A stretch of DNA of 64,000 nucleotides, taken from contig OX485807.1 in assembly GCA_950295325.1 (NCBI GenBank), forward strand, positions 50,000,440-50,064,439. The letters are read 5' to 3'. The notes beneath the pieces are model-generated. The model saw nothing but the letters and a program-made list of their open reading frames with translations, did no database searches and had not been told where the DNA came from. This DNA is from Polytrichum commune (taxonomy: Eukaryota > Streptophyta > Polytrichopsida > Polytrichales > Polytrichaceae). Every line of letters starts with the position of its first letter. Position 1 is the first letter of the stretch. A program made the position numbers and the translations under genes. Below, piece by piece: positions 1-64,000 of this stretch.

Positions 1-130
1 ATTTTGTTACTTTCCTTTGTATCTATGTTATATTTATAATAAGAAAATCACTCCAATGGTGGTACTCACTATAGTTGAAGCCTAAGGTAGTCATGACTCA
101 ATGATAATGAAGACAATGGGACATGGTACA
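1..130. other. intergenic, no gene seen
   Basis: AT-rich sequence with no sustained coding frame. Its last part may belong to the adjoining family A repeat, because a similar 'aaggtagtc' stretch precedes the copy near 16.6 kb. Confidence 0.5.
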
Positions 131-470
131 CCTATATTTGAGTGATACGTGTGGTTGGGTGTGGATCCTAAGAACTAACACCAGAAAGACACGTCTTCAA
201 AAACAATTGGACTACGTGCTTGAAATGTGCTAACCATTCTAGGCTTAACAATCCACGTGATCAAGGGGGGCCTATATGACCACTTAATGAACACTAGAAT
301 CTTCACTTTGATAATGAATAAAATTTTCATGAAGGCCCTGAAAATTATGAGACAAATGACTACACGCACAATTTTGATTTGCTAATCATCTCACACTAAT
401 TGTGTGTTTCATATTGTAAGACAAGTGGGTGTGAAAAGGAAAGTGTCCATGTAAGCCACGTCTACCTTAT
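131..470 (+). repeat. dispersed repeat family A, copy 1
   Basis: About 310-340 bp that recurs diverged at 2.1-2.4 kb (inverted), 4.7-5.0 kb (inverted), 8.0-8.3 kb, 14.42-14.55 kb (partial), 16.6-16.9 kb and 49.77-49.96 kb (inverted, partial). Shared landmarks in order are CCTATATTTGAGTG, AAGACATGTCTTCAAA, a purine tract before CCTATATGACCA, TCTTCACTTTGATAATGAAT and a TCGTGTGTTTCAT end. No coding frame is conserved between copies. The ends are blurred and I could not define terminal repeats or a target duplication, so the class (solo LTR, MITE or other) is open. Confidence 0.8.
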
Positions 471-770
471 ATTCAAGAGGCACAAATGCAAAGATCATTG
501 ATGGTCACTAAAGCATCAGTGTTACAAAGTCTTGGCATTCACCACATATAAAGAGTATGAAGATTGTTTTTTTTATATATATAAAAATTAACTAGAAAAG
601 TGAAAATGGATGATGTCAATTTGAGGTAGAAGTTCCAATCACAGGCACCCTCAGTTCCTAAAGCCCAAAGAGCAATAATTGTGATCTCTCAGAATGTGAA
701 ATGTTTAATTGATTTAGAATGCAAAATTTGGGACGCTCGTACATTGGTGACTGCTTTAAGAAGGGTGTCC

Positions 771-1266
771 ATGATAGCACTTCTATGCAAGCACACATTA
801 GGTTGAATTCTTGCCACATGCTTTGAACAAATTGATTCAAAGTTGGACCCCTTAAAGGTCGAAGGGTGCTTTTTGAAGATTGAGATGCTTTAAGGCATAA
901 GGCTTCAATGCTCTAATAGAGTCTAATATACTAGATGAAAAGTTGTTTCAAATCACTTTTAGATGGTGTCCATATGGTTGAAAGTTATGTTTAACATCTT
1001 GACATGTCAAAATAATAATAATAATGATAGCACTTCTATGCAAGCACACATTAGGTTGAATTCTTACCACATGCTTTGAACAAATCGATTCATAGTTGGA
1101 CCCCTTAAAGGTCGAAGGGTGCTTTTTGAAGATTGAGATGCTTTAAAGCATAAGGCTTCAATGCTCTAATAGAGTCTATACTAGATGAAAAGTTGTTTCA
1201 AATCACTTTTAGATGATGTCCATATGGTTGAAAGTTATGTTTAACATCTTGACATGTCAAAATAAT
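771..1266. repeat. tandem duplication, period 253 bp
   Basis: Two copies, 771-1016 and 1024-1266, are nearly identical. They differ by a few substitutions and one 3 bp indel (TAATATACTA versus TATACTA) and are joined by a short AAT-rich linker. No ORF spans them. The high identity suggests a recent local duplication. Confidence 0.9.
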
Positions 1267-2069
1267 TTAAAAAAAAAATTGAATTATTCATAAATAATTC
1301 ATTGAAGTTGAGTCTCAAGGCTGAAACCATGTTTCATTCATTGTTTGAGAGATAGATATCATAGATTCAAACTATGTCGCAAGGCTCATGTGAATCATTG
1401 CAAATTCCATGGTATCACCTCATGTAGAAGCACCCAAATCCATCATTGATCCAATTTTGACACTTTTTTTTGTCACTTTATGGGTGGCTACATCCCTTAA
1501 CCAATTAGCATCCCCATACAATATCATTTTGATCTTGTTGGAATTCACAATGTGTGAAAAGAAACTTCATTACTACTATAGCCACCGCATTGCCCACAAT
1601 CTAAATATTGGACAATTGTGTGGAGTTCAATTACTTTCACAATGTGGCTCCCTTACTACTTTTTAGATGTAAGGGTTAGGGCAACTTGCGGGCTAGAGTT
1701 ATAGTGGGCTTGAATCTAACATGTCATATGTAGTACTGCAAAGCGGGTGGTTGGATAATATATTTGACTTCAATTATTGTTTTCTCGATCATCCAACCCA
1801 TGCTCACCCAATGTGCATGTATGTATTGGTATGTACATTCATGATGAATATTAGCCATGTGTAGAAAACTCCATTTTACATCATAGGTCTCAAGCATTTG
1901 CATGCACAAGTGAACTCAACACTATTATTGCTACAAGATTGGACGATGCAAGTGACGACATTAAGTGTGAGTGAGGAGGGTGAGAAGAATCACTTTGCAC
2001 ACAACTTGGGTCCACATTGACTATCTCTGAGAAAATGTGCATTGGCATCATCACACCTAACTAAGGTAG
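1267..2069. other. intergenic, no gene seen
   Basis: AT-rich. An 85-codon open frame at 1409-1666 has no recognisable motif and ordinary intergenic composition, so I do not call it a gene. Confidence 0.5.
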
Positions 2070-2430
2070 ATGGATCTTAAGTGGTTACTTTTTCCAACTA
2101 GCCCACTTTTCCTAGGATATGAAACACACGATTAGTACAAGATAATCAATAAATCCAAATTAAGGCCAAAGCCACTTTCCTCATAATCTTTGGAGTCCCT
2201 ATGAATATCTTATTTATTATCAAAGTGAAGATTCTTGTGCTCGTTGAATGGTCAAAGAGCACCCCCCCCCCCCCAATATCATGTTGATTATTGAGGCTAT
2301 CATATTCTGAGCATGCACTCCAATCTCTTTTGAACACTTGTCTTTTGAGTATTTGTTTTTGGAGTCACACCAGACCACATACGACTCAAACATAGGTGTC
2401 CTAATAAGAAAAGTGATTGTATGAGACACC
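2070..2430 (-). repeat. dispersed repeat family A, copy 2 (inverted)
   Basis: The reverse complement carries the family A landmarks in order. The internal purine tract has expanded to a run of 13 C on the plus strand at 2262-2274. Beyond the shared body this copy resembles the 49.8 kb copy in having CTTATTAGGACACCTATG-like sequence at its start, so the true element is probably longer than the conserved core. Confidence 0.75.
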
Positions 2431-3559
2431 TTACAATGCTCTCAACTACTTAATCTCAAACTACCTTGCAACACCTTGTTAAACTAACAAGGGTCAAATG
2501 AGGTTTGTGACTTTGAACATTGCTACATCAAGTACATATTCTTTAATCCATATGTGATTTCAATAGCATTGTGCTTATAACATAATTGCTAATCCAAATA
2601 AAATATTTGATAAAATTTCCGGGTTATGCAAGGGATAATTCAATTTTACTTAGACACCATTTATTTTTTACTATCCAATTTTGTTATGTTTTACTTACTA
2701 TCGATTTGTGTTGAGCTTGCAAGAATTTGATCCTCCGTTCAAAGAACTTATAGCACTATGTAGCCCAAAATTGTAAGATTCACAATTTAAAATTTAAGGT
2801 ATGGTGTTCAAATCCCATTCAAGGTGTAAGGAGACTCGGTCCTTGGCGTACCATTTGTTTTTATTTATTTTATTTTATTTTGTGCTTTCATTGAACTAGT
2901 ATGCCTCACCAAAAATTTGACATGCATTGTGAAGTCAATTTACAACAATCTCCAACCATTAGTATGCATCCACCACATATTTGTGGCATTCATGTAAGTT
3001 GAAGGTGGAAACATTAAGAATTGTTCCTCATAACACCAACACCAAGATCACCGTAGGAGCGAGACTAGGTCATCATTGGAGTGACAAAATACAAAAGCAT
3101 TTAATAAACATTATTTGATGATTTCAATCATTTCATCATTGCTAGTCACAAAAGGTAGTAACAATATTAATGTTTCATGTTAAAATGAAGGATGTAGCAT
3201 GATTTTTCATATGGTTTGTTGCACACACACAACTTTTTTTTTCTTTCACGAATTCAATGTTATGATTGCAAGATTTTACATCTTTTTCCAAAAAGAAATC
3301 GGAGTAAATCTATCACAAACCTACATGGGCATGGTTTCATGGGGCCCTTTTACATGGCGACAAAAGTCTCAAGCCACATGCAAGAACCTAACAACCTCAA
3401 GTATTTATCAACACGATTCATATCCTACATGCATTGATTCTCATACAATTCTTATTTATGAAATTGAGGCTAAATTGTTACAGAATGGCAACAAGATCTT
3501 GATGTGTTTTGCATAATTTTACGCCGTTGACTTTCATAACCACGAACGAATTACATCAT
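2431..3559. other. intergenic, no gene seen
   Basis: AT-rich. A 105-codon open frame at 3199-3516 has no recognisable domain and is probably chance. Confidence 0.5.
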
Positions 3560-3862
3560 TTACACCTATTACTATGCTCACTATAACTCTGGCATACCAC
3601 AATACTTTAGATCAATGTAACTTTTTTTCACCATGTTTGAGCCTACAACATCATATGTTCAAAATTAAGACTATGGGATCAATTCTATCTACATGAACAC
3701 GAACCATTATGGACTTCATAAAACTATGTACCCAACATTATATCAAATATTTTTACCATTTTATGGTCGCATATTAATAGATTGTTTAGTTTTAAGTCAT
3801 ATGTACAATATAGTGGGCCATGGTATTTTAAAACCCACGGTAACTCACATTAAGGTGTAAAC
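3560..3862 (+). repeat. dispersed repeat family H, copy 1
   Basis: It aligns by eye with 11045-11400 and 12475-12805. All share a start with 'ATGTAACTTTTTTT', a central 'TCAAAA..AGAATATG' and an end rich in GTGGGCCA / ACCCACGGTA words. There is no coding frame, and neither terminal repeats nor target duplication are resolved. Confidence 0.6.
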
Positions 3863-4064
3863 CATGCACTTTGTGTGATAATTATAACATACACAAATGA
3901 CATTTTCTTAACTAAAATATAAAACATGAATGTAATGACATCAAATGAAAAGACAAAAGAAAGTTATGAAGTTTAAATTACATCATTTGTGATATTACAA
4001 TCCTCTCTTAAGAGCCGTATTATTTACTCTTACAATTCAATGCCACCTACACATAATAAACCTT

Positions 4065-4084
4065 GTGTGGGGATGACCCCACAC
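4065..4084. repeat. perfect 8 bp hairpin
   Basis: GTGTGGGG, loop ATGA, CCCCACAC. It lies in intergenic DNA with no adjacent gene or poly-T tract, so no terminator role is inferred. Confidence 0.7.
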
Positions 4085-4729
4085 GTAGGGATGCTAACAT
4101 GAATGAAGATTCCAAAAAGCAATTGAATGAGATAACATGACCATGATCATGGCCGGGGCCTTTGCATGGCGAATATTATTCATGGAATCTTGAAGCCTCC
4201 TATTCCCAAAGTTAATAGTGGATGAATGGGTTATGCCAAGGTGGTTTTATACACAAGGAAGTTGGTAGGAAGGTGGGGTGCATAAAAGAACAAAAAACTA
4301 TGTTCCATAGTGGATTCTTCAAGTTTGGCAACTAAAGTACACTCTCACCTCCCTAATCTCACGCATATGGCAATCAAAGTGCATGTGATATTGAGGAGGG
4401 TAGTAGAGGTAACATGGATGTGTGATACTAGAGAATTAGTGTAGAATGTCACATTATGGAATAACACAAAATCAATACAGCAATATTGACAATGATGACA
4501 ACATGATGCATATGAGTGTGTGGTTTGGTGGATTATTTTAATGTCGAAACCTATGATATATTAGAGGGAAATGTGACAACAAGAGGGAGATTTAAGCTAA
4601 GCACATCCGTTCCCTAGGGTTTGAGGATATAAGAGAGGGAGTGACATTACGGAGGGTGACATTATGGAGGTTAGAATGTATAGATGGGTCTTCAACGGTA
4701 ACTCATTATGAATATTCCGCTTCTCTCTA
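4085..4729. other. intergenic, no gene seen
   Basis: AT-rich and without a sustained reading frame. It contains a short local repeat of 'GTGACATTA(C/T)GGAGG' near 4650. Confidence 0.5.
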
Positions 4730-5035
4730 GGATATGAAACGCACGATTTAGTACGTGATGGTACCCAAATCCAAATTTGAGATTGTAGCCACTTTTGTCT
4801 TCATTTTAAAAGAATTCACATGAATATCTTATTCATGATCAAAGTGAAGATTCCATGCTCAGTAAGTGATCATATAGCCCCCCCCCCCTCAATCAAGTTG
4901 ATTATTGACCCTAGAATGGTTAGCACATTTTGAGCGCGTGGTCCAGTTACTTTTGGAAACATGTCTTTTTGATGCCAGTTACTTATCCACCCCCAACTAC
5001 ATAACCACTCAAATATCCCTAACATAGTTTTCGTC
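4730..5035 (-). repeat. dispersed repeat family A, copy 3 (inverted)
   Basis: The reverse complement matches family A from the GTGTGTTTCAT end to the TATTTGAGTG start. The internal tract is again a C run (around 4878-4887) on the plus strand. It is diverged from the other copies. Confidence 0.75.
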
Positions 5036-5198
5036 ACTAGTCTTGAATGCACAAGCTAATTATGGTTGTGTCTAATGATGCAAAAGTCACCGCCTCAAAG
5101 ACATGCTCATGGGTAATTTACCCATTATAATTCTCAATGTTTTAGTGTTCCAATGTTTCAAAGTTAAATAGTAATGATATTTTAGTGTTACAACATTA

Positions 5199-5362
5199 CA
5201 CTACAAAAAATTCACAATTAGGATAGGCGAACATGGTAGATCAATGTTCCCAATTTGTTCCCTAGATGATCTCAATAAAAAACATCGAGGTGGGAGTGGA
5301 TTTTGATGTTCCCCACCAACTTTCCCTCCAAGGAACATCGTGAGGAACATCAAAATCCATTC
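5199..5362. mobile_element. CACTA-like terminus and internal inverted repeat
   Basis: CACTACAAAAAATTC at 5199 matches the usual start of plant CACTA (En/Spm) elements. Just inside, about 18 bp at 5293-5312 is repeated inverted at 5342-5362 (ATTTTGATGTTCC against GGAACATCAAAAT). I could not identify the opposite end with confidence; GTAGTG-ending sequence at about 7388 is a candidate but no matching 3 bp target duplication is visible. Confidence 0.35.
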
Positions 5363-5523
5363 TCATTGTGCTCTTTATTATTATTTAAAAGCGTGAAATT
5401 TTCATCATCTCCCCTAAGAATGTGTGCATAGCGTAATTGGAATAAAATTTTGGCAAGAAAAAGCTGTAGGTTTGAATCATGTTGCCCGCACTTGCAACTC
5501 CGTAACAATAAAATATCATTTTC

Positions 5524-5541
5524 ACACACACACACACACAT
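5524..5541. repeat. (CA)n microsatellite
   Basis: A short run of CA dinucleotides; nothing else is distinctive. Confidence 0.85.
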
Positions 5542-5747
5542 TCCACTTTCAAGCATTCCAAAATGTTAGAAACAAACAAGTACCTTGAGTCTCTGCTCAA
5601 CTCTAAAACACTGAAACATCGGAACATTAAAACATTGAATGTGTGTAAAGACTGGGTAAACTATGAACACTAACATTTTGTGGTCCCCGAGGTGATATGC
5701 TTTGCCAATTTTGACATGGCCATAATTAGCTAATGGGATTCAAACTA

Positions 5748-5920
5748 CAGTCTAAACTCATTAATAAGACACTCGTTTATACGACACCCTCGATATTACG
5801 ACACATTTTTGCGAGACCAAACCTTTTAGTTCAAAACTCCCTCTTTTATACGACTACGACACTCGATAATGCGACATTTTGAATCTCCGTTTTGTCATAT
5901 TAGAGAGGTAGTTAATGCTA
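5748..5920. mobile_element. pogo/Tigger-like MITE (candidate)
   Basis: It starts TA-CAGTCTAAACTC and its far end, read inverted, is TTAACTACCTCTCTAATATGACA. Both fit the CAGT..AAACCTCT style of pogo-like Tc1/mariner termini. Internal repeats of 'ACGACACTCGAT' look like subterminal binding sites. A second similar stretch is at 6410-6535. There is no coding capacity. Confidence 0.4.
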
Positions 5921-6409
5921 AATTTCCTTTCATCTATGTTATGTACATCTAAAATACATCCATTTTCACTTGGGTACCACTTGGGAACTACTTGGGAACT
6001 TCACTTATCATTGGGAACTTAATGATAACTAGGGTTACTAGTGTAGAAAGGAGAAGGTTAGGGTTAGAGTGACCTCTTGCCTAGTATGTTGCCTTGTACA
6101 CGGGTGATTTAATACACGGTCCAGTATCTTGATGCTAAACGTCATGCATCATTGTTGTCTAGTTTCTTATTAAAGAACTCTTTATATTTTGGTGTTAATG
6201 AAATTATTATTTTTCAAAAGTTAATAGGGAATTTAGATAAGATGACACTTGCTAACTTGAGTAGGCAACACCAAAGATCTCTGGACTCTTATTTCAAGAG
6301 TTCTTGAGAATATTTATATTTGTTTGGAGTTATAAGTTATAATTTCATACCATCTATATTGCTTAAACGAATTGCATATATCTTTAAGCTCATATTACTT
6401 ATGTTTTCA
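5921..6409. other. intergenic, no gene seen
   Basis: AT-rich, without a coding frame. Confidence 0.5.
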
Positions 6410-6535
6410 TATTCCCTCGATAATACAACAACTTTATGCCATTTGTCATATTAATGAGAAGACGACACCTTGATAATCCGACTTGTTTTTGTGTTTCCCA
6501 AATGTGTCATACTAAGAGGGAGAGCAGTAGTGACG
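6410..6535. mobile_element. pogo-like terminal fragment (candidate)
   Basis: It contains CCCTCGATAATACAAC, TTGTCATATTAATGAGAAGACGACA and TGTCATACTAAGAGGGAG, echoing words of the 5748-5920 element. The two may be ends of one degraded element or separate copies. Confidence 0.3.
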
Positions 6536-7234
6536 GAAACTATGTTGGGGGCTCAAGTATAGGTGGTCCAAGTTCCTATAATTGTGTTTGGTTTAGGCAA
6601 CTTAGGCAAAAAAAACTATGCCCAAATCAACTAATTATATCTTCATAGTTTGTAATAATATAGATGAAACTATAATATTACATAAATCCTCATATACAAA
6701 TATTAGGGTGCACTGACTAACCTTCAAGTATAGCAAAGCACGTGATCACACATTTATGACATGTGCAAAGCTCATGGGGTCAAAAAACACATGGGCGATT
6801 GAGGACTACTATAAAATCTATAACACTTTTTTCTTATTATATTTTCTATCACAATATATAAGTGTCCATATGAAACTATGTCTATATTAGTGACAAAGAA
6901 GTTACAAGGAAACGTGCCCAATGGGAATGTTTTAATATACTCTTCAAAGCATTGTCAACATTGACGTAAGAGTTTTGAGATGAAGATTGAAGAACCGATG
7001 TTCAAGAGAATGTTCTCTACTTTCAAGTTGTTTATGAATTTCTCCATGTGACCATAAAATTATACCTTATGTATAATTTCATTGAAGATGAATATATTGT
7101 CATAGTACACTTCGATATTACCACTTATAGTGATCAAATCATGTAATTAGCTATCCTAAATTTGAAGTGTGAGAGGAGAAGTGCAGACCTTGGACAACTA
7201 ACCAACTAATTCAACTATTAGTTACATAGTTTTC
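6536..7234. other. intergenic, no gene seen
   Basis: AT-rich, without a coding frame or recognised repeat. Confidence 0.5.
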
Positions 7235-7645
7235 TTTCGTAATTATAGTTGTTCGCGATTTCACCTGCCAAAAAATGTAGTTTACTAGAGTTGTTGTAAA
7301 TTCGGTTTGCCAGCAATTCTAGTTAACTATAGTTTTATCTAGTTAGTTGAAGTTGAGCGTAGCCAGTTCACGGAATTATGTTGTAGTGTTGTAGTGTCAT
7401 TAGTGTGTTATTTGTGTTGGTGGTGTACACAGAGATTGTTCCAGAGCCCAGCACTATGAGTGATCGTATAAAGGCGTTTTTTGATGATCCTCAATAGCCC
7501 AAGCATATTATAGACCCTCACTTGAAGCAAATCAAGAGGCAAACTTCTTCCAATATATAATATTACTTGGATTTTTTCTAGTTAATTATAGTTGCTCCCT
7601 ACAATGTATTGAAAAAAATCTAATTAACTAGAGTTATTTTGGCAG
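7235..7645. repeat. cluster of short direct repeats (CTAGTTAACTATAGTT type)
   Basis: Five variants of a ~16 bp word occur near 7243, 7280, 7320, 7579 and 7618 (TAATTATAGTTGTT, TTTACTAGAGTTGTT, TAGTTAACTATAGTTTT and so on). Spaced direct copies of this kind are typical subterminal repeats of large DNA transposons, but no element is delimited. Confidence 0.4.
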
Positions 7646-7744
7646 TTGTCCAAGGTCTAGAGAAATGTGATAGGTATAAACATCACCTCTATGACCCCTT
7701 TATGAGGATCAACATGAATGAAGAACCTCATCGCCTGCATATTA

Positions 7745-7968
7745 CACTATCTTATGGTATTTAATGTCACTTACTATCCATAATTACGCAATACTATAAA
7801 TTCTTGCTAAAAAATGTAACATTTTAACAAGTATGGTCATTCATGTTGTACATTGTTCATACGTCCTAATTTTTAGTCGTTGTTGGCAACAAATGATATG
7901 TATATATTGAGAAGTCATAGCCTTATGTAATGCCAAATAGTAAGTGACACTAAATACCATAAATAGTG
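7745..7968. mobile_element. TA-MITE subfamily M1, copy 1
   Basis: 224 bp with diverged inverted ends: left CACTATCTTATGGTATTTA..GTCACTTACTATCC, right GATAGTAAGTGACACTAAAT-like read inverted. TA lies before the left end but CA follows the right end. The same arrangement and nearly the same length occur at 11863-12084 and 12821-13027. It is non-coding. Confidence 0.75.
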
Positions 7969-8004
7969 CACCCTTCTTTTGGGGTGGGAGTGACAAACTG
8001 AATA

Positions 8005-8300
8005 CCTATATTTGAGTGGTCGGTGGTTAGGCAAGGCTCCAAGAATGAATACCTTAAAGACATGTGCTTAAAAGAGATCGGACCACATGCTCAAAACATG
8101 ATAATTGTTCAAGCTTCATAGTCAACATAATTGAGGGAACTTATATGACCATTTAATGAGCACGAGAATCTTCACTTTGATAGTAGTCGAAATATTCAAA
8201 CGAGCTCTAAAATTTATATGAGAAAAGCGGCTATGGCCTTAATTTGGATTTGTTAACTAGATCATACTAATCGTGTGTATCATTTCCTATGTGAAGTCCC
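8005..8300 (+). repeat. dispersed repeat family A, copy 4
   Basis: It carries CCTATATTTGAGTGG, GACATGTGCTTAAAAGAGAT, CTTATATGACCATTTAATGAGCA and the TCGTGTGTATCAT end in order. It lies 36 bp beyond an M1 MITE. Confidence 0.75.
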
Positions 8301-9031
8301 AGGGGGTGGACTCTTCATACCACGTACGAACTAACGTGAGTGTAAGAAATGGTATTATTTGAGGCATTAGCATACATAGTATACATAAGGGAGAGGTATT
8401 ATTTTACTCTAGTGTGTATATCTAGAAAGGCTATCAATTCGCTTAAAGTAAAGGGTAGATGTAGAAAAGGGGGCTCTAAGATCTAGAGAACGGATTGACA
8501 ATAGATGTCTTAGTTTCATCCAATTCATGTTTTCATCCATTGTTGTAATATGTTCATAGTATTTTATGACTATCATGTGTGTTCTTGTTAGGGTTTGCAT
8601 TTGGGTTCTAGGTCTTAGTATTTACAAACTAGACGCTCTTGGAGCGCTCATAGGCTTCCTTGAGTTTATCTCTCCAGATTGTGGCTAACTTATTGTGCTC
8701 TTGTCTTTGTTTGTTTGATACAATCATTGAGTTACATGCTATGGATGAAAACATGATTGATGGCTTTCTCATTGGAAAGTGAAAGTGAATTTTATATGTA
8801 TTAAAGGCCCTAATTTATTCATGATTTATATTTTGTATATGCAGTGGAGGCATTTATCACATTAATTGGAGAAGCTTAGTTTAAATACAAGAGTCCATTT
8901 TCAAGCCATTAAGTATGTAAAAAAATTATTTTCTCTGTAAACTTCTTGTATATAAGTAGTTTGATTTCATAGTGACCCACGCACGTCATTCATGTTTCCA
9001 AAAAGGAGTCCACCCTTGAGTGAGAAGTGGG
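8301..9031. other. intergenic, no gene seen
   Basis: AT-rich, without a convincing reading frame. Confidence 0.5.
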
Positions 9032-9232
9032 CATTGACCAAGGAGATTTTTGGGTAGGATTAGTCAAAATCTAAGTGTTTTCAAGTCCAACTAGTTACAT
9101 GTTGTGATTTTCAAGTTGTCTTTATTAATTTGAGGTATATTCCATAGATTCCTCTCAAATGAATGGTAATTTTCCTAAACTCTTGAACCTCAACCGGTTA
9201 TTTCTCACACTCACCCGGTTCATATGTAAATA
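9032..9232 (+). mobile_element. hAT-type MITE family N, copy 1 (truncated)
   Basis: It matches the 225 bp element at 33762-33986 from its start to the CCGGTTCAT..TGTAA segment, then stops exactly where the M2 MITE begins at 9233. The M2 element appears to have inserted at the TA of the CTGTAACTAGC segment. The expected last ~20 bp of N are not recognisable on the far side. Confidence 0.6.
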
Positions 9233-9573
9233 CACTAAATATGATATTTAGTGTCACCGATTCTAATTGTTTTGCTCAATACTAATTGTCAAGTGCAGTG
9301 TAGTGTCACCGACACTAAAAGTTAACCCAACATTGTTTGTCCTTCCTTGTAAATTTTTTTTGGGGATTATAGTTTACAGTGTTGCAAAAACTGTCACTTA
9401 CCAAGTGATTTTTCATCCAAATTTCAATCATCATGACAATATTTCATCACAAGTTGTTGACAAGAGAAGGTAGGGTTTTAGCCAATGAATGAACTCATCC
9501 ATCATCCATGACAAACTTTGTTCAGTTATTCATAAGAAGTGTCATCTGAAAAGTTTCCCATTTGCACTATAGT
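9233..9573. mobile_element. TA-MITE subfamily M2, copy 1
   Basis: It begins TA-CACTAAAT..ATTTAGTG and matches the intact M2 element at 18544-18900 over its length. The right end is eroded, with GCACTATAG before a final TA. It is non-coding. Confidence 0.65.
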
Positions 9574-10030
9574 ACAGGCGCCTATTCCCAATCAGGATCC
9601 CATCCACAATCTATAGGGTACCAGAATTTCAATCGAGCTAAGACTTGATTTTTGATAAGGTTGGAACCAATAGTGCCATGACAAATCTCATGTTTTTAAG
9701 TGCTAAAGTGAGGAATAATGAGCGGTTAAAATGAGTTGTTATGGGCAAACTCTAGACATTGGCAATATGTTCAGGCCAACTTTTGGCTTCAAAAATTCAC
9801 AATAATTTCAATTGAAGGTATAAAATTATCAAAAAAATTATAATCCTCTTGATTTCTATCTTCCTACACAAGAAAAATTTACACAGCCTTATACTTCTCT
9901 AGATCTGGCATAGAATATCTTAAGTGATCGGTTATAGGCGACTCTACTCTAAATGTCATATTTAATGTAGCGGCCGTTTCTCCCGTACATTAGAAATGGG
10001 CTAGTCGGGGGGAAAAAGAAAAAGAAAACA

Positions 10031-10061
<31 letters not shown>

Positions 10062-11044
10062 CATTCAAGACCCCATCTACCTTAAACTCCCCATAATGGA
10101 CACTTCTCACTAAATAGGCCTTCCACTTGTTACATGTTCACATTCCAAGAGTTCATGTAGTGACTACAAAGATGTTTTGATATCAATGCCATTTCAAAAT
10201 CATAATAATAAATTAAGGAACTAATGTGCACATAATGAAGAACATGTTTACAAATCCTCAAATTTACTTGATATTTTCATGACCTTAATGTAACATATAC
10301 AAGGGTCTTTTACAGAACGGGTTAAATGCCGAGTTGATGATGTGAACTTGACTTTTCTCCAACAATTCTCTACTCGGGCTAATACATTGTTTTCTTGGTC
10401 TTAAGAATACCATCATATTCATATGTATATGTGTAGTATAGTATTTTACATTTACAAATACATATAGATGTATGTATAAATATATAAATATTCATTTATT
10501 TTGTATCCTACTCTACACTATACATTTGACCCACACTATTCACCAACACCCCATATTGATACTCTTCGATCGTGAGGTGGCAACCAAAAGGTGGCTTGGG
10601 ACACTTGGTGCTAATTGAGAATTCATGAATGCAAATTGCCGTAGGACCATGGTGCACATTGAAGTTACCAAACTCGAACCAATCCTATAAACATAGTTCA
10701 CGCTAGTTAACCCTATCATAGTTACACTAACTCTTTGTCGAGAGAACATGTCATTTTGTGTTTGCATATATACGAGGGGTTAAGCCACAAGATGGAAAGT
10801 CAAATTGGCCCCACCTTGACCTCTTTGTTCCCTCCTCACCGGACCCCTTCTTTTGTGGGACACTTTTTTAATTTCCTCTTGTCCCCTCCTTGTCCCCCAT
10901 CATTTGGCTTATTGTTTAATTAGGGTTTCACCGAGGTTTATGAGGTAGATGTCTAGTCAACTACTATGGATGGTTAACATGTCCTTCAAGAAGTAGCTCG
11001 AGAGACCTTGTCTCCTTAACCGTGGTATTCCTAAAAAAAGTTAA
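9574..11044. other. intergenic, no gene seen
   Basis: AT-rich. It holds an (AT)n run of 26 bp at 10036-10061. Open frames near 10540-10920 have no recognisable domain. Confidence 0.5.
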
Positions 11045-11400
11045 CCCCTACTATTGAGGGCCACTACAATCTTGTCACATTACAATACTTATGGTTAATG
11101 TAACTTTTTTTGATCCATGCCATTTTTGATGCCCAGGTATCATCTGCTCAAAACCAAGAATATGAAACCAACAATCCTACCAGGACATTAATTGCAGTGG
11201 GTTGACATAATATAATATACTATCTATCCATTATTATTATTTATTATTTATTATTTATTATTTTAGTAATTAATATTTAATTTCATGTTAATATTTATTA
11301 TTTTACAAGCCACCCTAATTTTCAACCCACCTATAAAATACAATAAACCACGGTACTTTCTACCCACATTAACTCTCAGCCCACAATATTGGATGTAAAG
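11045..11400 (+). repeat. dispersed repeat family H, copy 2
   Basis: It matches the 3.56 kb and 12.48 kb copies, with an added (ATTATT)n stretch at about 11230-11272. It ends ACCCACATTAACTCTCAGCCCAC. Confidence 0.6.
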
Positions 11401-11862
11401 GTGCAGCTCCAATTTGGTGCGGCATGAGGCCAATTCCCTAGCTAAACATTCACTTCACACTTTTGGTTGAATGTCAAATAATAAGCTAGATTAACCCTTA
11501 TTGTTTAACCCCTCGTATGCAAATACAAACAACGTGAACTTTAAGCATATATGGTGATATGATTGGGTTAACTAACCATAATATGTAGTATTGTGAGGGT
11601 TTGGCAACCCTTATGTGCGGCATGGCCCTTACTTATAAACGCACAATGAATGCCCTCAAAGTGGAGCTCACTAATGGATCATTTGCCCGGCTTTTAATTA
11701 GTTGAATGTTAGTAAATTAGGAAATTATTATACCATAATCAATAATGTAAGTTCCTAATCATGTAGGCCTCATGGTCTACTATCATAGCATTTGCGTGCA
11801 AGTAATAGTTGTTGTACGGGGCTCCGGGATGTGGCTAGGGGATGCTAGAATCTTTACAACTA
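11401..11862. other. intergenic, no gene seen
   Basis: No coding frame or recognised repeat. Confidence 0.5.
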
Positions 11863-12084
11863 CACTAAATATGATATTTAGTGTGACTTACTATTCATAG
11901 TTACATGTTCCTATATCTTTCTATTATTAATGTATATATTTTTAAACCAAGTAAAGATGTTACTGCTCCATAGTGTCCAAACAACCAATTCGACCATGGT
12001 TGGTAAAAAATTAAGATGCACAACAGACAATTATAGCATTGCGTAATTATAAATAGTAAGTCACACTAAATATCATATTTAGTG
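11863..12084. mobile_element. TA-MITE subfamily M1, copy 2
   Basis: 222 bp. Both ends read CACTAAAT..ATTTAGTG followed inside by GTGACTTACTAT, and TA flanks each side. Each terminal repeat is itself a near-perfect palindrome of about 21 bp. This is the best preserved M1 copy; it has no coding capacity. Confidence 0.85.
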
Positions 12085-12474
12085 TACTCCTTTTCAATTT
12101 TAAGTTAAGGTCCCCCCCTCTTACCCCGTTTCTCATTTGAAAAGAGAACAAATACTATCCTCCAAGAAATGTTTTCATGATGCAAGAGCTACAACTTAGA
12201 TTGGTTGAAGGTGAAACTCATCACAACATTATTAAGCAGTGTACTTTCGTTCATGTGGAGCCCAAGATTATAACCATGGGATGTCGTAGCTAAAAAACAT
12301 TCAGATTGAATTTGCACTCGTTGCAGCATCTATGGTTATGTTCTTGGGGGCCCACATGAACGCACACACATTGCTTAATAATGTCATGATATATCTGCCT
12401 CACTAAAAATGAGTTATTGGAGGTTGTCTTGAACCTCAAAAAGCCTAGCTACACCTTTTTTACACATGTTATTA
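12085..12474. other. intergenic, no gene seen
   Basis: No coding frame or recognised repeat. Confidence 0.5.
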
Positions 12475-12805
12475 TGGTCCATTATAAATTTTGACATGCC
12501 ACCATAATTTCAGTCAATGTAATTTATCTTAGCTCACGTCATTTTTGAGCCCTCAGTATGATGTGTTCAAAAGTAGAATATGGATTACTATTTTTTTACA
12601 TGAACATGAAATATTGTGGGTTGAAAATTATAACATCAATATTACACCATGAACATTAATATTTTGTCATCATTTAATCATTTCATATTTAAATATCAAT
12701 AGTCCATCGATTCTTAAGCCACCCTAGTTTACAACCCACACATAAAATACAGTGGGCCACAACCCACGGTATTCTCTACCCGCTAACTTTCAAACCACGG
12801 TTCTA
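12475..12805 (+). repeat. dispersed repeat family H, copy 3
   Basis: It matches the 3.56 kb and 11.05 kb copies and ends CAACCCACGGTATTCTCTAC. An M1 MITE starts 15 bp downstream. Confidence 0.6.
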
Positions 12806-12820
12806 ACTGTTAACAATGTA

Positions 12821-13027
12821 TATCGTTTAGGGTTTTTAGTATCACTTACTTTGAATACTTATGCAGAGCTATAACTATGAACTGAGAATGTAATATTTTA
12901 CCAAGTAGAAAAGTTGGTTATTGTTATATAATGTCAAAACAACCTAATTGACTTTTGTGGGTAAAAATGAACCCTATAGCAATGAATAATTCCATATAGT
13001 AAGTAGAACTAAATACCATAAACGGTG
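12821..13027. mobile_element. TA-MITE subfamily M1, copy 3
   Basis: 207 bp with diverged ends (left TATCGTTTAGGG..ATCACTTAC; right ATAGTAAGTAGAACTAAAT..GGTG) and TA on both sides. Alignment to the other M1 copies is clear at the ends and weak in the centre. Confidence 0.65.
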
Positions 13028-14419
13028 TAGTTGACATACGCCACATCACTTGTCATAATAAAGCCCATGACAATGCATGAGGACTACATCGGGGAACTAA
13101 TTTGTTCCACTCTCTAAACGGGAGTTAAATGGGTGAATCGGCGGAGTTTGATAGCTCATTGTAAACCCCATGAGAAGAGCTACAATATAGGCTCTTCAAT
13201 TCCCTTTGTTTGACTAGAGTAAGAATCAAATAAGATGTGAGCATCGTAAACTTTAAATTTCAAAACTCATTGTTGATGGAGAAATTTAACATTCAAAGAA
13301 AGTACTTAATTGAACTAACTAGAGAATTATACGATTTTTGTTTGTTTGTTGATACACTATGATTTTTCTAAGTACATGAGGTCATGAGGAGTTTGCCTCC
13401 ACTTCAACACTCGTGTGGGACCCATCTATTATTCCGTTTCTTAAACGGAACATGAAGATGTCTAAGTGCATGTTAATTGTTTTATATACCTAGTTCAAGG
13501 TCCGATTACGGAAATATCATTAGTCTTAGAAATACATGTGAGTCTAAAGATAGGTTGTCGTATATTGTTGGGAGGGGGGGGGGGGAAAGAAAAAGAAAAG
13601 AAAAGAACTTTTATCATAACAAAGGGTCTCCTGAAATCACATGAAAAAAAATTTTACTAAATTTTACTAAAAATTTTCCTAAATATTTCATAATATTTTC
13701 ATTTATGAGAAATTTACTTTGTAGCTCTACCAAATATATACCTTGTAGAGCACACATGGTAGCTAAAGACATACAGAGAGCGACCCCCTAAGAGTCCTAT
13801 ACTAACTGGTAAGAAGTCAATCTTGATCAACCCCTGAGGTCGAGCTAGTCATACATTGTCCCACTAGTCGCATTGGAAACAAATGACAACGTGTAGGAAA
13901 AGTTCAAGAAACTCATTGTGTCCAATCGACCTCATGGAATTGGTTGGATCCATTGGAAGGATCTTACTCAAAATCATAAATATAAAAGATTCATCTTCAT
14001 TCACTTCAAAGGAATAAGAATCGAACAAGTTGTGAACACCGCATTCCTCTAGTGCTTAGAACCCCAAATGGTATTGGCCAAAAGCTACTCTTTCATTAGT
14101 CGAATGGACTCACACAAATCTTGTATAGGTTTTCGTCTACATATTGTAATCTTAAAACTACACATTCCTATTGGTGTTTAGCTTCTCAAATACAATATGA
14201 ATATGTTAAGGGTCACGTACATACCACATAGTTAAAGTCTTAGACCTAGTAGAGGTTCCAATACTAATCGATTGGAGCCTAGCTAGTCGAATAATGTGCC
14301 ACTTGTCATATCCGAAGGCCATGATGATGTGCTAGGACTTTGAGTTAAGTACTCATTAAGGTATGCATGTGTTATTCGGTTACTTTTTGTAATTGGGCCC
14401 TTATATTTAATTGGTGCAT
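13028..14419. other. intergenic, no gene seen
   Basis: AT-rich, with a G run at about 13574-13585. No convincing reading frame. Confidence 0.5.
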
Positions 14420-14548
14420 GGTTCGGTGATGATCGAAGAACAAACACCACGAGGATGCATGTTTAAAAGAGATTGAACTACACCTTTAGATTTCATTAAC
14501 TACTCCACACTTAAAAGTGGACACGATTAGGAGGACCTATGTATATAA
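14420..14548 (+). repeat. dispersed repeat family A, degraded partial copy
   Basis: It retains AAGAACAAACACCACGAGGATGCATGTTTAAAAGAGATT-like sequence (landmarks AACACCA, GATGCATGTTTAAAAGAGAT, CACGATTAGGAGGACCTATG) and is otherwise strongly diverged. Confidence 0.45.
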
Positions 14549-16031
14549 TTAAGAAATCAACAAACATGCACTTCCAATAACCATAACTAAACTAGAAGAA
14601 GTCTAACTGTTATCCAAGTTTTTGTTGATGCTTCATTGTATATTTGCTAATGCAACACAAGTTTCATTGTGTAAATCTAATTGGTAGAAGTTGGAGAATA
14701 TGATAAACGAAGATAACATGGTACACCAACGTACTTTGTGCGGAATTTGATGACCCTCAATTGAAGGTATTTGAGAGAAGCTATAACTTAGACACTTTGA
14801 ATCCACATTTGATTACAAACATCACAATACATTTGTAATATTGAGAACTCATTAGACATCGCCCACATGATTTATTAGTTGCATTTGATTATTTCGACGC
14901 GTGCCTTTGTCCAACATTCATAACATTATTTTAGTTGCTATCAGTTGTATTATGTTAATAATGTTTAGTGATAGTGCTTCATCCGAGTTTATCGAGCTGA
15001 ATCTCAGATAACAGTGCTAGTAAGAGAACAACCATGGTATAGTTCCCAAATGGTATATGACTTATTCCCAACCCCACCCACACTCCATACTCAACTAGAT
15101 AATTTTATGTTATGGCATTTTTCTAAGACAAAATAATTTAAGAAGGAAGCTCCATGTCCACCCCAAGACTCTTATTGGGGTCATCTACACTAGAATGTGT
15201 TATCAATGGGGACCACATTCACTCAAAGAATGAGCAACATTTTACTACTTTCATTACACATAAACATTTCATTCGCAAGTGATTATTCCTTAAAGATTCC
15301 ATGTAGGCCACTCCAAAAAAAATTACTTTCAAAATTAAAGTGGAACTACAAAGTTTTGAAACAACACGATATAAGATGGTCCGTGGAATTGGAGTTTTGG
15401 AGGAGAAAATTTTCTGTATTCAATGTGGTCTAGAATTGTTTCCACCCACACTATTTTAGTATCACCAATTGCACAAATTAGTGTGTTAGTTTAGACATGA
15501 AATTATCAAGGGTTGCAAACATGAAAGGCCTCATCACCGCAACATTGAATTTGGAAGTGCACACAATATTGGTTGTACTTATGCACATGTCAAGTGCACA
15601 AAAACGGTATTATTAAGGAGAGTGGATACAAAATACACATAGCTATAGGTATTGATTTTCGTCATTTGGTAGATATACCAAGTTATTTCTAATGCAATAA
15701 GAGTTGTAAACTTACTCTAAAGGTTATGGCATCATATTTTTTGGGTATATGTATGTTGGGCATTTCATGAATTTCCATTTATACTCCAGCTTCTGTAAAT
15801 ACTTGAGACTATTTCTTACCAATCACTTAGTATGTATTTCCTATTTTGTATGGTCTAAGAGTTTGTATATGCATGTGTTTATTTAATGGATACACAAGCA
15901 AGTCCATTTCTTTCTCCAATGAGTGTGCACCCCCAAAATCATAAAATGAATGATTTTCTTGAGTGAGGGTGCCACATGTCACATAGTAGTTGGTTGGAAC
16001 ATGTGCAAAAGATTGACACAACATGAACATA
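14549..16031. other. intergenic, no gene seen
   Basis: AT-rich. Open frames at 15197-15433 and 15827-16057 show no recognisable motif. Confidence 0.5.
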
Positions 16032-16534
16032 TAGTAATCTCCCAGATAAGTACGCACATGTTCAAGTACGCATCCTGGTTAAGTGCGTAATTTTTTTCAA
16101 AAAAAATCAGGGTTCATATTTTGTTGTATGAACATGTCATGCAAAATCTTTATTGTGAATGCATTAATTTTTTAGGCTTGACATTCAATGTCAGTTTGTT
16201 AATGTTTTGCTAAAGCATCTCAAACAATCGTCATAATTCATCATATTTGTCCAGCTTCCGTTTGAACACCCAAGCGAAGCAATTGGTCGTCGATATCGAG
16301 GGCAATGTTGTGTAGAGCTTCAAAGCCTTTGAAGTCGGTGGCACTTTCAAATTCAACAAATGTCTCGATAAGCTGGATTTTGGTCAAGCGGGTTGCCTCA
16401 AGTTTTATCCGTTTCCCATTGCGATTCATCGAATCAAAGGGTCTAGAAAGCGATATGAGTAAAGTACTCACCTACCAACTAAGTGCACACCAACCGCTCC
16501 AGTTCAAAGTGCGTACTTAAGCGGGAGATCACTG
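16032..16534 (-). mobile_element. internally deleted pogo/Tigger-like transposon
   Basis: 503 bp bounded by inverted ends TAGTAATCTCCC and CAGTGATCTCCC (plus AAGTACGCAC a few bases further in on both sides), each flanked by TA as expected for Tc1/mariner/pogo insertion. The minus strand holds a 76-codon frame at 16241-16471 in the position of a transposase C-terminus, followed by an AATAAA. Its sequence (IETFVEF..DFKGFEALHNIALDIDDQL) recalls the acidic C-terminal tail of CENP-B/Tigger transposases. The DDE catalytic core is absent, so the element is non-autonomous. The family call is an inference from ends and tail, not from a domain hit. Confidence 0.6.
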
Positions 16535-16600
16535 TATATTGGCAAGCAAAATGCCTCAAGGTAGTCGTGCCCTAAACCCAACATAACAAGGAACCAGGGT

Positions 16601-16935
16601 ACCTATATTTGAGTGGTATGTGGTCAGTGTGGATGTAAGAACTGACACCTAAAAACCATATAATTCAAAGAGATTGGACCATGTACTCAAAACATGCTGA
16701 CCATTCGAAGTTCAATAATCAACGTAACGGAAGGGACCTATACGACCATTCAATGAACTCTAGAGCCTCAATGTTGAGAATGAATAAGACATTCACATGA
16801 GCTCCCAAAACCGTGACGTAAAGGTTTACGGGCACGATTTAAAATTGCAAAATCATCTCATAATAACCGAATGGGTTTCATGTCCTACGAAGAAGTCGGT
16901 GCCGGAAATAAAGTGTCCAAATAACACGCGTCCAC
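16601..16935 (+). repeat. dispersed repeat family A, copy 6
   Basis: It carries the family landmarks from CCTATATTTGAGTGG to ATGGGTTTCATGTCC, then AAGTGTCCAAATAACACGCGTC, which also follows the copy at 131-470. The 'CTCAAGGTAGTCGTG' about 45 bp upstream may also be part of the family. Confidence 0.75.
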
Positions 16936-17937
16936 TTTGTTTGGGTAAGTGGACCTAGTAGAGGGGTTCAACACTAATTACGAATTTGGCTCCCCTATAA
17001 ACTCACAACCAATAACGAAGCCGGTAGGAGCCGTTAGTAAGCTAGCTACTTAATAAGTTCCGCCCGCCCGCCCGGGAATTATGGAACTAAAGTGATGGAT
17101 TGGGAATGATTGCAAGGCGGAGTAATGAAGTGCGGGAGGTACATAAACACATCATAATTGATGCCAAGGTGGCCCTTTATGGGTGAAGTAGTACCCACCC
17201 GAAAATTATCGGTGTCCATGTCAATAATCTTTGACCGCCAAATTTACTCTCCCAAGATTGGAAATGTAACTACACGATCTCGGTGGGAATCATTGGCATC
17301 AAGTGTTCTCGATATTAACCAATTTTATAGAGATTTTCTCTTTGCTTTTAAAAAGTACTTGCAATACCCTATAAACCACTCGCAAAACCACAAACTTAGG
17401 GTGCTTGTAAAGGGTTCATACGCGTGCTTCCTCACCCACTAGAAGTGAGGTAAGTGCCCATCCTTTTGTTCGTGACATGTTCTTTACAACTTTCCATGTG
17501 ATAGGCCTTGAGAAGTAGGGAAATTTACTACATCTTTTTTTATATTGTATTTATTATGGGTTGTATCAACTTCGCAACATGAATTAGTGCAACTAGCACA
17601 TGTGCCATGTGTCTCGATTCCCTTCGAATTTGTTAACTTGCTTTTGGGATGACTTTCATATCCCTATTTCTATCAAGTCACACTAAATAACACTTTTTTT
17701 TTAAATCTCCCTAGTCATATCTACTCCACTTGGGATTTCAAATCTAACATACTAGAAATTGAATTATTTAAGTAGGAAAATATGTTTCTTCACATTGTTT
17801 GTGCACAATCTAAATTGAAGGTCTTAATGTAGTCATTGTGGGTTGTGTTTATTTCACATTGAGAATTGGTGTGAGTGTGTCTACATTTATTTTCCAACTT
17901 TCTAGGGCTTTCTAATCCACACTTGATGATAAAGCTA
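16936..17937. other. intergenic, no gene called
   Basis: A 94-codon open frame at 17158-17442 is in slightly GC-richer sequence, but I recognise no domain and it has no conserved neighbour. The rest is AT-rich. Confidence 0.45.
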
Positions 17938-18287
17938 CACTAAATATGATGTTTAGTGTTTGATATACTAAATACGAATGCATACATTAAATGTCAATAA
18001 CCCTATGAAAGTAAGTAACATTAAATGTAAACTCAAGCACTAAATATCAACTATGATAATATGTGGAAGTTAAATGTTTGATTTAGTGTTAGTAAGGATA
18101 TGGAAAGAAAAAAAACAATAAAAAGGGAATAAAAAGGGAATAAAGAAGAAGAAAAAAGGGCAACAACAACAAGAGAATTCCAGCATATCTTCAAACACTA
18201 ATTGTCAAGGAATTGAAAATTAGGGTTGAACAGGGTAGGGTGGTAACAACAAATAATCTAATCAAACACTAAACATCATATTTAGTG
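17938..18287. mobile_element. TA-MITE subfamily M3 with perfect 27 bp ends
   Basis: 350 bp. The first 27 bp (17938-17964, CACTAAATATGATGTTTAGT..) recur exactly inverted at 18261-18287. TA precedes the left end and CA follows the right. The interior contains repeated CACTAAAT-type words and a purine-rich stretch but no coding frame. Confidence 0.85.
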
Positions 18288-18543
18288 CAATGTGTCCCAT
18301 GCACTATGACTCCTATTGATATTGTTGACATTACCTTAGAATTGTGTTAAGGCAACTTCACCATAGACAAGTGAGGAATGTCTACATAGTATAACCTCAC
18401 ATTCTACAAAACATTTCTAAGCTCCTTACAAGGCCACCCCTAGATGAGGAATCAAAAGCCTCTGCATTAACATAAAGGGAGGGTTCACATGCATCAACAC
18501 TATAATTAACTAACTCGAGTCTACACAAACCTTGAGAATGCTA

Positions 18544-18900
18544 CACTAAATATGTTATTTAGTGCCACCAATTCTAATCGCCTTGCTCAATACTAATTGC
18601 AAACCGCGGTGTAGTGTCACTAACACTAAATGTTAATCCAACATTATTTGCCATTCCTTGTAAATTTTTTGGGGGATTATAGCTTTACAGTGTTGCAATT
18701 ACTGTCACTTACCAAGTACATTTTCATCCAAATATCAATCATCCATGACAATATATCATCACAAGTTGTTGACAAGGGAAGGTAGGGTTTTTGGCCAATG
18801 GATGAACTCATCCATCATCCATGACAATATTTGTTCACTTATTCATAAGAAAGTGTCATGCGGAAAGTTACCATAGTGACATAAAATACCATATTTAGTG
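18544..18900. mobile_element. TA-MITE subfamily M2, intact copy
   Basis: 357 bp with CACTAAAT start and ATTTAGTG end, flanked by TA on both sides (18542-18543 and 18901-18902). It is closely similar along its length to 9233-9573. The interior contains CATCATCCATGACAATAT direct repeats. It is non-coding. Confidence 0.85.
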
Positions 18901-19026
18901 TAGTTTACGTAGGCTGCATGTTTACACAAGAGGGTTTACACATATCCAAGTGTTTCCAATGTTGTGTAGTATTGTAGAGGAAACATAATTCTCATCATCC
19001 ATATTGAAATTCATGAAGGTTTAATT

Positions 19027-19375
19027 CTCGGGGGGAGGGTTAGTCATTGGTTGGAGTAGCAATATACATGCGAACAAATGATAGGGTATTTTAAACACAT
19101 GGGGGCTAAAAATTATAAATGGACATAAGAGTAATATAGGGTATCAAAAATGGCACTGGACATCTTTAAAGTACTATAGGGTATGGAATAATAAGTAATT
19201 TGGAATTATAAGTAATGCAAGACATTTTTCTATTAACCCAAAGTAGAAAATCACATAATGATAGCATGTGAAAAAAAATAAGAGAATTGAAAGTAATACC
19301 CCCCTATAAAATAGTGGTTGTTCGCACCTATATCCTTAACTTTTTAACACACTGCCCCCCCCCCCCCCCCCCGAG
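19027..19375 (+). mobile_element. hAT-type MITE family G, copy 1
   Basis: 349 bp with inverted ends CTCGGGGGG and CCCCCCCGAG, flanked by a perfect 8 bp target duplication GTTTAATT (19019-19026 and 19376-19383). 8 bp duplications are the hallmark of hAT insertion. The body is nearly identical to the copies at 30563 and 40444. The right end has an expanded C run (19355-19372). There is no coding capacity. Confidence 0.92.
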
Positions 19376-19383
19376 GTTTAATT

Positions 19384-21400
19384 TTGACCTCAAGTTGTGT
19401 TTTATACTATCAAGGGTCTTACTCTTGAATGAATATGAAATATCTTGTTTTGGTATTTGGTCATTTGAGTGTCAAAGATGAGTCATACGGTATTCTATGA
19501 GGTCTCAAACAATGTGGTAATAATGACCCAAGGTCCTAACATTTCTAGGGTGATCATTTTTAACCCCCAGAAGCCTGGGGGATTTAGCTTGAATGAAAGA
19601 TGTACTATAAAGTATGAACTAGAACTTTATTTTGTGTTGGCATACAAGAGAATTTTTAGGGAGTTTGTTTTTGAATTACATTCATGCATTTGGAATATGA
19701 AAGTTTATGCTTGGTCTCCACCAAATCAGTTTATAAACTTTTTTTTAAGAAAACAACAAAAATTTCAAAATGTATCAAAATCACTTGATCCTTGATAGGA
19801 TGGGCTAAAAGTTTGAGCTGCATAATTTGGTGGGAAAAAAACAAAAAAATATTAATGTCAATAACACTGTTACTTTTCCAATATAGGTAATTTTGTTACA
19901 AAGGAAAAAAAATGAAGGGTTCCAATCACTTCAAGGTTCATATCTTAGAAACAATTGTATAAAAGTTTGATTCGTCTGTTCTAGAGGGTGCATAACTTTA
20001 TTATGTCAAGGTGCAACAAAAGAAAAAACAAGAAAAGAGAAAAAATTGCCTTGATAGATACATCTTTGAAAAACGCTCACAATCACTTTTGGCTTCTTGG
20101 GCGTTTAAGGGTTAGGGGAGCAGTTTCTTATGACATGTTGTTCACCAATATCAAATACAGTACAACGTTGGTGGTCAACTGTAAAGATGACTTTGCCTCA
20201 TTATCATCATGTCTATTATTATATCCAAGAAAAACAAATTTCAAAAAACTTAATGAAAGCAAGGATGTACAAATCATACTCAATACTTGTAGGTCCAACT
20301 AGAGATGCTAATGGTGATTATAAGTCTTCCACATGATAACCTCCAAAGATTGTAGATCTTTTATGATACAAATCTAAGCAAATATAACATTCATCATTGC
20401 ATGTAAGTGTGGGTCACACTCAGTTTGGAGTGGTAATTACCAATGTTGGACCGGTAATTACCAAGTACGTGAACGCATGGCATCAGTAATGGTATCAAAG
20501 AACTTAGTACCCATGGATATCAAAATTGTGATACCAATCAAAATTTGATATTCGGCAGGTATCTTCACATGAGAGAAAAAATTTATGCCCGAATCATTAT
20601 TTGGGTCAATACCATTCTAAACCATATCGATACCAGGGCGACTTTACGTGGGTACAAAGGTTCTAGCAAAGTTAATAGACCTAATTGATATCGCAAACAA
20701 AAACATCAAAAAAGCAATGAATCTTTTCAATATAGACACCCGATTGGTATAAAAAAACCAACAACACCAAACCAACATTGGTGATTACCTAGTGTACTGC
20801 ACAATCGAATCTTGGATTACACACACATCATATCACTATTTAGTTGAGGCAATAACATATGGACAAAGAGACTCTATGATTCGTGTAGTGTTGACAAACA
20901 AATGAGTGTCATCTTTTCTTTTTCCTTTTTCCTTTTCTATTCACTCTCACAAATTACACGCCCACACGAATTTGTAGTGTGAATTCTTTAGTATAAGGAG
21001 ATTAAGATCGTCAACATCAAGGAAGCAAGACTTTTTGAATGCGTGCTTGTAGCTTTTTAGGTTCAAATGGCTCTAATATTTGGTTGTCAAGAGTCAAGGC
21101 CCTCAAACACTGCAACGTAACTTTCATGACGAAAACTAGGGAGACAATTGTCATCTTCAACACATTTTCTAGTCGTTTTCAGTGTCTTTGCAACTGGCAG
21201 TCGTCGGTTTGAATGGGCTGCCCATGCGCTTCACACCAAGCTATAATGTGGACCTATAAACGGACGGTGGAGGAAGATGGTCAAAATCTTCCAGAATGTA
21301 ACTTGTTAGTGCATCTCGTCACTTTGGAACTTGGTGTGAGTTTACAAACACTCATAAGTTTTTACTAACCATTAATTAACTCCATGACGGGTTTTTTTTT
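19384..21400. other. intergenic, no gene called
   Basis: Open frames at 19469-19795 (108 codons) and 19988-20302 (104 codons) have no recognised domain, intergenic base composition and no splice context. I see nothing supportable. Confidence 0.45.
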
Positions 21401-21840
21401 CTACAACTTAGATATGTTAGAGCTTCCAAACTTAGTTGCGAGAAAGTCTAACACCAAATCCCGTCTCGGAGTCCTTTCCTCATACACTCCCATGAAATGA
21501 ATAGGTGACAAATAGGTGACAAAGAGAACATAATTCAAGAATTGACCAGTAGGGGATTTGGACCCCAGTTCCTCCGTGTACTTTATGGTCAACTCTATTA
21601 GCATCTCCAAATGAAGAGCTTGAGAGTTGAACTTGCTAATTTTGGAGCCAAGGTGAATGTTTTTTTGGATTACGGAGGTGAAATTCATAAATGGGTTTCT
21701 AGAATGGGTTTTCCTCCTTGGATATGTAGATTTCAAAGTTGGATTAGGGAATGTCATACTAGAGAGTCTCAAGTCTTTCTTCCAATTGGACCATCAAGTT
21801 GATATTAGCCTCTGGCTTACGGCTACTCTAGGAAATTAGC
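21401..21840. other. unrecognised coding-like stretch
   Basis: The minus strand is open for 123 codons (21401-21772), while the plus strand is open for 63 codons (21611-21802, containing KVNVFLDYGGEIHKWVSRMGF). GC is higher than in the surroundings. I cannot tell which strand, if either, is real, and I recognise no family; it may be a gene or transposon fragment. Confidence 0.25.
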
Positions 21841-22139
21841 ATGTTTGACACCACCTTTAGCCCCATAAGCCTCTTGGCTTCGCCAACTTCAAATCTAATT
21901 TCAATTTCATTTCATTACGTATATACGAAGAAATGCCTTGTTGCACTAGGAAGGAAATTTTTCCACACAATTGGATGTGAGTCATCTTTATGTACCATGA
22001 AGCATGTGGATGCGAAAGCAGGTCCCTTGTACAATATATTAGAAGAGTAAATGAAAACGTAGCCGGTGATGTGCAATTTGTAAACCATAGCTAATCATCT
22101 GCATCAATTTGAGTCATCTTTATGTGATGCAACGGACAG

Positions 22140-22349
22140 GGAGAACCGGCTGCTAGTTACAGATTGAGTATGAGAAATAACCGGTTGAAATTCGAGACTT
22201 CAGGAAAATCACCAATCGATTTTTACATGAATTTTATAGAGTCTACCCCAATTTAACAAAGGAAAACCAAAAGATGTCAACATGTAACCGGTTAGACCTG
22301 GAAACACTAGGATCCAACCAATCATGCCCAACAATCTCCCCAGACACTG
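22140..22349 (-). mobile_element. hAT-type MITE family N, copy 2 (inverted)
   Basis: 210 bp, the reverse complement of the element at 33762-33986. Its ends are CAACGGACAGGGAGA and (inverted) CAGTGTCTGGGGAGA. Flanks ATGTGATG and ATGTGTGATG are an imperfect target duplication with a 2 bp indel. Confidence 0.75.
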
Positions 22350-23336
22350 ATGTGTGATGCCAGTGCATGCCTGAAGCAAATCCTAATTAAACAACTGACT
22401 CGGAACTTACTTCTTCTTGAAGACCAATTTTTTTACTATCTACTGGCACACGTTTGAGCTTTTGTCAGGCATTGCATGTGTTTAGCAGACCGCGCACAGC
22501 AGCAAGGGACTGAGCCTGTTTTTTTTCGCAATTCCACAACCCAAACAGATGATGTACTTTATACGAGGAATTGAAATGTACAACATTCTCCAGAGTTTGA
22601 TATAGAAACCTGACCTACTGTGAAGAATTGCAACCACTGACAAGTCCTTGAAAACATTATAATATCTGCAGAATGAAAAAAACAAACACTTTGTGCTCCT
22701 GTGTTGTTTTATGCACACCAGATACCTGGACTTGGAGATGTTGCTGACCATGGACGAATTTCCAGCTGCTAGCACTCACTTTGGGCTTGCTGTTCTTAAT
22801 CATGTACCAATGAAACCGGTTGAAGCACAAAAATAATAGAACTGTTTCTTAATCCAAGCAGCCACTGAAGTTCGATATGCTGAACAGTAATAATTAATCA
22901 AGGTTAACCCTAATGAAACAAGTGACAGAGGTAGAATCATCCACCTCATCATTGACCAACATTCATAGGACTTCAAAAGTGTCAAAATTGAGGCACAACT
23001 TCACGTGTGCATCATGCATGTACGATTCCGAGTGAGGACATTGAAGGTGGACCACCACTTTTGAGGAAGCATAGTAGACAGCCTTGTTACATTACCTAGT
23101 CAGACATATCCAAGTGGGCATGATAATCTACAGGTTCTTACTGTTGAATGTCAAAAGTTAACATAAATCACAAGCCAACAATATTCCCAAAATTAGTTAG
23201 CTACCTTCTTTCAGGCCGCTAGCCAAAACAAACCCATGTGTGGATGTGGACACCAAACTTCACTGCTGCAAGTATCAATTTAAATTTAGGGAAACAAGCA
23301 GAAGTATATGTCGCATGCATAAATAGAATAGACTCC
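22350..23336. other. downstream flank of the NUFIP gene
   Basis: It probably contains the 3' untranslated region and polyadenylation region of the minus-strand gene ending at 23337. Open frames here (for example 22482-22775) show no recognisable domain. Confidence 0.45.
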
Positions 23337-26300
23337 TCAAACCTCACACTCCAACTCTACATTCTCAGTGCTATTGAGAACATCAGCAAGCACCTCCGGC
23401 CTCTCTGACAGTAGGCAATTAATAATTGCAGAGTCAGCAGCAAGAACATCAGGTTCTTCAACAACCTCGCCATCTGAAGTGTCCGAATTATTCTCACATG
23501 ATGTGTCCTCTTCCACATCCAAGTCAGAGACCTTAGCGGGCTGGTTGGGCCAGTCTACTAAGAAATTGTTGTTGACAAAATACCGAAAACACTGCAAGAT
23601 GTAACTCTTGTCTCGCAGTATGGAGGACTCCAGAAGCTTTGAGAGTAAAGTCGGCGGCCTCTTTTTGTCAGCAGCAACTCCCTTTTGGTTGCCTCGGCCA
23701 CCTCGGCTTGCTTCGCCATCTCCTCCTTTCTTGTTCCGAGGACCAGTATGTGCATAGTGACATTTGGCACCCTTCTTACATCGACCTCGCTGATAAAAGT
23801 AGCATTGTTGTTTCGAGCTTTTACTCAAAGGATTAACCCCTGCTTCCTCTCCATCTTCACCTTTAACCATTGCACCTGACTCTGACTGCACTGTAGATGT
23901 CACCTGGGAATCTACCGGCAGTGGTTTGGGTGACAATTCAGTACTAGCTACTCCTAATGAGTTGCTGTGACCAATCACTGAGTCCTCATTCACACGCGCA
24001 ACCTTCACAAGCTGACTGTCATTGCTTATTGCCCCCTCAACAACCACTTCTTTCTTACGTTTCTTAGATTCAGAAACATTATTGGATATAGATCTTTGAG
24101 AACCTGTTGTGGAGGGAATTTCCTTGTGGTTTTGAGTGGTTTGATCGTTTTTCTCTTTACTGCCTAGTGGTCTCTGATCTTTGTGCGACAGTGACAGGTA
24201 ATAAGCTGGGACTTCTGCAACCGGAACACCCAATTCGGCCTGCTTTGCCAGGATCTCCTTCATTCTCTACATGAGCAAAAGGCATATAAAGCACCCAATG
24301 AAGCTTTGACATGATGATCTACCCAGATATATTCAAATGAAATTTTGCTGTATCAAGAACATACCTGGGAATATCTTCTGGTAAAATCACACCAGTCTCC
24401 AATGAAAACCATTAACAATATTAGGTAAAATATTTCTGATTTAACTAAAGATATAAAAAACATACAAAAATGCTCCTCCAGCTGGAACTACCAAAAAATG
24501 GCAATAATGAAACAAAACAGCTAATTTCAACATGCATAGGCATTGTTTTGATTTATGAATGAGAAGATGTAAAAAACTGCTACCTGCTTGCGTCGTCTTG
24601 AATCCTCATCGATAAGCTCACCCCTGGCAAGCCTTCCTTCCATTTCATCCTTCTGTATACAACGAGTTTTGACTGTCAGAACTAACATCGCCACATTTGG
24701 GTATGAGCAGTTGCATATAAAATACCACCTCATGATATTCCAATGTTAAGCACTGTGTGGAAAATTTTGACAAAGATTGATATACCGTGTGCTTGCCAAC
24801 TACTACAGAGACTGTTGGACCTATTGAAGAGAGCATTCTCTTTAGTGTGTTCATGGGTTCATAAATATCAATTAGTATGATCCTTGTAAAACTACATTAG
24901 TCCTTATTGACTTAATGCCAAATAAATTTGAGTATGAACATTACTATCCAGTGAGTATTCACATAATTTGAGATGCAGAATAGTCCCTGTACTAAGGGAG
25001 CAACTGCAGCAGCACATACCTCCAGCTGTTACTATTGGTTCATAGCCTAAATATCATGCTGACCTTATGTTATAAGACAACATTGATGGTTGTAAACTCA
25101 AAAGTCAGGACATGCAGAAAATTTCACACAAGAACCTGCATTGAATTGCAGCTCTTACCTTCCGCTGGACATTTGTCCTTGTCGGATAATTTCTCTTCCG
25201 CTCTTCACGCCATGACCTTATTTCCTCATTGCTCTCACCTGATAATTTGGAAGCACCCCTATGAAAACCAAAACTAGTCTCCTTCAGTAAATGTACTTTT
25301 TCCACAAAAAAATCCAAAAACCAAAAACTATCATATAAGACTGGAAAGTATGCCGATAGAATCAGTGGTGTAGTGGAATGCAGGTTTACTTGAGAGCGGC
25401 ACTTGAGTTTGCATGGCTGGACTTGCAATGGGCTGTTTCTTTATGCAATTTGACAACCTTCCCTACATCCACAAAAATTTAAAAGAATTGCTTTAATGAA
25501 AAGGAAAAATTTAAGAATAACATCACAGGGCAACCAAGGTTAAGTGCAATACACACCAAATGGATATGCAAAACACAGCCACATGTCAAATTGCAAAAGA
25601 ATCATCCAAGGCCTGTGCCAAGTGAGTGCTGAAAGCAATTACCAGAGGCAGAGAAGGAACAACCAATCTCTTCGCAGACCACATGAGTATTCATATGAGC
25701 TGCCAGTTGAGATGGAATCTGAAAGGTCTTCTCACATGGTTCACAACTCAAGGGCTTCACCTGCGAGCTGCGACAGCCACATCAGACTGTTTTCCAGACT
25801 TGGAACTTCAGTGTGGAATCCTAAGATGACCTGAACCAAATCAGAAAATGGAGTCTACACATTTGGCGCAAGAAATAGAGATACAGCCAATACTAACGAG
25901 AAGACAGGACGTGTAAATCTGTCGAAGATTGGTTTCTCGCAAGATCCGATGAAACACCATAATGTCCTCAAAGGAAGCACATCTCAGAGACAATTTTAAA
26001 ATGAAGAGTGTCATTCTCTCCATTCTTTTGCAGAAAACATCCATAATTTCACATACTACAGCCATCAATTGACTGCAATAATTGAAAGACTTATGTACAC
26101 TCACTCCGCCGGAAAACGAGGTGGCGGTGGCGGTTGACGAGCCATGGGAAGCCGGTTCGAGGATCCCGAAGCATACTGTCTGCTGCCAGGACTTTCTATT
26201 CCTCTGTCATGTCTCCAACCTTCGCCGCCACTCGTAGAGGCAAACCCTTGAGGATGGCCATACCCCTCTACCCTCCTATGGAAGTTTGATGATGCTCCTC

Positions 26301-26709
26301 CATTCCCTCCTCCATTTCCTCCATTGACAGGACGCCCTTGCGGAGGCCGCGGTGGCCAATTGGATGACATTCTCTGCTCTTGCTCATGTGCATAACCTCC
26401 AGTCCTGTCTAGCCCATACCCCCATACTGGGGTGCTCGGTGCAGCCCATCCCTGCGGTGGATATCCTGAGATGGATGGAACAGCCATCGCTGCAACAGGC
26501 ATTTGCTGAATGGGGTTCCCCAATACTTCAGATGGCACTCCAACGGCCGGATACTGGTACACCGGTTGATGATGCACCAAATACATGGGCGGAGGAGGAG
26601 CCTCCTGACCCCTTGCATACTGTGGCAAGGGAGGGTTTATCGGCGGGTACTGCACTGATGGTAATGTGTATGCCTGTTGCACATACATGTTATGGTGTAC
26701 AGGCTTCAT
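23337..26709 (-). CDS. NUFIP: NUFIP1-like protein, box C/D snoRNP assembly factor
   Basis: Six coding exons read on the minus strand: 26709-26105, 25767-25643, 25462-25390, 25258-25159, 24652-24584 and 24266-23337 (stop). All introns are GT..AG and the phases close to 1,902 nt, 633 aa. The N-terminal ~200 residues are Pro/Gly/Gln-rich. Exon 2 encodes a C2H2 finger (C-x2-C-x12-H-x3-H, CEPCEKTFQIPSQLAAHMNT) followed by CEEIGCSF and KVVKLHKETAH. Exon 4 holds the NUFIP1 signature SWREERKRNYPT..N(V)QRK. The last exon begins MKEILAKQAELGV and carries a CCCH finger (C479, C487, C493, H497; C-x7-C-x5-C-x3-H). In family members NUFIP1 bridges the R2TP complex and core proteins during nuclear box C/D snoRNP maturation. 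The exon 2 acceptor is the least certain: a competing AG 7 nt downstream would put a stop in frame. The 5' region is shared with the PTB gene (see inverted repeat). Confidence 0.88.
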
Positions 26710-26832
26710 TCAAACAAACACTCTTGTAGATAGCCGGATCTTAACTCAGGAACCTCTCAATTGATGCAAACCCTAAACCTTCACAGCGTCCATATTGCCA
26801 AGCTCCGGTGACGGCAATGTCTTATCCAAAGA

Positions 26833-27440
26833 GTACACAAGAAACAGGAGGAGGAGAACAAACAAACAGAGTAACCACAAAAAGCACGACTTAGGTATAT
26901 TAACCCAAAAAAAAAAAAAAAAAAAAAGCGCTTACAAATAAAATATCAAACAAAAATCACCAGGGCAGCATTCGCACTCCTGCACCGGCCGACAACAAGG
27001 GACGCTTGAAAACGCATAAATAAAAACTTACAAAAATGATAAAAACGTGTAAAAATGCATGTAAAAACATATCAGAAGGGAGGTAAGAAGAGGCACTACG
27101 CAATCATCATCACAACACGGCTGTCCATGACGAAAGCTCACTCACGCTCGGGAAAAGGAATGACATCCGAAGAGAAAGCAAAGTAAGGAGCTGCACAGAT
27201 CGGAGGCAGAAGAAGAAGAAGAAGAGAGTCCCTTGTTGTTCGAAAGAGAAAGGGAGGAGAGATGCGGGAAGAAGAAGAGTAAGGAATTGAAGAACGGAGG
27301 GGGACTAGGAGTGGTGCGGCTATGGCGGAGAAAATGCCTAGGGTTTGGTGCAATAGCAGCAAAGCTGTAAGCAGCGCACCGCACAACTAGAGCAACAGCA
27401 AAGGAACCTCAAAGAAGCAGCAGACCAGCAACACATCCAT
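26833..27440 (-). promoter_or_regulatory. NUFIP promoter, untranslated exon 1 and leader intron (left inverted-repeat arm)
   Basis: This segment is the reverse complement of 41405-42026 upstream of the PTB gene, with high identity by eye over ~600 bp. It includes CCCTAGGCATTTTCTCCGCC, a CT-rich leader with (TTC)n, the splice donor CCCGAGC|GTGAGT (exon end 27146, donor 27145-27144) and the first ~300 bp of the leader intron. A 21 bp A run at 26907-26927 is the main length difference. Similarity stops near 26833, before the coding ATG at 26709. The transcription start is not determined. Confidence 0.75.
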
Positions 27441-28396
27441 CCATAATATTAATGGGAATGCTTCACGTGACTGAGGCAAGTTGATGAGGCCGTTCATCGA
27501 TAATATTCATAATTTTACGTATATTTGTTTTAATTTTATTTTTTAAAACTTTTTTCATTCTTTTTTCTTTTTTCTTTTTTTTTAACATGCATGGGATGGC
27601 CCGGGTCACACTTGTTATCTATTGTATAAGTACATTTAGCTATCTACGATTGTGGAGAAACAAGAGTATGAAATCTATGAGTATACGCTCGATTGAATTG
27701 TAGACAGTATATTTGAGTGAACATTGGGGTCTCAAGAAGGAAGAAAAGGCGTAGAAAACCAAGCATGTATTTGACGTTCACATGGATTAAAGTTCATTCT
27801 TCAAAGATTATGAAGTAGGGAGGAATATAAGATTGGTGTGGCTTTAACATAGAATATAGTTAGGGTTTGGTGCAACAACGACAAAAAGAAAGTAAAAGCA
27901 TGCACTACATAACTTGAGAACAACAACAAAGCTAAGGAAGGACACCCTACGTGTTATTTCTCATCCTAGAGAGATTTTTTCAAGAAGAAGTTTGTGGGTG
28001 ATGAAAGCAATTTTTGCCCTGTCTTGAGGCCATGTTGCACATGCTCTTGTGATTGTCGGATTTGATATTTTTTTTCTTCAACCGCTGGCGTAAAAATTTC
28101 CATCCATAAGCGTCAGAAATCGTTTCTCTCATAGTTCTCTCCCAAACTTATAGTTTGTGAAGTTTTTGCATTGGACAAAGAGAGTTTGGTGTCTCTCGTT
28201 TTGGTTACCTAGTCCATTGCAGAAAAGCCTAGTGTTTTTGTATGGGCCGTCATAGTTACATCAACCCAATACCCTCTTCCACAACAAAGGGCAACAAGCC
28301 GAGTGGACAAACATTGGTTCCTTTGAATTGATGCTAAAAAAAGCATATTTGCTCTTAGAATTAAATGGGGTTCCGCTTAATAAATGGGGAGTGAGA
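27441..28396. other. intergenic with degraded inverted promoter-array copy
   Basis: 27681-27950 reads, inverted, like 38455-38720 of the array upstream of PTB (GACCCC..CTTCTTTC.., AAATACATGCTTGGTTTT, TTGCACCAAACCCTAAC). The rest is AT-rich and has no gene. Confidence 0.6.
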
Positions 28397-28409
28397 TGAC
28401 CAAGTAGGA

Positions 28410-28780
28410 TAGATAGATAGAAACTCCGGTCCCTTTTTAGCAAGGGGCCGGCGTGAATGAAGTGTCCGTTCGTAATGCCAATGACCCGATGCCCACTGGA
28501 CACAAGGGGACATTGGGACAATACTACTCTCCCCTTTCGAGGATGGACACTATAGTGACACACTATACTAGTTCCTAGCTAGCCACTAGTGCCTTGAAGA
28601 TACCGGACATGGTATCCCCCCAAAGGGCTTTGAGGTACCCATACAACAAGGTCCAAGGACCCCCCCACCATAGTTGGGTGGACTAAGGTGGTGAGCACCA
28701 CGCCGGCATGGGGAATAGAACCCACAACCTCCTCATTGGGGGCCATGAGCCCTAACCACCAAGCCAAGGCTCGTGGTGCC
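28410..28780 (-). mobile_element. tRNA-derived SINE with 13 bp target duplication
   Basis: 371 bp bounded by a perfect direct repeat TGACCAAGTAGGA (28397-28409 and 28781-28793). Read on the minus strand, the 5' end has a pol III A box (TGGCTTGGTGGTTAGG, 28751-28768 region) and, about 35 bp on, a B box (GGTTCTATTCC, 28712-28722). The 3' end is a short TATC-type tail (CTATCTATCTA) next to the duplication. This combination is diagnostic of a SINE mobilised by LINE machinery. No second copy is evident in the window, and I do not recognise a named family. Confidence 0.82.
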
Positions 28781-28899
28781 TGACCAAGTAGGACAATTGA
28801 GCTATTGAATGGAACATTGATTCATCTTAATTCTTATTAGTTTATCATTGTTTGGTCAAGCTCATGGCCGATTTTTGAAAAGTCGTCACCTTCTTCAAG

Positions 28900-29220
28900 T
28901 TCCTATTGGGTTCCCACCTCTTTTTCATGGATTCCCACCTCTTCCACCAATGCCACCATGAGGCTTTGGACCATTTCCACATGCTCCTTCACGGGGTTCC
29001 ACCGTTTCCATTCCCATTTCCGGGTGGAGGTGGAGGTGTAGGAGGATTTCCACCGTTCCCAAGAGGAAGCATCAGCGGAGGTGTTGGAGGATTTATGCCA
29101 TTCCCAAGAGGAGGTGGCACATGAGGACTTCCACTATTCCCATGAGGAGGCTCTGGAGGAAATCCATAATTCCCGTTCTTATTCCCAACATGAAGAGGAG
29201 TGTTGGAGGACTTTGACTAG
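28900..29220 (-). pseudogene. fragment encoding Pro/Gly/Asn-rich repeats
   Basis: The minus strand reads proline-rich repeats (PPLGNGINPPTPPLMLPLGN then GGNPPTPPPPPGNGNGN) over ~150 bp, and the plus strand reads the corresponding Gly/Phe/Pro repeats. It looks like a remnant of a repetitive cell-wall-type protein or a simple expansion. There is no start, no splice context and no continuation. Confidence 0.3.
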
Positions 29221-29559
29221 TTGCATCAACCCCAATTGTTGATGAACCAAAAGTTATTCATGTATGATAATTACAACCCAAAAAAAAAAAAACCTTTAAA
29301 AACCTTCTTTTAAGTTTATTTTTTAATAACTTCGGATGCGGCTATGAGATTGATGGAAACAATCTCAACACCCACCATTATCAATGATTTTCTTGTATAA
29401 AGCATTGTAACAACATGTTTATAAATTCAGAATCATGTCTACACTTGTGAGATTTGTTAGTAGTCACATTGATGGAATGTTATTGTTGTACAATAGAACT
29501 AGAGATCAAATTGCACAAGCAAATATACATACACAAAGGCATGTGACCATTGCTTGGAG

Positions 29560-31123
29560 TGAAATGATCACCCTCATTATTTTTTATATTAAAATGTCAA
29601 GCAAATGATATCCAAACTTAAGTGCACCGGTTCTTTTTCAATGATTGTGCCAAATTGGCAGCATATGCTTCATGTACCTTGGTGAAGTTGATTTTGTACA
29701 TATTGTCTTTATGCAATCTTATACAATCACCTCTTCACACAAACCTCACATAATACATTCATTTAGGTTGAATTATATTTTCAATTCATTTGATAAAAAA
29801 TTGCTTACTAAGAGTATAGTTGCATACAACTTAGATGCATGGAATCGTATCTTTGATTGCTTCCACGATCCTATAATCATCCCAATGGGCATTGTGTTGA
29901 GCAATTACCTTGTATGTGTCAAATGACACCTCATGGGATATCATGTCTTTCATTGTTTTCGATCCATGATCCACTCATATGAATGTGATCCATGTTGCAT
30001 TGCAAATATATAGTTATCATATTCTTTGGTGTTGTCTACATTTTCTTGATTGTTAGTCTTTGTTTTGTTGCAAAAAACATGTGTTGTAGCATGGTTTGCC
30101 ACAATAGTAACACATCTTGATGCTTTGCTAAAGATTAATTGCCCCACTCACCTTAACGCAACATCATTGTGATATAAGCTTGGGGTTCTTTGTTCTTCCC
30201 CTTGGACATCACGTGCATCAAAGATACCGTCACAACTTCACAATCAACTTGTTCATTGGCATGATCTCCAAGATGGTGATCAAGTGTTTGTAGGGAGGTA
30301 GTAAATTCTTGAACAAATTCATAACAAAATCTTTGTTTCTTACAGGTATATCCTAGCAAACAAGTCGATTTGCAAATGCCTTGATTTTGTTGATGTGGTC
30401 CAATAAGTCATCACCTTCTTGCATCTTGCATGTGAAGAACTTGCGGCGAATGAAGAGAGTGTTAGACGAGCTATTCGTCTCATGGATATTGCAAAGGCTT
30501 GTCCATGCCTTCATTGGTCCTTTGCAACTCGTCATGTTTGCAAATAGCCTGCCAAGTTGAATCTCGGGGGGGGGGGGTAGTCATTGGTTGGAGTAGCAAT
30601 ACACGTGCGAACAAATGATAGGGTATTTAAAAAACATGAGGGCAAAAAATTATAATTGGACTTAAGAGTAATATAGGGTATCAAAAATGGCATTGGACAT
30701 CTTTAAAGTACTATAGGGTATGAAATTAATAGGTAATTTGGAATTATAAGTAAGGCAAGCCATTTTTCTATGAACCCAAAGTAGAAGTTTACATAATGAT
30801 AGCATGTGAAAAAAAGAAGAGAATTGAAAGTAATACCCCCCTATAAAACAGTGGTTGTTCGCACCTATATCCTTAACTTTTTAACACACTGCCCCCCCCG
30901 AGAGTTGAATGCAACTCCTAACATTGTCTTTTTGACACGTCTTTGAAACAATTTCCTTCACTTTGGGATCATCGTTGGAAGGTGGAGGTTTTTTGAATTT
31001 GTCCACAGTACCCCAAAGGTTCACGAAAGCCAACCCTATCTTTAACTTGAACTTCTAGAAAATGAAAATTTCTTCATTAAACTTGTCAATGGCTCTAGCA
31101 TCCTCACCCTCAAGTGGTGCCAT
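29560..31123 (-). pseudogene. Ty1/copia gag-protease relic
   Basis: Translated on the minus strand from ATG 31123 it reads MAPLEGEDARAIDKFN, then KFKLKIGLAFVNLWGTVDKF. After an inserted MITE it continues MTSCKGPMKAWTSLCNIHET and LFIRRKFFTCKMQEGDDLLD, the UBN2-type gag of copia elements. A degraded zinc-knuckle region follows, then YIFAMQHGSHSYEWIMD and the Ty1-type protease lead-in. An in-frame stop replaces the conserved Trp before KFKLKI, and several frameshifts follow. Integrase, RT and LTRs are not found, so it is a truncated dead copy. Confidence 0.82.
30563..30902 (+). mobile_element. hAT-type MITE family G, copy 2, inside the copia relic
   Basis: 340 bp with CTCGGGG..CCCCGAG ends and a perfect 8 bp target duplication AGTTGAAT (30555-30562 and 30903-30910). 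It interrupts the gag reading frame, so it landed after the copia element. Confidence 0.93.
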
Positions 31124-31540
31124 CTTACATTCAAATAATGGATATACTATCAAATTGCTCAATCAACATTTAATAAACGAATATATGCACTTAATGGCTT
31201 CACAAACCTTAATTAACCACTCTTACACTAAATGAACCCTTTTGATCTCAAATGTGTCCTTGCACTTTAATTCACTTAAATGAGGTCATTTTGCTCTAAA
31301 ATATGCCATTGCATCTTAATCCACTCAAATGATGCCTTTTTGCTTTTGAATGTACATTGGGACCTTCAATCCACCAAAGTGATATTTGTTTGAACTCAAA
31401 TGAGTCTTCTAACTCTCAAATCAAGCCCTCTTGAACTCAAATAAATCTTCTTGTTCTCAAGTGGGCCTTTACACCGTCCACTAATCAAACGAGGTCCTCT
31501 TCAACTCAAACATGTCTTTGCATCATCCATCCTTTCAAAT
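31124..31540. other. intergenic, degenerate CTCAAAT-rich sequence
   Basis: Loose repeats of 'ACTCAAATGAG(T/G)' grade into the ordered tandem array that follows. No gene. Confidence 0.5.
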
Positions 31541-31945
31541 TAAGTCCTCTTCATCTCAAATATGAGCTTAATATCCTCAAATGTGCACAATTGCACTCAA
31601 CCAACTAAAATCAAGTCCTCTTCAACTCAAATGATCTTAATACCCTCAAATGTGTACAGTTGCATTCAACCATCTCAAATCAAGTCCTCTTCAACTCAAA
31701 CGACCTTAATACCTTCAAGTGTGCACGATTGCACTCAACAACCACAAATCAAGTCCTTGTCAACTCAAATTAACTCAAATGACCCTCAAATGTGTACAAT
31801 TATACTCAACAACCTCAAATCAAGTCCTTGTCAACTCATATAACTTTAATACTCTCAAATGTGCACAATTGCACTCAACAACCACAAATCAGATCCTCTT
31901 AAACTGAAATGACCATAATACCCTCAAATATGCACAATCATACAA
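31541..31945 (+). repeat. 69 bp minisatellite, about six units
   Basis: Units begin near 31541, 31612, 31681, 31750, 31821 and 31890 (spacing 69-71 bp), each starting (C/T)AAGTCCT(C/T) and containing CTCAAATGTG(C/T)ACAATTGCACTCAAC. A 93-codon open frame across them (31562-31843) is a by-product of the repeat length, not a gene. The array ends ~400 bp upstream of the PsbP-domain gene start. Confidence 0.85.
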
Positions 31946-32358
31946 GGAGGACGCATCATCTCATTACATTCATCTCAAGAATTCTCATTTGATTTCTAGC
32001 ACCTTAGGTCAGTATTAGATTCAGAAGACAAAATCGTAAATTCGTAGATTTACCCCATAAACCCAAAACGGATGCTAAAACCCTTGCCAAATCATCACGT
32101 TTGGGATCTTTCGATATTTTCAAAAGTCTGAAATTTCCAAATATTCGAAAAGTTGCGATTGGACAGGTGGATTCGCCTCCTCCTCGCTATCCACACAGAA
32201 AGCTCAACCGACAAAGCCGAGACAGACGCTGAAATCTACACATAGGGTACATTTCAGGTGATCAATCACCTCGCTTCACAGCAAGCCATGGCAGCTATGG
32301 CGTAACCTCGCTTGCTCGTCGTTCCCACGCAGGCACGCGTGAAGATAATTCGATAGCG

Positions 32359-35097
32359 ATGGCACTCCTGAGGATGCCCTGCGTCCCTGCGCAATCTGGC
32401 TGGAAGAAATCATCATCGCTGGACAATGGCATCAGCAGCGTAATCTCGTCGTCCTCCTCTGTTTCGTTCTGCAAATTAGGGTCAGGATATGTGGCTCAAT
32501 CCGATTGTGGATGTGTGACGAAGGTTAGGACATCGGGGATTGCGGGGATTGCTTGCCGTGTGAGAACGGCAGGTTCGGAGGATGGTGCGGAGCGAGACAT
32601 AGGAGGCATGGCCGCTTCCGTTTCGCGGAGGGCGGTGCTCTGGGGTTTAGTTGCGGCTCAGGGTTTGGTCATGGAGCGTGAAGTGGCCAGGGCGGGAGTG
32701 CCGAATTACAGAAAGTACGTGGACCGTCTGGACGGTTACACGTTCAGCTACCCGGCAGGGTGGATTGAGGTCCGAGGAGCGGGCGCAGACGTGTTCTTTA
32801 GAGATCCTGTGAATTTGGACGAAAATTTGTTGGTTGAGATTAGCTCGCCTTCTTCGTCCAAGTTCAAGGGGGTGGAGGATCTAGGAACACCGGAGCAGGC
32901 TTCCAAGAAGGTGTTGCAGCAGTATCTGACGGAATTTATGTCCACGAGGATTGGTGTTCGACGTGAAGCGAACGTGACGGCCACCAAGTCCAGAGTTGGC
33001 GACGATGGTCGTCTTTATTACGAAGTAGAGGTGCGTTAACCCCGTGATAAAAACTCCTTGCATTGTATTTTGAAATATAATCGTCAATTGAATTCTTTTT
33101 TCTCTCCAATTTCTCGGTCGATTCTGTAATTTCAGTTGAGGATTTCGGGGTTTTTATGTCAAATGCTTGCCCGAAACACTTACACTGCTCCTCTCAGGGT
33201 GTAATTGAGGTGTCAGGACCATGCGCTATCGAAGCATAAGAGCCAGTCGGCCCTGGCCTCTCACTACCTATAATTTATCCTGGTACTCATTACGCAACAA
33301 TTTCGGTTGAGGATTTTGGTTTATATGGCAAAATTCTTGCCTGAAACACAAGTAATGCTACTCTCAGGGTGTAACTGAGGTTTCAGGACTATGTGCTACA
33401 GAAGCAAACAGCCAGTCTGTCCTGGCTTTCTCACTACTTATCATTTACCCTGGTACTCTTCAAATAGTAATTCCAACTCTCACCTGCTTATAATTTATCC
33501 TGGTACTCCTGCCAATAGATTGCAAAACTAATGCGAACACTCTTCAAACAATTAGTGTAATCCAGACGTCAGAAACGTAGTTTGGATGATTGATCCATGG
33601 AAACTGTTAATTATCAACTAGTAATTTCAATGAGGATTTTGGGTTTGTATGTCAATATCCTTGCTTAAAACACGAACGAGGCAACTCTTAGGGTATAGTT
33701 GAGAGCTTGGTCAATAGTAGTCAGGTGTCAGGACCATGCGCCTTAGAAGCATACAGCCAGTCAGTGTCCGGGGAGGTTTTTGGGCATATTCGGTTGAGAT
33801 CCCAGTGTTTCCATGACTAACCGGTTACACGTTGACAGCTTTCGGTTTTTCTTTATTAAGTTGAGGTATACTCTGTTAATTCTTCTAAAAGATGGGTAAT
33901 ATTCCTGAAGTCTCGAACTTCAACCGGTCATTTCTCAAACTAAACCGGTTCATCTGTAACTAGCGATCGGTTCTCCCTGTTCATTGCAGCCAGTTTGCCC
34001 TTGGTCAACTGTAATCAGGTGTCAGGACCATGTGCTATAGAAGCAAACAGCCAGTCTGCCTGGCTGCTTACTACCTATTGATTGCAAATTGATTTTAATC
34101 ATGCTCTGTTCTAAACACATTTGGTAAGAAATTAGATGTCAGAATGTAGTTTGGAGGTTATTGATTTATCATGATTGATATATGATTCTTTTTTTATCAA
34201 CCCAAGTCGTTCTTTCTCTTCAAAGTCTTGGTTAAATCTGGGAATTGAGTTTGGACTTAATTATAATGGTCTCGGGCAATTATTGTACTATAGATTGCAA
34301 AATGTTCTCAATCACGTTCTGTTCTTCTAATGATTTGTATAATCAAGATGTCAGAGATGTGGTTTTGAGGCTAATTCCATCATTTATGATTAGTCAAACA
34401 CTTTTGAGGCCACTCGCAGTGCTTGAACCACATTTGATTGTAACTGGAGGATGATAAGATTGACATATGATTATATAGGGACCTACTTGGCTATCAATTT
34501 GTACTGGAGGTCATTGTGTTATGTTTCAAAATCCAACTCAAGAGGACCAAGGTTCACCTGGCATGGTGTCGTGATAACATCAAACAAAAGTACTTTCCTG
34601 AAAAGAGAAGCTGGCTCTTCCAAAAAAAAACCTCATTGTACATGAGAACTGATATGGCACTTATGTGATTTCTCAAAAGTTTGAACCCTCGGATTTTTGG
34701 CTGAGAAAGGGGGAATATCTTTCAGAGAAACTGGATGCTCTTGTGTCTATCTGGAGATTTTGCACTATATGGTTGCAAGTTATTGTAGGTTGTCCATGAG
34801 TTAGGGGTTGAGACCTATTATTTGTCAAGTCATGGACAGGATCTGGATACCTTACAGAGTTGCTGGGTTTTGCAGGTTGTTGCAAGTTCATATGCCAATA
34901 ACAATCAATTAGCAGTAATGCCTGAAAGTCGTGTTGCAAAGCTAGAATGGAGTAGAAGGTACCTATCAGTGCTGGGGGTGGAGAACAACAGGCTATACCA
35001 ACTGCGACTGCAGGTTCCTGAAAATGTAGCTGAGCTAGAGGAGAAAGATTTGCGGCAGATTATGAATTCTTTTGGGGTTTTGAAACTTGATGCTTAG
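32359..35097 (+). CDS. PPD4: PsbP-domain protein, thylakoid lumen (PPD4-like)
   Basis: Two exons, 32359-33030 and 34876-35097, joined in phase 0 with GT..AG borders, 297 aa. The N-terminus is Ser-rich (plastid transit type), followed by a twin-arginine lumenal signal SRRAVLWGLVAAQ (Arg90-Arg91) and an ARA cleavage site at about residue 112. The mature part is a PsbP domain: YRKYVDRLDGYTFSYPAGW, GAGADVFFRDPV, then in exon 2 VASSYANNNQLAVMP and RRYLSVLGVENNRLYQLRLQ. PsbP-domain proteins are soluble lumenal factors for photosystem assembly or function. Assignment to the PPD4 subgroup is from remembered resemblance (GAGADVFFRDPVNLDENL) and less certain than the family. The single 1.85 kb intron is full of repeats. 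Confidence 0.88.
33160..34085 (+). repeat. intronic ~120 bp repeat, four units, one split by a MITE
   Basis: Units near 33160-33288, 33337-33459, 33660-33761 and 33987-34085 share CTCAGGGTGTA.TTGAGG, TCAGGACCATG(T/C)GCTA and AAGCA.ACAGCCAGTC, with TACCTATAATTTATCCTGGTACTC in some. The last two surround the family N element and probably represent one interrupted unit plus its neighbour. There is no coding function. Confidence 0.75.
33762..33986 (+). mobile_element. hAT-type MITE family N, copy 3 (intact)
   Basis: 225 bp with ends CAGTGTCCGGGGAG and (inverted) CAATGAACAGGGAG, flanked by a perfect 8 bp target duplication CAGCCAGT (33754-33761 and 33987-33994). The interior has three ACCGGTT-type words. 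It lies in the PsbP-domain gene intron, so it is transcribed with it. Confidence 0.9.
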
Positions 35098-35811
35098 ATT
35101 GCTAGCATTTACACTAATTGACGGTAGTCCTGATATGGGAGCAACAACAAATGCTTACATGAGATACCAAAGTAACCCTTTCTTAGAACAACAAGAATGA
35201 TCAAAAGCTTTGCAGCCCTTTGCGTTCTATGCCCTATTGATCGAGCTGAGCTCAGAGTGGTTTGCAATCTCAACTCACACCCTTCACATTTGCCATACTT
35301 GGAAGAGATTGTCATGTGTGAACCACTCCTGACCATCCACCACAAAACTCTGAGAGGGTTCTGTATAATATAATTATTTTGTATTGTATGTATGTATGTA
35401 TGTAATCTTAGTAAAATATGGCACATAACAAAGGAGAATAACAAACTAACGTAATATCACAAAATCAATTGAAAGTTTATGATGATGTTGCAATATTTTT
35501 GTCATTTTAACATGATAATACTGCCTTCAGAAGTTTATGGTGTTTGTCCAGGAAAATATTGTATTTCAATGGCAACTGAACACATTGGCAGCTCAGGTGC
35601 TTCAAACGTGTGTTGAGTTGTTTACTCAGCTCTATTTCTGCTGCTGTCAGCACAAGGTACACTCTTGACATATGCAATTCTAGTGTTAAGCTTTCTAGAT
35701 GCCTTGGAGTGCAATACTAAAGTGAAGTCGGGCCAAGTGCTGCAGAGAGGCCCTATCTCTCTCTGTTTCCCATTGGTTTCCTTGGATTGCCGCAACCTTC
35801 TGATCTCGCCA
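35098..35811. other. downstream flank of the PsbP-domain gene
   Basis: The probable 3' untranslated region lies at the left; a (TATG)n run is at 35386-35403. No further gene is seen. Confidence 0.5.
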
Positions 35812-36109
35812 CACTAAATATTCTTATTACTGTGGGCCACTGTATTTCTGTAGAACCCATATGAATTATCAACCCATGCCAAATCTTGTGTTTTTAATTA
35901 GTGTGGGCCACATTAGTCATTTTTCTAGGAAATTGATGCGGTGACTATTTTATTTTATGATACTTTTGTTCTTGAACTACTATTCAAGGCGTTGGTTGGA
36001 AGTCTCCGGAATGACTTAGGGAATGGCCTGGGGTCTTTACTTACATCAAGACTAGGCAATTAGTGTGGCCCACACAAATTTCCACCCACACTAACATGCC
36101 TACTTAGTG
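35812..36109. mobile_element. TA-MITE subfamily M4, copy 1
   Basis: 298 bp from CACTAAATATTCTTATTACT to the inverted end CACTAAGTAGGCATGTTAGT. It is similar along its length to 48868-49195, including GTGGGCCACATTA and the CTTAGGG..GGGTCTT region. CA precedes the left end and TA follows the right. Confidence 0.75.
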
Positions 36110-37679
36110 TACCTCCCTTCTGAAGCCTTTCTACCTGCTCATGTTTTATTTTAAGAAACCTAAACAAGTGGGGTCAAGCCTTAAGATTCCTTGCAAGAAC
36201 TCTATAGGGTTTGCATGGTAGGTTATGACCTACCCCAAGGAACTATCGGCACAAGAGATGGAGATGACCCATGGTGTGATAAAAACTTGTCTATATAAAC
36301 ACCATCGTTTGCAACCAATTAGACATGGTAGTAATCCTCTACAACCTCAAGGTAGACAAGTAGAATAATATTGGTTGGTGAGAAGTGATAGGCAATGGAA
36401 AACTCTGCTCGAACGTCTCTTAATGCTCAAGTATTCTAATATGGATTGGAAAGTGAAGGTTGCATGCAAATTTGGGAATAGCCCGAAGGAAATTTGCCAG
36501 CATGGAAATCCTGCATTGACAATGCATTGTGTTTGCATTGGCACTTTATGGGCTTTGTGCCATAAAGTTTTAAAGATTGTCTTATTATAGTGAAATCAAT
36601 GTTGTATTGTTCTTTTGATTTTTTGTAAATGTATTTTCATTGATAGCAATGTAGTGTTTTCATGAATGCTTGTTCAGCTAGGGTGGTCAACATTTTGGTG
36701 ATGCAACAATTGACATTCGAAACATGTATATCAAGGATTGATCCTAACACTGCATATTGTTAGGAGAAAATTTCTTCCATGCTCATTGTTGTGGATGGCC
36801 TTTGATCATATGACTTGCAAACACGTATTTCATGTTGCATGGATGTTTGCTTCTGATTTATGTTGTTCTTTAATCTTTGTTGGATTTTCCTCACACTTCA
36901 ACTCATGAGTTTCTTTACTTAAAGGAAAAAAGCGTAATTATTTGAATATACCATTTTTTACTTTGACCATGTAATGGGTTTAGAGTTTTATGTGTGAATT
37001 ACCAATAATATTACAAGAACATTACAGTGATGTTATAATGAGGAGAAGATGAAGTTGGAGAGAGGATTGGGAGGATGTGGGCGATGCATCTAGTGGATGA
37101 AGAGATGATTTGTAGATATTGACATTCTTCAATTCTATTGACCAACACAAATTCTTCATTGAATTCTACTCCACATGAAACGCCCCAAACTCAACACAAT
37201 AATCGAATTATCGTATGCTTTATACTATGTGGGACCCTAAAGTGTTAGTAAAGAATGTCCTTCATAAGCTCATTTGAAAATGTTGCTTTTAGAATGGAGT
37301 TTCAGGCGGCCAAAGGAAAACAAATTTGGCCTTGATGTGTATCTATCCTTTTTAATTGGGGACATTTGTCCCAATATCAAATAAAGATTTTGATTGTGCA
37401 TAAAATGAATTTGAGAAATGTATGGTTTTTTTATTGATCTTGAACAAAACTTAAGACCAACCTCGTACCCCTCTTTAGTCGCAACCTAAGATAATTTTGA
37501 ACACTATATACATATTAATATTATTTGTTCTAGGATGTAACAATGAAGCGCATGACATAAATCCCAACCCAAATTAACACTAGATATGGAAGAAAAATAT
37601 GATGAGGATGTGATTTGAATTTAGAGAATGAAGATATGGAGCTCAATTATAAATTATTAGATTGGAAGATTTATAGTTG
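36110..37679. other. intergenic, no gene called
   Basis: A 71-codon open frame at 36375-36590 (containing KYSNMDWKVKVACKFGN) sits in slightly GC-richer DNA, but I recognise no domain. The rest is AT-rich. Confidence 0.45.
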
Positions 37680-40443
37680 CAAGCAATTGGTAGATGATGT
37701 TTTGTTCTTTGGTCTTTGTTGTTGTGGTGCTCTAATTCCATAAGTCTAATGAATGTATCTCTCCCCTCCATAGTGTTCTCCCATTCATCAAGAGGAAACC
37801 CCATTAATTTCATAGTTGTGCCCTAATTCCCTACTTTGATCAAATTTAATTAAAATGTTTGAATATCATTCATACATATATAATTTTGACTCCGTGTTGC
37901 AATCTCATATGCCACATTTCAAATATTGGAATTTTGTGTGTCCAAGAGAACATGAGTTGTTATTCTTGTGGAACTAGCCTTTTTGGGAGGCCAATCCATC
38001 ACTTAGAAATTGATATAAGTGGGTCCCACCGGTGTGATTGAAATGTTTATAGTTGTAAGTGATTTGCATATTGACATATTGGTAGATGGTGTTTTATCAC
38101 GTATTAACATTTTCTAGTGCTAATAGTTTTGAGAATTTTTTTTAAAAAAAAAAACCTACAAATATTGGGCCACCCTTGCAAAATGAACAATACTCAACTT
38201 GAGTATTCTTCATCCTACATGGGCAAACTGTCAACTTGGGTTTGGTTACCAAAGCAGAATTTGAATAATTATTATAAATATTCGGGGCAACCAACGTGCC
38301 AGATGTCAAAACCTAATGGTGGGATCCCTGGTTCAAGTCTAACTTACCTACAACTAGACATGGAATCTATGCTTGTAAATTCGCATAAGGGTCAATAACT
38401 CGCCCATTACAACAAAGGAAGCAGTCATACTACGCAATTAATGTTATGTTAATCTTCATTGTCTTTGTAGTTGATCTCAAGTTATGTGGTGCGTGCTTCT
38501 ACTTCATCTTTGTTGCTATTGCACCAAACCTTGACCACCTTTTATGCCAAAGCCACACCACTCTTGCACCCCTCCCTCTTCCACTATCTATGAAGAACGA
38601 ACTTTAATTCATGTGGATGTCAAATACATGCTTGGTTTTGTAATGCCTTTCTTTCTTCTTGAGACCCCGATGTTCAACCAAATATACTATCTATAATTCA
38701 ATCAAGTACATCTCGTGATAATGACTTGGCAATCAACATATGTGAAAGAGAGGGCCAGGACATCCAAACCACACACAGGTTTAAGCTAGAGATAAATGGA
38801 TGTGTGGTTTAAGGTACAACTTTTATTTTGAAAAAAAATGGGAATCTTAAACTTGCAACAAATCAAAAGATTAAAACATTTCAAAATCATGGCTCATTGT
38901 TGCATTTTTGTATGTTGCACTTTTCCTCTGGTTCCGTTTTGTTGTCTTGCACTCAACCCTAGGCATCCTCTTTGTCAACATTGCCATCCTATATTACCTT
39001 CTCATTTTCATAACCTAGGACAAAGAAAGTTTCAATAAGCAAGCATGGTTTTACATTCCTTGCTCCAAAAATGATTGGACCATAGAAGGGATTCAAAAAT
39101 TTTGTAGAATGAATTAGGTAGTTTTGAAGTCCTCGATCCAATTTATGATCCGGAAATCAACATAGTTGGGAGAGAGGCAAAATCAATTCTAAACAAATAA
39201 TAGATTTTGGAATCATTATTTTTGGAGTGGTAGATGATGTTGTGTTTAGCCTTCTTGCTTGGGCGTAGTTGTTGGCTCTTGGTCTAGGCCGTGCATTGCC
39301 ATCCAATCAAACCACACTCTAAGTCTTTGTGGGTTATATCAACCTATAATGAACATACTCTTATTCATGCAAATACATGCCCAATCTTCTTTTTAATTCT
39401 TCAAGGTTCAATTTCCATGCTCTCTATTCAAGATTTGCCCAGTTGATTGGACACATGCCCTTTCACAACTCCTACCTTGGGAATCAATATCATTGGGAGA
39501 GAGAGAAGGCTACATAAATATAAACAATTTGGTAGATTCTAGACTTGTGTTTTGATGCCATTAAATGCCATGCTTTGCCATCCAACCGCACCAAAACCTA
39601 CGATATGGTTTAGTCATAGTCTATACTACTCCATAAGTTGCAAACTAGTGATGAACAAAGTATTATTATTATTCATGCAAATACATGCTTGATTTGTGTG
39701 ATGTACACAAGGGTTAAGTTCCATGCCCTCTAGATAGGCTTTCAAGATCTTCCTAACTCTCCAATTGGATGCTGCAATTTACAACTCCAGACTCATGAAT
39801 CAAAAGTAATTGGTTAAATAAACTTAAATGGTTTGGTAATGTAGAGTCATGTTTTTAGGCATTGGTAGATGGTAGATATGTGCATTTGGTAGGCGATATC
39901 TTGTTGGTTTGCTCATTTGGGGTTCTTTTGTTGTTGCTCTTGTTGTGAAGTGCTATGCTTTTCATTGGAGTCCACTTTGTTGGTATTGAAGCAAACCCTA
40001 AACAATTTTCCCATCATAGTCGCACCATATTGCAATCTACTGTAGGATGAACAATTTCTTAATTCATGTGACATAGACAACTTATTCACGCAAATACAAC
40101 GTGCTCAATTTTTCTTGGGTAGTGTAGGGTTCAATTTTCACGCCCTCTAGATACCATAAGGTGTTATCTCCTATGACATAAAATAATGATTTCTTGGAAG
40201 ATATTTGACATATTCATATTCACATCGATCAAGACCCTATTGAATCCTATGTGGAAATTACCTTACGACATTCAAAATGTTGAACCAATTGATATTCAAG
40301 ATCTTGCTAGTTGATTGGATGCATGCAATTTACAACTCCCAGCTCAAGACTTATCAATATCAATGGTTGAGAGAAGGCTAAATAAATTTGTATATAACCT
40401 CATAAAAACTTCAGACGTATGTTTCTCTACATTGGTACATGTG

Positions 40444-40777
40444 CTCCGGGGGGGGGGGTAGTCATTGGTTGGAGTAGCAATATACGTGCGAACAAATGAT
40501 AGGGTATTTTAAAAACATGGGGGCAAAAAAATTATAAATGGACTTAAGAGTAATATAGGGTATCAAAAATGGCACTGGACATCTTTAAAGTACTATAGGG
40601 TATGAAATAATAGGTAATTTGGAATTATAAGTAATGCAAGCCATTTTTCTATTAACCCAAAGTAGAAATTTACATAATGATAGCATGTGAAAAAAAGAAG
40701 AGAATTGAAAGTAATACCCCCCTATAAAATAGTGGTTGTTCGCACCTATATCCTTAACTTTTTAACACACTGCCCCA
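40444..40777 (+). mobile_element. hAT-type MITE family G, copy 3
   Basis: 334 bp, nearly identical in its body to the other G copies, flanked by GTACATGTG on both sides (40435-40443 and 40778-40786; 8 bp duplication, 9th base shared by chance or end erosion). It lies within the promoter-like array. The right end has lost most of its C run. Confidence 0.9.
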
Positions 40778-41100
40778 GTACATGTGTCATCTGGAGAATG
40801 CAACCAATTGGTGGATGATGCGTTGAGTTAGTTTGGTGCTTCATTGAGGCTCCTTTATTGTCGCTCTTTGCACTTGAGTATGCTTTGCTACTATTGCACC
40901 AAACCCTTTGACATAAAAAATAATTTATTTGGAAAGAATTTTGACACATGTCACATTCACAATGATCAAGACCCTATCAAATCCTATGTGAAAATAACCA
41001 ATTCACACTCAAACTATTGAACTAGATGACACCGTCCTACCTGGATGGCTTCAATGGAAAGTATATTATTTCATAAAACAACAAAATTTATAGATGTCTA

Positions 41101-41122
41101 TATATATATATATATATATATA
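41101..41122. repeat. (TA)n microsatellite
   Basis: 22 bp of alternating TA in the promoter-like array. Confidence 0.9.
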
Positions 41123-41404
41123 TTTAACAAGGAAACATTTGGGAGAAGTTTATTTACAAGTTTGTCAAAATTTATTTTAAAAATAAAATTGAAAATGCGA
41201 CTATTAGATTCGAAACCACCCAAGTACTATCAGTATTCAAGATCTTCCTCGCTGATTTGGATGCATGCGATTTACAACTCCCGGACTGGAAATCATCAAC
41301 ATGGTTCACTAGGAAAGAAAAAGACTAAATAAATCTAAACGTGCTCATAGATTTCAGACTCCTGTTTCTCCATACCCGTAGATGTTTAAATGTAGCCTTT
41401 TCGT

Positions 41405-42026
41405 AGATGATGTGTTGCTGGTCTGCTGCTTCTTTGAGGTTCCTTTGCTGTTGCTCTCGTTGTGCGGTGCTCTGCTTTCAGCTTTGCTCCTATTGCACCA
41501 AACCCTAGGCATTTTCTCCGCCATAGCCGCACCACACCTACTCCCCCTCCGCTCTTCAATTCCCTATTCTTCTTCTTCCCGCATCTCTCCTCCCTTTCTC
41601 TTTCGAACAACAAGCGACTGTCTTCCTCTTCTTCTTCTTTTGCCTCCGATCTGTGCAGCTCCTTACTCTCCTTTCTCTTCGGCCGTCATTCCTTTTCCCA
41701 AGCGTGAGTGAGCTTTCGTCATGGACAGCCGTGTTGTGATGATGATTGCGTAGTGCCTCTTTTTTCCTCCTCTGATATGTTTTTACATGCATTTTTACAC
41801 GTTTTTATGCATTTTTGTAAGTTTTTATTTAGGCGTTTTCAAGCGTCCCTTGTTGTCGGCCGGTGCAGGAGTGCGAATGCTGCCATGGTGATGTTTGTAT
41901 AATTTTTTAATTTGTTTGCGCTTTTTTTTTGGTTAATATACCTAAGTCGTGCCTTTTGTGGTTACTGTGTTTGTTCGTTTGTTTGTTCGTTTGTTTCTTC
42001 TTCTCCTCCCGTTTCTTGTGTATTCT
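41405..42026 (+). promoter_or_regulatory. PTB promoter, untranslated exon 1 and leader intron start (right inverted-repeat arm)
   Basis: It is the inverted duplicate of 26833-27440. It contains CCCTAGGCATTTTCTCCGCC, a CT-rich leader with (TTC)n and the splice donor CAAGC|GTGAGT (exon end 41703). Similarity then continues ~320 bp into the leader intron and stops near 42026. The coding ATG of PTB is at 43436, so the leader intron (or introns) is about 1.7 kb. The transcription start is not determined. Confidence 0.75.
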
Positions 42027-43435
42027 TACCTTGCATTTTTATTTATTTATTTTAATTTTAATGGTGATGAGTTTTATGTGAATCTCTTCTGTGAGGAAGT
42101 TGTCACTCCTTTTTTTTTTTTCTCTCTTCGTTTACAGGTGCATGCACACGTGGGAACGTTCTTTAGGGCTCTCTGGCGGTGTTAGTATTTAGTCGCCGAA
42201 TTATTGAGGCCGGGGAGCAGGAATTTGGCTGCTGTAGTACTACGCGGTGAGTATGTAAATATCCCAGTCTTGCTTGCTGCTTCATTTCATTCTGAAGTTT
42301 TAGGGTGGAATTTAATTTTTTTGGGTCCTCCAGGGAGCGGACTCAAGCTCTCTTCTTATTTATTGGCAGTATTTTTTAGGGATGTTCTTACATGATTTTT
42401 CTTGCATGAGAGTGCACAACTTGTGTACTCCGCATAAATGAGCTTCTTCCAGCCCCATGGTGTGTGAAGAATTTACGTTTGGGTTCTCTTCATGTCTACC
42501 ACTTTCACATGCCGGCATGCTCTATCTATCCTTCGGCGACATTATTTTGGGAACATATATGCATGCAGCTGGGGCTTGGTATTCTCCAATATGCAGCTGG
42601 CCTTTGGGTTGGGAAGTGTTTGTCTGTGCATCAGCCTTACTTTGATCCTGTCCAGAAATGCTGTAGTCAAAGACTATATCTCCCTACCAGAAGTAGCAAT
42701 TTCTGTCTATTATACTCATGTGGTGGCCGTCTTCCCATGTCAGTCGTTTCAATGTCTCCCCATCAGCCAAATGCCAGACCGTGACTTTTCTCTTGCTATT
42801 CAGGCTTGGTCTCAATGACCTGTTAGGTCCTGTTTCAATTTTCTTCAAATGCTTACTTCTTTTCTATCAGTAGTATTCATTCCACGTTTTTATATTTGTG
42901 CAATCGGTGGGTGTTTACCGCGACCATACACAGATCTCGAAAGACAAACTCTCTGTCACCTCTTTCCTCTCTCAAGCAGATACATTATGAGGCACCCTAT
43001 CAGGCATTTGCAAGGTGGGACTGTGTCTGGTGTATGTTTTCTTCGTTGTATTTGGGATCATGACTTGTGTGCTTCTAAAAGCCCTGTGACCTTTTTCTCC
43101 TTGTATGTGGCATTGACGTACCATTCTGAGTAGTTCTGTAGTGAGGATGTGATGCATCTGTCCATTAAGGGGGGTAGAGCTGTCAAGCCCCCTCTTTTAC
43201 ACTTTTTGTAACGAATTTTTGGAGATGTTTTGCACAGATAAGCATTCTATGCACCCTGGACCATTATCAATGATTCCTGTACTGGAATAAGCTACTGCCA
43301 GCCTTATACGCACACCTGAATCTCCCACTGCATATTCCTTAAATTTACATAAGCGTTGAGATTGTGTAAATTCTTTTACAAAGTTCTGATAGAAACAACC
43401 CACATCCTTGTGCAGCACCCATCCTTAACACCAAG

Positions 43436-46400
43436 ATGACCGAGCCATCAAAAGTCCTCCATATACGAAATGTGGGTCCAGAAATATCAGAGGTAAGCTT
43501 TTTTGGCAAGCTCTACTTAGTAGAATCTGCAAAGTCTGTACCAATTATTGACGGATGGTAATGCATTTTCTTGCAGAAGCCACTACTTCACTTGCATGGC
43601 TGGACACAATGAAATTTTGATTTTGATCTTTCACGAAGTCAATTGTGGCTAGGATTTCTATCTTTCTTTCTTTTTCTGTAATCCTGAAAGTTTGGTGAGA
43701 TCTTAGTTACTCACCTTTGCTCTCTTTCTTCCAGCATGATCTTCTGCAGCTTGCTCAGTCCTTTGGGGTGGTGCAAAAAGTAGTCATGCTGCGTGCTAAA
43801 AACCAGGTATTTGACCCTGTCATGCTTACGACTATCATGCAATCACATGTGAGGTGGGCTCACTATATGTCTTGTATTTTTGTAGGTTCCATTTTGCTCA
43901 AGTCATATAAGTTATGACTTTGATTCAGCTACTGTTCTACCTTGTCTGGCAGGTCATATTCTCATCTGTAAGTTTTGTGCTTTCAGGCCCTGTTGCAGAT
44001 GCAGGACATACCATCTGCTATTAATGTGATGCATTATTACTCAACTGTACAACCGAGTGTGCGGTAAGTCCAGAAAATCTATTCTCTGAAGCCTTCGTGG
44101 AGGACAACTTTGTTTCTATCTTATGCAACACCAAAGAAATTGTGCAGTTACACTCTCAATTTCTTCAAGAATCTGACCATGACTTCATTGAGTGACATTG
44201 TCTTCTGACTATATCCATTTGTCCTTGTGGGTTGGATTTTATGTCTCCCATTTTGTTTGGTGATGGACATTCTTTTGAGTTATCAACAAATATGAAGGCA
44301 TGGTGTGTAGTCAGGATGTAATGTTGTTCAGTTGGACCTCAATCAAGAACCATTGGATTTTGCAGGGGCAGGAACGTGTACATGCAGTTCTCTTCACATC
44401 AGGAGCTGACTACAATGGACCAACCGGGACAGATGAGGCGGTTACCTGCTGAGCAGGTCAGAATACATTCCTTGTTCCTTTGTCGGATTTTCCTCCTTGT
44501 GGTTTCTCTCTGGGTACGTCATTCCTCTTCTCTTGAGGGAGGCCTTATTTGGCCACTCCCTTTGCTTGACTTTCTTCTCTTGTTTCTCTCACTCCTTTTC
44601 CCTCTTTCTTCTTCCCTTGCTGGGGAGGTGGGGGGATTGTCTCTGCTTTGCTATTCTCCAGGAACAGCTGCCCAATCGAATTCTTTTAATTACCATTCAC
44701 AACCCGCTTTATCCTATCACCGTGGATGTGCTGCACCAAGTGTTTTCCCCTCATGGCTTTGTCGAGAAGATCGTCACCTTCCAAAAGTCAGCTGGTCAGC
44801 TTCTCTTCTGTCATCACTATCTCCTTTTCTCCCTGCTTCTTTTATGGCCTTTCTTCCTTCAGCTAACCTAACAGACCGGCAGCCTGGATCTGGAAAATAG
44901 CTTCTTATCACAACAATATTCTATATTGGTAGTCTTCTGGGTTAGTGCCTCAGCCACCTTGTTGCTTTTAATGCGAAGACACTCCAGAGATGGAAGCTTT
45001 GGGCTTCTATCATCAGGTCAGCAGACAATTGGATTGCAAGGGCATGTCGTATGTCTTTTTCCATATGTCCCAATTTCCAACTTTTCCGAGGAACGGAAAA
45101 TAAAGGTTTCATTCAAGAAACCGTACTATGCTCTGAATAAGAGCTGCCTGGGTAAAAATAAGAAGGTATGCTTGCCCGTCTTCAGCCCTAAGGCTTTTGT
45201 TTTTGGGTGTAGGGCTCCAAGCTTTGCTGCAGTATGCATCCCAGTTGAGTGCAACACAAGCCAGGAACACACTACAGGTAATTTTAAGACATTGAGATAT
45301 GTTACTGTGCATGTGGTTGTTTTCATACATATCATTTGTCTGACGCACAGTTCCGACTGTTTTTCAGGGTCGCAATATATATGATGGTTGTTGCACGCTA
45401 GACATTCAGTTCTCTAAGTAAGTACCACAAATTACAGGACCTTGCTTCCCCAAATTGTCTCACCTCATTGAATCATTCATATTGTTTGGTTTTGACAGCT
45501 AAGTTTATCTGCAATTGCTTAGGATCATTGTGTGGAGTGGCTCACATGTTTGAATTTGGATATTGCTTAGAGAAGTTTGTTCTGATGTGGCTATGTACAG
45601 TCTACTGATTTAGTTATTGTTGACACATCCAGTCTCCAGGAGCTTCAAGTCAATTATAACAATGAAAGGACTAGGTATGGCTTGCTTTCATCCAAATTCA
45701 AATCTCCTCCTCTAGCATGTGCTTCTGTCTGGTGGACCATTCTATTTCAGCATATCTGTCACTATCTGCTCACAAGTCTGTTTCAACATTTTTATTTAAA
45801 GATGGGATCTGAAGTGATTATATATCTGTGAGTTATGGTGAAACTAATCTTAAGATTCTTAAACCTTTTCTCAGTATAGTGAAGCTTATTTCAGTATTCT
45901 AGGTGGATTTTGGACTCAATATGTTTCTTACTTTACTTGCAACTTAGTATTGTGTTTGTTTTCATCACAGCTCACAGCAATGTCAGAAGGAATGCTAAGT
46001 TGATCATTAAATTTCCTTAATGCAGGGATTTCACAAATGCAGCCCTTCCTTCAGAACAGACAAGACCTGGAAACCCTGGCAACAATATCATGGTACTCCA
46101 GTCACTCTGACCGAATATCGAAGGATAGTTAAGAACTGGGCTTGGTGTACATTCCTGGTATAGTTAGAGAGGATTTTGTTTCCCAACACCAACCATTGGG
46201 GTGCTGCAAAAATCTGCCCCTATAATTTATTGCTGGTTCAGACTAAATTAACCTCAGTAGACTAATTTGGGTCTCTGAGCCTGACTCAGGTATTAAATTG
46301 GCTAAAACTAGTAACCTCCGGGCTCTACATAGGAATCAGCGTTTTCACCCTCCTCAATGTTAGGTTCTGCTCATTAGATCTCAATAGTTACTACCTTTTC

Positions 46401-47837
46401 AGTGCATATTTCTAGATTTGTTCTACCGCCTTCCATTTGTGTGACAAGCATGGGTTCGGTGTGGTCTCTGCATTGTCTAACAGGGGGTTTCCTTGCTGCA
46501 GTCATCTCTCTTTGGGGAGGGTGGTAACATTTACAACATGCAACCAGGTGGCCCAAGGCCTGGTAAGATTGAGCTCATCACACCTGCTCGCACTTATGAT
46601 CTTGGGCTGTCCACCTTAGTCACATCATTTAGTGCCAACTCTGACGTGAATCTGATTCCTGGTTGAGCAGGTGGATTTCAGCAGTCAGGAGGCCCCCCTC
46701 CACTCGGCATGAATTCTTATCAGGTACAACTTTATTCTACCTTTGTTGCAATGTAGGATCCTTGCCCCCCCCCCCCCCCCCCCCAAATAACAGAGGGATT
46801 GTAAGCTTTTTGAGTTCTTTCTGAGTGCTTTTTGTTTTTTTGTCAAGGTTGTTCAGCGAGTTCTCCTTTTTCTTGTGACATCCAGGTCCCAATGGGTGGG
46901 GCATCTGCAGCAGCAGCAGCCTTTGGAGGTGTCCTTCCCCCAGGCATTACGGGCACAAATGACAGGAGCACCCTTCTTGTCTCGAATCTGGTGGCTGAGG
47001 TCTGTTTCTGAAGTCAACCCCTGTACGTGTCATAGTATATTAGATGGGATTAATCTCTGCTTACAAAGATATCATAGAGATGAGAGGCAGGGGACAGGTG
47101 CCTAGTTCAAGGCTATTGAGGAGGATTCTTTCTTTTATGCAGAAACTAGATGTTGACAAACTTTTCAACATCTTCTCCAACTATGGAAACATTGTCCGCA
47201 TCAAGATGCTGCACAACAAGCCAGATCATGCTCTCATCCAAATGGGAGATGGCTTCCAAGCTGAACTCGCTTTCAACTATCTCAAGGTGTGTAAGCCATA
47301 CAATATTTCAGCTAAGTGAATATAAGGAGCATATCAGGAATGGTGCCATTTTCTATTTATATCTCTTTGGGCCCTCACTGGGTTATAATAGTGAGGTAGA
47401 TACTTTCTGTTAGTGAGTTTATCTGATAGGTATGTCTGTGAGTACAGGGGGTGACATTATTTGGAAAAAGAATGGATGTGAACTTCTCCAAGCATGCGCA
47501 GATTAACCCTTCACCAGACACTTCTGATTTTTCTTCCTCTCCACTCAACCGATTCAACCGCAATGCTGCAAAGAATTATCGCTACTGCTGTGCGCCAACT
47601 AAGATGATCCATGTATCGAGCCTTCCCTCAGATGTTACAGTTGAAGATATCACTACACACCTCTCCCCTCATGGAACCATCATCAATGCCAAGATTTTTG
47701 AATCCAATGGCAAGAAGCAGGCCCTTGTACTATTTGAAAATGAAGAGCAAGCAACAGAAGCCCTTGTCTGTAAGCATGCCAGTCAGCTGCAGAACAACAC
47801 TATCCGGCTTGCTTTCTCAAAGCTGGCTTCGGTGTAG
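43436..47837 (+). CDS. PTB: polypyrimidine tract-binding protein, four RRMs
   Basis: Fourteen coding exons: 43436-43492, 43735-43806, 43987-44063, 44366-44456, 44662-44794, 45213-45277, 45368-45417, 45633-45674, 46026-46092, 46502-46562, 46671-46723, 46886-46999, 47143-47286 and 47448-47837. All borders are GT..AG and the phases close to 1,416 nt, 471 aa. The start MTEPSKVLHIRNVG is the canonical plant PTB1/PTB2 N-terminus. RRM1 is about 5-80 (QLAQSFGVVQKVVMLRAKNQ). RRM2 is about 112-187 (HQVFSPHGFVEKIVTFQKSA). RRM3 is about 283-358 (NIFSNYGNIVRIKML). RRM4 is about 395-468 (KMIHVSSLPSDVTVEDITTH). PTBs bind CU-rich RNA and control splicing and translation; plant PTB1/2 autoregulate by alternative splicing. 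Introns here contain long pyrimidine tracts (for example 44555-44610) that could serve that, which is inference. Confidence 0.93.
46765..46784. repeat. 20 bp poly(C) tract in PTB intron 11
   Basis: An uninterrupted run of 20 C on the sense strand, between exons 11 and 12 of the PTB gene. Similar C/G runs mark the G-family MITE ends and family A repeats, but no other element is recognisable around this one. Confidence 0.9.
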
Positions 47838-48867
47838 AGTATATTTGCTGTAGTCAGTATCTTATCATCAAGAGTCTTGGCCACAATTTTGTTAGTTTGG
47901 AAGAGTCTGACCAAATTCTGTCACCACCTTCAAGGCTGTAAGAATGGCCTTTGTGCTTTATTTCTGATCCCTGTTTCATGAAGACCTCTAGCTGCATGAC
48001 ATTAGATTTGTCCCTTATGCAATTCCTCTCTTTCCCTCACCCGTGCACTCTACAATGCACTCATATTCTTTGAGTTCTTTAGCACTCTGGATTCTGAGTC
48101 CAGCCCTCCATGCTTAATCAATGAAATGTAAGGGAGGTAAGGTATTTTTTGAGGAGGTTTCTTGTCATCTCTTGACTTTGTGTGCAAGTGTTGGACTTGT
48201 GCACTATGGATCTTCTTAGAAATGATCACTTGGTTGTACATAGAACTTCTGTGGGATGGTCTGTAAGCATATCTGTAGTCTCTGCTTGGAGTTGACCTGT
48301 CTCTAGCTTATAGAGTAGTTGAGGTTGGTTTCTCACCTAGCGTTTAGGAATTCACCTACACTACTTGGGTAATCTGTGATAGAGGTCCGTGAATGAGTTG
48401 TCTCTGCAAACTGTGAGATGAGTTGCTTGAACAAATCTTACATCTTCATGTAAGTTATGCAGTGCAGGAGCTGCCCAGTTTTGCGGAGTTGCTGACTTGT
48501 GAATAGGGGGGTTGCCTTTAACATGTGGTTGGAGGATTGGTTTCTGCCAATGCTTCATTTTCAGAAACAAAGGAGCTGTTCCAACAGCTACAGGTCTTTC
48601 CTTCATTTCTATGTGCACCACCCAGCTCGTTGTCTGTTTCCACAAGAAATGTGCATCTGGTGTGCATGCAAATCTGCTCTTTCTGATTCTTTTGGAGAAG
48701 TTTGGATTTTTCCATTTTTTGCAGTCTTGGACTACTGAGAAATATTTTGAGCTGGAAATCTGGATGCTTTTCATGCTTTAATTGGATGTCAACAACAGAC
48801 CCATGGCCAAGGGGTAAAACGTTGTAATCTTATGTAACAGGCAGTGACCGGTTACAATTGAAGAGTA
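47838..48867. other. downstream flank of the PTB gene
   Basis: The probable 3' untranslated region is in the first few hundred bases. Overlapping open frames at 48361-48781 on both strands have no recognisable domain; I call no gene. Confidence 0.5.
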
Positions 48868-49195
48868 CACTAAAGAGTCCTATCACTGTGGGCCGCAGTA
48901 ATTTCTAGAGCCTGCGCTAATTCTCACATCTAGAATTAATGTGGGCCACATTAATTTCCAACCCATAAAATTTCTAGTTGAAAATTAGCATGGGCCTTGT
49001 TAATTGGTTTTTACAGAGAATCAATGTGGGTGATTGTTTATTTCTATGCTACTTTCGCCCTAAAACTAATATTCAATGTGTTGGTCCAAAGTCTTCTTGA
49101 AGACTTAAGGGGAAGACCCAGGGTCTTGGACTTTGATTGGGAAATTAGTGTGGCTAATGCTAATTTTCTACCCACACTAACAGGACAATTTAGTG
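48868..49195. mobile_element. TA-MITE subfamily M4, copy 2
   Basis: 328 bp, CACTAAAGAGTCCTATCACT at the left and, inverted, CACTAAATTGTCCTGTTAGT at the right, with TA on both sides (48866-48867 and 49196-49197). It is homologous to 35812-36109. Confidence 0.85.
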
Positions 49196-49650
49196 TAGTT
49201 GCAAAAACATGACATGGTGCAAGTGAGGGAATCTACTATTTGGGTTAATAGAACAGGATATTAAAGTACCATATGCACTGGAAAAAAGTGTACAGAACTC
49301 GAGCTGTGGCATTGATAAGTTTCCCTTTTTAACATTTTTGTGTCATTGAGCCTGAGCAGTGTAACAGCAGCAATGAAATTGCAACTACAGTCTTCACTAG
49401 ACGAGCTGTTGTTGCAATGTGGTCAAATGAAATCAAGGCTTCATGTTTAAGTGGACATGATTTCAAAAACCAGGGTGCATGCTTTGGTATGCTAGCCACT
49501 GCATGAAAATCACTCTTACCTGAAAACATACTTGAGGTGCAGATAATATGAAGTATTCTATTGCTGTTGCTGCAATTCTTTGCAGAAGCCTCAGTTTGCT
49601 TGAACTCACTGACTATAGCTTTAGGCTCACTCTTCCATTAAGATCCCTCT
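49196..49650. other. intergenic, no gene seen
   Basis: No convincing reading frame or repeat. Confidence 0.5.
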
Positions 49651-50140
49651 ACTTAGCGTTAACCCCTTAATTCTCAGGAGAAATGTGGTATTTTCAGCTG
49701 AATGCTGAATATTATTTAGTAAGATATTCATGCTGAATAAGATATTCATTTAGTAGCATTTGGGAGCTCATGAATAACTTATTCACTATCAAAATGAAGA
49801 TTCTCTTGCTCATTAAGTGGTCATATGGTCCCCTATTATGTTGACTATTGAGCATAGAATGGCTATAAGATTTTGAGCATTTAGTCCAATGTCTTTCAAA
49901 TACATGTCCTTTTGGTATCGGTTCTTGGAGTCACACCTAACCACGCAAATATAGGCGTCCGATAAAGAGAAGTAACCAAAGTAGGCATGTCTAGCTTAGG
50001 TTATCAAATCCAATGGAGTAGTTGTTTAAGGAGAATTGGCAAAGAATGTTCAGTGTCTTAGCATCACTGCATGCTACTGATAGATTGACTTTTTGGAAAA
50101 GTTCATTACATATCCCATGCTTGTTAGCAACAATCTGTCT
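49651..50140 (+). repeat. segment duplicated at 58.07-58.28 kb, interrupted by a family A copy
   Basis: 49651-49697 and 50021-50140 match 58071-58118 and ~58158-58276 (CTCAGGAGAAATG.GGTATTTTCAG, then AGGAGAATTGG.A..GAAT, GTCTTAGCATCACTGCATGCTA, TTTTGGAAAAGT). Between them this copy carries an inverted family A fragment (49765-49960) absent from the other copy. The 58 kb copy therefore approximates the unoccupied state. Confidence 0.75.
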
Positions 50141-51533
50141 GTGGGTGGGGGAAGTCACACCCTTGTAATTTAAAGGGACAATTGTAGGCTTCGCAAATGC
50201 AAATGAAATCTACAAAGCCCACTAACTTGTATGTCCTTCCCATATCCTTGCACCAAAGAGAGCACTGGTGCTATAAGTCCATCCCCTCCGATTCCTGGCG
50301 TTTCGCACTTTGAAGCCGACGAAGCACCAGTGCAACAGACAAGGTACAAGACATCAACTTAGTTTTGAGAAAGACATTGTGATAGGCTCATTCACATTCA
50401 CATTTAGGTTCAGATCTCATAGGCTAGCAAGAGATATGGTGTCCTCATTGTCAAATGAGGACTACTCTGCATGAGAAGAGTGTTATTGATGATGCTATGC
50501 AGAGACCTCCAAGAACGTTGTAGTCTTTGGGGGCCTTCTAATTCTTGAGATTGCATATAGACTTACATCAAGTTGCCGGGTGTAACATTGGAGTCGTCTT
50601 TCTTTATTTTATGATGATGGTTCCACAAGCTTATCGGCTTGTGTATATGCAGATGATGAAGAGGTGGGGAGTTAGTAGGAGTGTTCGACGGTTTTTATAT
50701 GCCGATGATTTAAGTGGGATGTACTTACTAGGAGTGTGTATGAAGGACAGAGATACCAATAGCTGGCATATTTGTTCAGTACTGAAGTTCTTGTACTGTA
50801 GCACAAAATGAAAATAGTACACTAATTATTGTATTTAGTGTCATATGGAAGTTTTTGTCACTGTGGTAAGTTTTTTAATGATACTTCTTATGAATAAGTT
50901 TACAAACATTGTAATGGATGATTGAAATTTGGATGGGATCCATTCCAATTATTGAAACAAAGTTTGGTGTATTCTGCTTGCTAACATTTTGGTAATGAAA
51001 TGTTTTCATGGATGATTGAGACTTCAATGAAAAATCACTCAGTGACAGTAATTGCAAGAATTGTATATCTACAATGCCCCAATTTTTTTTTACAAGGAAT
51101 GAAAATGATGTTAGGTTACATTTATTGTTGATGACACTACAATTAGTATTGAGCAAGACAATATAGAATTGGTGATAGCAATACAACCTAACCTCCAGAA
51201 AATCACCTCCTCAATGTCACTCCTCGTATATCCCCAAACCCTAGGGAATTGATGTTCTTTGTTCAAATCTCCCTCCTTGTTGTCACATTTTTCTCTCATA
51301 TATTACAAGTTTTGACATAAAAGTAAGCCACCAAAGAGTTCAAAACACATGCTTGCATGCATCACATTGTGATCGTTGTTGTTTTTGTGATATTCCATAA
51401 TGTCACATGCTACACTAAATCTCTATTCGCATGCATCCATGTTACCACAACATGCCTCCTTAATATCATATCATGTGCACTTTGATCGCCACAGGCGTGA
51501 CGTTAGGGAGGTTAGAGTTATGTAGTGTAGTTG
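50141..51533. other. intergenic, no gene called
   Basis: It contains an 11 bp perfect inverted repeat, GCACTGGTGCT at 50262-50272 and AGCACCAGTGC at 50323-50333. The open frame at 50545-50811 shows no recognisable protein. AT-rich elsewhere. Confidence 0.45.
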
Positions 51534-51600
51534 CACTAAATATCATATTTAGAGTCACTTACTATTTGGAATTACGCAAGGCTATATTTGATTACTATAG
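51534..51600. mobile_element. TA-MITE M1 left-end fragment
   Basis: CACTAAATATCATATTTAGAGTCACTTACTAT followed by AATTACGCAA, matching the M1 left end. No right end is found, so it is truncated. Confidence 0.6.
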
Positions 51601-52147
51601 ATCTCAAGATAAAAACGAAACATTTAAGCATTTAATCAAGCATATGGTACAACTTAGGGTATAGGTTAGTCTAATAAGACAACAATTAGTATAAATATGG
51701 TAGTATTAGGCTAATAATACAACAATTAAGGTGCTAATTATACACTTAAGACAAAAATGAAACATTTAAACCGTCAATCAAGAATATAGCGTGCCTCCTA
51801 AACCACACCCATTGATTAATCCATTGAACATGGTAGATAAATTTATAGGAGCATTTTGACACCGGAATAGATTCGAAGGTCCCAATTTAGTCTAGTGCAT
51901 GTGGGACCCAATTTTGATTCACTAACCACAACCCTATAAATGTCATCCCCCATAATATTAAGTGTTGTGAAACTTAATTGTCGAGATCACCGGGCATTGA
52001 CCACGGTAAGCTCTATGAAACTTAACCCTCAAGACCACTGGACCCTAGAATGGGGCCACACCACTTTACATGTGACAAGGTTGGGCCCCAAAAAAGTTCA
52101 TAAAGTAGGATGGGATTGAGGGCTTAATCAGGCCTCAAAATTTTTCT
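51601..52147. other. intergenic, no gene seen
   Basis: It includes a short local duplication of 'GAAACTTAA..TCGAGA/TCAAGACCAC' near 51970-52040. A GATTGAGGGCTTAATC word at 52116 repeats the end of the kinase last exon (~52173). Confidence 0.5.
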
Positions 52148-55100
52148 TTATCTCTTCCAATCCCAATCTTCAATTGAGGGCTTAATCGGCCTATAGCTCT
52201 GAACTTCTTTAAGACCTTCTTTCATCTTTCGAAGTTTTAATCGCATCATGAGATGCCTTTGTTTTTTCACACCCAGACCTTCTCCTGGCTCCTTGGGTGT
52301 TGCCAAGAGGCTTCCTCTCTTAAGTACTTGCCCAATCCCATCTCCCGTGTACCCTCCATCTCCGTGCTGAGACGTGCTCGTGCACATTTGCGTATCTGCA
52401 GCGGAGAAAATTCGAGTCAGAAATTCTGAAGAGCAACGTCGTCACCTTCTATAGCAGTGCATGGGAACTCCCATGCTAAAGGCGAGAAAAACCAAATTGG
52501 AGGATTCCATGTTACGTTTCCACAAAAGAGAGTGAGTTCGTATTGCCAGCCGTGTAAATAAGTCACACTTGCAGATAGTTAATGCACGCTAGACTTAATG
52601 CATTCTTGAGCTTGGAACTTGTAGAAAATGTTATTCAGAGCACTCAAAGTTGTCAATGTTTAATGTACATTGGGTTTACATTCTTGAACATAGCTTATGT
52701 GAGCTTGAAATTGGTGTATCTAGATTAGGAAAGGTAGTAATTTGCTTAATGACGAACCTGCATTCTCAAATGTGGCCTGTTCCTTCACTGCTGTAACTGT
52801 AGAAAGCAGAGTGCTCACAACGTCATGTGGTTCATCTGGGTTGTCATATTTTTGGCTTCTACTGGTTGCATTTCTTCTGCAAAACAGCAGAGTTCCTTTT
52901 CCTACTGAGAAAACTACGTCATGTAGTAATAACAAAAATGCAACGAATGACGTTCAAAACCCATGAAATCAAATCAATTAGAGTGATCGAAATGCTTCAA
53001 TGAGGTGACTGATGAAAAAAGAGCTAAAAACTCCACACCTCGTTAGTGGGTGAGCAAACTGTGCACAACTTGTGAAGCTGTCACTCCCACTTTTATGATG
53101 GTCATGTTCATGTTCCAGAATTGCCTCAAGCCTTGATCTCTCTCTCTCTCACCACATCACATCTATTCCACAAGACAATCAAATAGAGTCCATACCTTAA
53201 AGTGAAAGTAATAGGTCTCTCACTTGAAGGCACATGGAAATGACAAATTCCAATTGAAGTGATGGAAGCTGATGCATCTTGTCCTCACATTGACAACATA
53301 ATATTTTATTTGAGGATAAAGTTATAGGAGTCTCTAACTTGAACCTGCCAATTTACTCTCAAGCTTGCTAGTCACATCCTAAAACAACTTCAAGACCAGT
53401 GACCAAGTAATCCTGTAAAGAATTTTGATAAGTCGATCATATGTTACAGTTCATGCATAAGTCAGAAGGGCAGACTTACTCTTGGCGAATGCCAGCGAAG
53501 TGCAGATTGTCTGGTTGCTCTTGAGTATCATAAGGAGATGATCCAGTCAATAAATTTGTGATGGACACAAACTTTTGATTCCTCAACAACGCCTCAATGT
53601 ATTTGTAGCCAATGGGATCAATTCCGACTTGTTGCGAACTTCCACGTGCAATAGATGCAGAGTCCCTCAAAAGATCATGTTTGACCACTTCAAGCCTTGT
53701 GCAAATGTCTATAAATCTAGGCCTTGAACGAGGGGTTCCATTCCAACATTCTTCCAAAAGAGACACCAACTTTCCAGGACAATGGGAAGGAAGGTCGGGC
53801 CTTGCACCTCTCACTAATTCTCCATACATGTTGGATAAGTGAACATCCTCAAATGGTGTCTTCAAAGAAAGAATCTCTGCACAAGTCACACCAAAGCTAT
53901 AGACATCGGCTTTGAACCAAAATGCCTTTGCATGCCCTTTATATCCTTGTGTAGGGTTTTGTGCCTTTGGATGTATTCTGGAGCTCTATATCTTGTAGTG
54001 CCAACACCAGGTATAGATATTGTATTTGACTTGGAGACCTCCACTTTGGTCTTTGACAAACCGAAATCAACTAACTTCACAGAGAAATCGTCGTCGAGAT
54101 GTGGAGTGATCAATCTATTTACAACCACGTTTGACGGTTTGAGGTCTCGATGTGCAATCCTGAGGTCGTGCAGATAGCACATTCCCCGGGCGATTTGCAC
54201 GATAATATCAAGTGCCACAGACAGTGGAAATGGTTTTCTTCCCTTTTTTGCTTGATCCCGGATCAAATCAGAAAGGCTCATTTGCATAAGCTCCATCCCA
54301 ATGGAACATTGTCCCTTCGCCGGGTCATTGCTACAACAGAACAATTGGACAATGTTTGGATGGCTGAGACGAGATAAGATTCCCGCTTCTCGCACGAAAA
54401 TAGCCATCTCCACTTCCGTGCGAAACTCCTTCTTAGCGCACGGAATGCCAAGCCATTCTGTGCTACAAACACCACTGGCGCCAGACCCACCTCCAAGAAA
54501 GCCGTCATATTTCCAAGTGTATGGAGGTTCTGTTTCCTTAACCCACAAAATTGCACTGGTATACATGTCCAACTCATTGGCCTGGCCATGTTGAGGTAGG
54601 CAGTCCAATTTTCTCAGCAAGTATTTTGCGAGGCATTGCTCCCAAGAGTTTGAGGAGTCTTCAGTGTTGGCCAAGCGCTGAAGTCTCTTCTGCAAAAGTT
54701 CTCGATCTTCACGGACCTTATCCGGAGTTGCAGGTGAAAATGTTGAAGACTGGCGAAGATCCATAATCTGAAAATTCCATTCTCCACGCATTCCCTTGGC
54801 TTGCTCAAAAATGACATTGTAACATAAACCCATCTCCAACAAAATCTCCTGAAATGCCTTATCATTTTGTAACTGATATATTATTGATGCTTCACACCAA
54901 TTCTCATTCGAACAGTTAGAAACAAGCCGCTTTACTTTCTCTGAGATCGTATATAAGTTGCGTAAAGCCGGTGTAAAGGGGGTGGAAGATTGCCCGCAGT
55001 TTGATACGAGTGCTGTGACATTCTCAATGGTTTCCACAAGTTTAGATAGCAAATCTCGACACTGAGATTCATTGAGCAGGGTGTTGGAGTTTCTTGCGCG

Positions 55101-55187
55101 GTTGACTATCTCTTCCGCACTGTCTTTGCAGAGCCTTAAGAAATCGACAGGCATAACCCAGCCTGTAATGGCACGGAGCGCTTGCAT
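52148..55187 (-). CDS. Ser/Thr kinase with MLKL/MCAfunc-like N-terminus, frameshifted
   Basis: Minus-strand exons 55187-53480, 52876-52758 and 52395-52148 (stop). Residues ~1-200 are helical with the spaced C..L..L / TP.L..L / K.LV.NCS pattern of MLKL_NTD/MCAfunc bundles. The kinase domain has a Gly-rich loop (GGGSGASG, ~232-239), CAKKEF Lys (~252), HRDLKPSN (346-353), DFG (374-376) and APE (402-404), so catalytic residues are intact. Just after APE (about 53974-53977) the frame breaks. The other frame continues HPKAQNPTQGYKGHAKAFWF, KADVYSFGVTCAEIL and on to GIRQE. One missing base explains it and also makes the exon 1 phase (2) agree with exon 2. Introns are GT..AG. The C-terminal exons (RNATSRSQKYDNPDEPH.., ..KPSIEDWDWKR) are inferred from phase and splice sites only; a short alternative last exon at 53412-53379 is possible. 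Either a pseudogenising indel or a sequence error. Confidence 0.75.
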
Positions 55188-55850
55188 CTTGAGGTTCTTG
55201 ATGACTTAGTGTGTCTTAAGAACGAAGCATATCGCAGGATAGCTGGTCATTCATCTGCTACATAAAGGGCAGATGAATGACCTCAAAATGAACTAAGAGC
55301 TTATACTTCATCCGAACATTTCCAAGTTGGGTTGACGAGAGACACTAACATACAAAACTGCTGAAATTGGATCGTAATCAAGATCACCAGATGGAAAAGT
55401 GAGAGGCCCCACTTACCACCGCAAGCAATGGTCCGTTTAGCCGATGTGAGAGTACGAATTGCGCTCAGGAGTTTTTGCAAAGGAATTAGAGCAGCATCTC
55501 CTCGAAACCCTCTGATAAGCTGCACAGATCACCATTTAGGGCGCACAAATAAGCAAGCCGCAAGGTTATTTCCTACTAAATAACTAGGCCACAGTTTGAG
55601 ACAGCGTCGCGAGGAGAATGAAAGTGAGAGAAATCATACATCAACAGCCGTGACATACATTAGGAAGGGAGTAAAGTAAAGAGATGTACATGTAACAGAA
55701 TTCGACGCCTGGGTTGCCCCTATCAGCCGCCAACATACACCGATCGACAAGTCGGAGAAGCAGGAACGCGCGTGACACTCCTCATAGCAATTCGCTTCTC
55801 ATCCTCTTATATATATATTACAGAATTGGTGTAGCCAACAAGCTCTCTTT
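55188..55850 (-). promoter_or_regulatory. kinase 5' region: TATA box, upstream exon, uORFs
   Basis: On the minus strand a TATATATATAAGAG box lies at about 55805-55818. A candidate leader exon at 55519-55417 has a good acceptor (TCTGTGCAG) and donor (GGTG|GTAAGT). It reads openly (LIRGFRGDAALIPLQKLLSA) but does not join the kinase ATG in frame, so I treat it as untranslated. Three short upstream ORFs (11-20 codons) precede it. The transcription start was not verified. Confidence 0.45.
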
Positions 55851-56909
55851 CAATCCTGTGCCCCTGACACCAATGTATCCTTGATAGGAGGTCATTTTCC
55901 TGTGCTCTAGCAGATTCAATCGGTGTAGGAAATTTCATAAACTGGGAAGCACGAGAAAGGCTGAAGCAAGATGACGAGTACCTGGCTACAACCTATCGAT
56001 CTGCAGCCCATAATTAAGAAGAGTGGGAGGAAATAACATACACGAGGCTGCATGAAGTGGTTGGATTAGAGAAGCCTTGCGTGTAGAAAAGCTTGTGATA
56101 ATCCTTCCAAGGGCAAGCAAGATTCATGGCGTGCATAAACAGTCTTAGCCTGCCCCAGTCGGCAAAGTGACTAAAGTGGTCGGAAAAGGACTAATTCAAT
56201 AAGGCCCAGCTCACTGTTGTTTGTTGGTTGAAGAATCTGTGGACAGGACACAATGGGTCGGGGCGAAGTCCCAGCCTACATCTAAAGAGTCAAAGCAGTA
56301 TGATAGATATTGACTTCAAAATACTCGACAACAGAATGTGCACCTTGGTTTAGGATTCTTGTGAAAAAACTGTTGAGAGAGCAATAGAAGCTAATGAGTC
56401 TCTTGATTAGGTTTTGAGATAGAGAACTTGGTTCTCTTAGTTCTCATGTTTTAACATCATTCTACATTGAAATTTCTTTTATCCACATTTCATATGTGAA
56501 AATTACATAAATTTAATATGAACTATGTACTCAAACATATGTGAGACCCACCATACGTGCATATATTACCTCTGTATTATGGGGGGTCCAAGAGTACTGT
56601 ATTAACAATGTCACAGTCATATTATGGGAGGTACATTTTAACTAGAAAGTTCGGTTTACAATATTTGTGTCATTATACCAAGGTTGTCCGGTTATTGAGT
56701 GTCGTATAAAGACGTAGGACTTGTGGGGATGGGCTATGGCGACATCTAATGTTTGGGCGTCATGTGTCTCTGGATTTCGACGAAGCTTGAGGGTTTATCC
56801 ACGATGGAGGTTAGGGAGCAGGAAGCCACAAAACTGGCTCACTTGATGATTGCGTGCTTGGGTTTGTGGTTCTAGGTCTGATGCCGGCGGTTGTGCATTT
56901 AAAAGTTTC
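55851..56909. other. intergenic, no gene seen
   Basis: No convincing coding frame. GC falls to the window's background. Confidence 0.5.
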
Positions 56910-57215
56910 AGAGCATCTAAGAATACATCTTTGAAGAACTTAGCAAACGTGGGGAGATCGAGAAGGGACAAAAAAATCTGAAATATTCTGATGATTGAGG
57001 TGATCATGTGCGAAGCAATTTTCTGATAACTGAGGTGATGAAGCTGAGAAATTTGTGCAATCTAAGAGCATCTAAGAATACATCTTTGAAGAACTTAGCA
57101 AACGTGGGGAGATCGAGAAGGGACAGAGAATCTGAAATATTCTGATGATTGAGGAGATCATGTGCGAAGCAATTTTCTGATAATTGAGGTGATCAAGCTG
57201 AGAAATTTGTGCAAT
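56910..57215. repeat. tandem duplication, period 155 bp
   Basis: Copies 56910-57064 and 57065-57215 are almost identical (AGCATCTAAGAATACATC, AACGTGGGGAGATCGAGAAG and GAAATATTCTGATGATTGAG through GAGAAATTTGTGCAA), differing by a few substitutions and a small A-run indel. Confidence 0.9.
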
Positions 57216-57910
57216 TCGAACCTTTAGTTTGGAAGGAATTCAATTTCGTGGGGATGAGAGATGAATGGAAAGAAAGAAACAGGTTTACTGTACTTGTGGT
57301 GTATTGACAATCGAAGTACGGCCTTTGATTAATGCAGATGACTCCAGTTCGACGTAATCGGAGATTTCACAAGAAGAACTGTGCTCTTGTCAAATAGATA
57401 CAATCTTCCCTTCGAGGTACTTGCCTTCACCACTTTGATGCAGTAGTTGTGATCCTTGACAGTGATACTGTGAGTCATCAACGTTTTGTAAAATATACTA
57501 CCATGGTATTAAGTTTCGATGCAAGCTGAAAGCATACTTCGGTACAATTTCTTGACATCAGAGTTTCGTGGGTGTCATCCAGACACTGCATAATCGCCTG
57601 AGGAGTTCGGTTGCGATGAAGAGGTCCACTACTGAACCATCCACCACATACATGGAGCAAAAAAGATCCGTACCTGTGACAGTTCAATGAATTTTACCAG
57701 CAGGTTAATTATCCTGCATACTGAACACACACATGGGATTGGTTGGTAAGGCATCAGCTACCCATTGACTCAAATTCAAGTTTTTCTATGGATTCCTATT
57801 ATTCTGCACACATATTCCTAGAAGCTAAAGAGAATTTCGGCGAAGAGTTTCCCTCTGTTTTAGTTCATGTCCGTTTCCAGAATCTCTGGTACTTCCAGTA
57901 GAAGATAATT
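57216..57910. other. intergenic, possible exon remnant on minus strand
   Basis: A minus-strand frame at about 57670-57509 (FSSGPLHRNRTPQAIMQCLD then DTHETLMSRNCTEVCF) lies between an acceptor (GTCACAG) and a donor-like ATG|GTAGTA. Its phase does not fit the neighbouring exons, and I recognise no family. Confidence 0.25.
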
Positions 57911-58843
57911 TTAAATGAGTAGGTTTTGGGGTTTCTTATTCTGCATGGAGCAAATGTGGCTGCAGTTGATAGGTTTGTTTCTATCTGCATTGCCATGGAA
58001 CGTTCTCCTTTGTCTGATGACCTTTTCTGATAATGGTTCCTGTATACAAGCTTCATGATTCATGATCCATGTTTACTTAACGTTAACCCCTCGATTCTCA
58101 GGAGAAATGCGGTATTTTCAGAGTGGGACTAGTGTATTAAAACCCAACGGTACAGCTGATTAATCAAGGAGAATTGGAAGAGAATATACATTGTCTTAGC
58201 ATCACTGCATGCTATTAATCGATTGGCCTTTTGGAAAAGTGCATGACATATCATATGCTTGCTCGCAACAGTCTGCAGTGTTTTCCAGCGATTGCATTCG
58301 AGATGTGCATTTTCAACCTTGTTTTAAAAGAAAGGAAGTCTCAGAGGAGTATTTGAAAGAAAGGTTGTCCTTACCTTTATCTGAATTGTCATCTCAATTG
58401 CATCACCATGACACTGCTGTTTGGATTCCCATTTTCGTTGGTGCTCAACTATGTCTAGTAGATCTTCCACAAATGAACCACAGGTTGTGCAGAGAGTGTC
58501 TTTGCATTGTACCACTCCATCAGCGGAGGACTTTGAAATGTGGATATGTCGAGCCACATGATGCATATGAAAATTCTCAAATCTGCGGAAATTCTGTAAA
58601 ACAAATAAGCATGGAATTTCTTCAAATGCTAGACCACTGGAAATGGTGTGGTTAACTCAAGAGTCAGAACAGATTTTCGACATTCTGATAGTGACTAACA
58701 CATCTCACTCTGGGTGGGACACACAAATGCGCATTCAAAGAGGATCGATCCGTGACAAGGACAGAGTCTTCGATCTTGTTTGTTTCTTCCTCTTTTGTGC
58801 AGCTGATCATGTCCTGGAATTCACCAAGGTGATTTGAAATCAC
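57911..58843 (-). pseudogene. unrecognised gene, 5'-truncated (three candidate exons)
   Basis: Minus-strand exons at 58843(open)-58709, 58593-58375 and 58039-57911 have good GT..AG borders and all join in phase 0. Exon 1 reads LGEFQDMISCTKEEETNKIE and ends HLCVPPR|GTGAGA. Exon 2 is 73 codons (NFRRFENFHMHHVARHIHIS, later CKDTLCTTCGSFVEDLLDIV). Exon 3 is 42 codons to a stop. The 5' side is cut off by a G-family MITE end at 58844, so the gene is probably broken. The intron between exons 2 and 3 contains the segment also found at 49.7-50.1 kb. I do not recognise the family. Confidence 0.45.
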
Positions 58844-58845
58844 CT
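58827..58845. repeat. 19 bp perfect palindrome at a MITE junction
   Basis: AGGTGATTT-G-AAATCACCT, overlapping the first two bases of the G-family element. It may be a coincidence of the target site, or a product of hairpin repair at a hAT excision or insertion site. Confidence 0.8.
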
Positions 58846-59005
58846 CGGGGGGGGCAGTGTGTTAGAAATTTAAGGATATAGGTGCGAACAACCACCATTT
58901 TATAGGGGGGTATTACTTTTTCTTTTTCTTTTTTTCCACGGGCTATCATTATATAATTTTCTAATTTGGCTTATTATTACAGGGGCTTGCATTACTTATA
59001 ATTCC
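58844..59005 (-). mobile_element. hAT-type MITE family G, truncated inverted copy
   Basis: It starts CTCGGGGGGGGCAGTGTGTTA and follows the reverse complement of the G family (TATAGGTGCGAACAACCAC, TTTTATAGGGGGGTATTACT, GCTTGCATTACTTATAATTC) for about 160 bp, then diverges. The other end and target duplication are not found. Confidence 0.85.
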
Positions 59006-59210
59006 AAATTGATATGAATAAACGATATGGTAATTTAGATTTAAAAAAACATTCTACTACAATTTTTGTCCTACATCAAATTATGAACACATACATGAAA
59101 TCAAACAATGTAGGTTAAAGTGTAAATGATATAAAAGAGCAATTTGTATAGATCACATAAAAACTATACAAACCTTTAGTATGAAATCATTCATATTATG
59201 AAACACAATA
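59006..59210. other. AT-rich flank, no gene seen
   Basis: No coding frame. Confidence 0.5.
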
Positions 59211-59430
59211 GAGTTATCCTAAAAGTCAAGTGGCCTTTGAACAAATAAGAGCCATTAAATCAAAACACATGGCATCTTGTTCAAATGCCACTTGACTTTT
59301 AAAATAACTCCAATGAGGGACCACCAAGCTCTTTCAAACTTCATAACTATTTACAATGAACAAATAAGAGTACATTAAATCAAAACACATGATATCTTGT
59401 TCAAACGCCATTTGACTTTTAGGATAACTC
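59211..59430. repeat. fold-back repeat with extra half-copy
   Basis: 59211-59244 (GAGTTATCCTAAAAGTCAAG..) and 59277-59310 are inverted copies of ~34 bp with a few mismatches and a 32 bp loop. The loop plus the second arm recur directly at 59356-59430 (GAACAAATAAGAG..ATTAAATCAAAACACATG..TTGTTCAAACGCC). It lies just downstream of the giant ORF stop. It may be a MITE or the subterminal structure of a larger element. Confidence 0.75.
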
Positions 59431-59580
59431 CAATTTACAAAGTATTTGTGCACAATCATAGTAGTATGAAATAAATGTTCTCATTGTGTTTACAAACACA
59501 ATGAATGAAACTAAATGTGCATATCATGGAGACACTGACAAATAAAGATAAAACCGTAGCTACTTGAATAACCTGCAATG

Positions 59581-62500
59581 CTAAGTAGTTTTTGACACAA
59601 ATTCATCTAGCACCTGCCGATCAGTTTCTTTTAGGGTGTAAACGTTGCTATTAGATTTGAATGACAATGCAATGATGCAAATCACGCTTTCAATGTCAAT
59701 CCATTGGGTGTCAGTCACATCGTACTTGTATTTGTTCCTCCCCGGTGCTGATTTGAACCAATTCAACATTATTTGAATGGACGGTGAAGAACTTCCCTTC
59801 TTACCTACTAAGGTGTGAGCCATAAGGTTGACAGGGTTTCTACACAATCTCCACGTTTTTCCAACCGTCCTTCGCATTTTTTGGACTCGGCCCAGCCACC
59901 AAGTGCCAATGTTCGGGCCAACGGTCACAGCAGTCGGGTGTCCCACATGAGCACTGGTGCGGTTCCTCTTCTGTGCTGCTCTCACTCCAGAACTTTGGCC
60001 CAGAGTTCGTGATTGCATGAACATCACAGCGCAGTCACTTCCAAGTCCAAGGAAAGCGGTTGATGTTGAATTTGCAGTTGAAAGGTAATCCTCTGCGTTA
60101 TTGAAATAAATAGAGTTCTTGATGCGAGTCAAGCGGTCCTTTGATAAGAAAGGATTCCCATTCAATTCACCTACTAACGTTGATTTGTAAATGGCCCTGC
60201 CCTTGTACTCCACCACCGGCTCTATTTTCTGTACAAGGTTCTGCCCAGTTGGAGGCATTGGTGGGCTCGGCTCAGCTGAATCTAGCATTTGCGAGATTGC
60301 ATCCCTGCATTCCTCCTCAGCAAGTCTTAAAATTTCTTCCCTATCATCCAAAGAATCGTCCACAATACTCATATCCACGTCAATGTCCACAACACTCTTA
60401 TCCGGGTCTACATTGGCGCCGTCACCATCCACGGTCTCTTCTTCCATTGGCAAAATTTTGGAGTCCCTCATGGCCTCACCATCGCCATCTTCGCCGGGGA
60501 CAGGTTTTTCGGGAGCCACATATGCCCAGTGCTTTGGATCCGCCCTCTCGACCGTCCAAGGCTGCAAGAACCACTGTTTATTTCTAGCATAAGAGGATGG
60601 AGCCATATTTAGCACCTTCAATTGGGTTTGGGCTGCCTTTAGACCTTCCTTCAACGCTGATACGAAGTCCTCATCTGTGGCAAGGGCGCTGTAATCTCCC
60701 AAATCTGCAGGGGACTGTCCCTGTTCTAAAGGATGCAAGTCAGCCCAGATGTTACGCTGCTTGTTATGCGCTCTACCAAATTGCAATCCATTGGGTCCAT
60801 ATTCAATCGCAGCAAGCTGGTTCACTGTGTTAGCACAACCCACAAGCTCTTGGAAATCGTAAGCTCTCTCCATACCCTGCATCCCTCCCACCTTGCTAAA
60901 AAAAATTTCACACGAATCAGATCCTGTGAGGTGCAGTGGAACTGGCAAGTGAGAGAATCCATCACGAAAATACCTTATCAGTAAGACCACAAAATGGCAA
61001 GACAACTGCACATCAAGATAGCATTGGTTGCTCACAAAGCATTCTTGTAGCGTGGGCTTCTTTGTATTTCCTCCTACACCGTGGTCACCATGGTCGAACC
61101 ACAACCTCCATATTCTAAAAAAGAATGACACTTTGCTAGCAAGAACCACCCTCTCCCTCAAAGTCAAAGACACGGAAAGGAAAATGTCGATATAATCAGC
61201 ACATATAGACAAGTACAGCTCAGTCCCCAAAGTTCTTTCTTGATGTGCGTCCTTACAAGTTCTAAGTTCCTGCAAGCAAGTCCTTGCCTTCTTTGCACAA
61301 ATGCGTTGTGCACTAGCCCAATTTTGTCTGTCTGTTCGGTCCACATCTTCTTTTCTAAGACCATGCTGATCAATACCAAACTTTTGATAAACTTGACCAA
61401 GATGATCTAGGTAACAGACATCAGCCCCTAGTTGAAGGTTCTTTACAGCACTGTCAAGTGGGTTGATCAATTTTTTTCCGTTATGGATGAAATCCTGATC
61501 ATGCAAGCCTTTAATTTTATTCTCCCCAAGCCACTCACAAGATAAAGACCAGCCTTCCCATGGAATTTCATACCTGAATCCTACCTTGCTGCAGTAGTCT
61601 TCAACCATCAATTGCCTTCTCCTAGAGTCGCCATCTGAAGAATGCCCTATAATAGGTCCAACAACTGGCCCACAACTATATTGCCAAAGGGTGTCAATAC
61701 TCTCCCACTGACTTCTCACCCAACTCGAATTAAATCGATTGCAAGTGCATGATACAACAAGGACAAGTCTGGGCAACTTATCATGCAACGGATTGACCAT
61801 GATGACACGAGCAAAACTTCCTTTGACATTCATTCGAAAAGAATCAACTATGGATGAATATCCACTCTCACCATTCCCTACTTGCGGTTTGAAAGTAGAG
61901 ATGCACACATGATTCTCCTTTTCTCCACAAAAGCCTACCAATCCATCTGACCGAGCGTCCCAAGAAATACGGGACTTAACTTTCGTCTCGTCTTCAGCTA
62001 AGATGACTGGGACTGGTCCTACCACTCCGTGACTTGCTTTGGCCTCCTTGTAAATGTCAGCCACAGCAGCAAACAACGAAGAATGTTCCCCGGCAATGAA
62101 CTGAACTCCTTTTTTGTTTTCCCTCTTGGTACAATCATATGACGGTCCACCAAAATTCAAAGCAAACAAATCACACATTCGCCTCCCACCATAGATCCTC
62201 ATAGCTTGTGCAAATGATTTTGAATTTTTTGAGAATGTATGACCCTGCCTCACACGATTCAAGTTTGTGGCAACATCCCTAAGGAAGTCCCACAAAGTTG
62301 GCTTTCCGCCAAAGGCGTTGGTTCTGTGAGCCGCCAAAATGTTGTTACAAAAAGAGAGAACATCCTTTCTATTAAAGCTTTCTACGGCACTAAGTTTCAG
62401 ACCGCGGTGACTTACTTTCAATTGCGCGACCCTAGCCTTCATGAGCCAATGCTTAGCCTTTTCCTCACGATATTTCCTCGCTAATGTCCTAGACTGTGCG

Positions 62501-64000
62501 GCCACCTCAATACATTGCAAGTAGTCTATCCTTCTTCCAGACTGTGTATCCCTGCAACCGCGCTTAACAAGAGCACGACCTTCCCTAAGCACTCTAAGTC
62601 TGAAATCAGTGGCCTGCTCAATTTCTATGCAACAAGAACAAGTGAAATCCGTGAAAGGTTCTCCTGTGCCATTCAAACGTTTACATTGTACATGACGGAA
62701 GCAACCTTTCACAACGACAATCTTGCCTTTGAATACAAAATTTGCAGTTGTGTTGGGCTCCGCTATCCACAACGATCCAGGCTTTGAATCATTGAGCAAT
62801 GAATCCATTCTATAGCACTTCCCAACGTACTCAATGATTTTCTTCCTAAATCCCCAACACAACAATGACAAGATAGAGTCTGAGTGCATACCTGATGGAG
62901 ATTCGCTTGTAGTTACGGAATCTGTACTGCCCGAACTGCTGAACCAAGAATGCAGGTCCCGTTGATTTCCAATTGTTGTTCTCGACCTTGCACTAGGTCT
63001 CCCTCGCTTCCCGGAGCTCAATGCACATGATGTCTTTGAAGAACTGTTTGCCCTTACCAAATCTTCACAACACTTGGTATGAAGGAGCCCATGGACATGA
63101 TTCTCTAAATTAGCTCTGAGATTTCCCTTTTGCGGGCACAAGTGCATTAGTTCTCCGTCGATTTTGCAACGCACCTTGAACCAAAAGGACTTGAACTGAG
63201 GAACCCCCACATCTCCCACTATTACAAATGGAGGATCATCTTCCGAGATGGAATCATTCACACTTTGAAGAATGCTGACACCTTCCTCCACGAGACGCTT
63301 GTGATCGGCTGGTGTCAAAATTATGGGTTTGCTAGAGTTGCCCTCCTTCTTCGGGTGATCGTTGTACAAGATATTCCTCTTCCTACACCACTGCTTGATG
63401 TGAAGAGTGGAATGCAAGTGAGACTTTTTGAAATTCGCAAACAAGTTTTGTATGGCAATCCGGGAGTGATCACGACCTGTACCCCCGATTTCTCTCTTGC
63501 ACTCCCCACAAAATATTTTCACAACTGCCACGTCATGGTGATCGTATGTTTTGAGGTTCCACACGTGATCAGCGAAATCCATGGACTCCAACTCCCTTCT
63601 AAGCTTCTCAGCACCCCGCTTGTAATTCTCAAGCACGTCAACAGATAAGAGTGTCGATTGCAGCAAAGTCTCTTCCTCTTCATGAACTTCAATCAGATCT
63701 GCCTCTTCCAACGTCGGGGCAACACCGCAGAGCAAGATGTCCGCAACACACGGTTGGACAACTTCATCAACTCTAATTTCTACTTGGGGCTCCCCTGCAA
63801 AGTCATTGCTCCCCGCTTCACCCGGCGCTTGAAGACGACACCGCTTCTGAAGTCCACCTTCGTCCTCCAATAAAGGAATGACATAGACACGGTCTGTCAC
63901 AGGATTCATGGCCTCAAACCTCTTGAGGATTCGACATTCATCTTGGAAGTCCCAAAAAAGGAAAGGCCACTCCACGCATCCACCATTCTCCAAGCGCGTG
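59581..64000 (-). CDS. giant intronless ORF, P-element/THAP9-like transposase-derived (inference); 5' end beyond window
   Basis: Open on the minus strand from the window edge to a stop at 59581. Counting the TTG at 63993 as residue 1 gives 1,470 codons; no ATG start is visible, so the gene begins outside. Residues ~160-200 (C162-x2-C165..H194-x3-H198) and ~276-305 (C276, C286, H299, H305) resemble two zinc fingers, and 431-455 is a Cys-rich knot ending CSCC. Then come PVILAEDETKVKSRISWDAR (D668), PIIGHSSDGDSRRRQLM (D787), HDQDFIHNGKKL (832-841) and LTGSDSCEIFFSKVGGMQGM (E1029). The order, the 241-residue D2-to-E gap and the D..H..K motif parallel the RNase H fold plus GTP-binding insertion of P-element/THAP9 transposases. 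A Pro/acidic linker (~1165-1250) and a conserved-looking C-terminal module (IYKSTLVGELNGNPFLSKDR; TWWLGRVQKMRRTVGK) follow. No THAP domain is seen. It is intact, in contrast to the decayed elements around it. Confidence 0.7.
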   Translation of the reverse strand, partial: TRLENGGCVEWPFLFWDFQDECRILKRFEAMNPVTDRVYVIPLLEDEGGLQKRCRLQAPGEAGSNDFAGEPQVEIRVDEVVQPCVADILLCGVAPTLEEADLIEVHEEEETLLQSTLLSVDVLENYKRGAEKLRRELESMDFADHVWNLKTYDHHDVAVVKIFCGECKREIGGTGRDHSRIAIQNLFANFKKSHLHSTLHIKQWCRKRNILYNDHPKKEGNSSKPIILTPADHKRLVEEGVSILQSVNDSISEDDPPFVIVGDVGVPQFKSFWFKVRCKIDGELMHLCPQKGNLRANLENHVHGLLHTKCCEDLVRANSSSKTSCALSSGKRGRPSARSRTTIGNQRDLHSWFSSSGSTDSVTTSESPSGMHSDSILSLLCWGFRKKIIEYVGKCYRMDSLLNDSKPGSLWIAEPNTTANFVFKGKIVVVKGCFRHVQCKRLNGTGEPFTDFTCSCCIEIEQATDFRLRVLREGRALVKRGCRDTQSGRRIDYLQCIEVAAQSRTLARKYREEKAKHWLMKARVAQLKVSHRGLKLSAVESFNRKDVLSFCNNILAAHRTNAFGGKPTLWDFLRDVATNLNRVRQGHTFSKNSKSFAQAMRIYGGRRMCDLFALNFGGPSYDCTKRENKKGVQFIAGEHSSLFAAVADIYKEAKASHGVVGPVPVILAEDETKVKSRISWDARSDGLVGFCGEKENHVCISTFKPQVGNGESGYSSIVDSFRMNVKGSFARVIMVNPLHDKLPRLVLVVSCTCNRFNSSWVRSQWESIDTLWQYSCGPVVGPIIGHSSDGDSRRRQLMVEDYCSKVGFRYEIPWEGWSLSCEWLGENKIKGLHDQDFIHNGKKLINPLDSAVKNLQLGADVCYLDHLGQVYQKFGIDQHGLRKEDVDRTDRQNWASAQRICAKKARTCLQELRTCKDAHQERTLGTELYLSICADYIDIFLSVSLTLRERVVLASKVSFFFRIWRLWFDHGDHGVGGNTKKPTLQECFVSNQCYLDVQLSCHFVVLLIRYFRDGFSHLPVPLHLTGSDSCEIFFSKVGGMQGMERAYDFQELVGCANTVNQLAAIEYGPNGLQFGRAHNKQRNIWADLHPLEQGQSPADLGDYSALATDEDFVSALKEGLKAAQTQLKVLNMAPSSYARNKQWFLQPWTVERADPKHWAYVAPEKPVPGEDGDGEAMRDSKILPMEEETVDGDGANVDPDKSVVDIDVDMSIVDDSLDDREEILRLAEEECRDAISQMLDSAEPSPPMPPTGQNLVQKIEPVVEYKGRAIYKSTLVGELNGNPFLSKDRLTRIKNSIYFNNAEDYLSTANSTSTAFLGLGSDCAVMFMQSRTLGQSSGVRAAQKRNRTSAHVGHPTAVTVGPNIGTWWLGRVQKMRRTVGKTWRLCRNPVNLMAHTLVGKKGSSSPSIQIMLNWFKSAPGRNKYKYDVTDTQWIDIESVICIIALSFKSNSNVYTLKETDRQVLDEFVSKTT

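Follow-up and report, generated by a model that had tools for sequence, protein, structure and literature searches.

The question whether a moss carries a transposase of the P-element type is raised by a long reading frame at one end of a 64,000-nucleotide stretch of the Polytrichum commune genome, referred to here as the window. An initial annotation had described an uninterrupted gene of about 1,470 codons with four motifs in a P-element/THAP9-like layout, and had ascribed its intact state to recent activity or to domestication. The frame itself was borne out. It runs on the minus strand from position 63999 to a stop codon at 59581, with 1,472 codons inside the window, whose edge truncates it; in the genome it comprises 1,518 codons and is free of introns. 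The first ATG is codon 10 of the longer frame, yielding a protein of 1,509 amino acids.

The gene is contained in an element of 8,426 bp (G000 C5:50059283-50067708), the termini of which are inverted repeats of the form CTCGGGGG...CCCCGAG. Copies, inverted repeats and 8-bp target duplications had been suggested as a check, and all were found. A genome search gave 33 matching stretches, nine of which contain stop-free frames of 1,490 codons or more. Four of the matches are additional copies at a level of about 99% or higher and support the recent movement that had been suspected; diverged stretches number in the dozens. When distant members were used as query, 82 and 72 matching stretches were obtained. 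All ten elements with both ends placed are flanked by 8-bp target site duplications (nine exact, one matching in seven of eight positions); element A4 was excluded from this count because its 5' part is displaced. The terminal repeat word of families B and C matched 50 times as compared to four times for a reversed control, and a motif GGTGMGAACAA is located about 38 nt inside each element end. With terminal inverted repeats, target site duplications, several near-identical copies and an intact transposase frame the locus is a TIR DNA transposon: an autonomous-looking, recently mobile cut-and-paste element with many copies in the genome. Between families pN ranged from 0.16 to 0.32 while pS was saturated at 0.81-0.84 (five pairs), and the transposase protein has therefore been under past constraint. 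The features of the element within the window are collected in Table 1.

Table 1. Features of the transposon in the window; residue numbers refer to the 1,509 amino acid protein, and counts are of aligned relatives.
Feature	Position	Strand	Basis or remark
DNA transposon, putatively P-like, 3' part	58844..64000	-	Ends from copies, TIR and TSD; 5' part beyond window
3' terminal inverted repeat ...ACTGCCCCCCCCGAG, 15 nt	58844..58858	-	5' end has three extra G in the run
8-bp target site duplication GTGATTTC (element strand), 3' copy	58836..58843		Other copy outside window
Transposase gene, residues 38-1509 of 1509 and stop	59581..63999	-	37 N-terminal codons beyond window
Zinc-finger-like set 1, C201-x2-C204 ... 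H231-x5-H237	63400..63510	-	Each 8/8 covering A1 rows; named by eye
Zinc-finger-like set 2, C315-x9-C325-x12-H338-x5-H344	63079..63168	-	Named by eye
AT-hook-like GKRGRPS, residues 367-373	62992..63012	-	Sequence and family alignment
Zinc-knuckle-like set H473-x2-C476 ... C491-x2-C494	62629..62694	-	All covering A1 rows (10 or 11); by eye
D707, proposed first catalytic Asp (LAEDETKV)	61990..61992	-	Invariant, 15/15
D826, proposed second catalytic Asp (SSDGDSRRR)	61633..61635	-	Invariant, 15/15
D873xxH876xxK879xxxN883, [C/D](2)H motif of P signature	61462..61494	-	Invariant, 15/15
D975 (YIDIF), proposed counterpart of GTP-contacting P D444	61186..61188	-	D in 14/15
D1065-x2-E1068, proposed counterparts of P D528 and catalytic E531	60907..60918	-	Invariant, 15/15
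Acidic linker	about 60121-60438	-	
C-terminal module after acidic linker	59584..60123	-	Similar stretch in most distant family

All four motifs named in the initial annotation are present. In the 1,472-codon frame they are D670, D789, D836xxH839 and E1031, equivalent to residues 707, 826, 873/876 and 1068 of the full protein, and the distance from second aspartate to glutamate, previously given as 241, measured 242. They follow the signature of P as worded in PMC8230255 (D, D, [C/D](2)H, E), and together with the 8-bp duplications and inverted repeats they agree with what is expected of the P superfamily, except for the first interval. This interval is 119 residues long in the plant element as compared to 70-73 in P and THAP9, whereas the second is 47 (36 in P, 40 in THAP9) and the third, from the D(2)H motif to the glutamate, 195 (192 in P, 199 in THAP9, 307 in the hAT transposase Hermes). 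Human THAP9 and zebrafish Pdre2 resemble the plant protein in this spacing, PMC8230255 giving D304/D374/D414/E613 and 70/40/199 for THAP9 as against 119/47/195 here; as Table 1 of that paper pairs D304 with D252 of P and not with D230, the first aspartate of THAP9 is less sure. When alignment columns were permuted, an arrangement of invariant D/D/[DC]xxH/E columns of P type arose in 43 of 50,000 permutations, and in none of 50,000 when the extra lysine and asparagine were included, with distance ranges chosen after the family had been seen and the D1-D2 range widened to admit 119. The signature is conserved and is not a product of chance.

The resemblance to Drosophila P transposase (PDB 6P5A, 6PE2) extends beyond these residues. 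Besides the 8-bp target duplication, both proteins have D, D, DxxHxxKxxxN and DxxExFF in the same order as well as a LAxDExKV context around the first aspartate, in which 13 of 15 representative relatives have E708 and 12 have K710. The most distant family, L032, reads DPLHVGKKLRN and is closer to the DTPHLIKLVRN of P. A further aspartate follows the D(2)H motif at 102 residues, as compared to 105 and 105 in the known enzymes, and in P it binds GTP. The length of the insertion between DxxH and glutamate, with D975 and D1065, would suit a GTP-binding insertion domain such as lies between beta5 and alpha4 in the P superfamily, but D975 is replaced by glutamate in L032, and only two of the eight GTP contacts of P listed in PMC7776569, D528 and D444, could be clearly matched by eye. 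A near-identical copy outside the 15-sequence set, L003, carries tyrosine in place of D1065.

Outside the core the two proteins differ. The absence of a THAP domain, which had been noted together with zinc-finger-like motifs in its stead, was confirmed by Pfam in 11 of 11 members and in L032, and sets of cysteines and histidines occupy the expected THAP position. In the second set conservation among the A1 rows is 8/8 for C315, 8/9 for C325, and 9/9 for H338 and H344. The GKRGRPS stretch at residues 367-373 is AT-hook-like. Where P has a THAP domain the plant element has zinc-finger-like sets and an AT-hook-like stretch, its protein carries a long acidic and C-terminal tail, and its ends start with CTCGGGGG. 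THAP9 is a single-copy animal gene, whereas the plant element is multicopy. Galileo, a member of the P superfamily in Drosophila, is by its published description a P relative with unusual termini of its own, and differs in having a THAP domain and in having been classified from its transposase sequence.

Overall homology to P was not detectable. Pfam scans gave no transposase match and at most weak unrelated ones, whether run with the protein of the window (E<=1) or with 11 members and L032 (E<=10). In the genome TNP-like_RNaseH_N and TNP-like_GBD had no matches, with control genomes likewise giving none, and TNP-like_RNaseH_C had three short matches, one barely above the cut-off and none at element loci. 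A PDB profile search yielded no P match, and PDB sequence searches yielded weak unrelated matches only. None of the hhalign comparisons with P reached significance: local p values were 0.11, 0.079, and 0.16, with the alignment at 0.079 falling outside the core, and the global value was 0.66. In the calibration 28 of 150 and 24 of 150 shuffles scored at least as high as the real comparison. When profiles were aligned with gaps, the score of P was reached by 44 of 200 shuffles. A block-chain test gave 16 of 1,000 shuffles against P but is unstable, as 270, 949, 36, 472, and 12 of 2,000 shuffles were found at five thresholds, and the DxxH block was never placed on D339 of P. Single-sequence AlphaFold models had pLDDT values of 36.3 and 35.3, unusable for fold comparison. 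Among viral contigs and prokaryote genomes there were pattern matches, none confirmed by tblastn, in a search from which records near the host genome were possibly omitted. Of the proposed P-superfamily assignment, a transposon transposase with a P-type signature conserved across diverged families stands. Membership in the superfamily is not established, because comparing profiles with P gave negative or unstable results.

These results would also suit a separate, undescribed DDE superfamily, with the D/D/[CD]xxH/E layout convergent or very distantly shared with P. Such a reading draws on the failure to detect homology with transposases in Pfam or the PDB, the non-significant hhalign comparison, the D1-D2 spacing unlike that of P, and the P GTP contacts most of which have no clear counterpart by eye. 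The [C/D](2)H motif alone is moreover not specific, as several transposase superfamilies have it. It is nevertheless judged unlikely, since further P-type positions match in order and spacing and are invariant or nearly so: lysine and asparagine three and seven residues after the histidine, aspartate at 102-105, DxxExFF, and the residues around the first aspartate.

A divergent hAT element is very improbable. hAT elements share the 8-bp duplication and a DDE core with an insertion, and have a CxxH motif and an insertion domain. Their copies are common in this genome, with at least 150 scored matches to the hAT dimerisation domain (PF05699), but among the 150 matches listed none was seen by eye at element loci. 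Hermes outdid P in one of five block-chain settings (35 of 1,000 as compared to 270 of 2,000 shuffles) and showed nothing in the other four; its hhalign score of 16.8 is close to the average for shuffled P. The spacing in Hermes is 68/17/307, unlike the 119/47/195 of the plant element. PF05699, which is C-terminal in hAT transposases, had no match in the member scans, and neither Pfam models nor motif spacing support hAT. Kyakuja-Dileera-Zisupton (KDZ) elements are likewise unsupported by Pfam models, with no match to PF18758 in the genome, in the control genomes or in the member scans. Domestication of the transposase gene for a role in the host, the other option of the initial annotation, would account for the long intact frame and the protein-level constraint between families, but for this copy it can practically be dismissed because of inverted repeats, target duplications and copy number: near-identical copies lie at separate sites, and every one has inverted repeats and an 8-bp duplication of its own.

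The locus is thus best explained as an autonomous cut-and-paste transposon of a putatively P-like lineage, whose membership in the P superfamily is unproven, and its single long gene probably encodes a DDE transposase working like the P-element and THAP9 enzymes. Binding to the element ends, perhaps at GGTGMGAACAA, would fall to the N-terminal region with its zinc-finger-like and AT-hook-like motifs. DNA cleavage and joining, with a stagger of 8 bp, would be carried out by a predicted RNase H-type core of D707, D826, and E1068 that is interrupted by the insertion separating DxxH from the glutamate, and a purine nucleotide may be used as in P. A wider proposal is possible though rather doubtful: a land-plant transposon superfamily that is the sister group of P/THAP9 and differs from it in the DNA-binding N-terminal part and the C-terminal module. 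It would be represented by several families within a single genome, some copies being young enough to be active, and would perform P-type transposition in the absence of THAP, perhaps using a modified nucleotide site.

Among the papers listed in literature searches none described a P-like element from plants or mosses. The TIR superfamilies listed for land plants in a 2022 review (PMC9033089) are Tc1-Mariner, hAT, Sola, MuDR-Foldback, PIF-Harbinger, and CACTA, with P absent from the list, and the excerpted text of a Physcomitrium paper (PMC7466625) does not mention 'P element'. As none of the Pfam scans recognised the transposase, family-based annotation is likely to miss this gene. If the proposed relationship is true, plants would have a further superfamily in this recently mobile P-like lineage, which would suggest that the P core can function without a THAP domain and would provide an outgroup for the origin of the GTP-dependent insertion domain.

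The initial annotation had claimed a long reading frame with P-like motifs, which was confirmed on the minus strand of the window. In the genome this frame is 1,518 codons long and has its first ATG at codon 10, which gives a protein of 1,509 amino acids, the numbering of which is that of the 1,472-residue window frame plus 37. A protein search of the assembly (408 Mb, about 406 Mb of it in seven large contigs) yielded 33 matching stretches, namely the window copy, one at 100% identity, three copies at 99% (one of them as two rows of the match list), and others at 37 to 91%. Inverted repeats at the element ends and direct duplications of 8 bp emerged from alignment of the copies in family A, which contains the window copy A1, and in families B, C, and the distant D. 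All ten elements with both ends placed carried the 8-bp duplications, nine of them exactly; an eleventh, A4, was excluded from this count because its 5' part is displaced by about 6.8 kb. The terminal word of families B and C, CTCGGGGGGGTCA, occurred 50 times as compared to 4 for the reversed control. The element is a transposon: the copies, terminal inverted repeats, and 8 bp target duplications proposed for a search were all found, and the alternative of domestication was not borne out and is rejected.

Elements, genes, and protein features (C4, C5, and C6, contigs of the assembly; C5, OX485807.1; L-numbers, loci matching the transposase)
Feature	Position or length	Details	Basis
Window	C5:50000440-50064439		
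Transposase frame	window 63999..59581 (minus)	long open frame	
PsbP-domain gene	window 32359-33039 (plus)	ordinary plant gene	
Protein kinase frame	window 53886-55187 (minus)	ordinary plant gene	
A1	C5:50059283-50067708		
L003 (A3)	C4:41298894-41303309	full open frame	
A4 (around L012)	C6:18744108-18751172	gene interrupted by ~6.76 kb	
Family A, window copy	8,426 bp	duplications A1 GTGATTTC, A2 GTTTAAGG, A3 GCAATGGT, A5 AGCGGGGT	copy alignment
Family B, shorter copy	5,802 bp	duplications TCTAGATT; second element GGCAGAGA vs GGCAAAGA	copy alignment
Family C	6,351 bp	duplications AAAGAAAC and CTCTTCTA	copy alignment
Distant family D	6,034 bp	duplications CTCAGCTC and GTAACGAG	copy alignment
Second frame of family D	L032 positions 3-854 and end of L037	cysteine-rich, 414 codons, upstream of transposase frame	
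First C/H set	N-terminal third	C201, C204, H231, H237; zinc-finger-like	by eye
Second C/H set	N-terminal third	C315, C325, H338, H344; zinc-finger-like	by eye
AT-hook-like motif	N-terminal third	GKRGRPS	by eye
H-C-C-C set	N-terminal third		by eye

Terminal homopolymer runs differ among the copies L009, L010, L011, and L013: the 5' end has 8 to 11 G and the 3' end 8 to 17 C, a variation probably due to slippage. The query halves 1-154 and 146-300 of A4 share 9 bp, as if another transposon had inserted there with a 9-bp duplication. The leader of family A is about 2.3 kb longer than that of family C, with no frame above 111 codons in the region of about 3.1 kb before the gene, and the extra part may consist of a nested insertion or of 5' introns. 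The PsbP-domain gene of the window is consistent with a photosynthetic host.

The signature residues of the moss transposase are spaced D707-119-D826-47-D873xxH-102-D975-90-D1065-3-E1068. PMC8230255 gives D230-73-D303-36-D339xxH-105-D444-84-D528-3-E531 for the Drosophila P element transposase (residue letters checked), where D444, a GTP-binding residue, is required for transposition, and D304-70-D374-40-D414-105-D519-94-E613 for its human relative THAP9, the first aspartate of which is less certain as Table 1 of that source pairs D304 with P D252. D707, D826, D873xxH, D1065, and E1068 proved to be invariant in all 15 core sequences, which are representatives omitting the near-identical L002-L004, L007, L017, and L033 and the partial L023 and L025; the exception is D975, a glutamate in L032 of family D. 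Also shared with P are lysine at +6 and asparagine at +10 of D873 and both phenylalanines after E1068, all invariant in the moss family, and LAxDExKV around D707 (13 of the 15 have E708, 12 have K710). The distance between the first two aspartates is longer in the moss protein (119) than in P (73) or THAP9 (70), which an insert of about 46 residues would explain. The basic signature arose in 43 of 50,000 permutations and fuller ones in none of 50,000 (611 aligned columns, 89 invariant), optimistic figures since distance ranges were fixed after the family had been inspected and shuffling breaks natural clustering. In our judgement the element is probably an autonomous cut-and-paste DNA transposon with a DDE transposase working like the P element and THAP9 enzymes; a P-like mechanism is likely, and the element is a candidate member of the P superfamily.

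Several comparisons came out against P. Pfam recognised neither the window protein, nor 11 members (four weak unrelated families), nor L032, and sequence and profile searches of the PDB did not recognise the transposase. Alignments with P by hhalign were insignificant (local p values of 0.11, 0.16, and 0.079, the last for an alignment outside the core, and a global one of 0.66); one of them paired D975 with D444 and E1068 with E531, at a score equalled or exceeded by 28 of 150 shuffles and, under local shuffling, by 24 of 150. In a gapped profile alignment 44 of 200 shuffles reached the P score. With blocks defined by family conservation alone, chains scored at or above P in 16 of 1,000 shuffles, and in 270, 949, 36, 472, and 12 of 2,000 at five thresholds; for Hermes, a hAT transposase, the five counts were 35, 291, 369, 391, and 855 of 1,000. 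Over five settings D707 was placed on D230 in five, D826 on D303 in two, E1068 on E531 in three, and the DxxH block on D339 in none. Single-sequence AlphaFold models of two window stretches had mean pLDDT values of 36.3 and 35.3, too low for fold reading. PMC7776569 lists eight residues of P that contact GTP (D528, K385, K400, V401, S409, F443, D444, and N447), among which only D528 and D444 have clear moss counterparts by eye. This comparison slightly lowered our estimates for the P-like readings and slightly raised that for a wholly separate superfamily, which we still regard as rather unlikely. A hAT element is highly improbable, as the hAT model gave no match at the moss element loci by eye among at least 150 scored genome matches listed (1,060 candidates at first look) and the spacing of the hAT transposase Hermes (68/17/307, letters confirmed) is unlike 119/47/195. 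A KDZ model yielded no match in the genome in a search run without positive control.

In the moss transposase the N-terminal third gives way to the motif-bearing core, which an acidic linker joins to the C-terminal module; L032 has a stretch resembling this module (KMRLISELN...LDRLRR). The cysteine-rich frame of family D may represent either an N-terminal exon or a separate protein. GGTGMGAACAA begins at nucleotide 38 in four of the six ends of families A to C and is absent elsewhere in those elements; the remaining two ends have versions of it, altered in one or two letters, at nucleotides 41 and 38, and it was not found in family D. The motif is a candidate transposase site.

A1 and A2 (L009 and L010), similarly oriented and 21.7 kb apart, have different target duplications; their sequences show 6 mismatches over 8,422 aligned positions, the fewest among family A pairs (16 to 33 mismatches in the others, those involving A4 compared over 5.0 kb only). 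Similarity, proximity, and distinct duplications are together consistent with a local hop, a known behaviour of P elements; this is suggestive, as a single pair cannot prove it. Between families, pN was 0.16–0.32 in five pairs with pS saturated at 0.81–0.84, values that allow no ratio but show that the transposase proteins evolved under constraint. The 5 synonymous and 15 non-synonymous differences between A1 and A3 indicate little constraint among young copies. In L003 tyrosine replaces D1065 (GSYSCE): a copy may keep its frame intact without coding for an active enzyme.

Searches of viral contigs and of prokaryote genomes turned up no confirmed relative. The accessible part of a land-plant review names six TIR superfamilies, P not being among them (PMC9033089). 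A P-like plant element was not found in the literature within reach, which excluded most subscription papers and Repbase, so that absence from print is unproven. Tentatively, and as a possibility we would not favour outright, the elements may represent a land-plant superfamily sister to P and THAP9, with its own DNA-binding front and C-terminal module, which would carry out P-type transposition without a THAP domain.
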